Part shown: positions 1 through 64,000 of the stretch, in pieces
Position numbering within the stretch: position 1 is the stretch's first letter
Layout: each line of letters starts with the position of its first letter
DNA from: Geodermatophilus pulveris
GTDB lineage: Bacteria > Actinomycetota > Actinomycetes > Mycobacteriales > Geodermatophilaceae
Direction of reading: 5' to 3'
DNA length: 64,000 nucleotides
Assembly: GCF_900188375.1 (NCBI RefSeq)
Contig: NZ_FZOO01000003.1
Coordinates: forward strand, 310,001-374,000
Position numbers and translations under genes: made by a program
The notes under the pieces: model-generated
Databases searched by the model: none
Told to the model about the DNA's origin: nothing
Seen by the model: the letters and a program-made list of their open reading frames with translations, nothing else

Positions 1-295
1 AGTAGACGACCCGGCCCTCGCGGCGGTTGGCGACCAGCCCGGCGGTGCGCAGCACCCGCAGCGCGTAGCCCACGGCGTCCTCGTTCACCTCCAGGGCCAG
101 CGCGAGGTCGCCGACGCACAGCTCCTCGGCGACGTCGAGGGCGTAGAGCACCCGCGACCTCGTCGGGTCGGAGATCAGCGTCAGGACGCCGGCCACCGCG
201 GCGGCGTCGTCCCGGCTGGGGAGTCGCTCGCGGGCGCGGGCGACCCGCTCGGCGTCGACCGGGTGCTGGTGCGGTTGCGGTCGGTCATTCCTCAT
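1..295 (-). CDS. ArsR/SmtB-family metal-type transcriptional regulator (3' part cut by window edge)
   Basis: Reading leftwards from the ATG at 295 gives about 98 residues, beginning MRNDRPQPHQHPVDAERV, before the window ends. A winged helix-turn-helix is visible: LISDPTRSRVLYAL is the alpha-2 region, and ELCVGDLALALEVNEDAVGYALRVLR is helix-turn-helix followed by RREGRVVY of the wing. The Cys in ELCVGDL occupies the place of the alpha-3 metal-thiolate motif (ELCVCDL in CadC/ArsR), but only one of the two Cys is kept. Family members are dimeric repressors released by metal. The divergent neighbour 122 bp away is a Cys-rich copper-storage-like protein, so this regulator may answer to Cu(I) or another thiophilic metal; that is inference. 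The C-terminus, where extra metal ligands often sit, lies outside the window. Confidence 0.82.
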   Translation of the reverse strand, partial: MRNDRPQPHQHPVDAERVARARERLPSRDDAAAVAGVLTLISDPTRSRVLYALDVAEELCVGDLALALEVNEDAVGYALRVLRTAGLVANRREGRVVY

Positions 296-417
296 CGCGT
301 GTCGCCGTGACCCTCGTTGTCCGTACGGGTGTCCGGGTATTCCTCCGGCCGGCGGCCGGGTGACCGCCGCGCAGAGCCTCCCGCACGACGACGCGGGACC
401 GACCGAAGGACACCACC

Positions 418-825
418 GTGACCGTTGCCAGCCAGATGCTCGACGCCTACCCCGCCGACCTCGGCGGGATCGACAAGCAGCAGCTCGCCGAGTGCATCGA
501 CGCCTGCTTCGAGTGCGCCCAGGCGTGCACCGCCTGTGCCGACGCGTGCCTGAGCGAGGAGATGGTCGCCGAGCTCGGGAAGTGCATCCGCACCGACCTG
601 GACTGCGCCGACGTCTGCGAGGCCACCGGGCGGGTGCTGTCCCGGCACACCGGCTACGACGCCACCCTCACCCGCAGCGTGCTGGAGGCCTGCGCCGCGG
701 CCTGCAAGGCGTGCGGTGACGAGTGCGAGCGGCACGCCGGCATGCACGAGCACTGCCGGATCTGCGCCGAGGCCTGCCGGCGCTGCGAGACCGCCTGCCG
801 GGAGCTCATCGCCTCCCTCGGCTGA
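418..825 (+). CDS. Cys-rich four-helix-bundle copper-storage-like protein (Csp/DUF326)
   Basis: The protein has 135 residues with 18 Cys at 26, 30, 33, 37, 40, 44, 56, 63, 67, 92, 96, 99, 103, 113, 116, 120, 123 and 127. The C-x3-C, C-x2-C and C-x6-C spacings place thiols on one face of helices, the hallmark of Csp proteins that load many Cu(I) ions into the core of a four-helix bundle. No Tat or Sec signal is present, so this is the cytosolic Csp3-like type. The GTG start at 418 is preceded by AAGGA at 406-410. The first residues (MTVASQMLDAYP) match the usual start of DUF326 proteins. It is divergent from an ArsR-type regulator and followed by a strong hairpin, so it is probably a single-gene unit. 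Metal specificity is inferred. Confidence 0.88.
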   Translation: MTVASQMLDAYPADLGGIDKQQLAECIDACFECAQACTACADACLSEEMVAELGKCIRTDLDCADVCEATGRVLSRHTGYDATLTRSVLEACAAACKACGDECERHAGMHEHCRICAEACRRCETACRELIASLG

Positions 826-870
826 GCCGGCGCACGGGCCCGGCCGCCGCGCCGGCCGGGCCGTGCCGGC
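826..870 (+). terminator. Hairpin terminator after the copper-storage gene
   Basis: Right after the TGA, a near-perfect inverted repeat pairs GCCGGCGCACGGGCCCGGCC with CGGCCGGGCCGTGCCGGC around a short GC loop. There is no T-run, as usual in high-GC actinobacteria. Confidence 0.6.
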
Positions 871-912
871 TCCCGGCGGGCGGCGCACGCCCGCCGCTCG
901 TAGGGTCGCCGG

Positions 913-2124
913 GTGACCGGGCTCGCGCTGGGGCAGCCGCTCGACGCGTACGGGACGAGCCGGGTGTCCCGGCTGCGATCCGCGACCCACCTGCTGGCGC
1001 ACGCGGACCTGCACAACCACACCTGGCTGTCCGACGGCGTCGGCGACCCCGCGCTGGCCTTCGACTCGATGCGCCGCGCCGGCCTGGACGTGGCCGCCCT
1101 CACCGACCACGCGGTCTTCGCCGCCGGCGTGGACGACGTCTGGGACCTGCCGTGGGTGACCCGGCTCAGCGGCATCGACCGTGAGGCGTGGGCCCGGCTG
1201 GGGCGGCTGGCCGACGCCGCCGACGACCCCGGCCGGTTCGTCGCGATCCGCGGCTTCGAGTGGTCCCACCCGCTGCTCGGCCACGTCAACGTCTGGGGCA
1301 CCGAGACCTTCGTCGACCCGTTCCGGACCTTCGACACCGACCTCTCCCGGTTCTACGACTGGCTGGCCCGGACCGGGGACGGCGCGGCGGCGCCGGGGTC
1401 ACCCGGCCGCGGCCTGGCGAGCTTCAACCACCCCGGGGGACGCGGGAACCTGCTGGTCTTCGCCGGCTTCGAGCTGCACCCGGCCGTGGTGGGCCAGATG
1501 GCCGGTCTCGAGGTGTTCAACAAGCGCCTGGACTACCTCTACGAGGGCGTCGAGGGCGGTGACCCCTCCCCGCTGGTGCGCTGCCTGGACCAGGGCTGGC
1601 GCCCGGGGCTGATCGGGGTCAGCGACGAGCACGGGACGGACTGGGGACTGCCCGACGGCAAGGGCCGCACCGGCGTGTACGTGACCGGGCTCAGCCGGGC
1701 GGCGGTCCGGACGGCGCTGGCCGACCGGCAGGTCTTCGCCACCCGGCTCAAGGGCCTGCGGCTCGACGCGACCCTCGACGGGCACCCGATGGGCAGCGCG
1801 GTGCGGCTCCCCGGGCCCGCGCGGGTCCGCGTCGAGGTCGACGTCGACCGCGGCGGGTCCTGGCGGGGCCGCCCGCTGAGCCTGCAGCTGCTGACGTCGG
1901 GGGAGCGGATGCCCGGCGTGGTCGCGGCCGCGGAGTTCGCCGTCCCGGGCCCGGAGGACCCGCTGCCGGCCGTCGAGGTGGACGTCGACCCGGCGCGCAC
2001 CCCCTGGCTGGTCCTGCGGGTCAGCGACCCCGCCGAGCCCGCGGACCCCCGGGCCACCGGCCCGTGGCTGCGGTGGGGCTCGGCCGTCGCCTACGCCAGC
2101 CCCTGGTGGCTGGAGGCCGGCTGA
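913..2124 (+). CDS. PHP-domain metal-dependent hydrolase-like protein
   Basis: The protein has 403 residues. An N-terminal PHP signature HADLHNHTWLSDG (His34 and His36 as metal ligands) is followed by ALTDHAVF, RGFEWSHPLLGHVNV, LASFNHPGG and IGVSDEHGTDWG, which together give the scattered His/Asp/Glu ligands of a PHP trinuclear-metal barrel. The C-terminal about 130 residues are beta-rich and resemble the tail of DUF3604-type proteins. PHP proteins hydrolyse phosphoesters; the substrate here cannot be read from sequence. There is no signal peptide, so it should be cytosolic. The GTG at 913 is the only start that keeps the motif near the N-terminus; its Shine-Dalgarno (AGGGTCGCCGG) is weak. 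It converges on the phytochrome operon (stop-to-stop gap about 31 bp). Confidence 0.78.
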   Translation: MTGLALGQPLDAYGTSRVSRLRSATHLLAHADLHNHTWLSDGVGDPALAFDSMRRAGLDVAALTDHAVFAAGVDDVWDLPWVTRLSGIDREAWARLGRLADAADDPGRFVAIRGFEWSHPLLGHVNVWGTETFVDPFRTFDTDLSRFYDWLARTGDGAAAPGSPGRGLASFNHPGGRGNLLVFAGFELHPAVVGQMAGLEVFNKRLDYLYEGVEGGDPSPLVRCLDQGWRPGLIGVSDEHGTDWGLPDGKGRTGVYVTGLSRAAVRTALADRQVFATRLKGLRLDATLDGHPMGSAVRLPGPARVRVEVDVDRGGSWRGRPLSLQLLTSGERMPGVVAAAEFAVPGPEDPLPAVEVDVDPARTPWLVLRVSDPAEPADPRATGPWLRWGSAVAYASPWWLEAG

Positions 2125-2155
2125 CCCCCACGGCGCGGGGAGCGTCCGGCCCGGG

Positions 2156-4474
2156 TCAGTCCTGCAGGCGGACGGCAACCAGGGCGACGTCGTCCTCCGC
2201 GCCCTCGGGCAGCATCCGGCCGATCAGCTCGTCGCAGGCCTCCCCGAGCGGCCGGTCGCCGACGGCGACCAGCTCGCCGCGCAGCCGCTGCACCCCGTCG
2301 TCGAAGACCTGGTCGCGGCGCTCGACGAGCCCGTCGGTGTAGAGCAGCAGCGTCGCGCCCGGTTCGAGCAGCGTCTCGGACTCCGTCCGCGGCGCTGCCG
2401 GGTCGACGCCCAGCAGCAGCTCGGCCCGGGGGGTGGCCAGGGTGAGCACCCCGTCGCCGGGGCCGGTGACCAGCGGGGGCAGGTGCCCGGCGCTGGACCA
2501 GCGCAGCCGGGCGCCGCCGGACGCCGGGTCCCGGGTCAGCCGGCCGACGAGCACGGTCGCCATGGTGGCCAGCCCGAGGCCGGCCACGGCGGAGTCCAGC
2601 CGGCGCAGGACGGCGGCCGGGCCGTCGGCGCTGTCGTAGGCGATGCCGCGCAGCAGCCCGCGCAGCTGGGCCATGTCGGCCGCGGCCGCGGTGTCGTGGC
2701 CGACCACGTCGCCGATGACGACCACGGTGGCGCCGTCGGGCTGCTCGAACACGTCGTACCAGTCGCCGCCGACCTGGGCCTCGCGCGCGGCGGGCACGTA
2801 GCGGACGGCGACCTGCAGGCGGGCCGAGTGCGGGGGAGCGGTGAGCATGGAGCGCTGCAGCGTCTCCGCGGCCCGCACGATGCTGCGGCTGCGGGCGTAC
2901 AGCGCCTCCAGCAGCTGGGTGCGCAGCTCGCCGATCTCGGCCAGCTCCTGCGCCGTCCAGGGCTGCGACCGGTCGCGGACGGTCTCCCGCCACCGGTCGA
3001 AGCTCTTGCGCGGGCTCAGCCGGACCGAGTCGCCCTCGGCCTCGGCGATCGCCTTGTTGTGCGGGTCGCCGCCCCAGTCGACCGAGCGCAGCGACTCGGT
3101 GCGGTGCCAGAGCACGAACTGCCCGTCCGGCAGGGGCAGCACGAGCACCCCGCGCACCGGGCCGAGGACCGCCGCCAGCTCCGGGGCGTCGCGGAGCACG
3201 GAGTCCGTGGCCACGACGTCCTCGTACCGGGCGGCCGCCCACGCGACGACCGCCTCGGCGGCGCCCTCGGGCAGGGCCTCGCCGCGGGCCGCGCGGTGGC
3301 CCTGCAGGTGGACGACGACGCCGTCGGCGGGCAGCAGGTCCAGCAGGTCGGGGGAGCCGAGCAGGGTGTCGGCCAGCGGGCGGTCCTCGTCGAGGGTGGC
3401 GGTGGCCAGCCAGGCCAGGGTGGAGCGCACCTGCAGCGCGCGGTGCACCTCATCCTCCTCGGCGCGGTCGACCAGCCGCAGCGACAGCGTCGAGCCCAGG
3501 AACTCCGCGGCGGCCCGGGTGGCGTAGGGCGGGGCGTGCGGCCCGGAGTAGTGGTGGCAGGCGATCAGTCCCCACAGCCTGTCGTCGCGCAGCAGCGAGA
3601 TGGACATCGAGGCGCGCACGCCCATGTTCTGCAGGTACTCGACGTGCACCGGGGAGACGCTGCGCAGCGTGGAGAAGGTGAGGTCCAGCGGCTCCCCGGT
3701 CGAGGGCACCAGCACCGGGTGCAGCGGCACCGGGCGGTAGTCGACGTCGGAGATCAGCCGCAGCCAGTTCTTCTCGTACAGCGCGCGCGCCTGGGCGGGG
3801 ATGTCGCTGGCCGGGAAGTGCAGGCCGAGCCAGGTGTTCAGCCCCGGCGCCCGGGCCTCGGCCACCACCTGGCCGTGGTGGTCCGCGTCGTAGCGGTAGA
3901 CCATCACCCGGTCGAAGCCGGTCAGCTCCCGCACCGCCTGCGCGGTGGTGTCGTAGAGCTCCTGCAGCGACGTCGCGCGGTTGAGCTCGGCGACGGTCCG
4001 GCGCACCGCCTGGTAGGTGTTCGGGAAGGAGAACGGCCGCGGCCCGTGGGCCGGCTCGAGCTCGACGACCAGCGTCGTCGCCGGCGCTGTCACGCCGTCC
4101 TGCCCGTCGACCACGGTGCGGTGCAGCAGCGCGTCCACCGGCACCGGGCTGCCCTGGACGTCGAGGGTGACCTCCACCGGGTTGCGCTCCCGCAGGTCGC
4201 CGAACGCGCTGGCCGAGCGGGCGACGGCACCGGCCGCGGCCACCCCGAGCACCTCGGGCAGCCGCCGTCCCAGCGCGTCGCCGGGGGCCACGCCGACCAG
4301 GCCGGCCAGGTTCTCCGACACCTGCTCGACGACGAGGTCGGGCTCGGTGACGGCGAGCAGCACACCCCGCGGCTGGATGCTGCCCGGCACGTGGATCGGC
4401 TCGCGGTCGCAGGCGGTCAGGTCGCCCGGCGTCCCCGCGCCCAGCAGCTCCACGCCCCGGCCGGCGTCGGTCAC
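2156..4474 (-). CDS. Bacteriophytochrome with C-terminal PP2C/SpoIIE phosphatase
   Basis: This is a 772-residue red/far-red photoreceptor. Domains in order: PAS2 (about 20-125) with the biliverdin-binding Cys22 in ACDREPIHVPGSIQPRG; GAF (about 150-320) with the PASDIP motif at 221-226 (Asp224) and the DVDYRPVPL block; PHY (about 340-510); then a SpoIIE/PP2C phosphatase (about 540-772) with metal-site motifs GGDWYD, GDVVGHD, YTDGLVE and EDDVALV. No histidine kinase is present, so the output is probably light-gated Ser/Thr dephosphorylation, for example of an anti-sigma-factor antagonist. The GTG at 4474 overlaps upstream of the heme oxygenase stop region (heme oxygenase ends at 4482), so the two form one operon. 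The reading frame stays open far upstream, but a start there would run through the heme oxygenase gene. The partner substrate is unknown and none is encoded next door. Confidence 0.93.
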   Translation of the reverse strand: MTDAGRGVELLGAGTPGDLTACDREPIHVPGSIQPRGVLLAVTEPDLVVEQVSENLAGLVGVAPGDALGRRLPEVLGVAAAGAVARSASAFGDLRERNPVEVTLDVQGSPVPVDALLHRTVVDGQDGVTAPATTLVVELEPAHGPRPFSFPNTYQAVRRTVAELNRATSLQELYDTTAQAVRELTGFDRVMVYRYDADHHGQVVAEARAPGLNTWLGLHFPASDIPAQARALYEKNWLRLISDVDYRPVPLHPVLVPSTGEPLDLTFSTLRSVSPVHVEYLQNMGVRASMSISLLRDDRLWGLIACHHYSGPHAPPYATRAAAEFLGSTLSLRLVDRAEEDEVHRALQVRSTLAWLATATLDEDRPLADTLLGSPDLLDLLPADGVVVHLQGHRAARGEALPEGAAEAVVAWAAARYEDVVATDSVLRDAPELAAVLGPVRGVLVLPLPDGQFVLWHRTESLRSVDWGGDPHNKAIAEAEGDSVRLSPRKSFDRWRETVRDRSQPWTAQELAEIGELRTQLLEALYARSRSIVRAAETLQRSMLTAPPHSARLQVAVRYVPAAREAQVGGDWYDVFEQPDGATVVVIGDVVGHDTAAAADMAQLRGLLRGIAYDSADGPAAVLRRLDSAVAGLGLATMATVLVGRLTRDPASGGARLRWSSAGHLPPLVTGPGDGVLTLATPRAELLLGVDPAAPRTESETLLEPGATLLLYTDGLVERRDQVFDDGVQRLRGELVAVGDRPLGEACDELIGRMLPEGAEDDVALVAVRLQD

Positions 4475-4481
4475 GGGGCCC

Positions 4482-5093
4482 TCACGCCGGCGCCCCGACC
4501 GGGGCGCACCAGGCGGCCAGCGTGCCGAACGTCGCGCGGGCGGCGCCGACCAGCCGGGCGGCGTCCCCGCCACCGGCGGCGACCCGCTCGCGGGTGACCC
4601 GGCGGTAGGCGTGCCACATGGCGCCGGTCTCGGCGCCGTAGGGGGAGAAGGCGCCCAGCCGGACGCCGGGACCCAGGGCGGGCAGCGTGTCCAGGTGCCG
4701 GGCGATGAACGTGCCACCCAGCGTGGCGCCCTCCAGCACGTAGAGCCGGCCCAGGGCCTGGTCGGTGTCCTCGACGGCGGGCAGCTCGGGGCGCGCGGCG
4801 ACGTCGGCCCCGGCGCCGAGGGCCCGCAGGTCGGCGGCGAACAGGTGCGCCCGGCGCCGCCGCGACCAGGACACCGCCGCGGCGTCCGCGGGGTGCCGGC
4901 GGGCCCAGGCGTCCAGGCCGGCCTCGGCGGCGGCCCAGAAGGCGTGCAGCCGGGCGAGGACGGCGACCAGCCGGTCGCGGCCCAGCTGCGGGTCCATCAG
5001 GCCGAGGGCCGACTCCACCTGCTCGTGCTCGGCGGCCGTGGCCGACCGGAGCACCGTGAGGACGTCCGCGTCGCCCCCCGTGTCTCGAGGCAA
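4482..5093 (-). CDS. bphO: Biliverdin-producing heme oxygenase
   Basis: The protein has 203 residues. It opens a heme to make biliverdin, the chromophore of the phytochrome directly downstream. LRSATAAEHEQVE holds the proximal His ligand, and YVLEGATLGGTFIARHL is the distal helix with the conserved Gly-rich kink; length and order match BphO-type heme oxygenases. The TTG at 5093 is chosen because GGAGG lies 7 bases upstream and it removes a non-homologous N-terminal extension; an upstream ATG (5165) has no such signal. The stop lies 8 bases before the phytochrome start, so translation is probably coupled. Electrons would come from cellular ferredoxin, not encoded here. Confidence 0.9.
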   Translation of the reverse strand: MPRDTGGDADVLTVLRSATAAEHEQVESALGLMDPQLGRDRLVAVLARLHAFWAAAEAGLDAWARRHPADAAAVSWSRRRRAHLFAADLRALGAGADVAARPELPAVEDTDQALGRLYVLEGATLGGTFIARHLDTLPALGPGVRLGAFSPYGAETGAMWHAYRRVTRERVAAGGGDAARLVGAARATFGTLAAWCAPVGAPA

Positions 5094-5190
5094 CGCCTCT
5101 CCTCCCACCACTTCGTGTCCCGAGGGTAGGTCACCGGCTGCGGTGCGGCGATCCCGGACGGGCACCCCGCAGGCCCCCCGACCAGGGCGC

Positions 5191-6356
5191 TCACCGGCCC
5201 CGGCCGCCGGTCCGGGGGACCGGTGCGTCCCCGCCGAGGCGGGCGGCCTCGAGCGAGGCGTGCAGCAGCAGCCGGTGCTCGCCGTCGGCCGGGTCCGGAC
5301 CGGTGAGGGCCGCGATGCGGGCCAGCCGGGAGTACAGCGTCTGGCGGTGCACGCCCAGCGCGGCGGCCGCCCGCGAGGCGCTGCCGGCGCAGTCGAGCCA
5401 GACCTCGGCGGTCCCGGCGAGCAGCGGCTCGGCCAGCAGTGGGACGACGGCGGGGTCCGGTCCGGGCAGCAGCGCCGCCGTCCGCCAGGCGCCGAGCTCC
5501 CCCCAGTGCGCCACCGGGGACAGCCGCGGCACGGCGGCCGCCACCCGCGCCGACGCGCGCGCCTGCTGCCACTGCTGGGCCAGTGCCCCGGTGCCGTGGC
5601 CGGCCGCCGACACCCCGGCGGTGCTGCCCGCGGGCAGCGCGGCCAGGGCCGCCGCGGTCAGCGCGCCGGCCGGGCGCAGGTCCCCGGCGTGCGCCAGCGG
5701 CACCAGCACCGCGACGGCGGCCGGACCCGCCGCACCGCCGGGCAGCACCGCCGCCACCGCGCCGGCGCCGGGCGGTCGCCAGTCCGCGCCCGGCTGCCCG
5801 GCCGGGGCCAGCGCCACCAGCACCTGCGCCGCTGCCCACCCAGCGCGGCCGCCAGGGTGCGCGCCGCCTCGGCCCGCTCCGACGGGCCGCCGGCCAGGGC
5901 CGACCCCAGCACGCGGCCGAGGTCGGCGCCGGCGGCCGCCCGCTCGGCCAGCAGCCGGCCGGCCTCGACGGCCAGCCCCACGGCGGCGGCCAGGGCAGGA
6001 TCGGTGGCGTCGTCCGGGTCGGTGCGGCCCTCGTCGAGCAGCCACAGGTAGCCGTGCGTGCGGCCCGCGTGCCGCACGGGCAGCACCAGCCGGGTGCGGA
6101 TCCCGGCGGCCGGGTCGGCCGGGGTGCGCAGCGGCGCCCGCGCCGCGGCGATGCCGACGTCCTCGAACCGGCGGCGGGTGGCCGCCGGGGAGCCGCGGGT
6201 GAGGATCGACAGGGTGCGGACGGCGTCCATGACGGCGTCGGCGTCCCCGTCGTGGGCGCAGAAGGCCAGCAGCGTGAAGTCGGCGTCCTCCAGGGTCGCC
6301 GGCGCGCCGAGCAGCCCGGCGACCCGGTCGACCAGGTCCTGCAGCTCGTCGTGCAG
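5191..6356 (-). pseudogene. PucR-family regulator (PruR-like), frameshifted as sequenced
   Basis: Two overlapping frames make one PucR/CdaR protein of about 388 residues. The N-terminal part (DADFTLLAFCAHDGDADAV, then a GAF-like region LVLPVRHAGRTHGYLWLL) runs in one frame to about 5840, and the rest, ending with the PucR C-terminal HTH (LGVHRQTLYSRLARIAALTG), is in another. One extra G in the run at 5835-5837 would restore LAAALGG-AAAQVLVALAPAG. A sequencing indel is therefore as likely as a true pseudogene. Translation probably begins at a CTG (6356) after AGGGG, since a stop closes the frame just upstream; this start is uncertain. It is divergent from proline dehydrogenase. PucR proteins next to these genes act as proline-responsive activators in actinobacteria. 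Confidence 0.75.
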
Positions 6357-6367
6357 TCCCGCGTCCC

Positions 6368-6400
6368 CTCATACAGCTGTACGAGGGAGACCGTACGTCT
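6368..6400. promoter_or_regulatory. Palindromic operators between pucR and proline dehydrogenase
   Basis: Two palindromes sit in the divergent intergenic space. The 18-mer CTCATACAGCTGTACGAG at 6368-6385 is symmetric except for one base pair, and AGACCGTACGTCT at 6388-6400 is nearly symmetric. Their position suggests they bind the adjacent PucR regulator. Function is inferred from position and symmetry only. Confidence 0.5.
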
Positions 6401-6468
6401 GTCGCTGGTGGCGCAGCTCCGGGCTGCCTAGCGTCGGGAGGGTCCGGTCCCCGGCGCGGAGGTGGCGC

Positions 6469-7404
6469 GTGTTGTCGCAGAAGGCCCTGCTGCTCGGCGC
6501 CTCCCGGCGTCCGGAGCTGCGCCGGCTGGTCACCGGCACCCCGGCCACCCGCCGGGTGGTCGACCGCTTCGTGGCCGGCGAGACCCTCGACGAGGCGCTG
6601 GCCGTCGTCCGCTCGCTCGCCGGCGAGGGCATCGCGGTCACCCTGGACCACCTCGGCGAGGGCGTCACCGACCGCGGCCGGGCCGAGCGCTCCCGCGACG
6701 CCTACCTGGCGCTGCTCGAGGGGCTGGCCCCGCTGCGCCTGGGCCGCACCGCCGAGGTGTCGGTGAAGCTGTCGGCGTTCGGCCAGGCGCTGCCCGGCGG
6801 CGGCACCGACCTGGCCCTGGAGCTGGTCCGCCCGGTGGTCGAGGCGGCGTCGGCGATCGGCACCACGGTGACCCTCGACATGGAGGAGTCGGCGACGGTC
6901 GACTCCACCCTCGCCGTCCTGGCCGAGCTGCGCCGCGACCACCCCGGCACCGGCGCGGTGCTGCAGGCGATGCTGCACCGCACCGAGGACGACGCCGCCG
7001 CGCTCGCCGTCCCCGGCTCGCGGGTGCGGCTGGTCAAGGGTGCCTACGACGAGCCCCCGTCGGTCGCGTTCCGGTCCCGCGACGACGTGGACGCCGCCTA
7101 CGCCCGCTGCCTCGGCGTCCTGATGCGCGGCCCCGGGCACCCGATGGTCGGCACCCACGACCCGCGGCTGCTCTCGGTCGCCCGCCGGCTGGCCGCCGAG
7201 CAGGGTCGGGCGCCGGACTCCTGGGAGGTGCAGATGCTGCACGGCATCCGCGTCGACGAGCAGCGCCGGCTGGCCGCCGAGGGCCTGTGCGTGCGCGCCT
7301 ACGTCCCCTACGGCGCCGACTGGTACGGCTACTTCATGCGCCGCCTCGCCGAGCGCCCCGCCAACCTGCGCTTCTTCCTGCGCTCCCTCGTCAGCACCAC
7401 CTGA
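6469..7404 (+). CDS. pruB: Proline dehydrogenase (monofunctional, FAD)
   Basis: The protein has 311 residues and oxidises L-proline to P5C, passing electrons through FAD to quinone. Family blocks seen: AVTLDHLGEGVTD, VSVKLSAFGQ, VTLDMEESATVDSTL (FAD/substrate barrel strand), RLVKGAYDEP, VGTHDPRLL, VQMLHGIRVDEQR and the C-terminal YGADWYGYFMRRLAERPANL that closes over proline. The GTG at 6469 has GGAGG at 6458-6462; a TTG at 6472 would also work. It is followed 39 bp later by P5C dehydrogenase, so the two form the two-gene proline degradation operon typical of actinobacteria, under the divergent PucR-type regulator. Confidence 0.95.
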   Translation: MLSQKALLLGASRRPELRRLVTGTPATRRVVDRFVAGETLDEALAVVRSLAGEGIAVTLDHLGEGVTDRGRAERSRDAYLALLEGLAPLRLGRTAEVSVKLSAFGQALPGGGTDLALELVRPVVEAASAIGTTVTLDMEESATVDSTLAVLAELRRDHPGTGAVLQAMLHRTEDDAAALAVPGSRVRLVKGAYDEPPSVAFRSRDDVDAAYARCLGVLMRGPGHPMVGTHDPRLLSVARRLAAEQGRAPDSWEVQMLHGIRVDEQRRLAAEGLCVRAYVPYGADWYGYFMRRLAERPANLRFFLRSLVSTT

Positions 7405-7443
7405 GCTGCCACCCGCCCCACCACCCCGAGCAAGGGAATACCG

Positions 7444-9069
7444 ATGGACGCCGTCACCCAGGTCCCCCCGCCGCGCAACGAGCCGGTGCTCACCTACGCC
7501 CCCGGCACCCCGGAGCGGGCGGTGCTGCAGCAGCGGCTCACCGAGCTGGCCGCCGACCGGCTCGAACTGACCATGACTCTCGGCGAGCAGCGGCGGATGG
7601 GCGGCGGCGAGCGCTTCGACGTCGTCCAGCCGCACCGGCACGCCGCCGTCCTCGGCACCGCCGCGCACGCCACGCACGCCGACGCGGAGCAGGCGGTGGC
7701 CTGCGCCAAGTCCGCCGCGCCCGCGTGGCGGGACCTGTCCTTCGACGACCGCGCCGCGGTGTTCCTGCGCGCCGCGGAGCTGTTGGCCGGCCCGTGGCGG
7801 CAGACGCTCAACGCGGCCACGATGCTCGGGCAGTCCAAGACCGCCCACCAGGCCGAGATCGACAGCGCCTGCGAGCTGGCCGACTTCTGGCGCTGGAACG
7901 TGCACTTCGCCCGGCAGGTGCTCGCCGAGCAGCCGGTGTCCAGCCCCGGCGTGTGGAACCGCACCGACCACCGGCCGCTGGAGGGCTTCGTCTACGCGGT
8001 CACCCCGTTCAACTTCACCGCCATCGCCGGCAACCTGCCCACCGCGCCGGCGCTGATGGGCAACACGGTGGTCTGGAAGCCCGCGCCCACCCAGCAGTTC
8101 GCGGCGCACTTCCTCATGCGGCTGCTGGAGGAGGCCGGGCTGCCGCCGGGGGTGGTCACGATGGTCACCGGCGACGGGGCCGCGGTCTCCGACGTCGCCC
8201 TCGCCGACCCCGACCTCGCCGGCATCCACTTCACCGGGTCGACGGCGGTCTTCCAGATGCTGTGGCGGCGGGTGGGGGAGAACATCGCCTCCTACCGCGG
8301 CTACCCGCGCATCGTGGGCGAGACCGGCGGCAAGGACTTCGTCATCGCCCACCCCTCGGCCGACGTCGACGTGCTGCGCACCGCGCTGGTCCGCGGCGCG
8401 TTCGAGTACCAGGGGCAGAAGTGCTCGGCGGCGTCACGGGCGTACGTGCCGCGGTCGGTGTGGGCGCGGCTGCGCGACGACCTGGTCGGGGTCACCGAGT
8501 CGCTGCCGATGGGCGACGTCACCGACCTCTCGACCTTCATGGGCGCGGTGATCGACCGGAAGTCGTTCTCGAAGCTGTCCGGCGTCCTCGACCGGGTGGA
8601 CGACGACCCGGCGCTGTCGATCGTGGCGGGCGGCCAGAAGGACGACTCCGAGGGCTTCTTCGTCCGGCCGACGGTCATCGAGGGCACCGACCCCGGGCAC
8701 GAGGTGTTCACCACCGAGTACTTCGGGCCGATCCTCGCGGTGCACGTCTACGACGACGCCGACTACGACACGGTGCTCACCCAGATGGAGGCGGTGGCGC
8801 CCTACGCGCTCACCGGGGCGGTCATCGCGCAGGACCGCGAGGCCATCGCGCACGCCCAGCGGTTCCTGCGGTTCGCCGCCGGCAACTTCTACGTGAACGA
8901 CAAGCCCACCGGCGCCGTCGTCGGCCAGCAGCCCTTCGGCGGCGGGCGGGCCTCGGGCACCAACGACAAGGCCGGCGCGGCGCAGAACCTGCTGCGCTGG
9001 ACGTCGACCCGGTCGATCAAGGAGACGCTGGTCCCGCCGACCGACCACACCTACCCGCACCAGTCGTGA
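7444..9069 (+). CDS. pruA: L-glutamate gamma-semialdehyde (1-pyrroline-5-carboxylate) dehydrogenase
   Basis: The protein has 541 residues and oxidises glutamate semialdehyde to glutamate with NAD+. Aldehyde-dehydrogenase motifs are complete: VTPFNFTAIAGNLPTAPALMG, IHFTGSTAVFQ, VGETGGKDFVIAHPSA (general-base Glu) and EYQGQKCSAASRAYVP with catalytic Cys327; QQPFGGGRASGTNDKAGA closes the C-terminus. This is the long P5CDH class (about 540 residues). The ATG at 7444 follows AAGGGAATACCG. It forms an operon with the preceding proline dehydrogenase. It can also use the semialdehyde made by the ornithine aminotransferase 1.5 kb away, linking the two catabolic units. Transcription probably stops at the palindromic repeat beginning at 9075. 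Confidence 0.96.
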   Translation: MDAVTQVPPPRNEPVLTYAPGTPERAVLQQRLTELAADRLELTMTLGEQRRMGGGERFDVVQPHRHAAVLGTAAHATHADAEQAVACAKSAAPAWRDLSFDDRAAVFLRAAELLAGPWRQTLNAATMLGQSKTAHQAEIDSACELADFWRWNVHFARQVLAEQPVSSPGVWNRTDHRPLEGFVYAVTPFNFTAIAGNLPTAPALMGNTVVWKPAPTQQFAAHFLMRLLEEAGLPPGVVTMVTGDGAAVSDVALADPDLAGIHFTGSTAVFQMLWRRVGENIASYRGYPRIVGETGGKDFVIAHPSADVDVLRTALVRGAFEYQGQKCSAASRAYVPRSVWARLRDDLVGVTESLPMGDVTDLSTFMGAVIDRKSFSKLSGVLDRVDDDPALSIVAGGQKDDSEGFFVRPTVIEGTDPGHEVFTTEYFGPILAVHVYDDADYDTVLTQMEAVAPYALTGAVIAQDREAIAHAQRFLRFAAGNFYVNDKPTGAVVGQQPFGGGRASGTNDKAGAAQNLLRWTSTRSIKETLVPPTDHTYPHQS

Positions 9070-9074
9070 CGCCC

Positions 9075-9139
9075 CGGAACGGCCCTCCTGCAGGTCCCGC
9101 CGCGAGCGTGCGAGCGGTGGGGGGCAGGAGGGTCCTTCA
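9075..9139. repeat. Dispersed palindromic repeat, copy 1 (bidirectional terminator)
   Basis: The arms are GGCCCTCCTGC (9081-9091) and GCAGGAGGGTCC (9124-9135), with an inner arm pair CCCGCCGC/GCGGTGGG. It lies exactly between the convergent pruA and Lrp genes and its right end carries the Lrp stop codon. A second copy with the same left edge (GGAACGGCCC..CTTGCAGG) occurs at 21669-21736, so this is a repeat family, not a one-off terminator. Confidence 0.7.
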
Positions 9140-9574
9140 TGAGCGGGGGCGGTCGATCAGCCGGGAGAGCACGATGACGCTCTCCGTGTGGTCGACGTTG
9201 GGCTCCTCGCGGATGCGCTCCATGGCCTGCTCCAGGTGCCGGACGTCGGAGGCCAGGACGTGCACCAGGGCGTCGGCCGAGCCGGAGACGGTGCAGGCAC
9301 CCACCACCTCCGGGACGTCGGCCAGGGTGCGCCGCAGCTCGGCCGGCGAGACCGTGCCCTTGCAGTAGATCTCCACGTAGGCCTCGGTCTGCCAGCCCAG
9401 CACGGCCGGGTCGACCAGCGCGGTGAACCCGCGGATGGCGCCGGAGGCCACCAGCCGGTCCACCCGCCGCTTGACCGCCGGGGCCGACAGGCTCACCTCG
9501 GCACCGACCTCGGCGAAGGTCGCGCGGGCGTCCCGCTGCAGGCAGGTCAGGATGCTCCGGTCCAGGTCGTCCAC
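9137..9574 (-). CDS. Lrp/AsnC-family transcriptional regulator
   Basis: The protein has 145 residues. The N-terminal helix-turn-helix (DDLDRSILTCLQRDARATFAEV, then SLSAPAVKRRVDRLVASGAIRGF) is followed by a RAM/AsnC ligand-binding domain (AYVEIYCKGTVSPAELRRTL, GSADALVHVLASDVRHLE). The GTG at 9574 has AGGAG six bases upstream; a longer open frame to 9637 is not needed. It is divergent from the arginine-dihydrolase-like gene and rocD, so it is the likely arginine/ornithine-responsive regulator of that operon. Three phased direct repeats in the shared promoter are its probable binding sites. The same gene order (AsnC regulator, DDAH-like, rocD) is known around Rv2324-Rv2321c in M. tuberculosis. 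Confidence 0.9.
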   Translation of the reverse strand: MDDLDRSILTCLQRDARATFAEVGAEVSLSAPAVKRRVDRLVASGAIRGFTALVDPAVLGWQTEAYVEIYCKGTVSPAELRRTLADVPEVVGACTVSGSADALVHVLASDVRHLEQAMERIREEPNVDHTESVIVLSRLIDRPRS

Positions 9575-9587
9575 ACTGCGCTCCTCT

Positions 9588-9650
9588 GCAACGGATGCCC
9601 TGTCCCGGCCATGATGACGCAACGGATGACGGCTCACTGAGCAACGGACG
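9588..9650. promoter_or_regulatory. Three phased direct repeats, candidate Lrp operator
   Basis: GCAACGGATG (9588-9597), GCAACGGATG (9619-9628) and GCAACGGACG (9641-9650) are spaced 31 and 22 bp start to start, close to three and two helical turns. All lie between the divergent Lrp and arginine-catabolic genes. Binding is inferred from position and helical phasing. Confidence 0.6.
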
Positions 9651-9741
9651 TCGCTTGTCGCCGGTCCGGGGGGTGCCTACGTTCGGAGGTGCCGCCGGTG
9701 CGCACCCCCGGCGACCGCGTCGATCCTGGAGAGCTGCGTCC

Positions 9742-10590
9742 ATGACCACCCCGTCCGTCCCCTCGCCGGCCACCCGCGAGGCCACCTCGCGCCGCTACCT
9801 CATGTGCCCGCCGGTGCACTTCGAGGTCAGCTACGCGATCAACGTGTGGATGGACCCCGGCGCCCCGGTGGACGCCGCGCTGGCGATGCGGCAGTGGGAG
9901 GACCTGCGCGCCACCTACGAGCGGCTCGGCCACGACGTGCACCTCATCGACCCCGAGCCCGGCCTGCCCGACATGGTGTTCGCCGCCAACGGCGGGCTGG
10001 TCGTCGAGGGCCGGGCGCTGGGCGCCCGGTTCACCCACCCCGAGCGGGGCCCGGAGGGGCCGGCCTACCAGCGCTGGTTCCAGGCCGCCGTCGACGGCGG
10101 CCGGCTCAAGGAGGCAGTGGTGCCGCGGGCCACCAACGAGGGCGAGGGCGACTTCCTCGTCGTCGGCGAGCGCATCCTCGCCGGCCACGGCTTCCGCACC
10201 GACCCGGCCGCGCACCGCGAGGTGCAGGAGCTGTTCGGGATGCCGGTGATCGGCCTGTCGCTGGTCGACCCGCGCTTCTACCACCTGGACACCGCCCTGG
10301 CGGTGCTCGGCGACGACGACGTCGCCTACTACCCGGGGGCCTTCAGCGAGGGCAGCCGTGAGGTGCTGCGCCGGCTGTTCCCCGACGCGGTCCTCGCCTC
10401 GGCCCTGGACGCCGCCGTCCTGGGCCTCAACGCGGTCTCCGACGGTGAGACCGTGGTCCTCTCGGCACAGGCGACCGGGCTGGCCGGGCAGCTGCGGGAA
10501 CGCGGCTACCGGCCGGTCGGGGTCGACCTGTCCGAGCTCCGCAAGGCAGGGGGGAGTGTCAAGTGCTGCACGTTGGAGCTCCGCGGCTGA
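9742..10590 (+). CDS. Arginine dihydrolase / dimethylarginine dimethylaminohydrolase-like enzyme
   Basis: The protein has 282 residues of the guanidine-modifying amidinotransferase fold. It begins with RYLMCPPVHFEVSYAINVWM and has LPDMVFAANGGLV, TNEGEGDFL, DPRFYHLDTALAVL and the catalytic GGSVKCCTLELR with nucleophile Cys275. It is usually annotated DDAH (methylated arginine to citrulline). However, the MCPP..YAINVWM opening and FYHLDTALAVL block resemble ArgZ/AgrE arginine dihydrolases, which turn arginine into ornithine plus ammonia and CO2. The downstream gene is ornithine aminotransferase, which needs ornithine, not citrulline. I therefore lean to arginine to ornithine, as inference. The ATG at 9742 follows GGAGAG. 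It overlaps rocD by 28 bases. Confidence 0.85.
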   Translation: MTTPSVPSPATREATSRRYLMCPPVHFEVSYAINVWMDPGAPVDAALAMRQWEDLRATYERLGHDVHLIDPEPGLPDMVFAANGGLVVEGRALGARFTHPERGPEGPAYQRWFQAAVDGGRLKEAVVPRATNEGEGDFLVVGERILAGHGFRTDPAAHREVQELFGMPVIGLSLVDPRFYHLDTALAVLGDDDVAYYPGAFSEGSREVLRRLFPDAVLASALDAAVLGLNAVSDGETVVLSAQATGLAGQLRERGYRPVGVDLSELRKAGGSVKCCTLELRG

Positions 10591-11828
10591 GCCCGGAGAA
10601 CGAGCCCCGGGCGGCCTCGCCGGTCGACCACCAGAGGCTGGTCGACCGCAGGGCGGCCCACAACTACGCGCCGCTGCCCGTGGTGGCCGCCTCGGCGGAG
10701 GGCGCCTGGGTGACCGACGTCGAGGGACGCCGCCACCTGGACTGCCTGGCCGCCTACTCGGCGGTGAACTTCGGGCACGGCAACCCGACCGTCCTGGCCG
10801 CCGCCCGCGCCCAGCTGGAACGGCTCACCCTGATCAGCCGGGCCTTCGGCCACGACCAGCTGGGCCCCTTCGCCGCCGAGCTGGGTGACCTCGTCGGCAA
10901 GGAAATGGTGCTGCCGATGAACACCGGCGCCGAGGCGGTGGAGTCCGGCATCAAGGTGGCCCGCAAGTGGGGCTACGAGGTCAAGGGCGTCGCGCCGGAC
11001 CGGGCCAACGTCGTGGTCATGGCCGGCAACTTCCACGGCCGCACCACCACGGTCATCAGCTTCTCCGACGACCCGGAGGCGCGCGGTGGCTACGGGCCCT
11101 TCACGCCCGGCTTCCGCACCGTGCCCTACGGGGACGCCGCCGCCGTGGCGGCCGCGATCGACGGGGACACCGTCGCGGTGCTGGTGGAGCCGGTGCAGGG
11201 CGAGGCCGGGGTGATCGTGCCGCCCGCCGACTTCCTGCCCGCGGTCCGCGAGACCTGCACCCGAGAGGGCGTGCTGATGATCGCCGACGAGGTGCAGTCC
11301 GGGCTGGCCCGCACCGGCCGCACGCTGGCGGTGCAGCACAGCGACGTGGTCGCCGACGTCTACCTGCTGGGCAAGGCGCTCGGCGGCGGCGTGGTGCCGG
11401 TCTCCGCCGTCGTCGCGGACGCCGACGTCCTCGGCGTGCTGCGGCCGGGCCAGCACGGGTCCACCTTCGGCGGCAACCCGCTGGCCTGTGCGGTGGGCCG
11501 GGCGGTCGTCGGGATGCTCGCCGGTGGGGAGTGGCAGGAGCGGGCCCGGCTGCTGGGTGAGCACCTCGGGGGCCGGCTGCGCCCGCTCGTCGGCTCCGGG
11601 GTCACCGCCGTCCGCTGCATCGGCCTGTGGGCCGGCGTCGACGTCGACCCGGCGATCGCGACCGGCCGGGAGGTGTGCGTGGCGCTCGCCGAGCGCGGCG
11701 TGCTGGTCAAGGACACCCACGGGTCCACCGTCCGGCTGGCGCCGCCGCTCGTGGTCGAGCCGGCCGAGCTGGACTGGGCGGTCGACCAGCTGGCCGACGC
11801 GCTGGCGCAGCTGGCCGCGCGCCCCTGA
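10563..11828 (+). CDS. rocD: Ornithine--oxo-acid aminotransferase
   Basis: The protein has 421 residues of class-III PLP aminotransferase. Visible are PMNTGAEAVESGIKVARKWG (PLP phosphate site), VVMAGNFHGRTTTVISFS, LVEPVQGEAGVIVPP, LMIADEVQSGLARTG (Asp to the pyridine nitrogen) and YLLGKALGGGVVPVSAV with Schiff-base Lys271. It converts ornithine and 2-oxoglutarate to glutamate semialdehyde and glutamate. The GTG at 10563 lies six bases after GGGGAG and 28 bases inside the end of the preceding gene, so translation is coupled. The product is the substrate of pruA, 1.5 kb upstream. A clean terminator follows. Confidence 0.95.
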   Translation: MLHVGAPRLSPENEPRAASPVDHQRLVDRRAAHNYAPLPVVAASAEGAWVTDVEGRRHLDCLAAYSAVNFGHGNPTVLAAARAQLERLTLISRAFGHDQLGPFAAELGDLVGKEMVLPMNTGAEAVESGIKVARKWGYEVKGVAPDRANVVVMAGNFHGRTTTVISFSDDPEARGGYGPFTPGFRTVPYGDAAAVAAAIDGDTVAVLVEPVQGEAGVIVPPADFLPAVRETCTREGVLMIADEVQSGLARTGRTLAVQHSDVVADVYLLGKALGGGVVPVSAVVADADVLGVLRPGQHGSTFGGNPLACAVGRAVVGMLAGGEWQERARLLGEHLGGRLRPLVGSGVTAVRCIGLWAGVDVDPAIATGREVCVALAERGVLVKDTHGSTVRLAPPLVVEPAELDWAVDQLADALAQLAARP

Positions 11829-11853
11829 CGTCCCGTCCCTGACGGCCGCGGCG

Positions 11854-11879
11854 GCCCCGGTCCGGACCCGGACCGGGGC
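11854..11879 (+). terminator. Hairpin terminator after rocD
   Basis: The sequence has a perfect GCCCCGGTCCG/CGGACCGGGGC stem with a short ACC-containing loop, 26 bases after the rocD stop. The following stretch to 12037 shows no gene. Confidence 0.65.
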
Positions 11880-12037
11880 GCAGCGTGACGGCGTGCAGGG
11901 ACGCCGCCGGGCCGGCCGGCCACCCGCGCCCCGGCGGCCGGACACCGGTTGACGGCGCCGGGGCCTGCGTGCAGCCTCACCGGGCACCGCGGCGCGGTGA
12001 GCACTCCACCGGGCTCTACCGAGCGGGAGGTTCTGTC

Positions 12038-13633
12038 GTGGAACGTCGGTGCGGCACCCTCCCTCGGCCGTCCCCCGCCCGGCGCGCGGGGGCGACGGCG
12101 CTGCTCGCCCTGGCGCTGCTGGCGCCGGTCGCCCCCGGGACGGCGCACGGCGCGGAGGAGCCGCCGGCGGCCGCGGAGGGCGTGCGCAGCGGCGTCGAGG
12201 GCTCGAAGGCGGCACTCGTCCGGATCGAGGTGTGGGCCAACGCGGAGATCGCCCACATCGACCACACCACCGGCGAGGTCAACGTGGTGCGGGGCCGGTA
12301 CGAGGTGCCGATCCGCACCGCGACGGGGGTGTTCACCTCCTCCGAGGGGGTCATCGCGACCACCGGGCAGGCCCTCGCCGTCACCGAGGACGACGTGGTC
12401 GTGCACGCGGCGAACCGGCTCTTCCAGGAGGAGATGGGCACCGCGCTGCTCGGCAACGACGGGGACCTCTCCCGGCGCGCCGAGGCGGCGGACGCCTACT
12501 GGGACCCGCACCTGAACCACTGCTACGACCAGGTCGAGCACTGCGTGCTGTTCTTCGTCCCGCGCTTCACGGTGTTCCCCTACACCCAGGACGCCGCCGG
12601 CACCCCCGCCGACCCGCTGCCGCTGCCCGGCGGCCCCGCCGACGTCGGCCTGCTGCGCATCGGCGGGGGCGGGGGCACCCCGACCGCCGAGCTGGCACCG
12701 CCCGGGCAGCCGGTGCCGGCCGAGGCGCTGCTCGCCGGGTTCACCGGGACCCCGGCGCCGGACCGGCCGCCGGCGGAGGTGCCCGTCGCCGTCGACGCGG
12801 CGGCCGGCGTCCTCACGTCGTCCGACGAGCTCTCCCCCGCCCTGACCGCCGGCATGGCCGGCGCCCCGGTGCTGGACCCGGCGACCGGCCAGGTCACCGG
12901 GCTGGCGACCACCGCCGCCGGGGTGGCGGCGCTGGTCCCGGCCCAGGCGCTGCACGAGGCGCTGCAGGTCGCCGGGACCCCGCCGGCCGGGTCGGAGTTC
13001 GACGCGGTCTTCCGCCGCGGCATCGACCACCTCGGAGCCGGCCGGTCCAGCGGCGCGGCGGTCAGCTCGCTCCGCGAGGCCCTGACCTACTACGACTCCG
13101 CGCTGGCCGCCCGGTACCTGCAGCAGGCCGAGCAGGGCGGCGGCGGGGGGACGCCGGCCGCCGCCACCGACGGGGACGACGGCGGCGGCCTGCCCGGCGG
13201 GCTCGGTGTCTGGGTCACCGCGGCCGTGCTGGCGCTCCTCGCGGTGGGCCTCGCCGTCCTCGCCCGCCGGCGGCGCGCCGGACCCGGCGGGGACGACGGT
13301 CCGCCGGCGGCGCCGGCAACCGGGCCGGGCCCCGGGCGGGACGCGACGACCGTGGCCCCGCGGGGCGGCCCGGCCGCGGGTCCGCCCGCGGAGGCGCCGG
13401 CGCCGCAGCCGCGCCCGGTCCCCGGCCGGGCGGCGCCGGACGCCTCGGCCGAGCGCACCCGGCTGCGGGAGCCTCTCCCGGAGGACCCCCGGGCCGAGCG
13501 CACCCGGCTGCGGCAGCCGCCGGCGCTCGTGGAGGACGTCCCGCGGCGGGCCGCGGCCTTCTGTGCGGACTGCGGCACGCCGCTGCGCGAGCGGGCCCGC
13601 TTCTGCGGGGCGTGCGGCTCCGCAGTGGGCTGA
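12038..13633 (+). CDS. Membrane-anchored trypsin-like pseudo-protease with C-terminal zinc ribbon
   Basis: The protein has 531 residues. Signal peptide (about 1-41, RAGATALLALALLAPVAPG), a trypsin/HtrA-like domain (about 60-320), one membrane segment (about 395-412, VWVTAAVLALLAVGLAVLA), a Pro/Gly-rich cytoplasmic linker with two ERTRLR-type repeats, and a C-terminal zinc ribbon CADCGTPLRERARFCGACG. Against the protease at 16160 the catalytic His is Gln (ATTGQA versus TAGHC) and the Ser is Ala (GMAGAP versus GMSGGP), while the Asp region (ADVGLLRI) remains, so it should not cleave peptides. The GTG at 12038 follows GGGAGG by seven bases. The stop lies one base before the kinase ATG, so the two are co-translated. 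A sensor or scaffold role is inferred. Confidence 0.75.
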   Translation: MERRCGTLPRPSPARRAGATALLALALLAPVAPGTAHGAEEPPAAAEGVRSGVEGSKAALVRIEVWANAEIAHIDHTTGEVNVVRGRYEVPIRTATGVFTSSEGVIATTGQALAVTEDDVVVHAANRLFQEEMGTALLGNDGDLSRRAEAADAYWDPHLNHCYDQVEHCVLFFVPRFTVFPYTQDAAGTPADPLPLPGGPADVGLLRIGGGGGTPTAELAPPGQPVPAEALLAGFTGTPAPDRPPAEVPVAVDAAAGVLTSSDELSPALTAGMAGAPVLDPATGQVTGLATTAAGVAALVPAQALHEALQVAGTPPAGSEFDAVFRRGIDHLGAGRSSGAAVSSLREALTYYDSALAARYLQQAEQGGGGGTPAAATDGDDGGGLPGGLGVWVTAAVLALLAVGLAVLARRRRAGPGGDDGPPAAPATGPGPGRDATTVAPRGGPAAGPPAEAPAPQPRPVPGRAAPDASAERTRLREPLPEDPRAERTRLRQPPALVEDVPRRAAAFCADCGTPLRERARFCGACGSAVG

Positions 13634-13634
13634 G

Positions 13635-15350
13635 ATGCCGCCCCAGTCGCCGTTCCTGGACCCCGGGACGTCGTTCGCCACCTACGAGGTGCAGTCCGTC
13701 GTCGGGCGCGGCGGCATGGGCGTCGTCTACCGGGCGCGGGACGTCCGGCTGGAGCGCACCGTCGCGCTCAAGCTGCTGGCGCCGGAGTTCACCGCCCACC
13801 CCAACTTCCGCGCCCGCTTCCTGCGGGAGTCCCGGCTGGCCGCGGCCGTGGACCACCCGAACATCATCCCGATCTACGAGGCCGGCGACGCCGACGGGCA
13901 GCTGTTCATCGCCATGCGCTACGTGCCGGGCGCCGACCTGCGCACCGAGCTGGACCTGCGGACCCGGCTGGACCTGTCCGAGGCGCTGGACCTGCTGCAG
14001 CAGGTGGCCGACGCCCTGGACGCCGCGCACGCCGCCGGTCTCGTGCACCGCGACGTCAAGCCCGGCAACGTCCTGGTCGCCGACAGCTCCCGCAGCGGCC
14101 ACCGGCACGCCTACCTGACCGACTTCGGCCTGACCCGCCGGTCGTCGTCCCTGTCCGGGCTGACCACGTCGGGCCACTTCCTCGGCACCCTGGACTACGT
14201 CGCGCCGGAGCAGATCCGCGGCGACCCCGTGGACGGGCGCACGGACGTGTACTCCTTCGCCTGCGTCGCGCACACGGTGCTGGTCGGGCACCCGCCGTTC
14301 GCCGGTGAGGACGACGTCGCGCTGATGTGGGCGCACCTGACCCGCGTCCCGCCCCCGGTCACGGCGCTGCGGCCGGAGCTCGGCGCCGACGTCGACGCGG
14401 CCCTGGCCGCCGGTCTGGCCAAGTCCCCCGACGAGCGCCCGGCCAGCTGCGGGGCGCTGGTCGCGTGGCTGGCGGGGCGGGGCCCGGCGGGGACGGCGCT
14501 GCTGACCCCGCCCGGGCGCGCACCGGCACCGGTCGAGCCGCCGGTGGTGCCCCCGGAGCGGCCGGTGCCGCCGTCGGAGGTGTCGCTGCCGCCGGGTGTG
14601 CCCGCCACGTTCGCGCCGGAGGGCAGCGCGCCGGAGACCAGCGCGCCGGAGAGCGGGGCGTGGCTGCTCCCGGTGGAGCCGTCCACGGCCGGGCCGCCCG
14701 CGGGGGCGACCCGGGCGGCGCCGGCCCGGCGCGACCGGCCGCCGCGGGGCCGGCACCGGCGGGCCACGGTGCTCGCCGCCGCCGCGCTGGCCGTCGTGGC
14801 GGTCGTCACCGGCCTCGTCCTGAACCTCGGCCGCGGCGGGGAGTACGCGCCGGTCGCGGTGCAGGGGCTGCCCTACACGCTCGAGGCCCCCGCGGACTGG
14901 CGGGTGCAGACGTACGAGGTGGGGGACAGCTCGGTGACGGTGCTCTCGCCGACGGCGCTGACCGGCCTGTTCGCCGACGACCCCGCGGGCATGCAGGCGG
15001 CCGCCGCCGCGGTCACCGAGGACCCGGGGGCGGCCGTCGGCCTGGCCGTCTACCACCGGCCGCGGCTGGGTGGCGACGACCCGGCCGGCCAGCTGCTGGC
15101 GGCCCAGGCGGTGCTGCCCGGTCAGGACGCCGACCTCCGCCCCGGCGACCGGGCGCGGGCCGGCGACCTCGGGGCGACCGCCATGTCCGGCACCCTGGGC
15201 CTGGGCGACGAGGCGTCCCTGCAGCTGCGGGTGCTGGCCGTGGACTCCGAGCCCCGCCAGCTGCTGGTCTTCTTCGCCCCGCCGTCGGTGTTCGCCGCGC
15301 ACGCGGCCACGTTCGACCGGGTGCAGGCCTCGCTGGACGCGGCCGGCTGA
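13635..15350 (+). CDS. Transmembrane Ser/Thr protein kinase (PknB-like)
   Basis: The protein has 571 residues. The complete Hanks kinase domain spans about 15-280: GRGGMG loop at 24-29, Lys46 in VALKLL, HRDVKPGN at 138-145 (catalytic Asp140), DFG at 163-165 and APEQ activation-segment end. A Pro/Glu-rich juxtamembrane linker with ETSAPES-type repeats follows, then one membrane helix (about 378-398) and a roughly 170-residue outer domain that matches no PASTA repeat. The ATG at 13635 is one base after the pseudo-protease stop. It converges, 7 bp apart, on the FHA protein, a plausible phospho-Thr reader of this kinase. Confidence 0.94.
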   Translation: MPPQSPFLDPGTSFATYEVQSVVGRGGMGVVYRARDVRLERTVALKLLAPEFTAHPNFRARFLRESRLAAAVDHPNIIPIYEAGDADGQLFIAMRYVPGADLRTELDLRTRLDLSEALDLLQQVADALDAAHAAGLVHRDVKPGNVLVADSSRSGHRHAYLTDFGLTRRSSSLSGLTTSGHFLGTLDYVAPEQIRGDPVDGRTDVYSFACVAHTVLVGHPPFAGEDDVALMWAHLTRVPPPVTALRPELGADVDAALAAGLAKSPDERPASCGALVAWLAGRGPAGTALLTPPGRAPAPVEPPVVPPERPVPPSEVSLPPGVPATFAPEGSAPETSAPESGAWLLPVEPSTAGPPAGATRAAPARRDRPPRGRHRRATVLAAAALAVVAVVTGLVLNLGRGGEYAPVAVQGLPYTLEAPADWRVQTYEVGDSSVTVLSPTALTGLFADDPAGMQAAAAAVTEDPGAAVGLAVYHRPRLGGDDPAGQLLAAQAVLPGQDADLRPGDRARAGDLGATAMSGTLGLGDEASLQLRVLAVDSEPRQLLVFFAPPSVFAAHAATFDRVQASLDAAG

Positions 15351-15357
15351 CCGGCCG

Positions 15358-15984
15358 CTACAGGTCGCGGTCGCGCACGATCCCGCTCTGCAGCGCGCGC
15401 TCCACGAGCCGCAGCCGCTTCTGGTTGTGCGGCAGGTCCTCGATGCCGAACTTGGCGAACAGCGCCCGCAGGTGGGTCTTCACCGCGTCCTCGCTGAGGA
15501 ACAGCTCCGCGCCGATCCGCTGGTTGGTCGTCGGCGTCGCGTAGGCGCCGCCGTGCTTGAACGGGCGGCACAGCGCGACGAGGACCGCCCGCTGCGACGC
15601 GGTCAGCGACTGCAGCGTCGGCACGTCGGCGGCGATCCTCGTCGACTCGTCCCGCCGCACCGGGTACTCGCGGAAGGCCAGCAGCGTCGCGCCCACCCGG
15701 ATGCCGTCGCCGGCGCGCAGCCGCCGCCGGCCGGTGAGCCGCTCGCCGTTGACGTACGTCCCGTTCCGGCTGAGCCCGTCGTCGGCGATGGTCCAGGCGC
15801 CGCCGATCCACTCGAGCGTGGCGTGCAGCCGCGAGACCTCCGCGTCCCACGTCAGGGCCAGGTCGTTCTCCGGGGCCCGGCCCACGGTCAGCCGGGGTGC
15901 CGCACCGGTCAGCGGCAGCTCTGCCGGGCGGCCGTCGGCGTCGTCGTACCGCAGCAGCGGGCAGCCCTGCCCCTCGTCCGGCAC
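15358..15984 (-). CDS. FHA-domain protein with C-terminal winged-helix DNA-binding domain
   Basis: The protein has 208 residues. An FHA phosphothreonine-binding domain occupies about 25-110 (VGRAPENDLALTW, EVSRLHATLEW, GLSRNGTYVNGERL with the conserved Gly-Arg, Ser-x-x-His and Asn-Gly-Thr). It is followed by a helix-rich region LTASQRAVLVALCRPF and TTNQRIGAELFLSEDAVKTHL, resembling a LuxR/winged-helix domain. It could carry kinase output straight to DNA. The GTG at 15984 keeps the protein compact, but the Shine-Dalgarno is weak and the upstream frame stays open, so the start is moderately sure. Confidence 0.82.
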   Translation of the reverse strand: MPDEGQGCPLLRYDDADGRPAELPLTGAAPRLTVGRAPENDLALTWDAEVSRLHATLEWIGGAWTIADDGLSRNGTYVNGERLTGRRRLRAGDGIRVGATLLAFREYPVRRDESTRIAADVPTLQSLTASQRAVLVALCRPFKHGGAYATPTTNQRIGAELFLSEDAVKTHLRALFAKFGIEDLPHNQKRLRLVERALQSGIVRDRDL

Positions 15985-16159
15985 CCGCCCATGATCCGGG
16001 CGCGCCCCGCCGTCGGCAACGCCCGCGACCACCGCGGGGTGCCGGACCGTCACCGCAGGGTGGGTCGATCCCCACCCCGGGGGTCCTGGAGGGCGGGCGC
16101 GGTGCGCCCGACGCTCGTCGTGTCGGACCCGCCGACCCCCGTCCCGAGAGGACCCCGCC

Positions 16160-17404
16160 ATGACCACCAGCTCCCGCCGGTCCGCCGCCCGGCGCACGCT
16201 CACCACCGCCGCCGCCCTCGGGGTGGCCGCCGGCACGCTGATCGTCGCCGCGCCGGGCACCGCCCTCGCCGCCGAGGGCCCCGCCTCCGCCTCCGTGGGG
16301 GCCGCCGAGCGGTCGATCGTCTCCCTCACCGTGGAGTGGGAGGGCTTCGTCCGGTACCCGACGTCGAGCGGCCAGTGGCGGTGGTCGGCCCCCATCGCGC
16401 TCACCGGCTCCTGCACGGGCTGGTTCGCCAGCGGGCAGGGACACGTCGTCACCGCCGGGCACTGCCTGGACCCCGCCGAGGTCGAGGACGACGTCCGCGC
16501 GGCGTTCCTGGCCGAGCGGGGGCTGGACCTGGACCCGTCCCGGCTGGACTGGCCGGTCGAGGGCAGGGGGGAGAGCACCGTCCCCGACCTGACCCGGGTG
16601 TGGGTCTCCCAGCCCCCCGTGCTCGAGGGCGCCGTCCTCGAGGACGCGCTGGTCGCACAGGTCGTCGACTGGCAGCCGGAGGCGGACGGCGACCTCGCGC
16701 TGCTGAAGGTCAACAACCTCCCCGAGCCGACACCGGCCCTGACGGTGGCCGCCGACCCGCCGTCGGTGGGCGACGAGGTCACGGCGATCGGGTACCCGGG
16801 CCACGTCGGCGGCGTCTCCGACCCCGCCCGCCTGCGGGCGTCGTTCAAGACCGGCACGGTCAGCTCGACGCAGGTGACCCACGAGGGCGTGGCGCGCACC
16901 GAGGTCAACGCCGACATGGCCCAGGGGATGTCGGGCGGCCCGACGGTCGACGCCCGGGGCGCCGTCGTCGGCGTGGTCAGCGCCGGCTTCGCCGACCAGG
17001 CGTTCAACTTCATGACCGACCACGCCGCTCTGGTGGCCTTCCTGGACCACCACGACGTCGAGGCGTCCGGCACCGGGGCGTCCGGCGCCCTGACCGCGGA
17101 CCCCGGCCTGGCCGTCCAGGGCCGGACGGCGCCGGCCGGCGAGTTCCCCGTGACGTCGCTGGTGGCCGCCGGCGGGGTGGCGCTGGCCCTCGCGGGCGGG
17201 GGCACCTTCCTGGCCGGCCGCCGCCGCCCGGCGACCGCGCCGGCGTCCGCCGCCGCCGCACCGGCCGACCCGACCCGGTTCGTCGGCCGGCCGGCGTGGA
17301 TGACCCCCGGCGGCGCGCGCGGACCGGCCTGCGCGCACTCCGGCAGCGCGCCGGGCAGCGGGTACTGCGGGGACTGCGGGACCCGGCTGACCCGCGGGGA
17401 CTGA
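16160..17404 (+). CDS. Secreted membrane-anchored trypsin-like serine protease with zinc-ribbon-like tail
   Basis: The protein has 414 residues. Signal peptide (about 1-38, TLTTAAALGVAAGTLIVAAPG then ALAAEG), then a trypsin-like domain with an intact triad: VVTAGHCLD (His), ADGDLALLKV (Asp) and QGMSGGPTVD (Ser). A C-terminal membrane segment (about 328-345) precedes a short cytoplasmic tail ending CGDCGTRL, a half-kept ribbon. The architecture repeats that of the inactive homologue at 12038, implying duplication with loss of catalysis in one copy. The ATG at 16160 follows GAGAGGA. It is divergent from the FHA gene and ends at a strong hairpin. Likely a stress or envelope protease; the substrate is unknown. 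Confidence 0.87.
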   Translation: MTTSSRRSAARRTLTTAAALGVAAGTLIVAAPGTALAAEGPASASVGAAERSIVSLTVEWEGFVRYPTSSGQWRWSAPIALTGSCTGWFASGQGHVVTAGHCLDPAEVEDDVRAAFLAERGLDLDPSRLDWPVEGRGESTVPDLTRVWVSQPPVLEGAVLEDALVAQVVDWQPEADGDLALLKVNNLPEPTPALTVAADPPSVGDEVTAIGYPGHVGGVSDPARLRASFKTGTVSSTQVTHEGVARTEVNADMAQGMSGGPTVDARGAVVGVVSAGFADQAFNFMTDHAALVAFLDHHDVEASGTGASGALTADPGLAVQGRTAPAGEFPVTSLVAAGGVALALAGGGTFLAGRRRPATAPASAAAAPADPTRFVGRPAWMTPGGARGPACAHSGSAPGSGYCGDCGTRLTRGD

Positions 17405-17420
17405 CCCCGCCGACCGCCCG

Positions 17421-17460
17421 CCGTGCGGCCGTCCACCCCTCCGGGTGGGCGGCCGCACGG
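17421..17460. terminator. Strong bidirectional hairpin between convergent genes
   Basis: CCGTGCGGCCGTCCACCC pairs with GGGTGGGCGGCCGCACGG around CTCC, an 18-bp stem with one mismatch, placed between the serine protease (+) and the small secreted protein (-). Confidence 0.8.
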
Positions 17461-17487
17461 CCGTGTGTCACCGGGGCCGGGGTGCGG

Positions 17488-17807
17488 TCACAGGGCCACG
17501 CACTGCCCCTGCTCCTGCTCGGCGGCGTTGCCGCCGCCGACGGGCGCGGGCAGGTCGGCCTGGCACTGCAGCCCGTTGCCGATCACGTTGCCGGTGATCT
17601 CGATGCCGCCGGTGTTCTTCTCGGCCTGCACGCTGCCCACCAGGTCGTTGGCCTCGATGCGGATCGGGTTGCGGTCCCCGGCCAGCTGGATGTCGCCGGT
17701 CGCGGAATTGCCGGTGAGCCCTCGGCCAGCGCGGACGAGGCCAGGGCGATGCTGCCGGCGAGGGCGGCGGTGAGGGCGATGCGGCCGGTGGTGCGGGTCG
17801 TCGTCAC
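17488..17807 (-). pseudogene. Small secreted protein with a Cys pair, frameshifted as sequenced
   Basis: The N-terminal signal peptide (MTTTRTTGRIALTAALAGSI, ending SSALA) is in one frame and the mature part in another (LTGNSATGDIQLAG, EKNTGGIEITGNVIGNGLQCQ, EQGQCVAL). Adding one G to the GGG/CCC run at 17719-17721 joins them into about 106 residues. The mature part has short GN/NxIG repeats and two Cys that could form a disulfide, a pattern common in small secreted actinobacterial proteins of unknown role. The GTG at 17807 follows GGGAG. Either the gene is dead or the base is missing from the read; the repeat-like mature part is well preserved, favouring the latter. Confidence 0.6.
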
Positions 17808-17920
17808 GGGGGTTGCTCCCGGTCGGCTGCGCGCGGCGGCGGGTGCGGCCGCGCGGACACCCCACCCGTGCCGGCCGGGGCCGGTCCTGAGACGCCGGGC
17901 TCCCCGGACGCCGTGCCGGG

Positions 17921-18571
17921 TCAGGCGGGGCTGACGGCGGTGCCCAGGACGTGCGGCGTGGCCGGGAGCGTCACCCGGGTGTCCGGGAAGCGCAGCCGGC
18001 GCAGCGCGGTGATCCGGAAGCCGGCCTCCTGCAGCAGGCCGACCGCGTCGGTGGTGGTGTGGCAGCCGCCGGCCAGCAGCGGCCACAGCGTCGCGTCGGC
18101 GACCCGCTGCACCGCGCGCAGCCGCCGGGTCCTGCCCAGGGTGTGCTCCAGGAACACCAGCGTGCCCCCGGGCCGCAGCACCCGGCGCAGCTCGGCCAGC
18201 GCGGCCGGCCGGTCGGGCAGCGAGCACAGCACCAGGCACAGCACCGCGGCGTCGACGCCGCCGTCCGGCAGGGGCAGCGCCTCGGCGGTGCCGGGGACGA
18301 CCGTCACCGGCACCGGTGCCCCTGCGGCGGCCCGGGTCGCCAGCCGGCGCAGGTGGGGCTCGGGCTCCACCGCGGTCACCCCGGTGACCACGGGCGGGTA
18401 GCGCGCGAGGTTGCGGCCGTTGCCGCAGCCGACCTCCACGACCCGGCCGGACAGTGGCGACAGCAGCTCGGTGCGCAGGGCGCCCAGGCCCTCGGCGTCC
18501 ATCCCCTCGCTGATCCGCGCGTAGCAGCGGGCGAACACCGGGCGGGGGCGGTCCGTGCCCGGCGCGGTCAC
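17921..18571 (-). CDS. Class-I SAM-dependent methyltransferase
   Basis: The protein has 216 residues with the Rossmann motif I VVEVGCGNGRNLARY, motif II acidic VEPEPHLRRL, VVPGTAEALPLPDGGVDAAVLCLVL (motif IV, substrate-adjacent) and LRRVLRPGGTLVFLEH (post-motif). It belongs to the UbiE/COQ5-like methyltransferase-11 group; the acceptor is unknown. The GTG at 18571 overlaps the stop of the upstream DUF4397 gene in a GTGA arrangement, so the two are translated together, although no shared pathway is evident. Confidence 0.88.
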   Translation of the reverse strand: MTAPGTDRPRPVFARCYARISEGMDAEGLGALRTELLSPLSGRVVEVGCGNGRNLARYPPVVTGVTAVEPEPHLRRLATRAAAGAPVPVTVVPGTAEALPLPDGGVDAAVLCLVLCSLPDRPAALAELRRVLRPGGTLVFLEHTLGRTRRLRAVQRVADATLWPLLAGGCHTTTDAVGLLQEAGFRITALRRLRFPDTRVTLPATPHVLGTAVSPA

Positions 18572-19422
18572 CGCGCGCGGTGCCGGGCCGGCCGCCGCCC
18601 GGGCCGGGCGCGCACCCCCACCACCGCGGCGGCCACGAGCACCACGCCGGCGCCCAGCACCGCCGCGCCCGCCGGGCCGCCGGCGAGGCCGCCGGCGCCG
18701 GTCTCGACGCCGCCGACGGGCACCGTCGTCGAGCCGGCGGCGTCCAGGGCCCGCCGCACGGTCAGCCCGCCCGCGCCGTCGTCGAGGACGAGCAGCGTGT
18801 ACACCGAGCCCGCGGCCAGGTCGACCGGCAGCTGCGCGGCGGGCCCGCCGTCCGGGGTGACCGTGAGCGTGGCCGGGCCGCCGGGCACCTCGACGTGCTC
18901 CGTCGCGGAGGCGAAGGCCAGGTCGGAGGCGACCACGGCGCCGTCGTCGGTCGCCACGTCGAGCGACCCGGCCCCGGCGGCAGCCGCGACCACCCGCACC
19001 CGCGCCCGGTCGGCCGGCGGCAGCGTGAGGTCGTCCTCGAGCACCTCCAGCCCCAGGTCGGCGGCCGGGCCCAGCCCGGCGACGGTGCGCGCGCTGCCGG
19101 GTGCGACGTCGACCGTGGCCGACAGGATCGGCGGGGCGCCGGGCGGGGCGCCGACCGGCAGCATGCTGACGGTGTAGGCGCCGGCCGGGACCTCCCGGTA
19201 GTCCGACAGCGTCCCGTAGCCGACCCCGGGGAAGGTCAGCCGGACGTCCGGGTCGGCCACCGAGTCGACGTAGACGTCGCCGGCCGGGGTGTCGGGGGAG
19301 AGGTGGGCCAGCCGGAACAGACCCTCCTCCGTGGCGGCTGCCGCCGGCGGGGCGAGGGCGGCCGACGCCGCGACCAGCAGGCCCGCGGCCAGGGCGCGGA
19401 CCGGGCGGACAGGGGTGGGCAT
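18568..19422 (-). CDS. Secreted, membrane-anchored DUF4397 protein
   Basis: The protein has 284 residues. Signal peptide (RALAAGLLVAASAALAPPAAA), then a DUF4397 domain opening FRLAHLSPDTPAGDVYVDS with YREVPAGAYTV; a second beta-rich half follows (VRVVAAAAGAGSLDVA, GSVYTLLVLD). The C-terminus has a Gly-rich linker and one membrane helix (GAAVLGAGVVLVAAAVVGVRA) followed by an Arg-rich stop-transfer tail. The ATG at 19422 has GAGGAG upstream and directly precedes the signal peptide. DUF4397 proteins are cell-surface beta-sandwiches of unknown function. It is the first gene of a two-gene unit with the methyltransferase. Confidence 0.87.
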   Translation of the reverse strand: MPTPVRPVRALAAGLLVAASAALAPPAAAATEEGLFRLAHLSPDTPAGDVYVDSVADPDVRLTFPGVGYGTLSDYREVPAGAYTVSMLPVGAPPGAPPILSATVDVAPGSARTVAGLGPAADLGLEVLEDDLTLPPADRARVRVVAAAAGAGSLDVATDDGAVVASDLAFASATEHVEVPGGPATLTVTPDGGPAAQLPVDLAAGSVYTLLVLDDGAGGLTVRRALDAAGSTTVPVGGVETGAGGLAGGPAGAAVLGAGVVLVAAAVVGVRARPGRRPARHRAR

Positions 19423-19635
19423 GAGGGCTCCTCGGCGGGGTGGCGGGGGACACCGAGTGTCACCCCGGTACGGCGGCCTGTCACGGGCCCGGCCCGGTCG
19501 CGGCCCCGGTGGACACGGCCGGCGCGAGGCGGTGGGCGGTGCGGACACACCTCACTGCGCCGCGTCACCGGCGGCCGGTCATGCTGGGCGGCCGGGCGGC
19601 GCGGACGGGCGCCGGGCCCGGACGAGGGGAGCACC

Positions 19636-20793
19636 GTGGCGCAGGGGACGGCCGGGGCGCACACCTCGCTGTGGCGGCTGCCGGCGGTGCGGGCGCTCGT
19701 GGCCGCGACCACGCTCGGGTTCAGCAGCTACTGCCTGACGCTGGCCTCGCTGCCCGCGTACGCGGTCGCCGGGGGCGCGGACGAGGCGACGGCCGGGGCG
19801 GTGACCGCGGTCTTCCTGCTGGTGACCGTGGCCGTCCAGGCGGCGGTGCCGGCGCTGACCGCCCGGTACGGCACCGGGCCGGTGCTGGCCGCCGGGCTGG
19901 TGGCCCTCGGCGCGCCCTCCCCGCTCTACGCGCTCGGCGACGGGCTGCCGTGGCTCTCCGCGGTCTCCGCGGCGCGCGGGGCGGGGTTCGCGGTGCTGAC
20001 CGTGCTCGGGGCGACGCTGGCCGCCCGAGTGGCCCCGGCCGAGCGGCGGGGCGAGGCGATCGGCGTCTACGGGCTGGCGATCGCCGTCCCCAACCTGGTC
20101 GCCGTCCCCGCGGGGGTGGCCCTGGTGCTCGGCGGGCACGCCGGCTGGCTGGCCTGGCTGGCCGCCACCCCGGTGCTCGCCCTGCCGCTCGTCCCCGCGG
20201 TGGTCCGCCGGGCGGGCGCGCGGCCGCCGGTGCCGGCGACGTCCTCCCGGGCCGCGGTGCGCGCCGCGCTGGCCCCCTCGGCGGTGCTGCTCGTGGTCAC
20301 CCTCGCCGGCGGCGGGCTGGTCACGCTGCTGCCCATCGAGCGGCCGGACGGCGTGCTGGCGACGGCGGCGCTGCTGGTCTTCGGCGTCACCGGCGCGCTC
20401 ACCCGCTGGCGGGCCGGCCTGCTCGCGGACCGGGCGGGCACCCGGCTGCTGCTGCCGCTGAGCCTGGTGGTGGCCGCGGCCGGGCTGGCCGGCGTCGCGC
20501 TCGGGCTGGGCTCCGGTGCCGGCTGGGTGCTCGCCGGCGCCGCCGTCTTCGGCGCCGGCTACGGGGCGGTGCAGAACCTGACGCTGCTGACCGCCTTCAG
20601 CCGCGCCGGCGAGGGCGGCGCCACCACCGCCAGCGCCGTGTGGAACGCCTCCTTCGACGCCGGCACCGCGGTCGGCGCGCTGGCCCTCGGGCTGCTCGCC
20701 GCGGGGGTCGGCCCGTCGTGGACCTTCCTGCTGGTGGCCGGAGGGCTACTGGTGGCGCTGCCCACGGCGGTGGCGGCCACGCGCCCGGCCTGA
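19636..20793 (+). CDS. MFS transporter (drug/metabolite exporter type)
   Basis: The protein has 385 residues with about 12 hydrophobic segments. After the second to third helices ARYGTGPVLAAGLVAL sits in the MFS motif-A loop position, and LATAALLVFGVTGALTRWRAGLLADRAG repeats it in the second half. ARGAGFAVLTVLGATLAARV matches the motif-C-like antiporter helix. The substrate cannot be read. The GTG at 19636 has AGGGGAG upstream; the open frame extends far 5' but across the divergent DUF4397 gene. It is alone on its strand until the SnoaL-like gene. Confidence 0.88.
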   Translation: MAQGTAGAHTSLWRLPAVRALVAATTLGFSSYCLTLASLPAYAVAGGADEATAGAVTAVFLLVTVAVQAAVPALTARYGTGPVLAAGLVALGAPSPLYALGDGLPWLSAVSAARGAGFAVLTVLGATLAARVAPAERRGEAIGVYGLAIAVPNLVAVPAGVALVLGGHAGWLAWLAATPVLALPLVPAVVRRAGARPPVPATSSRAAVRAALAPSAVLLVVTLAGGGLVTLLPIERPDGVLATAALLVFGVTGALTRWRAGLLADRAGTRLLLPLSLVVAAAGLAGVALGLGSGAGWVLAGAAVFGAGYGAVQNLTLLTAFSRAGEGGATTASAVWNASFDAGTAVGALALGLLAAGVGPSWTFLLVAGGLLVALPTAVAATRPA

Positions 20794-20844
20794 GGGGCGC
20801 CGGCCCCCTGTCGTCGCCGGGCCGGCCGGGTGTACACGTCGAGG

Positions 20845-21281
20845 ATGAGCGAGTCCGAGGTCCTCGACCTGATCCGGCGCGCGGTGGCCCACGACGACCC
20901 GGACGCCATGCGCGCGGGCCTGGACCGGGTGCTCGGCCTCACCTCGGGCACCGGGCTCTCGGCCGAGGAGGAGTACCGGGTCCGGCACCCCGACCACGTG
21001 ATGGAGATGCCGCAGTCCGGGGAGCGGGTCCGCGGCCGCGAGGCGATGCGGTCGATGCAGGAGGCCTTCCCGCTCCACCGCGACCCACGGTGCGGCGCGT
21101 GGTCGGCTCCGGCCGGGTGTGGGTGCTGGAGGGGGTCAACGACTACGGGGACGACGTCTGGCACGTCGCGCTCATCCTGGAGTTCGACGACGAGGGGCGC
21201 GTCGTCCGCGACACCCGGTACTACGCGCGCCCCATCGAGCCGCCCGAGTGGCGGGCCGCCTGGGTCGAGCAGCTGGACTGA
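20845..21281 (+). pseudogene. SnoaL/NTF2-like small protein, frameshifted as sequenced
   Basis: The first half (MSESEVLDLIRRAVAHDDPD, RVRHPDHVMEMPQSGERVRG, EAMRSMQEAFP) and the second (TVRRVVGSGRVWVLEGVNDY, DVWHVALILEFDDEGRVVRD, TRYYARPIEPPEWRAAWVEQ) are in different frames that join if one C is added to the CCC run at 21084-21086. The joined product is about 145 residues with the SnoaL cone fold pattern, ending in the typical YYARPIEPPEWRA block. No clear Shine-Dalgarno is seen; a GTG at 20830 is an alternative start. Conservation on both sides of the break makes a missing base in the sequence likely. The ligand is unknown. Confidence 0.65.
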
Positions 21282-21284
21282 GCA

Positions 21285-21632
21285 TCAGCCGACGACGCGG
21301 GCGGCGGCCGCGCGCAGCGAGCGGAGCAGCACGACCTCCTCGGCGGCCCGCCGCAGCCACCGGCGCAGCCCCTCGGGGTCCTCGCGGGAGGCGTCCCGCA
21401 GCCGGCCCAGCTGCACCTGGCGGGTGCTGGCCTGCGCGCGCTGCGCGGGTGGCAGCTGCCGGCCGTCGGCGCGGGCCAGCGCGGTCAGCCCGGCGCCGAC
21501 GAAGACCAGGTCGCGGACGGCGTCGATGCCCGCGAGCAGCTCGTCGGCGCCGGCGCCGTCGTCCCGGGACAGCCGGCGGACCAGCTCGTCGGCGGTGCGC
21601 CGTCCGGTCGCGGAGGGGTCGGAGGAGGTCAC
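21285..21632 (-). CDS. Small helical protein of unknown function
   Basis: The protein has 115 residues, rich in Ala, Arg and Leu, predicted mostly alpha-helical (TADELVRRLSRDDGAGADEL, ELLAGIDAVRDLVFVGAGLTALA, LRRWLRRAAEEVVLLRSLRA). There is no signal peptide and no motif I recognise. The GTG at 21632 gives a start with no good Shine-Dalgarno. The stop lies four bases from the end of the SnoaL-like gene, so the two converge. It lies downstream of the ABC exporter genes on the same strand, separated by a palindromic repeat that probably ends their transcript. Confidence 0.6.
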   Translation of the reverse strand: MTSSDPSATGRRTADELVRRLSRDDGAGADELLAGIDAVRDLVFVGAGLTALARADGRQLPPAQRAQASTRQVQLGRLRDASREDPEGLRRWLRRAAEEVVLLRSLRAAAARVVG

Positions 21633-21668
21633 GGGAGGCCATTGTCGTCCGGCCGCCTGATGGGGAGC

Positions 21669-21736
21669 CGGAACGGCCCCCTTGCAGGGTCCCGCGCCGA
21701 GCTCACGGGGCGTGGGGGCAAGGGGGTCCTCCTTCA
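21669..21736. repeat. Dispersed palindromic repeat, copy 2
   Basis: The arms are GGCCCCCTTGC (21675-21685) and GCAAGGGGGTCC (21718-21729). The left edge GGAACGGCCC is shared with copy 1 at 9075-9139, as are the TGCAGG-TCCCGC core and a right end that merges with the stop codon of the neighbouring minus-strand gene. Probably a terminator for the ABC exporter operon. Confidence 0.65.
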
Positions 21737-22546
21737 GGCGTCGCGGCGGGTGAAGGCGACGGCGCCGAGCGCCAGGACGACCGCGACCTCGGCGAGGAAC
21801 ACCGCGAACCCGGTCCACGGGTCCAGCAGCAGCGGGTTGAACGACTCGACGGCCGCGATGCCCGACCCGGCGTTGCCCGGCATGAGCTTGGCCGCCCACT
21901 CGCCCCACGCGCCCGGGAGCAGGCCCACCATGGTCCCGACGACGAACACCAGCCCGAGCACGATGGACACCACCGCGGCGGTGTGCCGGACCAGCAGGCC
22001 GACCCCGGCGGCGAACAGGCCGAGCCCGGCCAGGTAGAGACCGCTGCCCACCAGCGCGCGCAGCACCCCGTCGTCGGTCAGGGCCATGCCCACGCCCTCG
22101 CGCTCGAGGAACCAGTTGCCGCCGAGGTAGCCGGCGACCGCGGTGAGCGTGCCGGCCACGAACAGCGTCGAGGCGAGCACCACCGCCTTGGCCACCAGCA
22201 CCGCCCCGCGCCGCGGGGTGGCGGTCAGGGTCGCCCGGATCATCCCGGTGCCGTACTCGCTGGTGACCGTGAGCGCGCCGAGCACGACCGCGGCGACCTG
22301 GGCCAGCAGCAGGCCCCAGGTGAGGAACGCGCCGGCCGGCTCGCCGACCTCCCCGCGGGCCAGGTCCTCGGCGACCAGCGCACAGATCAGGGTGGTGAGC
22401 CCGGCGCCGAGCACGAAGACGGCGGCGAACGACCAGGGGGTCGACCGCACGGTCCAGAACTTGACCCACTCGGCCCGCAGGGTGGCGGTGCGGGCCGGGC
22501 GGGCGGGGAGGTCGGTGCGGGTCCAGGCGTGCGTGCCCATGGTCAT
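21734..22546 (-). CDS. ABC-2-type transporter permease
   Basis: The protein has 270 residues with about six membrane segments. TLRAEWVKFWTVRSTPWSFA is the amphipathic N-terminal elbow typical of the BcrB/ABC-2 group; SEYGTGMIRATLTATPRRG is the conserved coupling-helix region. It pairs with the ATPase whose stop codon overlaps this start by four bases (ATGA). The ABC-2 family exports lipids, antibiotics or peptides; nothing here fixes the substrate. The ATG at 22546 is preferred; a second ATG two codons later would also work. Confidence 0.9.
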   Translation of the reverse strand: MTMGTHAWTRTDLPARPARTATLRAEWVKFWTVRSTPWSFAAVFVLGAGLTTLICALVAEDLARGEVGEPAGAFLTWGLLLAQVAAVVLGALTVTSEYGTGMIRATLTATPRRGAVLVAKAVVLASTLFVAGTLTAVAGYLGGNWFLEREGVGMALTDDGVLRALVGSGLYLAGLGLFAAGVGLLVRHTAAVVSIVLGLVFVVGTMVGLLPGAWGEWAAKLMPGNAGSGIAAVESFNPLLLDPWTGFAVFLAEVAVVLALGAVAFTRRDA

Positions 22547-23448
22547 CGGGAGGCTCCTGCGTACTCGACGCTGTCGGCGGTGAGGGTCATGAAGGCGTCC
22601 TCGAGCGAGGAGCGCACCAGGGTCAGCTCGTGCAGCAGCAGGCCGGCGGAGCCGACCAGCTCGCCCACCGTGGCGGCGTCGGGCCCCTGCACCCGGAGCT
22701 CGCCGCCGTGCGCGGCGACGTCCAGGCCGGCGTCACGCAGCAGGGTGACGACCCGGTCCTGCTGCGGGCTGCGGACCCGCACGTGGGAGGCGGCGTGCTC
22801 GGCGACGAACTCCGCCGTGGAGCAGTCGGCCAGCACCCGGCCGCGCCCGATGACCACCAGGTGGTCGGCGGTCAGCGCCATCTCGCTCATCAGGTGGCTG
22901 GAGACGAACACCGTGCGGCCCTCGGCGGCGAGGTCGCGGGCCAGGGTGCGCACCCAGCGGATGCCCTCCGGGTCCAGACCGTTGACCGGCTCGTCGAGGA
23001 CGACGACCGGCGGGTCGCCGAGCAGCGCGGCCGCGATGCCCAGCCGCTGGCCCATGCCGAGGGAGAACCGGCCCACCCGCTGCCCGGCGACGGAGGTCAG
23101 CCCGACGAGCTCGAGCACCTCGCCGACCCGGCGGGACGGGATGCCGTTGCTGACCGCGAGCCAGCGCAGGTGGTCGCGGGCCGAGCGTCCCGGGTGCAGC
23201 GCCCGTGCCTCGAGCAGCGCGCCGACCTCGCGCAGGGGGGCGGGGGAGTCCACGTAGCGGCGGCCGTTGACGGTGACGGTGCCCGACGTCGGCCGGTCCA
23301 GGCCGAGCACCATCCGCATCGTCGTGGACTTGCCGGCGCCGTTGGGGCCGAGGAAGCCGGTCACCCGGCCGGGCTCGACGGTGAAGTCGATCGCGTCGAC
23401 GGCGGTGCGCGCGCCGTAGGTCTTGGTCAGCCGGTGCGCGCTGATCAC
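22543..23448 (-). CDS. ABC exporter ATP-binding protein
   Basis: The protein has 301 residues. Walker A FLGPNGAGKSTTMRM, Q-loop near REVGALLEA, signature RFSLGMGQRLGIAAALLG, Walker B VVVLDEPVNGLDPEG and the H-loop VFVSSHLMSEM are all present. LGMGQR is a usual variant of LSGGQ in the BcrA/antibiotic-efflux group. The C-terminal about 80 residues (ELTLVRSSLEDAFMTLT) are the family tail. The GTG at 23448 directly precedes ISAHRLTKTYG, the family start; the Shine-Dalgarno is weak. It forms an operon with the permease 3' of it. Confidence 0.93.
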   Translation of the reverse strand: MISAHRLTKTYGARTAVDAIDFTVEPGRVTGFLGPNGAGKSTTMRMVLGLDRPTSGTVTVNGRRYVDSPAPLREVGALLEARALHPGRSARDHLRWLAVSNGIPSRRVGEVLELVGLTSVAGQRVGRFSLGMGQRLGIAAALLGDPPVVVLDEPVNGLDPEGIRWVRTLARDLAAEGRTVFVSSHLMSEMALTADHLVVIGRGRVLADCSTAEFVAEHAASHVRVRSPQQDRVVTLLRDAGLDVAAHGGELRVQGPDAATVGELVGSAGLLLHELTLVRSSLEDAFMTLTADSVEYAGASR

Positions 23449-23657
23449 GGCGTCACCGCGTGCGGGGAGGTCATGGCGTCGAGGCTCGCGGGCCGCGACG
23501 GCGGCGGGTATCCGGGAAGGCCCTGGACCGACCCTGATCCGCCCCGGAGGCGTCCCCGGCACCTTGCGGATCTCTTGCGGTTGCCGGGCGGGACGCCTGC
23601 GGATGGGTCGGCAGGGTCCTCCCCGTAGCCGGATCGACCAGCACCGAGGGGAGCACC

Positions 23658-23924
23658 GTGAGCGCTCGGACCGCAGCACGCGCCCGCCGGACGGGGGCAC
23701 GGGTGGCCGCGTCGGCCGTCGTCCTGGGAGCCCCTGCCGCCGTGGCCGGCCCGGGCACGTCCGGGACCTCCACCAGCAGCACGTCGCCGGAGGTCACCCG
23801 GCTGGACCTGCGGCGGGACGACCACCCCGCACGACGCGGGGCCGGTCCTCACCGACGTCACGCTGCCCGCGGCGGCGGCCCTGGCGCACGGCGCCGCGCG
23901 GTGAGCCGGCCCGGACGGGCCTGA
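23658..23924 (+). CDS. Possible small secreted protein, coding status uncertain
   Basis: A GTG at 23658 with a good GAGGGGAG upstream starts an 88-residue frame. Its first 30 residues (MSARTAARARRTGARVAASA then VVLGAPAAVAGPG) look like a signal peptide. After about residue 52 the sequence turns into low-complexity Arg/Gly. In the +1 frame the end reads TTPHDAGPVLTDVTLPAAAA before a stop at 23902-23904, which looks more protein-like. The gene may therefore be frameshifted near 23815. No family is recognised. Confidence 0.3.
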   Translation: MSARTAARARRTGARVAASAVVLGAPAAVAGPGTSGTSTSSTSPEVTRLDLRRDDHPARRGAGPHRRHAARGGGPGARRRAVSRPGRA

Positions 23925-24174
23925 GGACAGCCGGCGTCTCCATCGCACGGGGGGACGGAGCCGCCGGCGGCGGGGGACCGGCGGCGTCGTGGGGGACGAC
24001 GCCGCCGGGACCGGCCGGACACCGGGGGACGGTGCACGGCCGGGCCGGGGACGCCGTGGGGGACGGCGGCACCGGCCGCGACGACCGGCGGGGCGGAGGG
24101 GACGCCGCCGCCGGTCGGCGGGCGGGGCACGGGGCCGGTCGCGGGGGACCGCGGCCGGCCCCGCGGCGTCCGGC

Positions 24175-24741
24175 TCAGGCCGTCCGGCCGCCGGGGTCGA
24201 GGCCCGCGACGAGGTGCTCGACCAGATCGTCGAGGTCGACCGGGCAGCGCGGGTTGGCCGCCCGCAGCCGGTCCAGGGCCAGGCCGCGCAGCAGCCAGTT
24301 CAGCGTGTGCACGCGGGCGGCGGCCACCCGGCCGTCGGCCACGGCGCCGGCCAGCAGGGCCCCGACGACCTGGGCGAGGGGCCGGTCGAAGGCCCGCACG
24401 ACGGCGCGGCCCAGCCGCGGCTCCCACTCGGCGGCGCTGAGCACCGCGGCGACGGCCAGCTCGTCGCGGCCCCGACGGGCCAGCCACGGCCGCAGCAGCG
24501 CGGCGAGGTCCCCGCGCAGGTCACCGGTCGGCTCCGGTGGCGCGAACACCCGGACCCGCTCGAGGGCGGTGGCCACCACCTCCAGCAGGTCGGAGTCCTC
24601 GACCAGCTCGCCGGCGGCCCCGGCGCGGGTGCGCACCTCGGGCAGGGTCTGCCTCCCGTACCCCACCTCGCTGAGCGCGTCGAGCGCGGCGGACAGCACG
24701 ATCCGCGAGCTCGGGGAGGCCCAGTCGAAGTGCCGCTGCAT
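24175..24741 (-). CDS. TetR-family transcriptional regulator
   Basis: The protein has 188 residues. The N-terminus is a TetR-like three-helix HTH (SRIVLSAALDALSEVGYGRQ, TLPEVRTRAGAAG), followed by an all-helical ligand domain (RPWLARRGRDELAVAAVLSA, RLGRAVVRAFDRPLAQVVGA). The first helix is shorter than in most TetR proteins, so assignment to the family is good but not perfect. The ATG at 24741 follows GGGGGGACC. The frame stays open upstream but would cross the divergent DUF6394 promoter. It could control the divergent K+ channel pair; that is inference from position. Confidence 0.78.
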   Translation of the reverse strand: MQRHFDWASPSSRIVLSAALDALSEVGYGRQTLPEVRTRAGAAGELVEDSDLLEVVATALERVRVFAPPEPTGDLRGDLAALLRPWLARRGRDELAVAAVLSAAEWEPRLGRAVVRAFDRPLAQVVGALLAGAVADGRVAAARVHTLNWLLRGLALDRLRAANPRCPVDLDDLVEHLVAGLDPGGRTA

Positions 24742-24957
24742 GGTCCCCCCCGGGTGGGCCGTCACCCGCCGTTGTGCGGGCCCTCCCGCACCGTAAGCCG
24801 GGGACTGCGCAACGTGCACGTTCAGCAGCACAGCGTCCGGGCAGCGGGCGGGCGGCCGCCCGGGACGGCGGCGGGGGTCGCGCCGCGTGTGGCGCGACCG
24901 GCCGGGTCCGTGGATGCTCACACCCTCGTCGCAGTCGGCCGCAGGGGGGAGGTCGGG

Positions 24958-25344
24958 GTGAACCTGGAGAAGGTCGTCTTCGGGTTCTTCGTGCTGCTCG
25001 CCGCCACGCTGAACTTCGGCTTCTTCATCGGCGACATCGACCGCCCCGAGCTGCACAACCCCTACGAGCTGTTCGCCGCCGTCGTCGTCAACCTCATCGC
25101 GACCGTGCTGAAGTTCGGCGACCGCACGCAGATCGGCGCCGTGCACCTGGCCACCAGCCTGGTCGCCTCGCTGCAGCTGGTCGCTGCCGCCCTGCTGTAC
25201 GGCTACGCCGAGTACGTCTCGACCGCCGGGATGACCGCGTCGTGGACGGCCAGCGTGGTGTCGCTGTCCGGCGGGGCGCTGATGGCCAACGTCGTCTCCG
25301 TCGTGCTGCTGGTGATCGAGACCGTCTCCTTCCACCGCGGGTGA
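24958..25344 (+). CDS. DUF6394 membrane protein
   Basis: The protein has 128 residues with four hydrophobic segments (VVFGFFVLLAATLNFGFFIG, LFAAVVVNLIATVLKFG, VHLATSLVASLQLVAAALLY, LMANVVSVVLLVIETVSF). The GDIDRPELHNPYELF loop is characteristic of the family. The GTG at 24958 has GGGGGAGG upstream. It lies 13 bases before the K+ channel gene, and this pairing recurs in actinobacteria, suggesting an accessory subunit of the channel; there is no direct proof. Confidence 0.85.
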   Translation: MNLEKVVFGFFVLLAATLNFGFFIGDIDRPELHNPYELFAAVVVNLIATVLKFGDRTQIGAVHLATSLVASLQLVAAALLYGYAEYVSTAGMTASWTASVVSLSGGALMANVVSVVLLVIETVSFHRG

Positions 25345-25357
25345 CCCGGAGGGCGCC

Positions 25358-27199
25358 GTGGGCAACCCCCTGCTGACGTTCTGGGCGCGGCACGGCCGGG
25401 CCGAGGAGGAGGAGCGGCGGGCGCGGCGCGCCCGGCTGCTGGCCGCCGCGGCGTCGGCCAACCGCGCCTCGGAGACGGTCTTCCTCGTGCTGCGCCGGAT
25501 GCGGGCGCCGCTGATCGTGCTGATCGGCATCTTCTCGGTCAGCGTGGTCGGCCTCACCCTGATCCCCGGCCAGGACGACGAGGGACGCCCCTACGACATG
25601 GGCTTCTTCGACGCCATCTACGTCATGAGCTACACGGCCACGACCATCGGCTTCGGGGAGCTGCCCTACCCGTGGACCTACAACCAGCGGATGTGGGTGA
25701 CCGTCTCCGTCTACCTGACGGTGATCGGCTGGGCGTACGCGATCGGCTCGCTGCTCGGCCTGCTGCAGGACCGGGCCTTCCGCTCGGCGCTGGCCCTGCA
25801 GCGCTTCACCCGCAAGGTGGCCCGGCTGTCCGAGCCGTTCGTCCTGGTCGCCGGCTACGGCCGCGCCGGCGAGCTGCTCGGGCACTCGATGGACGCGCTC
25901 GGCCGCCGGGTCGTCGTGCTGGACGTGGACCCCGAGCGGATCGACGGCCTGGAACTCGAGTCCTACCACGGCGACGTCCCGGGGCTGGCCGCCGACGCCC
26001 GGGACCCCGGGCACCTGGGCGTCGCGGGCCTGGACCACCCCTGCTGCGAGGCGGTCGTGGCGCTCACCGACGACGACGAGGCCAACCTGGCCGTGGTCAT
26101 GACCACCGCGCTGCTGCGCCCCGACGTCCTGGTCGTCGCCCGGGCGACGACGAAGGTGATCGCCGAGCGCATGCAGGTGTTCGGCTCGCCCCGGGTGGTC
26201 AACCCGTTCGACCTGTTCGGCGACCACGTGCAGCTGGCGCTGCGTGCGCCGGCCTCCTACCAGCTGCTCACCTGGCTGGAGAGCGGCCCCGGCGCACCGC
26301 TGCCCCCGCGCGGCTCGCCCCCGCGCAGCGGCCGCTGGGTGGTGTGCGGCTACGGCCGGCTGGGCCGGGAGCTGACCGCGGACCTGCGCGCGGAGGGCAT
26401 CGACGTGACGGTGATCGACCCCAGCCCGCACGAGGACGCCGCCGACGTCGTCGTGGCCGGCGGCTTCGAGCCCGGCGTGCTGGAGGCGGTGGGGCTGCAC
26501 GACGCCGTGGGCTTCGTCGCCGGCACCGACAACGACATCACCAACCTCTCCCTGGTGGAGACCGCCCGCCGGGCCAACCCGGACCTGTTCCTCGCGGCGC
26601 GGCAGAACCGCCCCTCCAACGCGCCGCTGTTCGCCGCCATGGAGCTCGACGCGCTGCTGGTGCCGACCGAGGAGGTCGCGCACGAGGTGTACGCGCAGCT
26701 GTCCACGCCGCTGCTGTGGCGCTTCCTGCGGGCCATGCCGGCGCTCGGCGACGACTGGGCCGCGGAGGTCGTCGACCGGCTCACCGAGCTGTGCGGGCAC
26801 CAGCTGCAGGCGCTGTGGAAGGTGCGGCTCACCGAGCGGGAGGCCCCGGCCCTGACCTCCTGGCTGGCCTCCGGCCAGGCGCGCCTGGGCGCCCTGCTGC
26901 GCAACCCGGAGGACCGCGACGAGCCGCTGCACGCCGTGCCGCTGCTGCTGCTCCGCGGCGAGGACGCCACGCTGGCGCCGGACCCCGGGCACGTCCTGGC
27001 GCCCGGGGACGAGTTGCTGCTCGCCGGCTGGCCGGCCGCCCGGCGGGCGCTGGAGACCACCCTGCTGGTCGACGCCGTCCGCGAGTACGTGGTGACCGGC
27101 CGCCGGGTGCCGTCGGGCTGGCTGTGGCGGCGGCTGGCGCCCCCGGTGGACACGCCCACGGAGGAGGAGGTCCGGCCGACGGCGCCGACGCCGTCCTGA
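25358..27199 (+). CDS. Potassium channel with tandem RCK/TrkA-N domains
   Basis: The protein has 613 residues. A two-helix pore module has TM1 MRAPLIVLIGIFSVSVVGL, pore filter TTIGFGE around residues 93-99 and TM2 TVSVYLTVIGWAYAIGSLLG. Filter GFGE departs from the usual GYGD, so selectivity may be altered. Two NAD-binding RCK domains follow: LVAGYGRAGELLGHSMDA with VVLDVDPERI, and WVVCGYGRLGRELTADLRAE with VTVIDPSPHE. A TrkA-C-like tail ends the protein. Ligand binding at the RCK ring would gate K+ flow. The GTG at 25358 follows a GGAGGG. It is the second gene of a unit with DUF6394. Confidence 0.92.
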   Translation: MGNPLLTFWARHGRAEEEERRARRARLLAAAASANRASETVFLVLRRMRAPLIVLIGIFSVSVVGLTLIPGQDDEGRPYDMGFFDAIYVMSYTATTIGFGELPYPWTYNQRMWVTVSVYLTVIGWAYAIGSLLGLLQDRAFRSALALQRFTRKVARLSEPFVLVAGYGRAGELLGHSMDALGRRVVVLDVDPERIDGLELESYHGDVPGLAADARDPGHLGVAGLDHPCCEAVVALTDDDEANLAVVMTTALLRPDVLVVARATTKVIAERMQVFGSPRVVNPFDLFGDHVQLALRAPASYQLLTWLESGPGAPLPPRGSPPRSGRWVVCGYGRLGRELTADLRAEGIDVTVIDPSPHEDAADVVVAGGFEPGVLEAVGLHDAVGFVAGTDNDITNLSLVETARRANPDLFLAARQNRPSNAPLFAAMELDALLVPTEEVAHEVYAQLSTPLLWRFLRAMPALGDDWAAEVVDRLTELCGHQLQALWKVRLTEREAPALTSWLASGQARLGALLRNPEDRDEPLHAVPLLLLRGEDATLAPDPGHVLAPGDELLLAGWPAARRALETTLLVDAVREYVVTGRRVPSGWLWRRLAPPVDTPTEEEVRPTAPTPS

Positions 27200-27200
27200 C

Positions 27201-27225
27201 GCCGGCCCGGGGGCTTCCCCGGCGG
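27201..27225 (+). terminator. Hairpin after the K+ channel gene
   Basis: GCCG..CCCGGGG pairs with CCCCGG..CGGC around GCTT, two bases after the stop codon. It fits a terminator for the DUF6394/K+ channel transcript. Confidence 0.5.
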
Positions 27226-27275
27226 CACCCGCGGTGCTCCACTGGTGGTGTCGACCGCCCGGCGAGGAGCCGCAC

Positions 27276-27437
27276 ATGGACACGTTGACCGCCCCGCCTG
27301 CCCGCCGCCCCGGCCCGTGCGTCGCCGGGGACATCGGGCCGGAGCGCCGCGAGATCGAGTGCGAGCCGCTGCCCGCGCCGGCCCCGGCCGAGCCGGCACC
27401 GGCGGCGCCCGTGCCGGCCACGCCCGTCCCGGCGTGA
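27276..27437 (+). CDS. Short Pro/Ala-rich peptide of unknown function
   Basis: The peptide has 53 residues. It contains RRPGPCVAGDIGPERREIEC, then a PAPAPAEPAP tail. The ATG at 27276 has GAGGAG at a good distance, and the stop overlaps the next start in a GTGA arrangement, both of which favour a real gene. No family is recognised. It may act as a leader that couples translation to the downstream membrane protein. Confidence 0.5.
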   Translation: MDTLTAPPARRPGPCVAGDIGPERREIECEPLPAPAPAEPAPAAPVPATPVPA

Positions 27438-28174
27438 GCGCGCCGCCCGGCCTCCCGGACGACCCGCCCGCGCTGGTCGCCGGGGAGCTGCGCGGCTTCC
27501 GGCGCTTCCGGCTGGCCGAGGACGGGCTGCGGCCGCCGGTGCACGTCCGCGCCGGCCCCTGGGCTTGGCCGGTGGAACACGCCCGGTGCGCGGTCGACCC
27601 CGCGCACGCCCCGCCCGCGCGGGCGTGCGCGTGCGGCCTCTACGGCTGGTACCACCCCAGCCACACCGGCCTGGGCACCGGCTGGGGCGACGTGACCGCG
27701 GTGGTCGCCGCGCGCGGGCGCATCGTCCTGGGGGACGCCGGCTTCCGGGCCGCGGCGGCCCGCGTCGAGGCCGTCAGTCTCCCGCTGCGCACCGCGCTGT
27801 CCCCGCGGCAGCGCCGCCGGTGGGAGCAGGTGCTGGCCGAGCGCTACCCGGGGGCGGCGGTGCACCGGTCGCGCCGGCGGATGCTGCGGGCGCACCCGCC
27901 CGGGGACCTGTCCGCCCTGGGCATCGTCGTGCGTCCCAGCCGGGCCCCGCGGTACCGGTGGACCGCCCTGGCGGTGTGGCTCGCCGGGGCCCTGGCGGTG
28001 TGCTCGGTGGCCGTGGTGCCGCATCGGGTGCTCGTCGGGGTCCCGCCCGCCGGGTGGCTCGCCGCGCTGGCCGGCTTCGTGCTGTGGCAGGCCCTCCTGG
28101 TCTGGCTGGTGTGCCGGGCCTCGCCGCTGCCGGCCGGCGCCGAGGGCGGTCCGGCCGGTCAGGCGCCGCGGTAG
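27434..28174 (+). CDS. Two-helix membrane protein of unknown function
   Basis: The protein has 246 residues. The soluble N-terminal about 170 residues contain HARCAVDPAHAPPARACACG and LYGWYHPSHTGLGTGWGDVT followed by VVAARGRIVLGDAGFRAAAA, a pattern seen in small actinobacterial proteins with conserved Trp and Cys but no assigned role. Two membrane segments close the protein (YRWTALAVWLAGALAVCSVA and GWLAALAGFVLWQALLVWLV). The GTG at 27434 overlaps the stop of the preceding peptide. The 3' end overlaps the convergent VOC gene by 16 bases. Confidence 0.68.
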   Translation: MSAPPGLPDDPPALVAGELRGFRRFRLAEDGLRPPVHVRAGPWAWPVEHARCAVDPAHAPPARACACGLYGWYHPSHTGLGTGWGDVTAVVAARGRIVLGDAGFRAAAARVEAVSLPLRTALSPRQRRRWEQVLAERYPGAAVHRSRRRMLRAHPPGDLSALGIVVRPSRAPRYRWTALAVWLAGALAVCSVAVVPHRVLVGVPPAGWLAALAGFVLWQALLVWLVCRASPLPAGAEGGPAGQAPR

Positions 28175-28566
28175 GTGCCGACGGTCCAGAGGTTGCCGTC
28201 GGCGTCGCGGACGTCGAACTGGTGGGAGCCGTAGTCGGTGTCGTGCAGCTCCCGCAGCACCCGGACGCCGGCCATCTCCCGGACCCGCGCCCAGGCGGCG
28301 TCCACCGTGGCCGGCTCGGCCGCCACGACGTAGACGCCCTGCGGGCCGAGGGCGCCCCAGTCGCCGGGCTTGCCGCGGCTGCCGAACATGACGCCGCCGC
28401 CGTCGGGCCAGCGGGCCTCGGCGTGCTCGACGGTGCCGTCGCCGGCCCGGTACAGGGCGGTGACGGTGAAGCCGAGGCCCTCGGTGAGGAACCGGACGCC
28501 GGCGTCGACGTCGGTGAAGCCGATGCTGGGCCAGACGGTGGGCGCGGGGGTGGTCTGCGTGGTCAT
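28159..28566 (-). CDS. VOC (glyoxalase/bleomycin-resistance) family protein
   Basis: The protein has 135 residues with two beta-alpha-beta-beta-beta modules. WPSIGFTDVDAGVRFLTEGL opens the first, ARWPDGGGVMFGS carries its usual strand, and GSHQFDVRDADGNLWTVGTY ends the second with the conserved DADGNLW. The family includes metal-dependent lyases and drug-binding proteins; the ligand here is unknown. The ATG at 28566 overlaps the stop of the upstream AraC regulator (ATGA), so the two form a regulator-effector unit. Confidence 0.9.
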   Translation of the reverse strand: MTTQTTPAPTVWPSIGFTDVDAGVRFLTEGLGFTVTALYRAGDGTVEHAEARWPDGGGVMFGSRGKPGDWGALGPQGVYVVAAEPATVDAAWARVREMAGVRVLRELHDTDYGSHQFDVRDADGNLWTVGTYRGA

Positions 28567-29423
28567 GCCCGGGAGGGTGCCGTGCCGTCGGCCTCGCCGT
28601 CGTGGACGAACGGGAGCTCCTCGCGCAACCAGGTGCCCACGCTGCACCCGGCCAGGGCCTTCCACTCGCGGGCCAGGTGCGGCTGGTCGGCGTACCCGCA
28701 CCGGGCGGCGACCTCGGCCAGCGGCGGGCGCCCCGGCCCGGTCAGCAGCCGGCGCGCGGCCTCGAACCGGGCGACCCGGGCGGCCTGCTTGGGGGTGAGC
28801 CCGGTGGCCAGCCGGAACCGCTCGGCCAGGTGCCGGCGGCTCCACCCGACGTGCGCGGCGACGTCCTCGACCCGGCAGCGGCCGGCGCTGCGGTGCACCA
28901 GCCGCCAGGCCTCCCGCACCTCCGGCGGCACGGGCACGGGGCGGGCCGGGAGCCGGTCGAGCAGCGCGGCGTCCAGCCGGGCGAAGCGCTGCGGCCAGCC
29001 GGCCGCCGCCGTGAGGTCCTCGACGAGCCGGTCGGCGTCCCGGCCGAGGAGGTCGGCGAGGTCGACGGTGCGCCCCGCGAGCTCCGCGGCGGGCACCCCG
29101 AGCAGGGCCCCGGCGGCCGACGGGGTGAGGGCGTACTGCAGGCCGTCCTGCGGACGGGTCGCGTCGATCAGCGCCGGGCGGGTGTGCAGGCCGCCGACGA
29201 CCGCGTGCGCGGCCACCGCGGGCCCGGGGCCGTCCACCCGCAGCGGCCCGGCCAGCTCCACGACCAGCGTCAGGTGCCGCGACGGCAGCCCCCGGTGCAC
29301 GCCGGCCGGGTTGGCCGGCACGCGGTAGCCGTACGCCGCCGCGACGAACGGTCGCAGCGGCGCCGGGACGACGTGGCGCGTCGTGGGCACGGTCGGGCAC
29401 CTCCCGGCGGTCGGTGCGGCCAT
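28563..29423 (-). CDS. AraC-family transcriptional regulator
   Basis: The protein has 286 residues. The C-terminal AraC double helix-turn-helix is at about 175-270: RVEDVAAHVGWSRRHLAERF, ATGLTPKQAARVARFEAARR, and PLAEVAARCGYADQPHLARE with the family F/Y-x-D-x-x-H-x-x-R-x-F/W-K pattern. The N-terminal cupin-like half (GVHRGLPSRHLTLVVEL) would bind the effector. The ATG at 29423 gives full length; the body of the family could also start at a GTG 11 codons in. It overlaps the VOC gene by four bases and probably controls it. Confidence 0.91.
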   Translation of the reverse strand: MAAPTAGRCPTVPTTRHVVPAPLRPFVAAAYGYRVPANPAGVHRGLPSRHLTLVVELAGPLRVDGPGPAVAAHAVVGGLHTRPALIDATRPQDGLQYALTPSAAGALLGVPAAELAGRTVDLADLLGRDADRLVEDLTAAAGWPQRFARLDAALLDRLPARPVPVPPEVREAWRLVHRSAGRCRVEDVAAHVGWSRRHLAERFRLATGLTPKQAARVARFEAARRLLTGPGRPPLAEVAARCGYADQPHLAREWKALAGCSVGTWLREELPFVHDGEADGTAPSRA

Positions 29424-29475
29424 CCTGCCGCCGGCACGGGCCGGCCGGGTCGATCCCGGTGCGCCGGGCCGGCGG

Positions 29476-30020
29476 TCACGGGGCCGGGGGGGCCTGCGCG
29501 CCGATCCGGCCGCGGAGCGCCGTCAGCAGGGCCGGCCAGCCCAGTGCCAGGCCCGCCCCGAGCAGGGCTCCGGCGACGGTGTCGCTGAGCCAGTGGGCGC
29601 GCAGGTGGACGCGCGAGAGCGCCATGAGGCCGGCGAACGCCACCGCCCGCACCTCCCAGCGCCACCGGCTCGGCCCCGGTGGGGCGAGGACCAGCACCAG
29701 ACCGACCGCGGTCACGGCGCCGGCGACCGCGTGTCCCGACGGGAACGCCGCGGACGAGGTCTCGATCAGGCCGCCGGGCGGGCCCGGCCGTAGGCCGGCT
29801 TGACCGGCTCGATCAGCAGCTCGCTGGTGAGCACGGCCGGCGCGAAGGCGGCCAGCCGCAGCCAGTGCCGCCGCCAGGCCAGCAGCGCCTTGGCGGCCAC
29901 GCGCAGCGGCCAGTTGACGGCGCCGCTGCCGAGCCAGGACAGCGCGACCGCGACCGCCGTCGTGGGCTCGTTCCGGACGTCGCCGGCGACGTCCCGCACC
30001 GCGTCGTCCACCGCCTGCAC
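29476..30020 (-). pseudogene. PAP2-family membrane phosphatase, frameshifted and possibly 5'-truncated
   Basis: The 5' half (VAVALSWLGSGAVNWPLRVA, then AVLTSELLIEPVKPAYGRAR) and the 3' half (AFPSGHAVAGAVTAVGLVLV, AFAGLMALSRVHLRAHWLSD) are in different frames that join if one base is added in the GGG/CCC run at 29776-29778. The PAP2 acid-phosphatase signature K-x6-RP, PSGH and SR-x5-H-x3-D is then complete (KPAYGRARP, FPSGHA, SRVHLRAHWLSD). Such proteins dephosphorylate lipid pyrophosphates in the membrane. The 5' end abuts a fragment of an osmoprotectant-binding gene on the other strand, so N-terminal residues may be lost; the GTG at 30020 is only a best guess. Confidence 0.7.
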
Positions 30021-30038
30021 GACCGGTCGCGTCGCCTG

Positions 30039-30293
30039 GTCGAGACGACCGATGCACGGCTGTCGGTCGCGCGGGTGGTGCTGCTGGCCGACGACCGGGC
30101 ACTCCAGCCGCGCGGGGACGTCGTGCCCCTGGTGCGCACCGGCGTCCTCGAGCGCTGGGACGATCTCGGGACGGCGTTCGACGCGGTCAGCGCGCGGCTG
30201 ACCACCGACGTGCTCGTGCAGCTCAACGGGTTCGTCGAGCTGGACGGGCTGACCCCGACCGAGGCCGCCGCACGGTGGTGGGCCGGCGGCTGA
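30039..30293 (+). pseudogene. 3' fragment of a glycine-betaine/osmoprotectant substrate-binding protein (OpuAC)
   Basis: An 84-codon stretch reads TTDARLSVARVVLLADDRAL, QPRGDVVPLVRTGVLER, AFDAVSARLTTDVLVQLNGF, then TPTEAAARWW and a stop. This is the C-terminal lobe of an OpuAC/ProX-type binding protein (conserved TTD, LADDR, VPLVR and SxxLTTxxLxxLN blocks). No start codon or N-terminal two-thirds is present, and the fragment overlaps the PAP2 5' region on the other strand. It is a deletion remnant. The rest of the Opu transporter is not in the window. Confidence 0.6.
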
Positions 30294-30316
30294 GCGGTCC
30301 GGTCGCGCCCGGCAGA

Positions 30317-30335
30317 CCGGTGGCCGGACCACCGG
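30317..30335. terminator. Short perfect hairpin
   Basis: CCGGTGG-CCGGA-CCACCGG lies between the OpuAC fragment (+) and the aldo/keto reductase stop (-). A second GC-rich repeat follows at once. Confidence 0.45.
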
Positions 30336-30378
30336 GGTCGGCCGGCCGGGACCGGCCGTCGCCCGGGGCGGGTGCCGG

Positions 30379-31338
30379 TCACCGCCAGGGCAGGTCGCCG
30401 CGCTGTGCCCAGTAGTCCGCGGCCGGCTGCGGGGTGACGAGGTCGGCGACGTCGGTGCCGGCGAGGTCGGCGGCCACCGCCATCGCCGTCGCGCCGGCCC
30501 GCAGCTGGCCGACGGTCACCGCGCCGCTCAGGACGACGTCGGCCCACGGCTGCGCCAGCGCCACCGCCAGGGCGAGCACGTCGACGCCGACCCCGCGCGC
30601 CCGCGCCGCCTCGCCGAGCCCGGCGGTCCCGGGAGAGTCGGCAGCGGCGAGGCGGCCGTTGGCCAGGGCCTCCTTGACCACGACCCGCGCCCCGGCGGCG
30701 TGCGCCTCGGCCAGCGCCTCCCCGGCCGACGGCTCAAGCGGGTTCCAGGTCGACTGGACGCTGGTGAACAGCGGCCGGCCGTCCACCGTGAGGGCCAGCC
30801 CCCGGCGGACGGCGTCGGCCTGCGCGGGGCCGGAGGTGGAGAAGCCCAGCTCGGTGCCCTCCGCCCGGACGCCGGCGAGAGCGCGCAGCAGGTCGCGGTC
30901 GGCCCACAGCGGGCTGTCGACGGTGAGGGAGTGCACCTGGTAGAGCCGCAGCCACGGGCCCAGCAGCGCGCCGCTCTCCGCCCACTGCCGCTCGAAGGCC
31001 GCGAGGGTGTGCTCCTTGACCTCGTGCGGCTCGGCGTCCAGCCGCCAGCCACCGGTGTAGCGGTAGCCCCACTTGCTGGCCACGAACGGGGCGGCGCCGG
31101 AGCGGCGCAGCCAGCCGGCGAGGAACTCCTCGGCCCGGCCGTAGGAGCGGGCCGCGTCGAGGTAGCCGACGCCCGCGGCCGCCGCCGCGTCGAGCAGCTC
31201 GTGCGCCCGGGCCTCGAGGGCCTCCGGCGAGCGGTCGGCGGGCAGGTCGGCGTCCCGGCCGGAGGTGATGTAGGCGGGCCGCCCGATCGCGGCCATCCCG
31301 AACCCGAGCTGCGCGGTCACCGGCGCTGGCTGTGGCAT
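30379..31338 (-). CDS. Aldo/keto reductase
   Basis: The protein has 319 residues with a TIM-barrel AKR pattern: LGFGMAAIGRPAYI, LLDAAAAAGVGYLDAARSYG (catalytic Asp, with Tyr in RSYG), FVASKWGYRY (Lys), and WLRLYQVHSLTVDSPL where His of QVHS completes the tetrad. The NADPH-binding end is ALAVALAQPWADVVLSGAVT. The ATG at 31338 follows CCAGGAGG. It is monocistronic; its substrate is unknown. A 215-bp gap with nothing recognisable separates it from the ABC permease. Confidence 0.92.
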   Translation of the reverse strand: MPQPAPVTAQLGFGMAAIGRPAYITSGRDADLPADRSPEALEARAHELLDAAAAAGVGYLDAARSYGRAEEFLAGWLRRSGAAPFVASKWGYRYTGGWRLDAEPHEVKEHTLAAFERQWAESGALLGPWLRLYQVHSLTVDSPLWADRDLLRALAGVRAEGTELGFSTSGPAQADAVRRGLALTVDGRPLFTSVQSTWNPLEPSAGEALAEAHAAGARVVVKEALANGRLAAADSPGTAGLGEAARARGVGVDVLALAVALAQPWADVVLSGAVTVGQLRAGATAMAVAADLAGTDVADLVTPQPAADYWAQRGDLPWR

Positions 31339-31553
31339 GGAACCTCCTGGCGCTGACGGCGGACGACCGCAGGCCAACCTACGCAGCCGGTGGGGCGCTC
31401 GGAGACGGCGAGGGCCCCTCGACCACGCGGGTCCGAGCCGATCAGCGCGGGGCCCGGATGCTCCCCGAGCCGCCACAGCGGCGTCGCCTGCCCGGCATCC
31501 GCGCTCGTCCTGCCTCTGCCGCCGCCGCACTGCTGCCCGGCACCGGCCCCGGC

Positions 31554-32396
31554 TCAGTCGCGGGAGCGTCGGCGGAACGCCGAGACGGCGAGCGGCGCGA
31601 AGACCGCGGTCAGGATCAGTGACCAGCCGATGGACACCCCGACCGGGTTCTGCAGCGGCCACGCGGCATCCGCCCCCGCGGGCGGGCCGTTGCCCCACAG
31701 CTCCCGGCACGCCTGGGTGATCGCCGAGACCGGGTTCCACTCGGAGATCGTCCGCAGCCAGGCCGGCATGCTCTCGGTCGGCACGAACGTGTTGGCCACG
31801 AAGGTCAGCGGGAACATGACGGTGAACATGAAGCCCTGCACGGCCTCGACGGTGCGCATCAGCGAGCCCACCCAGATGCCGAGCCAGATGAGGGCGAACC
31901 CGAACAGCAGCAGCAGCGCGAAGGCGAGCACGCCGTCGACGAACCCGTTGCGCACCCGCCAGCCGATGAGCAGACCGGTCAGCGCCATCACGGCGATGCC
32001 GATGCTGGAGTGGATCAGGCTCGAGATGCTCCGGCCGACCAGGACCGCCGACCGGGGGACCGGCAGGGACTTGAACCGGTCGACGAACCCCTTCTGCAGG
32101 TCGTTGGTGAGGCCCATGGCCACGATGGCGGAGGAGAACACCATGGTCTGCACCATGATCCCGGGGAGCAGGAACTCCTTGTAGTCGGCGCCCGGCGCAG
32201 CGATCGCCCCGCCGAAGACGTAGGCGAACAGCAGCACGAACATCACCGACTGCACCGTGACGTCGAGCAGCATCTCGGGCATCCGCCGGATGTGCAGCAG
32301 GTTGCGCCAGACGATGGTCGTCGACGCCCGCAGCAGCGACGGCGGGGAGATGGGCGGCCGGGCGACCGGTGCCCGGGTGACCTGGACGGTGGTCAT
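31554..32396 (-). CDS. ABC-2-type exporter permease (DrrB-like)
   Basis: The protein has 280 residues with about six membrane helices. TIVWRNLLHIRRMPEMLLDV then TVQSVMFVLLFAYVFGGAI is the typical DrrB opening, FLLPGIMVQTMVFSSAIVAM and DLQKGFVDRFKSLPVPRSAV form the conserved ABC-2 loop, and FPLTFVANTFVPTESMPAWL precedes the last helix. DrrAB-type systems export daunorubicin or other lipophilic compounds. The ATG at 32396 overlaps the ATPase stop by four bases (ATGA), so they are one operon. Confidence 0.94.
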   Translation of the reverse strand: MTTVQVTRAPVARPPISPPSLLRASTTIVWRNLLHIRRMPEMLLDVTVQSVMFVLLFAYVFGGAIAAPGADYKEFLLPGIMVQTMVFSSAIVAMGLTNDLQKGFVDRFKSLPVPRSAVLVGRSISSLIHSSIGIAVMALTGLLIGWRVRNGFVDGVLAFALLLLFGFALIWLGIWVGSLMRTVEAVQGFMFTVMFPLTFVANTFVPTESMPAWLRTISEWNPVSAITQACRELWGNGPPAGADAAWPLQNPVGVSIGWSLILTAVFAPLAVSAFRRRSRD

Positions 32397-33376
32397 GACG
32401 CAACCCCCTGGTTCGTCGGGTCCGAGGCGTCCTCGGCTTCTGCGCGGTGCCCGGTGAGGTGCAGGAACACGTCGTCCAGGCTGGGCCGGGCCAGGCCCAG
32501 GTCGTCCAGCTCGATGCCGCTGGTCTCGAAGACCGCGGCGATCCGGGTCATGTCGCCGAGCCCGCCGGCCTGTGCGGTCAGCCGCCGGCTGCCCCGCTCG
32601 ACGTGCACCTCCGGGCAGCAGGACCCCATGAGCTCCGCCGCCCGGTCGAGGTCCGCGGCGTGGGTCAGGGTGACGACGACGCTGGCCCGGCCGGCCTGGT
32701 CCTTCAGCTGTGTCGGCGTGCCGGCGGCGATGACCCTGCCCTTGTCGACCACGACGATCTCGTCGGCCAGGTGGTCGGCCTCCTCCAGGTACTGCGTCGT
32801 CAGGACGAGGGTGGTGCCCTCGCTCACCAGCTCCCGGAGGACCGCCCACAGCCCCGACCGGCTCTGCGGGTCCAGGCCCGTCGTGGGCTCGTCCAGGAAG
32901 AGGATCGGCGGGGCCGCCAGCAGGCTGACTGCCAGGTCGAGGCGGCGACGCATCCCGCCGGAGTACGTCTTCGCCATCCGGTCGGCGGCTCCGACGAGGT
33001 CGAACCGGGCGAACAGCCGCTCGGTCGCCTCCCGGACGTACTTCTTGGGCAGGCCGTAGAGGCTGCCGATCAGCTTGAGGTTCTCCCGCCCGGTGAGGAT
33101 CTCGTCGACCGTCGCCGCCTGACCGGTGAGGCCCAGGCTGCGGCGGACCTCGGTCGGCTGCCTCAGGATGTCGAAGCCGGCCACCCGACCCGTCCCGCTG
33201 GTGGGGACGCTCAGCGTGGTCAGCATCCGCACCAGGGTGGTCTTGCCCGCCCCGTTGGGCCCGAGCAGGCCGAGGACCGAGCCCTCCGGGACGACGAAGC
33301 TCACGCCGTCGACGGCCCGGGTCTCGCCGAAGTGCTTGACCAGGTCGATCGCCTCGACCGCAGGTGCGCCGTTCAT
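32393..33376 (-). CDS. ABC exporter ATPase (DrrA-like, daunorubicin-resistance group)
   Basis: The protein has 327 residues. Walker A LLGPNGAGKTTLVRML, Q-loop LGLTGQAATVDEILTG (the DrrA form), signature TYSGGMRRRLDLAVSLLA, Walker B ILFLDEPTTGLDPQSR and H-loop LVLTTQYLEEADHLAD are complete. The C-terminal domain ending SLDDVFLHLTG is that of the DrrA group. The ATG at 33376 directly precedes the family start AIDLVKHFGETRAVDGVS. It forms an operon with the DrrB-like permease. The 640 bp upstream to the island edge carry only a PIN-domain scrap. Confidence 0.95.
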   Translation of the reverse strand: MNGAPAVEAIDLVKHFGETRAVDGVSFVVPEGSVLGLLGPNGAGKTTLVRMLTTLSVPTSGTGRVAGFDILRQPTEVRRSLGLTGQAATVDEILTGRENLKLIGSLYGLPKKYVREATERLFARFDLVGAADRMAKTYSGGMRRRLDLAVSLLAAPPILFLDEPTTGLDPQSRSGLWAVLRELVSEGTTLVLTTQYLEEADHLADEIVVVDKGRVIAAGTPTQLKDQAGRASVVVTLTHAADLDRAAELMGSCCPEVHVERGSRRLTAQAGGLGDMTRIAAVFETSGIELDDLGLARPSLDDVFLHLTGHRAEAEDASDPTNQGVAS

Positions 33377-34019
33377 GCCGCGATCCTGTCCCTGCGTACC
33401 GACGGTTCGGCGGCGGTGGTCCTCCGCGGGGTCATGCGATCAGCATGCGACCTCGAGCAGGCTCGACGGCAAGGCATTTCTGCGTCGTCCGGTGGGCGGA
33501 GGCGCGCGGAACGGGAGTACTCGACAGCAACTCCCCCAGGACGGATGGGACCGGGACCCGACACCCGTGCCGCCTCCCTCGGCAGCTGACAGGGGGGAGT
33601 CCAGTCCCCATCGACGACGTGGACGAGGTCCACGCGTGAGTCCGTCGACGAGGGGTCGACGCGAGGGCTCGCTGCTCCAGTTGGCCCTCGACCTCGCGCG
33701 CACGCCGCACGGCCCGCAGGAGATCTCCGGTCCTCCTCCCGTGCCTCGGCACAGTGGCACCCGTGACGGAACTCCCTCTGGTCACCCGCGACCGGCACCT
33801 GATCGAGCTCGACTCCGTCCGGACGACCTGGTGACTCCGTCGGGTCAGCCTGGGCCGACCCCTCGGGGCACGCCTCTGGTGGCACGGGCGCGGGCACCCG
33901 GGCCGGTGGACGCCCCGGTCGCCTGGCCGGCGGCGTCCTCGTCGGATGGACGTCACGCTCACGGGGCGTCGAGATCCCGGAGGTCGTGTACCGGCCCCAG
34001 CGTCTCGGGGTGTGGAGAG
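33377..34019. other. Gene-poor stretch left of the island
   Basis: No frame here reads as a protein. The one recognisable piece is a 23-codon PIN-toxin tail at 33763-33834. Base composition is a little less GC-rich than the ABC genes to the left. It ends exactly at the 39-bp tRNA-derived repeat. Confidence 0.55.
33763..33834 (+). pseudogene. Probable C-terminal scrap of a VapC/PIN-domain toxin
   Basis: The 23 codons read VTELPLVTRDRHLIELDSVR then TTW and stop. LPLVTRDRHL with a closing VRTxW is the usual end of PIN-domain nucleases, the Asp being the last of the acidic site. Nothing upstream restores the rest of the domain in any frame. A short match, so this is tentative. Confidence 0.35.
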
Positions 34020-34058
34020 GGTGCGCCATCAGGGACTCGAACCCCGAACCCGCTGATT
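34020..34058. repeat. Distal attachment-site copy (partial tRNA-Lys)
   Basis: Thirty-nine bases beginning GGTGCGCCATCAGGGACTCG are identical to 43248-43286, the 3' part of tRNA-Lys on the other side of the island. The match stops inside the anticodon loop, the usual crossover place of tyrosine integrases. It is not a working tRNA. Confidence 0.9.
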
Positions 34059-34277
34059 GAGGGTCGTGTGAGTTGATCACTGCTGGCTGTTGATGACAGC
34101 CACCGAGAACCTGCAGCTCAGAGGCCATACTAGCCGGTTCTTGGGGTTGGGGCTCGTTGGTCGGAGCTGGCCGATCCTGGCGAGTAGACGATGAGTAGAG
34201 CATGGCTCCGGCGACTGAGGTGTGGCCTCGCCGGACGGTGCCGCCCCGGCGCGATCACGACTCCGAGCGGGGGCTTC

Positions 34278-34487
34278 GTGGCCAGACCCCATCTGGAGCT
34301 CGGCACCCACGGCCGGGTTCGCGTCTACCCGGACCCGGCCGGATATCGCGCGGTGTGCCTGTACCGAGGGCGTCCGGGAACGGGTCACGAGATCACCCCG
34401 GACACCAAGGTCGCCGTCCTCGCGGAGAAGTGGTACAGCGAGCTCGAGGGCAAGAATCCGTTGCCCCGACCTCGGGCTCCTGGCTGA
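34278..34487 (+). pseudogene. Tyrosine-type integrase, N-terminal remnant
   Basis: The 69 codons from a GTG start read ARPHLELGTHGRVRVYPDPA, GYRAVCLYRG, then EITPDTKVAVLAEKWYSELE and GKN. This is the N-terminal arm-binding part of actinobacterial phage-type integrases (LGTHGxVRVxxxPAGYRA, then TRVxxLAExWxxEL). About 20 residues between the two blocks (the usual YDGxTRxVxxxGxTKAAA) are missing, and the catalytic domain with R..H..Y is gone, replaced by IS630-like sequence right after GKN. It lies 220 bp inside the distal attachment repeat, as expected for the island's own integrase. Confidence 0.68.
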
Positions 34488-34645
34488 ACCTGGTCGAGGC
34501 GTCTTCTCGATCATCAGCCGCCAGGCGCTGCGCCGCGGCAGCTCTCCCACCGTCGCTGGCCCTCATCGCTGCCATCCAGCGGTTCATCGACGCCTGGAAT
34601 GACCGCTGCACCCCGTCCACCTGGACCAAGGACCCTGACACCGTC
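34466..34645 (+). pseudogene. IS630-family transposase, C-terminal remnant
   Basis: Across two or three frames the stretch reads TSGSWLNLVE, then GVFSIISRQALRRGSSPTVA, then LIAAIQRFIDAWNDRCTPST and WTKDPDTV. This is the C-terminal end of an IS630 DDE transposase (SGSWLNLVExFFSIxxRxAL..RG..F and FIxxWNxRCxPFxWTK). At least two frameshifts break it, and the catalytic first half is absent. It is spliced directly onto the integrase remnant, so the insertion probably destroyed the integrase and was then itself deleted. Confidence 0.7.
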
Positions 34646-35089
34646 TCTTCTCGACCGCGAACCTCGGCTGCGGCTCCGGGACGACGATGGCAGCGACACC
34701 TCCAAGAACGTGCACCGCGGCGCTTGGACGTTGACGGAGGGCTTGGCGCCCGGAACTGACGGCCGTGCCCGCAGCGTGCCCGTAGTACGGGCACGCTGCG
34801 GCTAGTGGGGGTGGTCAGCGGTCCGAACGATTCCGGTATTGAGCTGCGAGAGCGATTGATCGGTGTTGGTCCGAGAGCTCCCGCATCACGCTTGAAGACC
34901 GCTGTCAGACGTTCTCCCACCATCCGGTGCGGCACTGATCCCGTTCATCCTCGAGGTCTCCTCATGGCGCCGGTACTGACGAATGCCCAGGTGATGGTTC
35001 ACATGGGCCTCCGTAGCGGGCACGGGCACGGGCACCGGCCGGCCCACCATGAGGACAGGCAGCCCCCACCGGCTGCTGGACCATGTTGA
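34646..35089. other. Intergenic region inside the island
   Basis: No coding frame is supported. It holds the perfect hairpin at 34769-34801. The rest shows no repeat or promoter that I can defend. Confidence 0.5.
34769..34801. repeat. Perfect 15-bp hairpin
   Basis: CCGCAGCGTGCCCGT and ACGGGCACGCTGCGG flank a three-base AGT loop with no mismatch. It lies 120 bp downstream of the transposase remnant and could be an IS end, an island-borne terminator or a small foldback element. Confidence 0.7.
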
Positions 35090-37969
35090 TCAGTAGAGGT
35101 TCCCCCGGATCTCCCCGGCATACCCGCCCGGACCGACGTAGCGGAAGACCTGCCGCGGGCCGGTGTGGACAACAACGTCGCCGCGCCGCTTCTCCAAGGC
35201 GAACCGAACCTCCTGGTTCGGCTGCAGGTGGTCGAGCAGCAGAGTCCACACCGGCCCGCTCGGGTGATCGGCCGGGGCAGGGTATAGGTACGCGTGAGTG
35301 ACCGAGGGTTCGAGCTGCACCTCGGTGAGCGACCCGTGCGCAGTCTGCACCGGGGTCACGAAGCGGGCGTGGACGTCCTCTCCCCACGTGGTGTACGCGG
35401 AGTCGCAGACGAGGAGCACCGACGACGTCGCGGGGAGCGTCCCCGCGGTGGCGAACCGGAACGTATACGCCGCTGCGACGCCGGCATCGGGGACGCACGC
35501 ATGGACGGTTCGACTGTCCGGGTCGGCGGCCCACCCGGGCTGCGTGCGGCTTGGAGACGGCAGCGGCGGCAGCGGGGCACCGTTCAATGTCACACCGGAC
35601 ACGACGAGAGAGGAGACGACTTCAATCCGCAGCGGGCGGACGTCCGCCGAGTCCGGCACCAGCCCTTTGGCGGCCGCGACCTCGACGACGATGTCCTCAC
35701 CCTCGTGACGCTGGACGATGTCGGTTGTCCTGGGTGCGGACGAGCGGGTCTCGCCGTCGTCTTCGTAGACGGTGAACCGCCCGCCGACCTCGCCCCCGTC
35801 GTAGACGCGCAGGATGAGATCCTCGTCGCGGCTCCCGTCGGCCTGGTGCCCGGCGGAGTCCTGCGTGCCGTCATCCACGTGCATTCTCGGGATCACCGCG
35901 CCCCCGCGCGCGAAGACCGGCAGCCGGAAGACGCCGTCCCGGTACTCAGGAACGAACGTGACCCACTGCCCCGCGCTCTCCACGGCGGCTCCGGACCAGA
36001 AGTCGTACCACCGACCGGCCGGCAGGTAGACACTGCGGGCGTACTCGCCGTGGCCGGCCACCACGGCGACCATCAGGTCGGTGCCGATCAGCTTCTGATG
36101 CCCGATGCCGAGCAACGCGGCGTCGGGGTAGACGAGGCCCGGCGGCGGCATCATCGGAGTTCCGTCGAGCGATGCCTGGTGGGCTAGCGAGTAGTAGTAG
36201 GGAATGAGCTCGTACCGGGTCCGCAGGTTGGCCAGGTTGCTCGGCCGGTGGCCCACCTCGTAGGGCGCCACGGGGTGGCGGCGTGGGCCGTCCGGCTTGT
36301 CGTCGGAGCGCTGAGTGTAGAAGTCGTAGTTGTTGACGTGCGGCCGCAACGGGACGTCGAGCCACGCGCTGTTCGCGAACCACTGGGTGTAGAGCTCGTC
36401 GAGCCGCTGAGAGTCGGCGTCCTGGCGGTGGAAACCGCCAACGTCGGAGCCGTAGTAGTCGATCCCGGAGCAGGACATGTGGGCCTGGTTGTGCAGCTGG
36501 GAAACCAGAACCGGCATCCGGCTGCTCGTGTCACCCGACCACACGGCGGCGCCGTACCGCTGGATGCCGGCGGTGCCAGCCCGTGTCAGCAACAGCCGCC
36601 GCTGATCGGGATCGTTCCGGGAATATCCGTCGTCGATGGACCGGTGCCAGAACGAGTTGTAGACGTTGGCGACGTCGGCATGCCCGGTACGGCGCGAGCC
36701 GTCGCCGTCCAGGTCGTGACCTGCGTAGCGAGCACGATCGTCGAAGAACTCGGGCTCGCCCAAGTCCGTCCAATGCACTCGCACCCCATAGTCGACCATG
36801 AAGGGCTTGCGCCGGTGATCGTGGATCCACGCACCGGCGCCCGGAACGCTCCAGTCGATCATCGTGGCTTCCTGCCCGAACCAGACGTTCGTGAACTGAA
36901 GGTCGCTGGGGCCGAGGCGGACGAAGGGATCCTGGACTGCGCCGCCGAGCTCGATGTAGGTGCTGGTGGAAGTGTTGACGTACGACTCTTCGATGAGGGC
37001 GAAGCCGATGTGTTGGTTGCGGTAGCTCGCCAATCTCCCTTGCGGGTCTGGGAAGTAGGGGTCGTCCACACCCGGGGTGTCGGTGATGTCCCACCCCAAG
37101 CGCCCGACTTCGCTGTGGTCCACGCCCTGCTGCGCGATCCCGCCGAACCAGAACAGGTCGAGGACGATGCCGTCGAAGGGGTAGGCGCCGCCACGGAGCG
37201 CGCCGATCACGTGATCGACGTCCTGCCAGGTCTCGAACCCGTACTCCGACATCCACAACCCAAACGCCTTCCGCGGCGGCACCGGGGGTCGGCCCAGCAG
37301 GTCCATCACCCGGCGCCGCACGTCGAGCGATGTGGCGCCACCCACGAGGTAGACGCGCACGGGGAAAGTCGGGTTGCCGGGGACGTCGGAGCCGAGCTGG
37401 AAGGACCACGGGTTCGTGCCGAAGTCGGCCTCGATGCGGAAGACGTAGTCGAGGACGATCGCGAACGGTTGCGGGTCACCGGCGACCATCAGCACTGGAA
37501 TCTGGAGGTAGCCCTCGACCCCCTTCTCATAATCTTGTGTGCCGTGGCCGTAGGGGCGGAACCTGTCCTGCACACTTGCGTCGACGACACTGCGGCGGCG
37601 TCCGACCCAGTCCACCCGGGCCGACGAGGGCCCGAAGCACTGACCCAACCCCCACGCCTGCACGCCGGAGGCCACCTGGACGTCGAGCACGCAGGGGCCG
37701 CCGCCGGTCAACCGGAGGGCCACCAGCGGGCGGTCGTCGAGCGTGCGAACGGTGACTGGGCGATTCCCGCGTTCGTCCGGATCGCCTACCGACACCTTCC
37801 ACAGCGTCGTCTCCGCCGTCGCATCGACGGCAGTGCCGACCGGCAGGCGCCTCGCCAGCAGTACCGGGTGATCGGGCCGGCAGTCCCCGTCGTTCGAGGC
37901 CACGACCCGGACGATGTCCGGCAGTACGTCGTCCCCCGCGCCGTCCTTCGGTAGATCCACCGAGAACAT
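35090..37969 (-). CDS. Glycoside hydrolase family 31 alpha-glycosidase
   Basis: The protein has 959 residues. An N-terminal beta-sandwich (about 1-250) leads to the GH31 barrel (about 265-640): PPRKAFGLWMSEYGFETWQD, FDGIVLDLFWFGG, then VHWTDLGEPEFF with nucleophile Asp402, YYGSDVGGFHRQ with the acid/base region, and LRTRYELIPYYYSLAHQASL. The C-terminus carries beta-sandwich domains (YDGGEVGGRFTVYEDDGE) and an extra domain after about 840. GH31 enzymes cleave alpha-glucosides, alpha-xylosides or related bonds; the substrate is undecided. No signal peptide is seen, so it should be intracellular. The ATG at 37969 follows GGGGAGAG. It is the largest gene of the island with no transporter beside it. 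Confidence 0.93.
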   Translation of the reverse strand: MFSVDLPKDGAGDDVLPDIVRVVASNDGDCRPDHPVLLARRLPVGTAVDATAETTLWKVSVGDPDERGNRPVTVRTLDDRPLVALRLTGGGPCVLDVQVASGVQAWGLGQCFGPSSARVDWVGRRRSVVDASVQDRFRPYGHGTQDYEKGVEGYLQIPVLMVAGDPQPFAIVLDYVFRIEADFGTNPWSFQLGSDVPGNPTFPVRVYLVGGATSLDVRRRVMDLLGRPPVPPRKAFGLWMSEYGFETWQDVDHVIGALRGGAYPFDGIVLDLFWFGGIAQQGVDHSEVGRLGWDITDTPGVDDPYFPDPQGRLASYRNQHIGFALIEESYVNTSTSTYIELGGAVQDPFVRLGPSDLQFTNVWFGQEATMIDWSVPGAGAWIHDHRRKPFMVDYGVRVHWTDLGEPEFFDDRARYAGHDLDGDGSRRTGHADVANVYNSFWHRSIDDGYSRNDPDQRRLLLTRAGTAGIQRYGAAVWSGDTSSRMPVLVSQLHNQAHMSCSGIDYYGSDVGGFHRQDADSQRLDELYTQWFANSAWLDVPLRPHVNNYDFYTQRSDDKPDGPRRHPVAPYEVGHRPSNLANLRTRYELIPYYYSLAHQASLDGTPMMPPPGLVYPDAALLGIGHQKLIGTDLMVAVVAGHGEYARSVYLPAGRWYDFWSGAAVESAGQWVTFVPEYRDGVFRLPVFARGGAVIPRMHVDDGTQDSAGHQADGSRDEDLILRVYDGGEVGGRFTVYEDDGETRSSAPRTTDIVQRHEGEDIVVEVAAAKGLVPDSADVRPLRIEVVSSLVVSGVTLNGAPLPPLPSPSRTQPGWAADPDSRTVHACVPDAGVAAAYTFRFATAGTLPATSSVLLVCDSAYTTWGEDVHARFVTPVQTAHGSLTEVQLEPSVTHAYLYPAPADHPSGPVWTLLLDHLQPNQEVRFALEKRRGDVVVHTGPRQVFRYVGPGGYAGEIRGNLY

Positions 37970-38817
37970 GCGCTCTCCCCTCGTGAAGCATCCGCTCGCT
38001 TCCGCGGTTGTCCGCCGGGCAGCCACCGCCGATCCTCCTCCTCGACGGTCAACGCGACCGCGGCCGGCGCAGTCGGGGACAACTCCCATGGAGGGGGAGC
38101 GGGTGCCGCATGTGGGCACGCCGTCCGAAGTGACTGCTGACGGCCTGGGACCAGGGCCACGACCAGCTGTTGAGTACCGCTGGAGGCTGGTCGGGCTCCT
38201 ACGCCATGAGCAGCCGGGCCCGAAGGGGTGGATCACACCCGACCAGCCCTCACGCAGCCAACCAGGCCAGCCGCGGCCGCCGCTCCGAGTGGCCACAGGC
38301 TTGGGCGCCCCGGCGGTGCTGCCACTGTGCCTCCGCCTTCGCCCCTGCCGGCTTCAGGGCGAGGCTGGGCCGCGGACGCGCGGCCCGTGCAGGACCGACG
38401 GGGTGGCCAGTTCTCGGGCAACGGCCCAGGGGCGACGGTCCACGCTCGCGTAGTCCGCAGGTAGTCCGCAGGACGTTCACAACGAGCCGTCACCGGCCAG
38501 TCAGGACGGTGATCTGTATAGTCCGGGCAGGTCAGCGGCTCACGCCAGATCATGTCCGGGATGACGACGAGCGACCGCGAACCGTTCGACATCGCGTCGA
38601 CGAAGAGCAGTCTCTCCCGGGGTAGCGGGCCGCTGGCGGCGTGATCCTCGTGGTCGCCGCCAGAGATCCGGCGGGACCCACGCTCTGGTCGGCCCTGCGG
38701 GATCTGCTGGTTCAGCGGCTCCCTCCATGGGTCGTCGCAGCCTGACGCACAACGGGCCGGCACCGAAGTCCTACGGATTTCGGGACGACCTCATGCCTGA
38801 GTCAGCGCCGATCGCTG
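37970..38817. other. Gene-free region between GH31 and the TPR gene
   Basis: About 850 bp with several open frames but none with a recognisable domain or good start. It contains a tandem 11-bp duplication GTAGTCCGCAG at 38450-38471. A related GTCCGCA-rich stretch recurs at 41950-41985. Confidence 0.5.
38450..38471. repeat. Tandem 11-bp duplication
   Basis: GTAGTCCGCAG occurs twice head to tail. GTCCGCA and AGTCCGCAGG also cluster at about 41950-41985 in the same island. Confidence 0.5.
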
Positions 38818-40884
38818 TCAGAGTTCCCAACGGGTCTGTGCGCGCGGGTCGGGGAGGTAGGCGCAATAGGTCCCGGTGCGGATGGTGCGGCCGAGATGCT
38901 CGCCGAGTCGGGGCTGGTGTTCAGCGATCCGGGCGATCGCCTGGCGGACCGCGCGGGTCACCGCGGCCCGGGCGCGCTCGGACGCGGAGGCGGCCCGTCG
39001 CTCGCGACCGCTCAGGCCGAACGCGCGGGCGAGCTCCTGGAGGAGGAAGTCGCGTTCGGCCTCAGATTGTGCGGCCCGCTCGGCGTCCCCGGTCTCGTGG
39101 GCTTCGGCGAGGTCGTCATCGATCTCCGCGAGGCGCCGCCGGTAGGCCTCCTTCGCCCGTGCGTCCAGCATCTCCCCGGCGTCCCCCAGCGTCGACTGCG
39201 CCAGCTCGGCCGCGCGGTGGCCGTCGTCGTCGGCGCCGTGCCCGGCCTCCGCTGCGACGAGGTCCAGCACATGGAACTCCCGCCCGGGATCCGCCAGCAG
39301 CCGGGCGAGGTGGCGCATGCCCTTGAGATCGCGCACGCGGACCGTGTCCCCGTCGAAGGTGACCGACCAGTAGTCGCCCTCGCGACGGAACACGTTGGCG
39401 CTCGCCATCGGCTGCTCGTCGTCGTGGGGGTCGAGCCGCGCGGGGGCCGGTGACGGGGCGGCCTCGATCCCGTCGAGGATCGCGCGCGCGGCCCGGCGCT
39501 CGAGCGCGGCCCGGTGTTCGCTGCCGCGGGCGGCATGCGCCGCCGCCAGGGTCAGGCGCGCGTGCGCCGCCTCGTACGGTGCGCCGACCTCGTTCCAGAG
39601 TCGCGCCGCGTCGGAGGAGGACTCCTCCGCGCCCGCCGCGTCGCCGTCGGCGAGCCGCACCCGTCCGCGAGCTAGGGCGGCAGCTGCCGCCAACGGCTTG
39701 TTCTCGAACCGGGCGGCCACGAGTGTCAGCTCGTCGGCGGCCGACCGAGCGCGGCCGATGTCGCCGGCGGCGATCTCGATCTGGACCTGTGCCTCGAGCA
39801 GCGGCGCGCGCTGCAGGTCGGTGTTCGGTGGTCGCTCCTTCGACGGCACGCGGAGAGGGCGCTCGAGCGCGTCACGGATGGAGGCCACGGCGGCGGCCGC
39901 ATCACCTCGCGCCAGGCGCACCAGTGCGAGACCCGGTTGGGGATCCCATCCGGCGCGATGACTGGCCAGCAGGGCCTCCTCGGCGCCGGCGACGTCCCCC
40001 CTGTGCAGGCGGATGCGTCCGAGCTCGTTCAGTGGCCAGCCGAGCTCGCGCCTCAGGTAGGGCCGCAGCTCCTCGCAGGCCATGAGCGCCTGGCGCTCCG
40101 CCTCGTCGCACGACCCGCGCAGTCGGAGCACCTCGGCGCGGTGAACCCGGCATCGCCCGTGCAGGCTGCCCATCGCGCTCGCCTGGCACCACCGCTCCAT
40201 CGCCTCGGTCCACTGCTCGGCGACGTCGTACTGGGCCAGGCCCTGGAGGGCGCAGACGAGTTCGCAGTAGACGACCCCCGTCGACAGCGGATCCAGGTCG
40301 CCGGAGACAGCCGCCACCCCGGCCTGGTCGAGCAGCGCCAGGCCCTGCTGGACGTCGCCGTCCAGGATGAGCAGCCGGGCCTCCGCGACCCGACCGATGG
40401 CGGCGGCCGCGGGATCGCAAGCCGAGCCCACCTCGACGGCTTGCCGGACCCAGTGCCGGGCTGCGGACAGATCGCCGGTCAGCATCCGCTCGTAGGCGCG
40501 GACGACCCCCAGCCACGCGTGCACCGGCGTCCGGCCTGGCCCGTCGAGGAGCCGATCGGCCCGTGCCAGCCAGCCCCGCACCGGTGCCATGAGGGCGGTG
40601 TCGAAGAGCAGGTGCATGGCGACGCGGACGGCCGCTCCCGCGGCCGCGACGTGGTCGTCGGCTCGCATCGACGCCGCGTGCGCCCGCTCCCACGCCTCGA
40701 TGGTCACGTCCAGGTGGCCGGCGGTGTAGGCGACCTCGCCCAACAGCGGCAAATCGGAAGCGGGCAGGAGCCCATCCGCGTCCGCGGCTACGAGGAGGTC
40801 GAATGCCTGCGGCCAGTCGCCCTGCGCCACTGCGGAACGGGCGCGCCCGACCAGGCCGAGACCTGGACCAGCGTCCTCGCTCAT
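38818..40884 (-). CDS. TPR-repeat protein with regulator-type C-terminal domain
   Basis: The protein has 688 residues. About 12 helical TPR-like repeats fill residues 10-470 (for example ARSAVAQGDWPQAFDLLVAA, IRLHRGDVAGAEEALLASHR, RGRVRLADGDAAGAEESSSD). The C-terminus from about 490 (FRREGDYWSVTFDGDTVRVR, DLKGMRHLARLLADPGREFH, LDARAKEAYRRRLAEIDDDL, TIRTGTYCAYLPDP) matches the domain found after ATPase/TPR regions of large actinobacterial LuxR/AfsR-like regulators; the kinase-like ATPase and HTH are absent here. It is divergent from an alpha/beta hydrolase across a region of three alternating half-sites. A signalling or regulatory adaptor is likely; DNA binding is not shown. Confidence 0.78.
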   Translation of the reverse strand: MSEDAGPGLGLVGRARSAVAQGDWPQAFDLLVAADADGLLPASDLPLLGEVAYTAGHLDVTIEAWERAHAASMRADDHVAAAGAAVRVAMHLLFDTALMAPVRGWLARADRLLDGPGRTPVHAWLGVVRAYERMLTGDLSAARHWVRQAVEVGSACDPAAAAIGRVAEARLLILDGDVQQGLALLDQAGVAAVSGDLDPLSTGVVYCELVCALQGLAQYDVAEQWTEAMERWCQASAMGSLHGRCRVHRAEVLRLRGSCDEAERQALMACEELRPYLRRELGWPLNELGRIRLHRGDVAGAEEALLASHRAGWDPQPGLALVRLARGDAAAAVASIRDALERPLRVPSKERPPNTDLQRAPLLEAQVQIEIAAGDIGRARSAADELTLVAARFENKPLAAAAALARGRVRLADGDAAGAEESSSDAARLWNEVGAPYEAAHARLTLAAAHAARGSEHRAALERRAARAILDGIEAAPSPAPARLDPHDDEQPMASANVFRREGDYWSVTFDGDTVRVRDLKGMRHLARLLADPGREFHVLDLVAAEAGHGADDDGHRAAELAQSTLGDAGEMLDARAKEAYRRRLAEIDDDLAEAHETGDAERAAQSEAERDFLLQELARAFGLSGRERRAASASERARAAVTRAVRQAIARIAEHQPRLGEHLGRTIRTGTYCAYLPDPRAQTRWEL

Positions 40885-40936
40885 TGCATGCCTTCCCAGC
40901 CGTTGCCGGTGGGAGCCGGGGCTCTCAGGGCCGACC

Positions 40937-40962
40937 GTAACCGTGCCGGTTACCGCCGTAAC
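40937..40962. promoter_or_regulatory. Three alternating GTAAC/GTTAC half-sites
   Basis: GTAACC-GTGCC-GGTTAC at 40937-40953 is a perfect inverted repeat, and GTTAC-CGCC-GTAAC continues it to 40962. It lies in the 142-bp divergent space between the TPR gene and the alpha/beta hydrolase. It looks like an operator for a dimeric regulator. Confidence 0.55.
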
Positions 40963-41026
40963 AGTCCTTCTTCCGCATCCCAGGTGGGGGCTCCGAGTCC
41001 CCGGCTAGGCAGACCAAGGAGGAGTC

Positions 41027-41848
41027 ATGGAGCGAGCCCAGGTCAACGGTGTCGAGCTGGAGTACCAGGTGGTCGGTTCGGGCGAGCCCGTGCTGCTCAT
41101 CAGCCCCGTCATCGCCGACGGGTTCCTGCCGCTGCTGTCCGAACCGGCGCTGGCTGATCACTACCAGCTGATCCGGTACCACAAGCGGGGCTGGGTCGGC
41201 AGCACCCACACGCCGCCGCCGGTGACCATCGCGACGCATGCGGCCGACGCCGCCGCGCTCCTCGAGCGCCTGGGCGTGCCGCGCGCCCACATCGCCGGTC
41301 ACTCCAGTGGGGCGGCGGTCGGAGCCCAGCTGGCACTCGACCGTCCCGACACCGTGCAGACGCTGGCGCTGCTGGAGCTGTCCCTGCTCTCGGTGCCGAG
41401 CGGCGAAGCCTTCTTCGAGCAGGCCGGACCCGCCTTCGCGGCGTACGGGAGCGGCGATCACGAGGGTGCGATCGCCGCGTTCATGAGTGTCGTGGGCGGC
41501 GCCGACTGGGCGACGTGCCGGGCCCTGCTCGACGAGCGTCTGCCGGGGGCAGTGGCGCAGGCCGTCAAGGACGCCGACACCTTCTTCGGTATCGAGCTTC
41601 CGGCCCTCGCCGAGTGGGCATTCGGCCCGGCAGATGCAGCCGGAATCCAGTGCCCCGTGCTGTCGGTGCTCGGCGCGGAGACCCAACCGCTGTGGGTGGA
41701 AGTCGCCGCGTTCCTCCGCTCGTCCGTCCCGCACGTCGAGGAGCGCGTGGTGGACGGCGTCGGCCATCTCCTGCACGTCCAGCGGCCCGAGCCTGTCGCC
41801 CGCGCGATGGCCGGATTCCTGGCGGGACACCCCATGGCCGGCGGTTGA
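41027..41848 (+). CDS. Alpha/beta-fold hydrolase
   Basis: The protein has 273 residues. The nucleophile elbow AGHSSGAAVGAQLAL gives the catalytic Ser, PVLSVLGAETQPLWVEVAAF lies where the acid is expected, and VVDGVGHLLHVQRPEPVARA carries the catalytic His. RYHKRGWVGSTHTPPPVTIA with the preceding strand holds the oxyanion loop. No signal peptide. The ATG at 41027 has a strong AAGGAGGAG Shine-Dalgarno. Candidates range from epoxide hydrolase and esterase to lactonase; the sequence does not decide. It is divergent from the TPR protein and may be its target. Confidence 0.92.
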   Translation: MERAQVNGVELEYQVVGSGEPVLLISPVIADGFLPLLSEPALADHYQLIRYHKRGWVGSTHTPPPVTIATHAADAAALLERLGVPRAHIAGHSSGAAVGAQLALDRPDTVQTLALLELSLLSVPSGEAFFEQAGPAFAAYGSGDHEGAIAAFMSVVGGADWATCRALLDERLPGAVAQAVKDADTFFGIELPALAEWAFGPADAAGIQCPVLSVLGAETQPLWVEVAAFLRSSVPHVEERVVDGVGHLLHVQRPEPVARAMAGFLAGHPMAGG

Positions 41849-42254
41849 GCGGCGAGGAGAGCGAGAGCATCACCAGACTGGGCCGGCCGTGGGCGGTTGG
41901 GTGGTCCCTCAGGACGGCTCGGGTGGGCTCGCGGATCACGCCGTTCCGGTCCGCACACGGTCCGCAGAGTCCGCAGGGAGTCCGGAACTCAGCCAGCATC
42001 GGTCGTCGCCGACCAACAGCGCCCAACGATGAAGCCGCAGGTCAAGCCCGGATTCCATCGATCACCGCACGCAGCCGTGCATCCCGGGTCAGTTCTGGGT
42101 CTTCGACTCCGCCGGATCTCCCCAGTGAGCTGAGGACGGCGACCACGACGGTCGGCACGCTGCGTCCGCTCGGGCGGCAGGCCAGGTCGGCATGGACTCC
42201 ACGGTCTGCTCGCCGCCGTCTGAGGACGCGGGTCGACGGGGCTGCTCTCCGATC
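41849..42254. other. Gene-free region upstream of vapB
   Basis: About 400 bp inside the island. On the minus strand, the end of a frame reading VVVAVLSSLG and DARLRAVIDGIRA near 42042-42140 looks protein-like but matches nothing I recognise. A run of GTCCGCA repeats sits at about 41950-41985. Confidence 0.45.
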
Positions 42255-42551
42255 ATGTCTTCCGCCGAGCGGCAGTCCGAGGTCTTGGACCTCGTCGTCG
42301 GCGCTGACGGCTCCGGCAGCGTCGACGCCGCGCAACTCGCTCGCTTGGGCGTCGAGCCCGGCACTCACCTGAGCGTCGTGCCCATCAGTCCGGTCCGGGC
42401 GGCGGAGCGCCGCCGCTCCGTGCGAGGAGCTCTGGCCGGTCCAGGGCCGGCGCCGAGTCCGGAGGACTTCGACGCCGCCAGCTCCGCCGCGGCGCGGGAC
42501 GCGGCCGACCGCTACCGCCACGGCGGCGTCTGGGACCCGACGACCCGGTGA
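42255..42551 (+). CDS. VapB-like antitoxin
   Basis: The protein has 98 residues. The N-terminus (RQSEVLDLVVGADGSGSVDA, LARLGVEPGTHLSVVPI) is an AbrB/SpoVT-type swapped-hairpin DNA-binding domain; the C-terminus (ARDAADRYRHGGVWDPT) would wrap the toxin. An upstream ATG at 42192 would add 21 residues; 42255 fits the family. The stop overlaps the toxin start by four bases (GTGA). Since the toxin is broken as sequenced, it may be a free antitoxin. Confidence 0.72.
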   Translation: MSSAERQSEVLDLVVGADGSGSVDAAQLARLGVEPGTHLSVVPISPVRAAERRRSVRGALAGPGPAPSPEDFDAASSAAARDAADRYRHGGVWDPTTR

Positions 42552-42956
42552 GGGTCGTCGCCGACACCCACGCGCTGGTCTGGTACCTGCTCGACGACCC
42601 GGATCGCCGGCTCTCGCCGGCTGCGATCACTGCGCTGGAGCAGGCGGAGTCGACCGACGGCGTTGCTGTGTCCGTCGCCTCGGTCGTCGACCTCTGGTAC
42701 GTGATCCGCACGCGGGGGGACGTTCACCGACGAGCAGCTGCACCAGGTCGTCGGGCTGCTCCGCGACCCGGAGACCTCGCTCGAGGCCGAGCCGATCACC
42801 CTGGCCGTCACGGCGGCGTTCCGGCAGATCCCCCGTGACGTTCTCGGTGACCCGTGGGACCGCTTCATCACCGCCACGGCCATGGCCCTCGGCCTGCCGG
42901 TGGTCACCCGCGACTGACGCATCCGCGAGTCAGGAGTGGTCGACACGATCTGGTAG
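42548..42956 (+). pseudogene. VapC PIN-domain toxin, broken by a frameshift and a nonsense codon
   Basis: The start VVADTHALVWYLLDDPDRRL (first acidic residue in ADTHAL) and SVASVVDLWYVIRTRG are followed, after a one-base slip in the GGGGGG run at 42714-42719, by TFTDEQLHQVVGLLRD, PRDVLGDPWDRFITATAMAL and GLPVVTRD. The next codon is TGA, where the family reads Arg or Ala, and beyond it RIRESGVVDTIW continues the normal PIN end to a TAG at 42954. Two independent lesions make true loss of function likely. The intact family would be an RNase neutralised by the upstream VapB. Confidence 0.8.
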
Positions 42957-43247
42957 CGGCGCCGCCCTCGTCACGAGGCGCCACGTCGCATCAGTGCCTC
43001 GTGGACGGGTGCAACCAGCATCGCGGCGTCCGGGCCGGCGTCCATGGCCTCGGGAGGCCGTCGATCCCGTCCCGGTCGGCAGTCCGGTGGTGCTGTCCTG
43101 AGGTCCGGGTGCCCTCGCCGGCTCGTCGGAGCGCCGCCCGCGCGTGGGGGTTTCCAGGGGTTTTCCATGGCCCCGCCCGGGCGGCGACCATCTCGGCAGG
43201 GAGCCTTCTCGCAAACCCGCAGGCCGGAGGGGTATGAGAGGTGAGAA
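42957..43247. other. Non-coding edge of the island next to tRNA-Lys
   Basis: About 290 bp with no supported gene. It ends at the tRNA-side attachment copy. Confidence 0.5.
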
Positions 43248-43322
<75 letters not shown>

Positions 43323-43499
43323 GGTGTCTTCCGGTTGCGCCGGGCGACAGCCGAGAACGATACCAGCGCCGTGCCGCGGCCTCCCGGGTGGTCCCCGGTC
43401 GGCGGTGGCCGATCCCGTCCCGCGGTCCCGTGGAAACTGGATGGCCGGTGCAACCAGTCGTCCGCAGTCGGCGGCCGGCCACGAGACGGAGGGATCACC

Positions 43500-44693
43500 A
43501 TGCGAGGCGCGTCCGCGCTGGTCACGGCGGTGGCACTGGTCCTGCTGACCGGCTGCCAGGGCGGCGGGGCGACGGCTGCGGCCCCGGCCGGGACGCCCAC
43601 GTCCCCGCCGGCCACCGAGGCGCCGGTGCCCGCGGCGGTCCGGGTGTCGCCGGCCGACGGTGCGACCGACCTCTCCCCCCGGGTCCCGCTGGAGGTGGCC
43701 GTCAGCGACGGCGAGCTGACCGGCGTGCGCGTCGTCGACGGCGCGGGCGCGGAGGTCCCCGGCTCGGTGGCCGACTCGCCCGCGGACCCGGCCGTCGACC
43801 TCTGGACGCCGCACGCCCCGCTGGCCTACGGCGCCCGCTACACGCTGACCGCCACCGCCGCGGGGGAGGTCGGCGGGCCCGCCTCGGCCGCCACCACGTT
43901 CACCACGGCGACCCCCCGGGCGCAGCGCACGCCGTCCATCGGCCCCCTGGACGGCCAGACGGTCGGCGTCGGCATGCCCATCCGGGTGTTCTTCGAGCAG
44001 CCGGTCACCGAGAAGGCCGCCGTCGAGCGCGCCCTGCGGGTCACCAGCTCCACCCCGACCGACGGGGTCTGGCACTGGACGAGCGACACCGAGGTGCACT
44101 TCCGCCCCTCGCAGTACTGGCCGGAGAACACCGACGTCACCCTGGACGCCGCGCTGTACGGCGTCCCGCTGGGCGACGGCGTGTGGGGCCGGACCGACCG
44201 CACGGTCTCCTTCCGGGTCGGCGAGCGGCACGTGTCGGTCGCCGACGCCGCCACCCACCGGCTGGCGGTCCACGACGGCGACCGGCTGGTGCAGGACTTC
44301 CCGATGAGCGCCGGCAGCCCGGACGACCCCAGCGCCAACGGCCCGCACGTCGTCACCGAGATGAACCGCGACCGGGTGATGGACTCCAGCACCTACGGCG
44401 TCCCGGTCGACAGCCCCGACGGCTACCGCACCCCGGTCCGGTACGCCGTCCGCATCTCCGACAGCGGCGAGTTCGTGCACGCCGCGCCGTGGTCGGTGGC
44501 CCAGCAGGGCCGGGCCAACGTCTCCCACGGCTGCATCAACCTCTCCACGGCCGACGCCCGGTGGTTCTTCGAGTTCTCCCAGCCCGGCGACGTCGTGGAG
44601 ATCCGCGGCTCCGACGGGGGCACGCTGCGCTCGGACATCGACGACTGGACGATCCCGTGGGAGCAGTGGCGCGCCGGCAGCGCGCTGGCCTGA
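43500..44693 (+). CDS. L,D-transpeptidase lipoprotein (YkuD)
   Basis: The protein has 397 residues. A lipoprotein signal ends LLTGC with lipidated Cys19. Two Ig-like domains follow (about 45-265, VRVSPADGATDLSPRVPLEV and RTPSIGPLDGQTVGVGMPIR). The YkuD catalytic domain has FVHAAPWSVAQQG and VSHGCINLS with nucleophile Cys345. It forms 3-3 cross-links in peptidoglycan on the outside of the membrane, like mycobacterial Ldt enzymes. The ATG at 43500 follows ACGGAGGGATCACC. It is the first backbone gene right of the tRNA. Confidence 0.96.
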   Translation: MRGASALVTAVALVLLTGCQGGGATAAAPAGTPTSPPATEAPVPAAVRVSPADGATDLSPRVPLEVAVSDGELTGVRVVDGAGAEVPGSVADSPADPAVDLWTPHAPLAYGARYTLTATAAGEVGGPASAATTFTTATPRAQRTPSIGPLDGQTVGVGMPIRVFFEQPVTEKAAVERALRVTSSTPTDGVWHWTSDTEVHFRPSQYWPENTDVTLDAALYGVPLGDGVWGRTDRTVSFRVGERHVSVADAATHRLAVHDGDRLVQDFPMSAGSPDDPSANGPHVVTEMNRDRVMDSSTYGVPVDSPDGYRTPVRYAVRISDSGEFVHAAPWSVAQQGRANVSHGCINLSTADARWFFEFSQPGDVVEIRGSDGGTLRSDIDDWTIPWEQWRAGSALA

Positions 44694-44756
44694 CGGTTTT
44701 CCCGCGCCCCGGCGGGGGAAGTGCTCACCACCGTCCCTGAGCGCGAGGAGAGTGCC

Positions 44757-45161
44757 GTGGACACCTGGGTGGTCGTGCTGGTCGTCGCCGTCGCGGTGGC
44801 GCTGTTGGTGGTGCTGGCCCTGGCGCTGGCCAAGCGCAACCGGATCAACGGGGCGCGCAAGCGGGAGCAGGCCCGTGAGGCCCTGCGCGAGGCCGAGGAG
44901 CGCCGTACGCAGGCCGAGGAGGAGCAGGCGGCTGCGGAGGCGCAGGCCGCCCGCGCCCGGCGGGAGCGCGCCGAGATGGAGGAGCGGATCCGGCTGGCCG
45001 AGGAGGAGGCCCGGCGGCGCGCGGAGCAGGCCGGCCAGCACGCCGCGGAGGCCGACCAGCTGCGCGCCCGGGCCGAGAAGCTGGCCCCCGGGCTGGCCGA
45101 CGAGCGCACCCGGCCGGCCGCCGGCCCCGACCAGCCGACCGGTGGCGCCACCCGCCGCTGA
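44757..45161 (+). CDS. Single-pass membrane protein with coiled coil
   Basis: The protein has 134 residues. One N-terminal membrane helix (WVVVLVVAVAVALLVVLALA) is followed by a long charged heptad-rich coiled coil (REQAREALREAEERRTQAEE, RARRERAEMEERIRLAEEEA) and a disordered tail. The GTG at 44757 has GCGAGGAG upstream. No family role is known; it could be a small membrane-tethered scaffold. Confidence 0.7.
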   Translation: MDTWVVVLVVAVAVALLVVLALALAKRNRINGARKREQAREALREAEERRTQAEEEQAAAEAQAARARRERAEMEERIRLAEEEARRRAEQAGQHAAEADQLRARAEKLAPGLADERTRPAAGPDQPTGGATRR

Positions 45162-45233
45162 GTTCGTCACCCCCCGGGAGTCTCATCCTCCGAGGGGCGC
45201 GCCCGCGCCCGCCCGACCCACCGGAGGGGCGCC

Positions 45234-46313
45234 ATGACCGACCTGCTCGCCATCGGCACGCGCAAGGGCCTGTGGCTGGCCCGCAGCGACGACGACCGCC
45301 GCACCTGGACCCTGGGCGGGCCGCACCTGCTCGCCCAGGAGGTCGCGGCGGTGGCCGTCGACACCCGCGGCCCCACCCCGCGGGTGCTGGCCGGCATCCA
45401 GTACGGGCACTGGGGCCCCACCGTCATGTGGTCCGACGACCTCGGGGCGAGCTGGCAGGAGACCGAGACCGGCGCCATCCGCTTCCCCGAGGACACCGGC
45501 GCCGCGCTGGCCCGTGTCTGGCAGCTGCGCCCCGACGGCGCCGACCGGCCCGGAGTGGTCTGGGCCGGCTGCGAGCCGCACTCGCTGTGGCGCAGCACCG
45601 ACGGCGGCGGCAGCTTCGAGCTGGTCCGCGGGTTGTGGGACCACCCGCACCGGCCTACCTGGGAGCCCGGCGGCGGGGGAGGGGCGGTGCACACCGTGCT
45701 GCCCGACCCCGCCACCGACCGGGTGACCGTCGCGATGAGCACCGGCGGGGTGTACGTCAGCGAGGACGGCGGCAGCGGCTGGACGCCCCGCAACACCGGC
45801 ATCACCGCGCCGTTCCTGCCCGAGCCGCCGCCCGAGTACGGGCAGTGCGTGCACAAGGTCGCCGTCGACGCGGCCGGGCCGGACCGGATGTACGCGCAGA
45901 ACCACTTCGGCGTCTTCCGCACCGACGACGCCGGACGCTCGTGGACGTCGATCGCCGGCGGGCTGCCGGCCGACTTCGGCTTCCCCGTCGTCGCCTCCCC
46001 GGTCACGCCGGGCACCGCGTGGGTGGTACCCCTGGTGGCCGACATGGAGCGGGTGCCGCCCGGCGGCCGGCTGCGCGTGCACCGCACCCGGGACGCCGGG
46101 GCGACCTGGACCGAGCTCGGCGCGGGGCTGCCCGACGGGTGCTGGGCCGCGGTCGTGCGCGACGGCGCCTGCGCGGACGGCGCCGACCCGACCGGGCTCT
46201 ACCTGGGCACCCGCGACGGCTGCGTCTACGCCAGCCGCGACGAAGGGGACACCTTCACCCAGGTGGCCGCGCACCTGCCCGACGTGCTCGTCGTCCGCGC
46301 CGCCCGGATCTGA
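45234..46313 (+). CDS. BNR/VPS10-like beta-propeller protein
   Basis: The protein has 359 residues with repeated sialidase/sortilin Asp-box-like motifs: WSDDLGASWQET, WRSTDGGGSFELV, YVSEDGGSGWTPR, FRTDDAGRSWTSI, HRTRDAGATWTEL and YASRDEGDTFTQV, six in all, as in a six- to eight-bladed propeller. LLAIGTRKGLWLARSDDDRR opens it. No signal peptide, so it is cytosolic, unlike true sialidases, and it lacks the sialidase Arg triad. The ATG at 45234 follows CCGGAGGGGCGCC. Two bases separate its stop from the MoaD-like gene. Confidence 0.85.
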   Translation: MTDLLAIGTRKGLWLARSDDDRRTWTLGGPHLLAQEVAAVAVDTRGPTPRVLAGIQYGHWGPTVMWSDDLGASWQETETGAIRFPEDTGAALARVWQLRPDGADRPGVVWAGCEPHSLWRSTDGGGSFELVRGLWDHPHRPTWEPGGGGGAVHTVLPDPATDRVTVAMSTGGVYVSEDGGSGWTPRNTGITAPFLPEPPPEYGQCVHKVAVDAAGPDRMYAQNHFGVFRTDDAGRSWTSIAGGLPADFGFPVVASPVTPGTAWVVPLVADMERVPPGGRLRVHRTRDAGATWTELGAGLPDGCWAAVVRDGACADGADPTGLYLGTRDGCVYASRDEGDTFTQVAAHLPDVLVVRAARI

Positions 46314-46315
46314 CG

Positions 46316-46597
46316 GTGGGCGTCGAGGTGGTGCTGCCCGGCGTCCTGGCCGACCTGGCCGGCGGGAGCCGGCACCTGCAGGTGGAGGCCGGCGGCGGCA
46401 CGCTGGGCGAGCTCCTCGACGCGGTCGCCGCCGCCCACCCGGCGCTGGGCCGCCGGATCCGGGACGAGGCGGGCGCGCTGCGCCGGTTCGTCAACGTCTA
46501 CGTCGACGGCGACGACGTCCGCTTCGGCGGCGGCACGGCCGCCCGGGTGCCCGACGGAGCCGTCGTCCAGGTGCTGCCGTCGGTCGCGGGGGGCTGA
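46316..46597 (+). CDS. MoaD/ThiS-family ubiquitin-like sulfur-carrier protein
   Basis: The protein has 93 residues ending in the Gly-Gly carboxyl terminus (PSVAGG) needed for adenylation and thiocarboxylation. The beta-grasp pattern is visible in HLQVEAGGGTLGELLDAVAA, FVNVYVDGDDVRFGGGTAAR and VPDGAVVQVLPS. The GTG at 46316 lies two bases after the propeller stop, so translation is coupled. The usual partner for MoaD is MoaE, absent here; a role with the propeller is suggested by linkage alone. Confidence 0.88.
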   Translation: MGVEVVLPGVLADLAGGSRHLQVEAGGGTLGELLDAVAAAHPALGRRIRDEAGALRRFVNVYVDGDDVRFGGGTAARVPDGAVVQVLPSVAGG

Positions 46598-46679
46598 GCG
46601 GACAGGGGCGTGAGTGGCGCAGCGAGCGCCGGCGAGCGAGGAGCGGAGGGCCCCGCCGGAGCGAACGGGCGGCACCGGG

Positions 46680-46925
46680 TCAGAGGACGGCCAGGGCGCT
46701 GCACTCGGCGCACAGCTGGGCGTCGTCGTGCCCGTCCGGCGGCCACAGGGTCTGCTCGTCCACGGCGACGTAGGCGCCGCACAGGGCCTTGCGGCTGCGG
46801 CCGGTCACCCGGCCGATGGTGGCGTGCGCGGGTCCGATCTGCCGCGGGACCAGGCCCTCCGCGCTGCCCACCGAGCCGACCATCACGACGGCGTGCGCGG
46901 TCCCGTAGGAGTAGGCGAGAGTCAT
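46680..46925 (-). CDS. Small protein with Cys motif, unknown function
   Basis: The protein has 81 residues. SRKALCGAYVAVDEQTLWPP followed by AQLCAECSAL gives three Cys that may bind a metal, typical of small DUF3039-like actinobacterial proteins. The ATG at 46925 has no strong Shine-Dalgarno. It is isolated between the MoaD-like gene and RF3. Confidence 0.55.
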   Translation of the reverse strand: MTLAYSYGTAHAVVMVGSVGSAEGLVPRQIGPAHATIGRVTGRSRKALCGAYVAVDEQTLWPPDGHDDAQLCAECSALAVL

Positions 46926-47063
46926 GGCCCCAGGGTCGTCACCGGCGGCTGCGCCCGGCCAGCACCCGGGGCAGCGTGTCCGGCGCACCCGCCCCGGCGA
47001 CCCCTGCCGCCCCCCGCGGCCCGCCCGCCCCGGTCCGGGAGGCGTCGCGCCCCGGCGGCGCGG

Positions 47064-48686
47064 TCAACCGAGCTGGGCGGCCACCAGCGGTTCCAGGGTC
47101 AGGTGCGGCTTGCCCTCGCGGACGACGCGGGCCACCCACTTGGTGGTGAACAGCGCGAGGAGCTCGCCGTCGGACCGCCGCAGCACCTCGGTGCCGCTGC
47201 TGGCGGTGATGCCGGCCACGGAGGCCTCGTCGGTGCGCATGGCGAGGCCGTAGGGGAGCGGCTCCAGGTGCACCGGTGCGCCGAACTCGTGGGCCATGCG
47301 GTGGGCGGCGACCTCGAACTGCATCGGGCCGACCACGGCGAACACCGGCGCGGCGTCACCGCGCCGGTCGGAGCGCAGCACCTGGACGACGCCCTCGGAC
47401 TCCAGCTGGGCGATCCCGCGGCGGAACTGCTTGTGCTTGGCCGTCTCCACGCTGCGGGCGACGGCGAAGTGCTCGGGGGCGAAGGTGGTCAGCGGGGGGA
47501 AGGCGACGGGCGGCCCGGCGTAGAGGGTGTCGCCGACGTGCAGCGCCGAGGCGTTGACCAGGCCGACGACGTCCCCGGGGTAGGCGACGTCGATGCTCTC
47601 CCGCTCCCGGCCGAAGACGTGCTGGGCGTACTTGGTGGTGAACGGCCGGCCGCTGGCGGCGTGGGTGACCACCATGCCGCGCTCGAACACACCGGAGCAG
47701 ATGCGGACGTAGGCCAGCCGGTCGCGGTGGGCGGCGTCCATGCCCGACTGCACCTTGAACACGAACCCGCTGAACGGCGCGTCGACCGGGCGCACCGCCC
47801 CGTCGGCGTCCGGCCGGCCGGCCGGGGCGGGCGCGAGGTCGACCAGCACGTCCAGCAGCGCGCCGACGCCGAAGTTGGAGACCGCGGAGGCGAAGAGCAC
47901 CGGGGTGGTGACCCCGGAGAGGAACAGCTCCTGGTCGTGCTCGCCGGCGGTGGCGGTCAGCAGGTCGACCTCCTCCAGCGCCCGGGCCCACGCCTCGGGC
48001 TCCCGGGCGGCGGCCTCGGCCGCCGACACGTGCTCCTCGGGGGCGACCGTGGCGCCGCCGGCGGTGCGGGTGTAGCGCCGGTAGCCGCCGTCGCGCCGGT
48101 CGAGCACCCCGCGGAAGTCCCCGGCGATGCCCACCGGCCAGGTCAGCGGCGTCGGGGTCAGCCCGGTGCGCTCGGCGACCTCGTCCATCAGCGCCAGGGC
48201 GTCCCGGCCGGGGCGGTCCCACTTGTTCACCACGGTGACCACCGGGATGCCGCGGTGCCGGCAGACCGCGAACAGCTTCATGGTCTGCGCCTCGAGGCCC
48301 TTGGCGGCGTCGACGAGCATGACCGCGGCGTCGACCGCGGTGAGCACCCGGTAGGTGTCCTCGGAGAAGTCGGCGTGCCCGGGGGTGTCGAGCAGGTTGA
48401 CCACGGTGTCGCGGTGGGCGAACTGCAGCGCCGCGGAGGTGATGGAGATGCCGCGGGTGCGCTCCATGTCCATCCAGTCCGACACGGTGCCCCGGCGGCC
48501 GGCCTTGCCGTGCACCGCGCCGGCCTGGCCGATCACCCGGGCGTGCAGGGCCAGCGCCTCGGTGAGCGTGGACTTGCCGGCGTCGGGGTGGCTGATGACG
48601 GCGAACGTGCGCCGGCGGGCGGCCTCGCCCACCACGTCGGACGACGCCGCCGCGGGGTCGGGCCGGGCCGCGGTGGTCGTGGACAT
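47064..48686 (-). CDS. prfC: Peptide chain release factor 3
   Basis: The protein has 540 residues. GTPase motifs: SHPDAGKSTLTEAL (G1), TRGISITSAALQF (G2), LLDTPGHADFSEDTYR (G3), NKWDRPGRD (G4). Domain II/III features of RF3 follow (FVFKVQSGMDAAHRDRLAYV, PPLTTFAPEHFAVA, VVGPMQFEVAAHRMAHEFG). It recycles RF1/RF2 from the ribosome after peptide release. The ATG at 48686 is the natural start; upstream sequence is non-coding. Confidence 0.97.
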   Translation of the reverse strand: MSTTTAARPDPAAASSDVVGEAARRRTFAVISHPDAGKSTLTEALALHARVIGQAGAVHGKAGRRGTVSDWMDMERTRGISITSAALQFAHRDTVVNLLDTPGHADFSEDTYRVLTAVDAAVMLVDAAKGLEAQTMKLFAVCRHRGIPVVTVVNKWDRPGRDALALMDEVAERTGLTPTPLTWPVGIAGDFRGVLDRRDGGYRRYTRTAGGATVAPEEHVSAAEAAAREPEAWARALEEVDLLTATAGEHDQELFLSGVTTPVLFASAVSNFGVGALLDVLVDLAPAPAGRPDADGAVRPVDAPFSGFVFKVQSGMDAAHRDRLAYVRICSGVFERGMVVTHAASGRPFTTKYAQHVFGRERESIDVAYPGDVVGLVNASALHVGDTLYAGPPVAFPPLTTFAPEHFAVARSVETAKHKQFRRGIAQLESEGVVQVLRSDRRGDAAPVFAVVGPMQFEVAAHRMAHEFGAPVHLEPLPYGLAMRTDEASVAGITASSGTEVLRRSDGELLALFTTKWVARVVREGKPHLTLEPLVAAQLG

Positions 48687-49427
48687 GAGCGTGTCTCCCT
48701 GGGGTCGCGTGGTCGTCCCTCCTGTCGGCGGAGGCGGACCCGGCGCCGGGACCGCGTCCCAGGCCGGGTGACCCGGCGAGTGCGCACGGTACGTGTGTCC
48801 TCGGACCCGGCGGCCGAGAGCTCCGGGGCCGCCCGCGACCGGAGGAGCAGGCGACGTCCCGCGAGCCCGCCTCGGGACCGGCGGTGGCGGGGGCCGACCT
48901 CCGTCCCGGTGGTGCCGCCGGTCCTCGACACCGCGGCCGGGTACCGGAGGATCGCGGGCCTCGATCAGGAGGTGCTCCGGGGCCGACGGGGGCGGTCCCG
49001 TCCTCCCCGTCGTCCGGCCACGGTGACCACGTCCCGGGAACCAGGGTGGGCGCCGCGACGACGGTCCCGGGGCCGCGGCCGTCCCGCCCACCGTCCGGCG
49101 GTGGCGCGTCCGCCGCCGACCGGCCGTTCCCGCCGACCGTCCACCGGCGGGAGCTGTCCTGGCCGACCGTCGCGTGGTGCGACCCGTGTCGGCACCGCTC
49201 GTCGCCACCACGGCCCGTGCCGGCCCTCGGCGTCGGCGCCGCCTCGCGCACGTGAGCACCGACTCCGGCGGCGCGGTCCCCGGCGGACCCACCGAGACCC
49301 CCGCGGGCCCGACGAGCGTGAGGACGCCTCGACGGTGCGGCGCCCGGACCCGACCGGCCTCCCGTGCCCGGACCCCTCCACGCCGGCGGGCCGCTGCTCT
49401 AGCTTCTCGTGCCGAGGGAGGCGCGCC
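48687..49427. other. Gene-free 740-bp region
   Basis: Very GC-rich with long open frames in several phases but none with a plausible start, Shine-Dalgarno or recognisable motif. It holds the divergent promoters of prfC and the SARP regulator. Confidence 0.5.
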
Positions 49428-52400
49428 GTGGAGGGCACCGGGCAGCTGCGGATAAGCCTGCTGGGGCCGTGCGCGGCCTCCTCCGCCGGGACGCCGCTGG
49501 ACCTCGGCGGCCCCCGCCAGCGGGCCGTCCTGGCCGTCCTGGTGTTGGGCCGCGGCGAGATCGTGCCGGTCGAACGGCTCACCGAGTCCGTCTGGGGCGA
49601 CCGGACGCCCGCCGACCCCGCCGGCGCCGTGCAGGCCTACGTCTCCCACCTGCGCCGGCGGCTCCAGCCCGGCAGCGCGGCCCGCCGCCGCTCGGCCGTG
49701 ATCGTCAGCGGCGGCCGGGGCTACGCCGTCCGGTTGCCGCCGGACGCCGTGGACGTCTGGCAGTTCGAGCAGCTGCTCGACCGCGCGGCGACCACGGACG
49801 ACGCGGTGACCGCCGCCGAGCTGCTCGCCGAGGCGTTGGCGCTGTGGCGCGGGCCCCCGCTGGCCGAGTGGGCCGACGAGCCGTGGGCGGAACCGGAGAT
49901 CGCGCGGCTGGCCGAACTGCGCGCCGTGGCCCGCGAGCGCCTGGTGGCCGCCAAGCTCGCGCTGGGGGAGTCGGCGCTGCTGGTGGCCGACCTGGAGGCG
50001 ATGGTCGCCGAGGAGCCGCTCCGCGAGGAGCGGTGGCGGCTGCTCGTGCTCGCCCTGTACCGGGCGCACCGGCAGGCCGACGCCCTCGGCGCGCTGCGCC
50101 GGGCGCGCGCCACGCTCGCCGACGAACTCGGCGTCGACCCCGGTCCGGCCCTCCGCTCGCTCGAGCAGCAGGTGCTGGAGCAGTCCCCGGCGCTGGCCGC
50201 GCCGGTGCGCCCCACGCCCGCCCTGGCCGGGCCCGGGCAGGACGGGCCCGCACCGGCGGTACCGGAGGACCTGCTCGACCGGGACCGGGAGCTCGCGGCC
50301 CTCCGCGGCGCGTTCGACGACCTGGCCGCCGGCGAGCCCCGGCTGCTGCTCATCGAAGGGCCCGCGGGCATCGGCAAGACGCGGCTGCTCACCGAGGCAC
50401 GGCGGCTGGCCGCCGAGCGGTCGTTCCGGGTGCTCACCGCCCGCGGGAGCCAGCTGGAGAAGGCCTTCGCGTTCGGAGCCGTCCGCCAGCTGTTCGACGC
50501 CTGCCTGAGCACGCCGGACCGCCGCGGCGAGCTGCTGGCCGGAGCCGCGCACAGCGCGCGGACGGTGTTCGGCCCGGTCCCCGGTGAGTCCCCGGACGGC
50601 TCGTTCGCGGTGCTGCACGGGCTCTACTGGCTGGCGGTGAACCTGACCGCGTCCGGGCCCGTGCTGCTGGCCGTCGACGACCTGCAGTGGTGCGACAGCG
50701 CCTCGCTGCGGTGGCTGGCCTACCTGGCCCGCCGGCTGGACGCGGTGCCCGTGCTGGTCGTCGGCACGGTGCGCACCGGCGAGCAGCACGCCGACGAGGA
50801 GCTGCTGACGGAGCTGTCGCTGGAACCGGCCGCCGTCACCGTCCGGCCCGAGGCCCTCTCCCCGGAGGCCACCGCCGAGCTGGTCGGTCGGCGGCTCGGC
50901 GAGCCCGTGTCCCCGCTGTTCGCGCTGGCCTGCCAGCGGACCACGTCGGGGAACCCGCTGCTGCTGCGCCAGCTGCTGCGGGCGATGGAGGCCGACGGGG
51001 TGCGGCCGGACGCCGCCCACGCGGACACGGTGGTCGCCATCGGTTCGCGGGCGGTGTCGAGCATGGTGCTGATGCGGGTCCGGCGGCTGGCGGGTGCCGC
51101 GCCTGCGGCGGCCCGGGCCGCCGCGGTCCTGGGGGACGGCGCGGCCCTGCCGGTGGTCGCCGCCCTGGCCGAGCTGCCCGAGACCGACACCGCGGCCGCG
51201 CTGGCCGGACTGGCGCGGGCCGAGATCGTCCGGGACCAGCAGCCACTGGCCTTCACCCACCCGCTGGTGCGGGAGGCGGTCTACCGCTCGCTACCGGCCG
51301 CCGAGCGGGCGCTGATGCACGAGCGCGCCGCCCGACTGCTCCGGGCGGCCGGCGCCAGCGACGAGCAGGTCGCCGCGCACCTGCTGCTGGCCCCCGTCCG
51401 CGGCGACGAGGCGACCGTCGAGGTGCTCCGCGGCGCGGCCCGCACCGCCGCGGACCGGGGAGCTCCCGACAGCGCCGTCACCTACCTGCGCCGCGCGCTC
51501 GACGAGCTGCCGGCCGGGCCGCTGCGCTGCGCGCTGCTCACCGAGCTCGGGTTGCTGGAGTCGCTGATCGACGGCGCCGCCGGCACCGAGCACCTGCTGC
51601 AGGCCTACGAGCTGCACTGCGACGACCCGGAGCGCGACCCCAGGGGCCGGGCGGACATCGCGGTGGCCATCGCCCGGACGCAGGTGTTCGCCAGCCCGCC
51701 CGGTGTCGCCACCGCCTTCGCGCGGCAGGCCGCCGAGGCGCTGCCCGCCGACCTCGACGACCACCGGCAGGCGCTGCTGGCCATCGAGCTGACCAGTGGC
51801 TACATGCACGCCCTCGACCCGGCCCGCTGGCGCCGTCCGATGCCCGAGCCGCACGGCGAGGGCCACGGCGCGCAGATGCTGGCCGCGGCGCTGGCCTACG
51901 ACGTGACCATCGAGGGCGCCGACCGGGAACGGGCCGTGCGGCTGGCCCGCTGCGCCCTCGCCGGCGACCGGCTGTGGGCCGTGGACCACGGGCTGTTCTG
52001 GGTGATCGCCGCGATCATCCGGATGCTCGCCGACGACGACCTGGGCGACTTCTGGGCCCGCGCCCGCGCCGAGGCGCACGCGCGCGGCTCGCTGTTCGCC
52101 GTCCTGTCGACGAACCTGTGGCAGGGTTTCTGGCACTGGCGCCGGGGTGAGCTGGCCGAGGCCGGCTCTTGTCTGGACAACGCGTTGGACGAGAGCCGGA
52201 TGTGGGGCGGTGCGGGCATCGTGCCGCCCTTCGCGCACGCCTTCCTCATCGGCGTCCACCTGGACCGCGGCGACCTCGCCGCGGCCCGGGCCGCCGCCGA
52301 CGCGGCCGGCACGGGCCCGGGACCGGGTGACGGGGGCCGGCTGCTGCAGCACGCGGTCGCGCGGGTGCTGACCGCGGAGGGGCACCACGAGCGTGCCCTG

Positions 52401-53051
52401 GCCGTGCTGGACGCCGTTCCGACGCCGGTACCGGTGCCCAACCCGGTGTGGAACCCGTGGCGCAGCACCGCGGCGCTCGCCCTGCGCGGGCTCGACCGGA
52501 CCGGTGAGGCGATCGCGCTGGCCGAGGAGGAGGCCGGGCTGCTGCGGCGCTGGGGGGCACCGAGTCACCTGGGTGCGACACTGCGGCTGCTCGGCGAGCT
52601 GCGCGGCGCCGAGGGGCTGCCCGAGCTGCGGGAGGCGGTCGCCCTGCTGGCGTCGACGTCGGCGGTGGTCGACCTGGCCCGCGCCCGCTGCGCGCTCGGC
52701 GCCCGGCCCGAGGTCCCCGGCCGGGAGGCCGTGCCACTGCTGCGGTCGGCGGTGGAGGACGCGCACGCCGCGGGAGCGCTGGGGATCCGTGACCGGGCCC
52801 GCGCCGCGCTGCAGGCACGGGGATGCCCGGACGCCGTGCACCGCGAGGACGTCCGGTCTCCCACGGCTACCGACCGCCGGATCACCGAGCTCGCCGCCGC
52901 CGGCCGGGGCGTCCGGGAGATCGCCCAGCAGCTGTTCCTCACGCCGGGCACGGTGCAGGCGGTGCTGGAGCGGGTCTCCGCCGACGGCCTCAAGTCCTCC
53001 TCAAGTCCGTCGGGGGACCGTCGGTCACTGACACTCGGGAGGACCCCGTGA
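49428..53051 (+). CDS. SARP-ATPase-LuxR transcriptional regulator (AfsR-like)
   Basis: The protein has 1207 residues. N-terminal winged helix (ISLLGPCAASSAGTPLDLGG, AYVSHLRRRLQP) plus BTAD (AEEPLREERWRLLVLALYRA, ADELGVDPGPALR) to about 265; AAA/STAND ATPase from about 280 with Walker A EGPAGIGKTRLL near 310 and Walker B LLAVDDLQWCDSAS; helical TPR-like region; C-terminal LuxR-type helix (RRITELAAAGRGVREIAQQL, then FLTPGTVQAVLERV). Having DNA-binding parts at both ends is unusual. The GTG at 49428 follows GAGGGAGG. The stop overlaps the next start (GTGA), so it is co-translated with the flavin oxidase it probably controls. Confidence 0.93.
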   Translation: MEGTGQLRISLLGPCAASSAGTPLDLGGPRQRAVLAVLVLGRGEIVPVERLTESVWGDRTPADPAGAVQAYVSHLRRRLQPGSAARRRSAVIVSGGRGYAVRLPPDAVDVWQFEQLLDRAATTDDAVTAAELLAEALALWRGPPLAEWADEPWAEPEIARLAELRAVARERLVAAKLALGESALLVADLEAMVAEEPLREERWRLLVLALYRAHRQADALGALRRARATLADELGVDPGPALRSLEQQVLEQSPALAAPVRPTPALAGPGQDGPAPAVPEDLLDRDRELAALRGAFDDLAAGEPRLLLIEGPAGIGKTRLLTEARRLAAERSFRVLTARGSQLEKAFAFGAVRQLFDACLSTPDRRGELLAGAAHSARTVFGPVPGESPDGSFAVLHGLYWLAVNLTASGPVLLAVDDLQWCDSASLRWLAYLARRLDAVPVLVVGTVRTGEQHADEELLTELSLEPAAVTVRPEALSPEATAELVGRRLGEPVSPLFALACQRTTSGNPLLLRQLLRAMEADGVRPDAAHADTVVAIGSRAVSSMVLMRVRRLAGAAPAAARAAAVLGDGAALPVVAALAELPETDTAAALAGLARAEIVRDQQPLAFTHPLVREAVYRSLPAAERALMHERAARLLRAAGASDEQVAAHLLLAPVRGDEATVEVLRGAARTAADRGAPDSAVTYLRRALDELPAGPLRCALLTELGLLESLIDGAAGTEHLLQAYELHCDDPERDPRGRADIAVAIARTQVFASPPGVATAFARQAAEALPADLDDHRQALLAIELTSGYMHALDPARWRRPMPEPHGEGHGAQMLAAALAYDVTIEGADRERAVRLARCALAGDRLWAVDHGLFWVIAAIIRMLADDDLGDFWARARAEAHARGSLFAVLSTNLWQGFWHWRRGELAEAGSCLDNALDESRMWGGAGIVPPFAHAFLIGVHLDRGDLAAARAAADAAGTGPGPGDGGRLLQHAVARVLTAEGHHERALAVLDAVPTPVPVPNPVWNPWRSTAALALRGLDRTGEAIALAEEEAGLLRRWGAPSHLGATLRLLGELRGAEGLPELREAVALLASTSAVVDLARARCALGARPEVPGREAVPLLRSAVEDAHAAGALGIRDRARAALQARGCPDAVHREDVRSPTATDRRITELAAAGRGVREIAQQLFLTPGTVQAVLERVSADGLKSSSSPSGDRRSLTLGRTP

Positions 53052-54454
53052 CGCAGCAGCAGATCGCGACGGCACCGCCGTCCCGGGCGATGGGCCTGCG
53101 GGGGCTGTGCGGTGGCTCGGTGCAGCTGCCGGGCGACCCGGCCTACGACATGGCCCGCTCGCCGTGGAACCTGCAACTGCGCGACCACCCGGCCGCCGTC
53201 GCCTATCCGGCCTTCCCGGACGAGGTGGCCGAGGTGCTCCGGGCCGCCGCGGACGCCGGTCTGCAGGTGGCCGCCCAGGGCACCGGGCACGGCGCCCCGC
53301 CGCTGGCCGGACGGCTGGCCGACGCCGTGCTGGTGCGCACCTCGGCGATGGCCGAGCTGGCCGTCGACGCCGACCGTCGCATCGTCCGCGCCGGCGCGGG
53401 GGTGCTGTGGGGTGACCTGGCCGACGCCATCGGCCGGCACGGCCTGGCCGCGCGGCACCCCTCCTCCCCGGACGTCGGGGTGGTGGGCTACAGCCTGGGC
53501 GGCGGCATCGGCTGGTACGCCCGCGCACTGGGCCTGCAGTGCAACGCGGTCACCGCCGTCGAGCTGGTGCTGGCCGACGGCACGTTCGTGCGGGCCACGG
53601 CCGACGCGGACGCCGACCTGTTCTGGGCGCTGCGCGGCGGCGCGGTGCCGGTGGGCGTGGTGACCGCCCTGGAGTTCGAGGTGTTCCCGCTCGACACCGT
53701 CGTGGCCGGCGCGCTCGCCTGGGACTGGACGGCGGTGGAGACGGTGCTGCCCGCCTGGGTGCGCTGGTGCGCCGACGCGCCGGACGAGGTGACGACGGCG
53801 TTCCGGCTGCTCGAGGTGCCCGCCGTCGACCCCGTGCCCGCCCAGCTGCGGGGCCGGCGGATCGCGATGATCGACGGTGCCGTGCTGGGTGAGGAGGCCG
53901 GCGCCGCCGAGTTGCTGGCGCCGCTGCGCGCGCTCCGCCCCGAACTGGACACCGTGGCGCCGGTTCCGGCCGCGTCCCTCGTGCGGCTGCACCTGGAACC
54001 GGAGGGGCCCACCCCGGCCTATGCCAGCAGCGCGCTGATCGGTGGGCTGCCGGACGCCGCCATCGCCGCCGTCGTCGCCGCGGTGGGCCCCGGCTCGGGC
54101 TCCCGGCTGACCGCGGCCGAGCTGCGCCAGCTCGGTGGCGCACTGGCCCGACGCGATCCCGCCGGTGGTGCGCTGGCCGCCCTCGACGGGCAGTTCCTGG
54201 CGCTCGGCCTGGGCCTGGGTGGCGCGGACGACGAGTGGGCCCGGCAGCGGGAGGAGGCCGCCCGGTTCCTGTCCGCGGTGCAGCCGTGGGCCACCGGGCG
54301 GCAGTACCTGCCGATGCTCGACGAGCGCACCGACACCCGGAAGGTCTTCCCGCCCGGCGTGCACGCCCGGCTCTCGGCCATCCGGGACGCCGCCGACCCC
54401 GGCCACCTCTTCGTCGCCACCCACCACGCCGGGACGACCGGCACGGCGACCTGA
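53048..54454 (+). CDS. FAD-linked oxidase, berberine-bridge type (1)
   Basis: The protein has 468 residues. FAD-binding type-4 domain: AAVAYPAFPDEVAEVLRAAA, VAAQGTGHGAPPL with the His that takes 8-alpha-histidyl FAD, RIVRAGAGVLWGDLADAI, and HPSSPDVGVVGYSLGGGIGW. At the place of the second covalent link (Cys in plant BBE, GVCPTVG) there is Ser, so FAD is probably held by one bond. RDAADPGHLFVATH ends the fold where BBE has its DPxxxF signature. The GTG at 53048 overlaps the regulator stop. The substrate is unknown. Confidence 0.9.
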   Translation: MTQQQIATAPPSRAMGLRGLCGGSVQLPGDPAYDMARSPWNLQLRDHPAAVAYPAFPDEVAEVLRAAADAGLQVAAQGTGHGAPPLAGRLADAVLVRTSAMAELAVDADRRIVRAGAGVLWGDLADAIGRHGLAARHPSSPDVGVVGYSLGGGIGWYARALGLQCNAVTAVELVLADGTFVRATADADADLFWALRGGAVPVGVVTALEFEVFPLDTVVAGALAWDWTAVETVLPAWVRWCADAPDEVTTAFRLLEVPAVDPVPAQLRGRRIAMIDGAVLGEEAGAAELLAPLRALRPELDTVAPVPAASLVRLHLEPEGPTPAYASSALIGGLPDAAIAAVVAAVGPGSGSRLTAAELRQLGGALARRDPAGGALAALDGQFLALGLGLGGADDEWARQREEAARFLSAVQPWATGRQYLPMLDERTDTRKVFPPGVHARLSAIRDAADPGHLFVATHHAGTTGTAT

Positions 54455-54540
54455 GACCACGCCTCAAGGCCGCCCCAGGTTCCCCGCAGGCACCGGCGCG
54501 CAGGGTTCCTCCATCAGTCGGACCCGACCTGGAGGACCCC

Positions 54541-55926
54541 GTGACCATCACCCTCGACGCCCCCGCCGGCACCACGTTCGACGTCCTGCGCGCCGAGCTG
54601 ACCGGCTCCCTGTTCACCCCCGACGAGCCGGAGTACGACGCCCTCGTCTCGCCGTGGAACCTCGCCGTCCCGATGAGGCCGGCCGCGGTCGTCGCCGTGG
54701 AGACTGCCGCGGACGTGGCCGCCACGGTCCACTTCGCCGGCGCGCACGGGTTCACTGCCGGTGTGCAGGCCACCGGCCACGGCGCGGAGCGGTCGCTCGC
54801 CGGTCACCTGCTGGTGGTCACCCGCGGCCTCGACGAGTGCACCGTCCACCCGGAGGGCTGGGCGCGGATCGGCGCCGGGGTGAAGTGGGCGACCCTGGTC
54901 GCTGCCGCAGCGCCGCACGGCCTGGCCGGGGTCAACGGCTCCACCACCGACGTCGGCATCGTCGGGTACACCACCGGCGGGGGCGTCGGCCCGCTGGCCC
55001 GGACCTACGGCATCAACGCCGACCGGGTGCGTGCCTTCGAGGTCGTCACCGGCGACGGTGTGTTCCGGCGGGTGACCCCGGAGCTGTACCCGGACCTCTT
55101 CTTCGCCCTGCGCGGCGGCAAGGGGGCCGCCGGCATCGTGACCGCGATCGAGATGGACCTGATCCACCTGCGGACCTTCTACGGCGGGGCGGTCTACTTC
55201 GACGCCGTCGACGCCGCCCGGGTCATCGACCGCTGGCGCACGTGGGCCGACGAGCTGCCGGAGCTGGGGACGACGTCCCTCGTGCTCTTCCAGTTGCCGC
55301 CGCTGCCCGAGATCCCGCCGCCGCTGGCCGGCCGGATGACCCTCGGCGTCCGCTTCGTGTGGACCGGCGACCCGGCCGAGGGTGCCCGGCTGCTCGACCA
55401 GCTGCGCGCCGTCGCCCCGGTGGTGCTGGACGACGCGGCGGTCAAGCCCTACACCGCGATCGACTCCGTGCACGCCGACCCGGTCGACCCGATGCCCGTC
55501 GTCGACCCGGCGATCCTGCTCGACGCCTTCCCGGCCGAGGCCGCCGACCGGCTGCTCGCGGTGGCCGGCCACGGCTCGGGCTCACCGCAGGTGATGGTGG
55601 AGGTCCGGCACCTGGGAGGCGCGTACGCCCGGGAGGGCGCACACCCCTGCGCGTTCGACCACCGGGCGGCCCGGTTCTCCGTGCTGACCGTCGGGATGGC
55701 GGTGGACGAGGACTCGGCGGCGGTCGCGCTGGCCCACGCCGACCGGCTGTTCGCCGCGCTGGCCGACTGGGACACCGGCGGGGTGTGGCCGAACTTCGGC
55801 GTCCCGCACGACGCCGTCTCCGCCCGGCGGTGCTACACCGAGCCGACCCTCGCCCGGCTGCGCGAGGTCGTGGACACCTACGACCCGCACGGCGTGCTGC
55901 AGGCCGGTGCCTACACCCGGGCCTGA
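54541..55926 (+). CDS. FAD-linked oxidase, berberine-bridge type (2)
   Basis: The protein has 461 residues, homologous to the upstream enzyme over its length. VAVETAADVAATVHFAGAHG, VQATGHGAERS with the FAD-linking His, ARIGAGVKWATLVAAAAPHG, and TTDVGIVGYTTGGGVGPLAR, again without the second linking Cys. VVDTYDPHGVLQAGAYTRA is the closing signature. The start GTG at 54541 is preceded by ACCTGGAGGACCCC, nearly the same leader as that of the first oxidase. The tandem pair probably arose by duplication and may form a hetero-pair or act on related substrates. A strong terminator follows. Confidence 0.91.
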   Translation: MTITLDAPAGTTFDVLRAELTGSLFTPDEPEYDALVSPWNLAVPMRPAAVVAVETAADVAATVHFAGAHGFTAGVQATGHGAERSLAGHLLVVTRGLDECTVHPEGWARIGAGVKWATLVAAAAPHGLAGVNGSTTDVGIVGYTTGGGVGPLARTYGINADRVRAFEVVTGDGVFRRVTPELYPDLFFALRGGKGAAGIVTAIEMDLIHLRTFYGGAVYFDAVDAARVIDRWRTWADELPELGTTSLVLFQLPPLPEIPPPLAGRMTLGVRFVWTGDPAEGARLLDQLRAVAPVVLDDAAVKPYTAIDSVHADPVDPMPVVDPAILLDAFPAEAADRLLAVAGHGSGSPQVMVEVRHLGGAYAREGAHPCAFDHRAARFSVLTVGMAVDEDSAAVALAHADRLFAALADWDTGGVWPNFGVPHDAVSARRCYTEPTLARLREVVDTYDPHGVLQAGAYTRA

Positions 55927-55948
55927 CCGGTCCCGGTGCTCGCGGACG

Positions 55949-55988
55949 GGGAGAGGCCCTGGTCGGCGGACCGACCAGGGCCTCTCCC
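55949..55988. terminator. Perfect 18-bp bidirectional hairpin
   Basis: GGGAGAGGCCCTGGTCGG pairs with CCGACCAGGGCCTCTCCC around CGGA. It lies between the flavin oxidase (+) and tRNA-His (-) and can stop both transcripts. Confidence 0.85.
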
Positions 55989-55992
55989 GTGG

Positions 55993-56066
55993 GGTGAGTG
56001 ACGGGGCTCGAACCCGCGACACCCAGGATCACAACCTGGTGCTCTACCAGCTGAGCTACACCCACC
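55993..56066 (-). tRNA. tRNA-His (anticodon GTG)
   Basis: The reverse complement begins GGTGGGTGTAGCTCAGCTGG, including the extra 5' G of tRNA-His. Anticodon arm CCAGG-TTGTGAT-CCTGG with GTG; T-arm GCGGG-TTCGAGC-CCCGT. The terminator lies close on its 3' side. Confidence 0.97.
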
Positions 56067-56131
56067 GTGCGCCCCGGGCACACCGCTGCGCGGCGGTCGG
56101 CCAGGGACGGCGCCCACGATACCGGAGACGC

Positions 56132-56800
56132 TCAGACCCCCGACGCGGCCGGTCCCGGGGCCGCGGCGTCCTCGGCGGCGAACAGGCCGGCGAAGGAGTC
56201 GGCGACCCGGGTGGCGGCCGCCTGCGCCTGCGCGGTGGAGGGCCCGGGGGTGTCGACGAACAGGGTGCGGCGGTAGTAGGCCAGCTCGCGCACCGACTCG
56301 ATGATGTCGGCCAGCGCGCGGTGTGCCAGCCCCTTCTGCGGCTGGGCGAAGTACACCCGCGGGAACCAGCGGCGGGCCAGCTCCTTGACCGAGGAGACGT
56401 CGATCATCCGGTAGTGCAGGTGGTCGTCGAGCTCGGGCATGTCGCGGGCGAGGAACCCGCGGTCGGTGCCGATCGAGTTGCCGCACAGCGGCGCCGTCCG
56501 CCGCTCGGGCACGAACCGCCGCACGTAGGCGAGCACCTGCTGCTCGGCCTCGGCGAGGGTCAGGGTGGAGGCGCGCACCGCCTCGGTGAGGCCGGACTTC
56601 GCGTGCATCTCGGTGACCACGTCGACCATGCCCGTGAGGTCGGCCTCGTCGACGGAGATGACCAGGTCCAGGCCGGGGTCCAGGACGTTCAGCTCGGAGT
56701 CGGTGACCAGCACCGCGACCTCGATCAGCTTGTCCCGGGTGAGGTCCAGCCCGGTCATCTCGCAGTCGATCCAGACCAGGTGTCCCGCACTCTCCGCCAC
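56132..56800 (-). CDS. orn: Oligoribonuclease
   Basis: The protein has 222 residues. DEDDh exonuclease motifs: [11 protein letters not shown] (Exo I), [20 protein letters not shown] (Exo II) and [20 protein letters not shown] (Exo III, with His). It removes residual 2-5-nucleotide RNAs and pGpG in the cytosol. The C-terminal 30-residue Ala-rich tail is longer than in E. coli Orn. ATG at 56800. Its promoter lies in the 146-bp space divergent from the membrane-protein gene. Confidence 0.97.
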
Positions 56801-56946
56801 GACCGAGGACCCTACGTCCCGGCCGTCCGGGGTGCCCGCAGGACGCGGGCCGCCGCACCCGCCACTCCGGTGCCCGCGGGAGGCCGGGGACGGCGCCGTC
56901 CCGCGGCTACGCTGCGCCGGCCGTCCCGAGCCGAGGAGCCGCCCCC

Positions 56947-58116
56947 GTGCCGCACGCCATGCCCGCCGTGGCCGGCCGAGCGCTGCCGCCGGCCCCCGGG
57001 TCGGCGGCCGCCGCGCTGCGCGCCCCGGTGGCGACCCTCCGGTGGCTGTGGCCGGCCTACGTCACCCCGGGCCGCCCCGGGCGCCCCACCACCCAGCAGG
57101 AACTGCGCTGGGTCTACGGGGCCTGGCTGGGCGCCCTCGCGCTGAAGGTGCTCGGCTCGTCGTGGGACGTCTCCTGGCACTTCCGGTGGCTGCGCGACGA
57201 CCTCGCGCCGCCGCACCTGCTCAACACCGCCGGCACCGCCGTCGTCGTCGCCCTGGTCCTGTTCCACTCCCACACCGGGTACGGCGTCGACCGGTGGGCG
57301 CTGAGGCTGGTGCAGGCGGGCACCGCGACGTTCCTCGTCGCCGTCCCCGTCGACCTCGTCAACCACCGGGTCAACGGCCTGGACATCACCAGCTGGAGCC
57401 CCAGCCACGCGCTGCTCTACGCCGGGACGGCGGTCATGCTGGCCGGGGTGCTGCGCGGCTGGTGGCGGTACGCCGCGCCGGGGCGGGTCCGCGACGCCGT
57501 CGCCCTGGGCCTGTGGCTGCTCACCGTCGAGAACGTGCTGTTCCCCAACCAGCACCAGGAGTACGGCGTGCTGTCGCTGCGCGCCTACGAGGCCGGGGCG
57601 ACGACGGCCGAGCCGCAGCTGCTGGACTTCGCCGTCGCCCAGGGCCAGAGCCCGACCTCCTTCATGCTGCCGGTGCCGTCGTGGGTGCACCCGGCCTGGC
57701 TGCTGTGCGCCGGGCTGCTCTGCCTCGTGGTCGCCCGGCGGGTCACCGGCCTGCGGTGGGCCGCGACCGGCCTGGCCGCCGCCTACCTGGCCTACCGCGC
57801 GACGGTGGGGCTGGGCCTGGAGGTGACCGGCTTCCCGCCGTCGGTGCTGCCGCTGGCGCTGCTGGCCGGGGCGGTCGCCGTCGACGTCGCCGTCGGCCGC
57901 GGGCTGCCGGGGTGGCTGGCCGGCCCGCTGGTCGCCGGCGCCACGTACCTGGCCGGCGCGGTGCTCGCGGCGGCCGGCGCGCTGCCGCCGTGGGACTGGC
58001 GGGCGGCGGTGGTGCTGCTCACCGGGACGGCGTTCACCCTGCTGTGGGTGACGCTGGACGCGGTCGCGCGCAGCCGGTGGCCGGTGGCCTGGCGGGGCGG
58101 CGCGCCGACCGGCTGA
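56947..58116 (+). CDS. Polytopic membrane protein of unknown function
   Basis: The protein has 389 residues with about nine hydrophobic segments. Conserved-looking polar patches are [20 protein letters not shown] (early, extracytoplasmic or near membrane), [19 protein letters not shown] and [13 protein letters not shown]. His-rich motifs WHFR, PPH, SPSH and NQHQEY suggest metal or heme contact, but I recognise no family with known activity. The GTG at 56947 has CCGAGGAGCC upstream. Divergent from orn; followed 71 bp later by another uncharacterised membrane protein. Confidence 0.75.
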
Positions 58117-58187
58117 ACGTCCGGGACCGGCCCGTCACGTGACGTAGCGTCGGCCGCGCCACCCCCTGACCCGCCCCGGAGGACGAC

Positions 58188-59843
58188 GTGCTGGCCCTCA
58201 CCCCCAGGCCGCTGCAGTGGGCGGGGGAACGCGCGCTCTTCGCCGAGCTGGCCCGCTGGGACACCGGGGGTGCGGTCCGCGGCGCGGTGGTCGCCTCGCT
58301 CCCCGTCGTCGACGGGCCGGTCGGCCGCCGGCTCGCCGACGCGGTGCTGTTCGTGCCGGAGGGGCTGGCGCTGGTCCGCGTCGCCGAGGTCCCCCGCCAG
58401 CACGGCGTGGTCACCGCGCTGCCCGAGGGCTCGTGGACCATCGGCCCCGAGGCCGGCCGGCCCGGTGAGGTGCTGCAGCTGGCCGGTGGCGGGTCCACGC
58501 CGCTGGACGGGCTGATGCGCGCCGGCATGGACACCGCGGTGCGGCTGCGCCGCGCCGGCCTGGAACCCGGCCGGATCGCCCGGCTCACCGTGCTCGTCGG
58601 CGACCTCGCGGGGCTGGTGCCGGCGGACGGCGACCTGGGCGAGGGCGACCAGGTCGCGCTGCTCGAGCCCCGCTCGCTGCTGCTGGGCATCGCCCGCGCG
58701 TCCCGGTACGCCGGCGTCGCCAACCCCCGGCTGTGGACGACGGCCGACGTGCGGGCCGCGCTGGAGGCCCTGGAGCTCGACGGCCGCACGCCGACGACGC
58801 AGGAGCTCAACGGCGAGGGCTTCCCCTACTCGCCCTACGTGCTGCGCACCCCCGAGCTGCTCGCCCCCGCCGCGATGGCGGCCGCCGTCCAGACCGCCGT
58901 CCCGCAGGCCCCGCCGCCGAGCCCCCCGGCCCCGCGCGCCGTCCCGCCGCAGCCGGCGGCGCCCGCCGCCGGCCCGCACCCCACCCTGGTCGGCCCCACG
59001 CCCGGCGTGCGCGAGGAGGGGACCGGCGGTCTCGGCGGGCTGTTCCCCGACGACGACCCCGCGCCGACCCCGACCCCGACCCCGACCCCGGCGCCGGCAC
59101 CGGCGCCCGCGCCGCGCGGCCCGGAGCAGGCCGCCGTCGCGCCCTCACCGGCCCCGCGCCCGGCCCGGCCCGCGGGCGTCCCGCTGGTGGGCCCGCGCCG
59201 CCGGGAGCGCCCGGCCGCGCGGACCGCGCTGCTGGTGGCCGCGGTCCTGCTGCTCGTCGTCGTCCTCGGCGTCGGGCTCACCACGGTGCTCGGCGGGGTC
59301 GACGACGCCCCCGCCCCCGCCGCCGCGCCCTCGGCCGCCGGGCAGGCCGCCGCTCCCGCCGCCGGGCCGGAGCCGGGCGACCGCGAGACCGTCGACGGGC
59401 GCACCTTCGTCCTGCAGCGGGTGCAGACCGACCCCACCTGCACCGGCAACGCCTACGGCGCGGTGGCCGAGTTCTTCGCCCGCACCGACTGCGCCGGCCT
59501 GGCCCGGGCGCTGTACTCCACCGACGTCGACGGGCGCCCGGTCGTCGTGTCCGTGTCGGTGGCCGACATGGGCGGCGCCGAGGGCGCGCGGGCGCTGCGC
59601 GAGCTGGCCGACCGGGACGGCAGCGGCAACGTCAGCGACCTGCTGCGCGAGGGCGTCCGCTACCCGGCGGGACCGGAGGAGCTCTCCGACGCCCAGTACG
59701 CCAGCGCGGTCGCCGGCGGCGCGGTGACCATCGTGGAGTCCGCCTGGGCCGGGCGGGGCCCCGGCGGGTCGGCCGCCGACCTCGACGTCGTCGCCTCGAC
59801 CGCGCTGGTGCTGCCCATGCCGCAGCCCACCCCCACCACCTGA
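58188..59843 (+). CDS. Single-pass protein with cytoplasmic globular domain and outer domain
   Basis: The protein has 551 residues. A cytoplasmic domain (1-215) begins LTPRPLQWAGERALFAELAR, reminiscent of nuclease-related/NERD-like leads but lacking clear catalytic residues. A Pro/Ala-rich linker includes a perfect hexanucleotide run (ACCCCG) at 59066-59090 coding PTPTPTP. One membrane helix (ARTALLVAAVLLLVVVLGVG) and an outer roughly 160-residue domain (VQTDPTCTGNAYGAVAEFFA, with two Cys) follow. GTG at 58188. No known family assigned. Confidence 0.72.
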   Translation: MLALTPRPLQWAGERALFAELARWDTGGAVRGAVVASLPVVDGPVGRRLADAVLFVPEGLALVRVAEVPRQHGVVTALPEGSWTIGPEAGRPGEVLQLAGGGSTPLDGLMRAGMDTAVRLRRAGLEPGRIARLTVLVGDLAGLVPADGDLGEGDQVALLEPRSLLLGIARASRYAGVANPRLWTTADVRAALEALELDGRTPTTQELNGEGFPYSPYVLRTPELLAPAAMAAAVQTAVPQAPPPSPPAPRAVPPQPAAPAAGPHPTLVGPTPGVREEGTGGLGGLFPDDDPAPTPTPTPTPAPAPAPAPRGPEQAAVAPSPAPRPARPAGVPLVGPRRRERPAARTALLVAAVLLLVVVLGVGLTTVLGGVDDAPAPAAAPSAAGQAAAPAAGPEPGDRETVDGRTFVLQRVQTDPTCTGNAYGAVAEFFARTDCAGLARALYSTDVDGRPVVVSVSVADMGGAEGARALRELADRDGSGNVSDLLREGVRYPAGPEELSDAQYASAVAGGAVTIVESAWAGRGPGGSAADLDVVASTALVLPMPQPTPTT

Positions 59844-59909
59844 AGCCCAGGCATTGGAGGCAATGCACACCTCCGGTGCCCGCAGAACGCATGCATCGGT
59901 TCCTATGCC

Positions 59910-60503
59910 TCAGGCGGTGGCGGCGGCCTCGGCCATCGCGGCCAGCAGCGCGGCCGTCGTCCGGCGGGGCAGCCGGCCGGCGGAGTGCGGCGTGGAGTTG
60001 ACCAGCCCGAAGACGGCGTGCGCGCGGGCCCGGTTGGTGGCGGCGTCGGCCTCCGGGTGCAGCCGGCCCAGCACCTCGACCCACACCTCGACGTAGCGGC
60101 GCTGCAGCCGGCGGACCTGGGCGGCGTCGTCGGCGGCCAGCGAGCCGAGGTCGCGGTCGTGCACGGTGATCAGCGCGGGGTTGTCCAGCGCGAAGTCGAC
60201 CTGGAAGGCGACCAGCGTGCGCAGCTGCGCCAGCGGGTCGTCGCCGGCGGCCGCCACGCGGGCGGTGCCGCCCTCCAGCAGCCGCTCGCTGATCCGCAGC
60301 AGCATCTCGGCGAGCATCGCGTCCTTGCTGGCGAAGTGCCGGTAGATCGCCGGCCCGGTCACCCCCACGGCCGCGCCCACGTCGTCCACGCCGACGGCCC
60401 GCGCCCCGCGCTCGGCGAACAGCTGCGCGGCCGCCCGGAGGATCTGCTCCCTGCGCGACGGCCGCGCCGCGTCCGCGTGCAGCGCGGTGTTGGCGTCCGT
60501 CAC
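59910..60503 (-). CDS. TetR-family regulator of the acyl-CoA carboxylase genes
   Basis: The protein has 197 residues. HTH: RREQILRAAAQLFAERGARA, VGVDDVGAAVGVTGPAIYRH, FASKDAMLAEML. The C-terminal domain carries AVFGLVNSTPHSAGRLPRRT typical of the TetR_C group next to fatty-acyl genes. The GTG at 60503 lies in the same divergent region as the accD1-like start, with a paired 9-bp inverted repeat between them. Likely a repressor that senses an acyl-CoA. Confidence 0.9.
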   Translation of the reverse strand: MTDANTALHADAARPSRREQILRAAAQLFAERGARAVGVDDVGAAVGVTGPAIYRHFASKDAMLAEMLLRISERLLEGGTARVAAAGDDPLAQLRTLVAFQVDFALDNPALITVHDRDLGSLAADDAAQVRRLQRRYVEVWVEVLGRLHPEADAATNRARAHAVFGLVNSTPHSAGRLPRRTTAALLAAMAEAAATA

Positions 60504-60509
60504 GCGCTG

Positions 60510-60552
60510 ATGTTAACGCCCGTTGACCCGCCCTGTGAACCACCGTTAACAT
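60510..60552. promoter_or_regulatory. TetR operator and leaderless promoter
   Basis: ATGTTAACG (60510-60518) and CGTTAACAT (60544-60552) form an inverted repeat 25 bp apart. TTGACC (60523-60528) and TAACAT (60547-60552), 18 bp apart, look like a -35/-10 pair placing the transcript start at or next to the GTG at 60560, i.e. a leaderless mRNA. The right half-site overlaps the -10 element. Confidence 0.65.
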
Positions 60553-60559
60553 CGCGGCC

Positions 60560-62173
60560 GTGGACGCTCCCGTGCTGGCCGGCAGGCCGGCCACCGACGC
60601 CGGCGCCGGCGCCCGCCACGCCGGGGCGCACGCCGCCCTCGTCGCCGACCTGGCCGCCCAGCTGCGCCGGGTGGCCGACGGCGGCGGCGCGCGGGCCCGC
60701 GAGCGGCACGTGGCCCGCGGCAAGCTGCTGCCGCGCGAGCGGGTCGACGCGCTGCTCGACCCCGGCAGCCCCTTCCTCGAGCTCTCCCCGCTGGCCGCGC
60801 ACGGGATGTACGACGACGAGGCGCCGGCGGCCGGGATCATCACCGGCATCGGCCGCGTGGCCGGCCGCGAGTGCGTCGTCGTCGCCAACGACGCCACCGT
60901 CAAGGGCGGCACCTACTACCCGATGACGGTGAAGAAGCACCTGCGCGCCCAGGAGGTCGCGCTGCACAACCAGCTGCCTTGTGTCTACCTGGTCGACTCC
61001 GGCGGCGCGTTCCTGCCCATGCAGGACGAGGTGTTCCCCGACCGCGAGCACTTCGGCCGGATCTTCTTCAACCAGGCCACCATGTCCCGGGCCGGCATCG
61101 CGCAGATCGCCGCCGTCCTCGGCTCGTGCACCGCCGGCGGCGCCTACGTGCCGGCGATGAGCGACGAGGCGGTCATCGTCCGCGAGCAGGGCACGATCTT
61201 CCTCGGCGGCCCTCCGCTGGTGAAGGCGGCGACCGGCGAGGTGGTCACCGCCGAGGAGCTCGGCGGCGGGGACCTGCACAGCCGGGTCAGCGGGGTCACC
61301 GACCACCTGGCCGAGGACGACGCGCACGCCCTGCAGCTGGTCCGCCAGATCGTCGGCACCCTCGGCCCGCGCAGCCCGCGGCCGTGGGACGTCGAGCCGG
61401 TCGAGGAGCCGCGGCACGACCCGGCCTCGGTCTACGAGGTCGTCCCCCCGGACCCGCGCACGCCCTACGACGTCCGCGAGGTGGTCGCCCGGCTGGTCGA
61501 CGGCAGCCGGTTCGCCGAGTTCAAGCCGCTGTACGGGCAGACCCTGGTCACCGGCTTCGCCCGGCTGCACGGCCACCCGGTCGGCATCGTCGCCAACAAC
61601 GGCGTGCTGTTCGCCGAGTCCGCGCTCAAGGGCGCGCACTTCATCGAGCTGTGCGACCGGCGCGGCATCCCGCTGCTGTTCCTGCAGAACATCTCCGGCT
61701 TCATGGTCGGCCGCGACTACGAGGCCGGCGGCATCGCCAAGCACGGCGCCAAGATGGTCACCGCCGTCGCCTGCGCCCGGGTGCCCAAGCTGACCGTCGT
61801 GATCGGCGGCTCCTTCGGCGCCGGCAACTACTCGATGTGCGGCCGGGCGTACTCGCCCCGCTTCCTGTTCACCTGGCCCAACGCGCGCATCTCGGTGATG
61901 GGCGGCGAGCAGGCGGCCTCGGTGCTCGCCCAGGTGCGCCGCGACGGGCTGGAGGCCCGCGGCGAGGAGTGGCCGGCCGAGGAGGAGGAGGCGTTCAAGG
62001 CGCCGATCCGCGACCGGTACGAGCACCAGGGCCACCCCTACTACGCCACCGCCCGGCTGTGGGACGACGGCGTCATCGACCCCGCGCAGACCCGCACCGT
62101 GCTCGGCCTGGCCCTGTCCGCCTGCGCCAACGCGCCCCTGGAGGAGGTCGGCTATGGCGTCTTCCGGATGTGA
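60560..62173 (+). CDS. accD1: Acyl-CoA carboxylase carboxyltransferase (methylcrotonyl-CoA carboxylase beta-like)
   Basis: The protein has 537 residues with two crotonase-like halves. N-half: [60 protein letters not shown], and [20 protein letters not shown] (oxyanion Gly-Gly). C-half: [40 protein letters not shown], and [20 protein letters not shown]. The NISGFMVG and AGNYSMCGR blocks point to 3-methylcrotonyl-CoA carboxylase (leucine breakdown) more than propionyl-CoA. The GTG at 60560 is probably leaderless. The alpha subunit lies 0.8 kb downstream, after a ferritin and a small gene. Confidence 0.93.
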
Positions 62174-62177
62174 GGGC

Positions 62178-62702
62178 TCAGGCCCCGGCGACCGGCGGGG
62201 CGGTCGGGTCGGCGGCCTCCGCGGTGACCTCGCGGAGCACGTAGTCCTCGATCGTCTCCAGGTCGTGGGTGGAGCGCTTCACGATGGTGAGCAGGTCGCT
62301 CATCTTGCTGACCTCCTCGATCTGCTCCTTGATGAACCACTGCATGAACTGGTCGGAGGCGAAGTCGTTCTCCCGCCGGGCGACGCCGATGAGCGCGTTG
62401 ATCTGCTCGGTGACCCGCTTCTCCTGCTCCAGGGCGAGGGCGACCGGGGCCACGACGTCGGCGAACTCGTTGACCGGGGCGGGGATGCCGGGGATGCGCA
62501 CCGGCGCGTCGGAGTCCAGCAGGTAGCGGACCATCATCATGGCGTGCTCGCGCTCCTCCATCGCCTGGTCGAAGAAGAGCTGCGCCGTCCGGGGCATGGT
62601 CAGCTCGTCGAAGTAGACGGCGCACGCCACGTACTGCTGGTGGGCGGCGAACTCGTGACCGACCTGCGTGTTCAGCAGCTCGACGAAGGCGGGGGCGGCC
62701 AT
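62178..62702 (-). CDS. bfrB: Ferritin (iron storage)
   Basis: The protein has 174 residues with a four-helix ferritin fold: LLNTQVGHEFAAHQQYVACA, AMEEREHAMMMVRYLLD with the ferroxidase Glu/His, ALEQEKRVTEQINALIGVAR, and FMQWFIKEQIEEVSKMSDLL. No heme-binding Met of bacterioferritin is evident; it resembles M. tuberculosis BfrB. The ATG at 62702 follows a weak GGGAG; 73 bp upstream lies a DtxR/IdeR-like iron box. It sits on the opposite strand between the two carboxylase genes. Confidence 0.93.
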   Translation of the reverse strand: MAAPAFVELLNTQVGHEFAAHQQYVACAVYFDELTMPRTAQLFFDQAMEEREHAMMMVRYLLDSDAPVRIPGIPAPVNEFADVVAPVALALEQEKRVTEQINALIGVARRENDFASDQFMQWFIKEQIEEVSKMSDLLTIVKRSTHDLETIEDYVLREVTAEAADPTAPPVAGA

Positions 62703-62774
62703 GGGGTCTCCCGGGGTGAGGTGGCGTGGATGGCACGGTATCCGCTGACCGGCCGGTGCCTGTCGACCGGCGGA

Positions 62775-62793
62775 ACAGGCGAGGCTAACCTCA
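62775..62793. promoter_or_regulatory. DtxR/IdeR-like iron box
   Basis: ACAGGCGAGGCTAACCTCA matches the 19-bp consensus TTAGGTTAGGCTAACCTAA at 14 positions, including the whole AGGCTAACCT core. It lies between the divergent ferritin and the 49-residue gene. In M. tuberculosis, IdeR bound upstream activates bfrB. Confidence 0.65.
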
Positions 62794-62797
62794 CCCG

Positions 62798-62947
62798 GTG
62801 GGGAAGCGCGGGCGGATGCCCAAGTCGGAGTGCTGCCAGGACAAGCCGCGCTGCAAACGCTGCCCCCTGCGGGCCCTCGCCGAGGGGACGCTCCCGCCGG
62901 GCTACACGGTCAAGAAGCGCCGCCTGGTCAAGGTCGGCAAGGCCTGA
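62798..62947 (+). CDS. Small Cys/Lys-rich protein, possible zinc knuckle
   Basis: The protein has 49 residues. MPKSECCQDKPRCKRCPLRA has four Cys in a C-C-x5-C-x2-C pattern, then a basic tail YTVKKRRLVKVGKA. The GTG at 62798 lies seven bases after a -10-like TAACCT (62786-62791) that is part of the iron box, so the mRNA is probably leaderless and iron-linked. A conserved actinobacterial short protein of unknown function; it ends 43 bp before the carboxylase alpha gene and may be co-transcribed with it. Confidence 0.65.
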   Translation: MGKRGRMPKSECCQDKPRCKRCPLRALAEGTLPPGYTVKKRRLVKVGKA

Positions 62948-62990
62948 CCCATCCGGCTCCCGGCGCGTCCCGGCCGGGGGGTGCTGAGCG

Positions 62991-64000
<1,010 letters not shown>

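Follow-up and report, generated by a model that had tools for sequence, protein, structure and literature searches.

The locus raises the question of how a TPR protein in which family searches recognise no DNA-binding part could control the hydrolase gene that diverges from it, and what the alternating half-sites between the two genes contribute to that control. A preliminary description had placed the genes back to back, and both open reading frames are indeed found, in divergent orientation and separated by a gap of 142 bp. The following features were delineated in the window, i.e., the whole 64-kb stretch of DNA that was analysed.

38818..40884, minus strand: TPR regulator gene, 688 aa (open reading frame; TPR_MalT Pfam match below cut-off)
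41027..41848, plus strand: divergent alpha/beta hydrolase gene, 273 aa (open reading frame; Abhydrolase_1)
39460..40854, minus strand: TPR superhelix, likely sensor part, residues about 11-475 (AlphaFold model; MalT domain III match)
38821..39420, minus strand: C-terminal output domain, residues 489-688 (no Pfam or NCBIfam family over cut-off; relatives in the phylum)
39022..39162, minus strand: coiled-coil hairpin inside the C-terminal domain, residues about 575-621 (full and domain models)
38917..39009, minus strand: long basic helix, putative recognition helix, residues about 626-656 (model; invariant Arg)
40937..40976, no strand: predicted operator, four half-sites spaced 12/9/12 (pattern searches; conservation)
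40934..40939, minus strand: possible -10 element TACGGT of the TPR gene (read from the sequence; weak)

Architecture of the TPR protein and its divergent partner

The product of 41027-41848 is assigned to Abhydrolase_1 by Pfam (E 3.6e-15). At the positions that we take to be those of the catalytic triad (Ser of the nucleophile elbow, His and canonical Asp), Ser93 and His247 are invariant in 8/8 aligned sequences, and the canonical acid position is occupied by Thr219, likewise invariant in 8/8, with Glu117 as an invariant alternative.

The likely sensor part of the TPR protein forms a superhelix like that of domain III of MalT. For the 688-aa protein, Pfam returned a TPR_MalT match (E 4.7e-05, 23.3 bits, under the 45-bit cut-off) and, at E<=1, only DksA-like_N and ARM_TT21 besides, while NCBIfam returned a weak ccmI match alone. 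The TPR part is all-helical in the AlphaFold model, with pLDDT above 70 in most blocks, and the full-length model matches MalT domain III (1hz4) at rank 8, with a Foldseek E of 9.6e-06 and a TM score of 0.74 by target length. Neither an ATPase (AAA/NOD) family nor GerE or another HTH family is found at E<=1 in Pfam and NCBIfam, and the N-terminal OmpR domain plus BTA domain of SARP regulators is not found in Pfam at E<=1.

The relatives of this TPR part end differently. All 19 relatives that are 31-38% identical over it end, in the same frame, in a GerE-like HTH as judged with a small profile; Pfam finds GerE in 8/8 of these LuxR-type relatives tested, and the C-terminal domain of the window protein occurs in 0/19. 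One further relative, at 49% identity (L127), ends in a cyclase. The C-terminal domain thus occupies the position where TPR relatives carry the GerE HTH, and the protein differs from MalT/LuxR-type TPR regulators in having neither their NTPase nor GerE, and in ending with a different output domain of 200 aa. The domain itself was detected at E<=1e-10 in 34/296 sampled genomes of the phylum, the window's own included, and many of its relatives sit in open frames that reach at least 1,000 aa. Three large proteins tested carry AAA_16, in line with the preliminary description, which had recognised the C-terminal domain of large regulators: it is common to the window protein and to large AAA+TPR (LAL-like) regulators, which, unlike the window protein, have an ATPase.

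A predicted operator that is conserved, unique in its genome and associated with the C-terminal domain

The three alternating half-sites that had been described between the genes, GTAAC at 40937-40941, GTTAC at 40949-40953 and GTAAC at 40958-40962, are the only GTAAC/GTTAC occurrences in the 64-kb window (3 against a mean of 11.6 in shuffles), all within 26 bp of the gap. GTTACN{2,12}GTAAC matches once in the window and 0 times in 100 shuffles, and GTTACN4GTAAC occurs at a single place in the 4.38-Mb assembly, between the TPR gene and the hydrolase. To these three we add a fourth, weaker half-site, CTTCC at 40970-40974, which is preceded on the minus strand by a conserved GC; a conserved GCG at 40974-40976 (minus strand) closes the operator. 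On the regulator strand the whole reads GC-GGAAG-N7-GTTAC-N4-GTAAC-N7-GTTAC; the half-sites stand at -12, 0, +9 and +21, and those in direct orientation are separated by 21 bp, roughly two helical turns. The hydrolase ATG lies 64 nt from the operator core. A degenerate pattern drawn up for the whole family matches exactly once in the own genome; allowing one mismatch at most gives 13 matches, two of which are the window operator (one per strand reading), against 12 for a reversed control that was not split by mismatches. The outer half-site overlaps TACGGT, the possible -10 of the TPR gene, and a consensus scan found no sigma-70 consensus promoter between the two genes. A CRP-like site was rejected, as the spacing of the CRP site, GTGA...TCAC, differs from that of the window half-sites.

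The same operator is carried by 24 genes with the same C-terminal domain, the window gene included. Their cores were initially selected by eye in the upstream DNA and registered by a pattern that fixes G0, C4, G9 and A12; GCG at -14 to -12 and A at -9, which the pattern does not fix and which a matrix from nine operators had already seen, are invariant in 24/24, whereas the +21 half-site is GTTAC in 9/24, those of the nearest relatives. With the 9-operator matrix, applied to 330 bp around the upstream side, the operator was found at 15/17 held-out C-domain loci, 0-3/300 shuffles reaching the score, the exceptions being L130 and L131. It was found at 0/19 loci of TPR relatives with a LuxR HTH (best case 18/300 shuffles), nor was it found at the sole nucleotide-cyclase TPR relative, L127 (148/300 shuffles). 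L123, L129, L132 and L133 (start uncertain) gave nothing in this first scan. In a rescan with the scanned stretch corrected and a matrix from all 24 operators, L129 scored 24.3, L132 and L133 showed a variant, GCGTGAC-N7-GTCAC, at 8.1 and 7.7, L130 and L131 resembled that variant at 5.2, and L123 was weak at 4.1. Since the variants at L130-L133 do not exceed the top score among the 19 LuxR controls in the rescan (8.7), they rest on reading and not on score. Left out of the operator set were near-copies or same genes (L001, L003, L035, L038, L040, L054, L106 and L109-L113) and partial genes or genes with no usable upstream DNA (among them L011, L031, L041, L053, L117, L128 and L134).

Across 22 related operators (L009 and L039 left out; kinship between the sequences not controlled), half-sites within one operator are more alike than after permutation (0.764 vs 0.708; 0/5000), the inner pair covaries most (11/5000 permutations) and the pairs with an outer half-site covary weakly (235/5000 and 380/5000). 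At related loci, half-sites drift to GGGAC and GGAAC, and two paralogues in one genome (G008) differ, with GTTAC/GTAAC at L005 vs GTCCC/GGGAC at L136. A 26-bp pattern with at most three mismatches occurs in 10/146 genomes; in five the matches are promoters of these regulators, and the other five (G110, G082, G077, G083 and G140) have it elsewhere, while the pattern read backwards occurs in three (G123, G137 and G138). Among 18 large AAA regulators that share this C-terminal domain, whose starts were guessed from open frames, the operator is clear in one (L137, 0/100 shuffles) and borderline in another (L145, 2/100 shuffles), and its extension to these regulators was dropped on that count.

A survey of 146 genomes, the window's own and its relatives, finds the complete regulator at >=70% identity in five (G000, G003, G008, G009 and G055) and the hydrolase at >=66% identity in exactly the same five. 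Hydrolases of 46-47% identity occur in G049 and G127, both with no regulator match, and G084 and G001 hold regulator pieces only, with no hydrolase match at E<=1e-50. Further hydrolase and regulator neighbours were found at L033 (Actinomycetes MAG), L037 (Deltaproteobacteria MAG) and L124 (genome G490), and at L036 (Acidimicrobiales MAG) the hydrolase stands beside the regulator with one gene between, the MAG labels being as recorded. The TPR protein is 98% identical to a protein of Geodermatophilus africanus DSM 45422, and a plasmid search gave three weak partial matches and no more. The preliminary description had tied its proposal to conservation of the pair and to presence of the motif in homologous promoters; both are found.

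At 23/24 operator loci a divergent ORF begins 26-71 nt from the core, L032 stopping at a contig edge. Pfam on six partner representatives gave Abhydrolase_1 (L034), MDMPI_N (L036), Rhodanese (L118) and Methyltransf_11 (L126) and, below cut-off, Cupin_2 (L007) and ABM (L121). With the partners beyond these six classed by eye, the totals are 7 window-type hydrolases, 2 other hydrolases (one of them, at L039, with a short ORF), 8 cupin-like and 3 rhodanese-like proteins, and the rest one each. The enzyme part of the putative switch thus differs between species, and the site follows the regulator, not the enzyme. Because the partners differ while regulator and operator stay, the latter two are the constant elements of the system.

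The fold of the C-terminal domain

Eight C-terminal domains have no Pfam family over cut-off, with sub-threshold matches only, DksA-like_N among them. GerE is not found in any of the eight at E<=10, Trans_reg_C is found neither in the eight nor in seven with the insertion omitted (E<=10, HMMER filters on), and no Pfam HTH of any kind is found in these seven. The model of the isolated domain, predicted from a shallow alignment of eight sequences and of weak mean confidence (pLDDT 64.6), shows in order three strands, helices, a coiled-coil hairpin and a long basic helix. The hairpin helices span 575-598 and 601-621 in the full model and 87-110 and 113-133 in the domain model, and R149, R151, R156 and R159 (domain numbering) are invariant in the eight sequences.

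Structural comparison points, cautiously, to OmpR-type DNA-binding domains. Among 50 VIA rows, only two span the whole domain model, CadC (5ju7; Z 6.5, 94/107 aligned, rmsd 3.2) and ArlR (9dlu; Z 6.4, 94/105 aligned, rmsd 4.6), and both are domains of this type; the query model is the weak one (pLDDT 64.6), and Z values of 6.4-6.5 fall in the range reached by common arrangements. Foldseek with the domain model gave 216 matches at E<=10 and 0 at E<=0.001, and the best E of the C-terminal domain against PDB sequences was 0.12. In profile comparison with OmpR domains, a small profile scored 21.6 vs 19.2 for the best of 60 shuffles, and a larger profile with 100 shuffles scored 21.7 vs 22.7 for the whole domain, 19.7 vs 24.3 for the spliced domain, 21.4 vs 21.6 for the N-terminal half and 11.6 vs 20.1 for the C-terminal half; as the larger profile stays under the best column shuffle, the profile match was set aside as proof. 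With low-confidence or global alignment, the N-terminal half falls in register with OmpR winged helices, and the end of the domain aligns to the OmpR wing (TIRTGTYCAY near TVRNVGYKL). A resemblance to a GreA-like coiled-coil tip (16 columns, 17.0 vs a best of 13.5 over 32 TPR windows) was discarded as too short.

We regard an OmpR-type winged helix, interrupted by the coiled-coil hairpin, as the probable fold of the C-terminal domain, and the structural support for it as suggestive. The earlier statement that the protein has no ATPase or HTH stands for the ATPase, no such family being found, and is probably wrong for the HTH, given a domain that sits in the place of GerE and is OmpR-like at low significance. 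A wider proposal seems to us possible rather than probable. On this view the domain would be a hitherto undescribed module for DNA binding, in which a coiled-coil hairpin, inserted into a winged helix after the second of its helices and before the third, brings protomers together in pairs and dictates the 12/9 spacing. It would also serve an entire group of regulators in the phylum as their output domain, so far unrecognised, and would move about together with exchangeable divergent enzyme genes in portable sensor-switch cassettes. No description of the domain or of the operator was found in the literature searched by title and abstract start.

AfsR/SARP regulators offer a parallel, a TPR part plus an OmpR-type DNA-binding domain, although here the winged helix is predicted from a model, and neither the N-terminal OmpR and BTA domains of SARP nor the NOD of AfsR was found in the window protein. 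According to PMC10936776, the OmpR-type domain of AfsR/SARP works on repeats separated by one or two helical turns (11 or 22 bp), which approximates the 21-bp spacing of the direct half-sites in the window. Unlike SARP repeats, the window half-sites are both inverted and direct, in a 12/9/12 arrangement.

Readers of the site and the proposed switch

Judging from sequence and models, we consider it fairly probable that the TPR protein is a regulator of the MalT kind that lacks the ATPase, binds an operator of its own and directly controls both its own gene and the divergent one. The gene pair would then be a self-contained regulatory cassette in which the sensing of a ligand falls to the MalT-domain-III-like superhelix and DNA binding, in place of the LuxR HTH, to the C-terminal domain, the coiled-coil hairpin probably serving dimerisation. 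This domain would occupy the four-half-site operator, with its 12/9/12 spacing and 21-bp direct-repeat period. Because the outer half-site overlaps the possible -10, negative autoregulation is suggested: the protein most likely damps its own promoter and would switch the divergent hydrolase on sensing a compound that is related to what the enzyme acts on.

The preliminary description had instead proposed that the protein may act through a partner. TPR domains often bind proteins, and the failure of Pfam and NCBIfam to recognise an HTH would also suit regulation via a separate DNA-binding protein; yet the operator accompanies the C-terminal domain, which stands in for the HTH, and no recurring second regulator gene appears on the divergent side of the loci. 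Direct binding is the simpler account, because the domain stands in the HTH place, goes with the operator and is OmpR-like in a weak model, and we regard a separate partner as unlikely. A global regulator might also own the boxes, with the TPR protein acting elsewhere or through a partner. GlnR, an OmpR-family response regulator and global nitrogen regulator without a TPR part, is a candidate. PMC3087709, whose abstract calls GlnR an atypical response regulator, has it reading GTnAC half-sites, with binding discussed on the OmpR model and with widely spaced copies usable, which sets a precedent for such recognition; the TPR protein's own binding to the site, for its part, is a prediction. Against GlnR, its n6 spacing (GTnAC-n6-GTnAC) has 0 matches in the 64-kb window as GTNACN6GTNAC, the TPR system, as registered, keeps its N4 and N7 spacing at all 24 loci, the genome has the core palindrome at one place only, GGGAC and GGAAC do not fit GTnAC, and the partners examined form no evident nitrogen set. 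GlnR was set aside as reader mainly on spacing, and boxes of a global regulator are a shade less likely than a separate partner.

Two further readings were weighed. GUUAC-N4-GUAAC in a leader transcript could pair into a 5-bp stem acting as an attenuator or stability element, for which the strongest covariation, that of the inner pair, would speak; this pair is, however, fully complementary in only 11/22 operators, and the outer GCGKRAS, at constant distance and equally conserved (GCG and A in 24/24), does not suit a hairpin, so that an RNA element seems very improbable. Slighter still is the chance that the genes are unlinked neighbours and the motif a conserved promoter element only: TACGNT, noticed by eye at several homologous loci as a possible -10 overlapping the outer half-site, would fit, but the symmetric inner half-sites covary, and hydrolases of >=66% identity and the complete regulator occur in exactly the same 5/146 genomes. 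Direct binding by the TPR protein is the reading we retain.

If this reading is correct, a domain with no Pfam or NCBIfam name would gain a function and a predicted binding site, which could also explain actinobacterial ATPase-TPR proteins that carry the domain and in which no part is recognised as DNA-binding. Since this regulator's operator occurs only once in the genome, the family may be a source of ready-made sensors with a single target. The divergent enzyme would be a direct clue to the ligand.

Half-sites and DNA flanking the gene pair

Outside the predicted four-half-site operator (40937-40976), the window is depleted of the pentamer GTAAC: none lies there, against 11.6 expected overall. 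Two further elements were noted in the DNA around the TPR regulator and the divergent hydrolase:

40986-41003, hydrolase leader: GC-rich inverted repeat GGGG-CTCCGAGT-CCCC
42192-42860: small gene, then a PIN-like toxin reading frame

By eye, stretches resembling the inverted repeat are present in several homologues. The toxin frame has an apparent frame change near 42835, and the assignment was made from sequence only.

Regulator copies and relatives

Upstream of a large regulator whose C-terminal domain is the same as that of the window regulator, we observe GCGTGAA-N7-TTCAC-N4-GTGAG (L137:842-869), a site that has the architecture of the window operator but a different half-site. Another relative (L127) ends in a guanylate/adenylate cyclase domain, with a TPR part 49% identical to that of the regulator; the operator was not found at this locus. 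In genome G008, a second TPR gene (C52:303991-305397, beside locus L005) follows immediately 3' of the regulator in the same orientation, and its match (35% identity) is confined to the TPR part. In the same-genus genome G001, the regulator is matched by its final 49 residues alone (C40:5612-5758, 96% identity), which look like a remnant; a hydrolase match was not found in this genome. Within the regulator's C-terminal domain, the tip of the modelled coiled-coil hairpin (39022-39162; AxxxGDxE) is similar to the GreA tip across 16 columns, a likeness that is probably due to chance.

Active site of the hydrolase

Ser93 and His247 of the hydrolase (41027-41848, +) are kept in the eight aligned sequences. 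Thr219 occupies the usual acid position of alpha/beta hydrolases (GxxD) and is invariant in 8/8. Glu117, likewise invariant across the alignment, may be the acid of this hydrolase.
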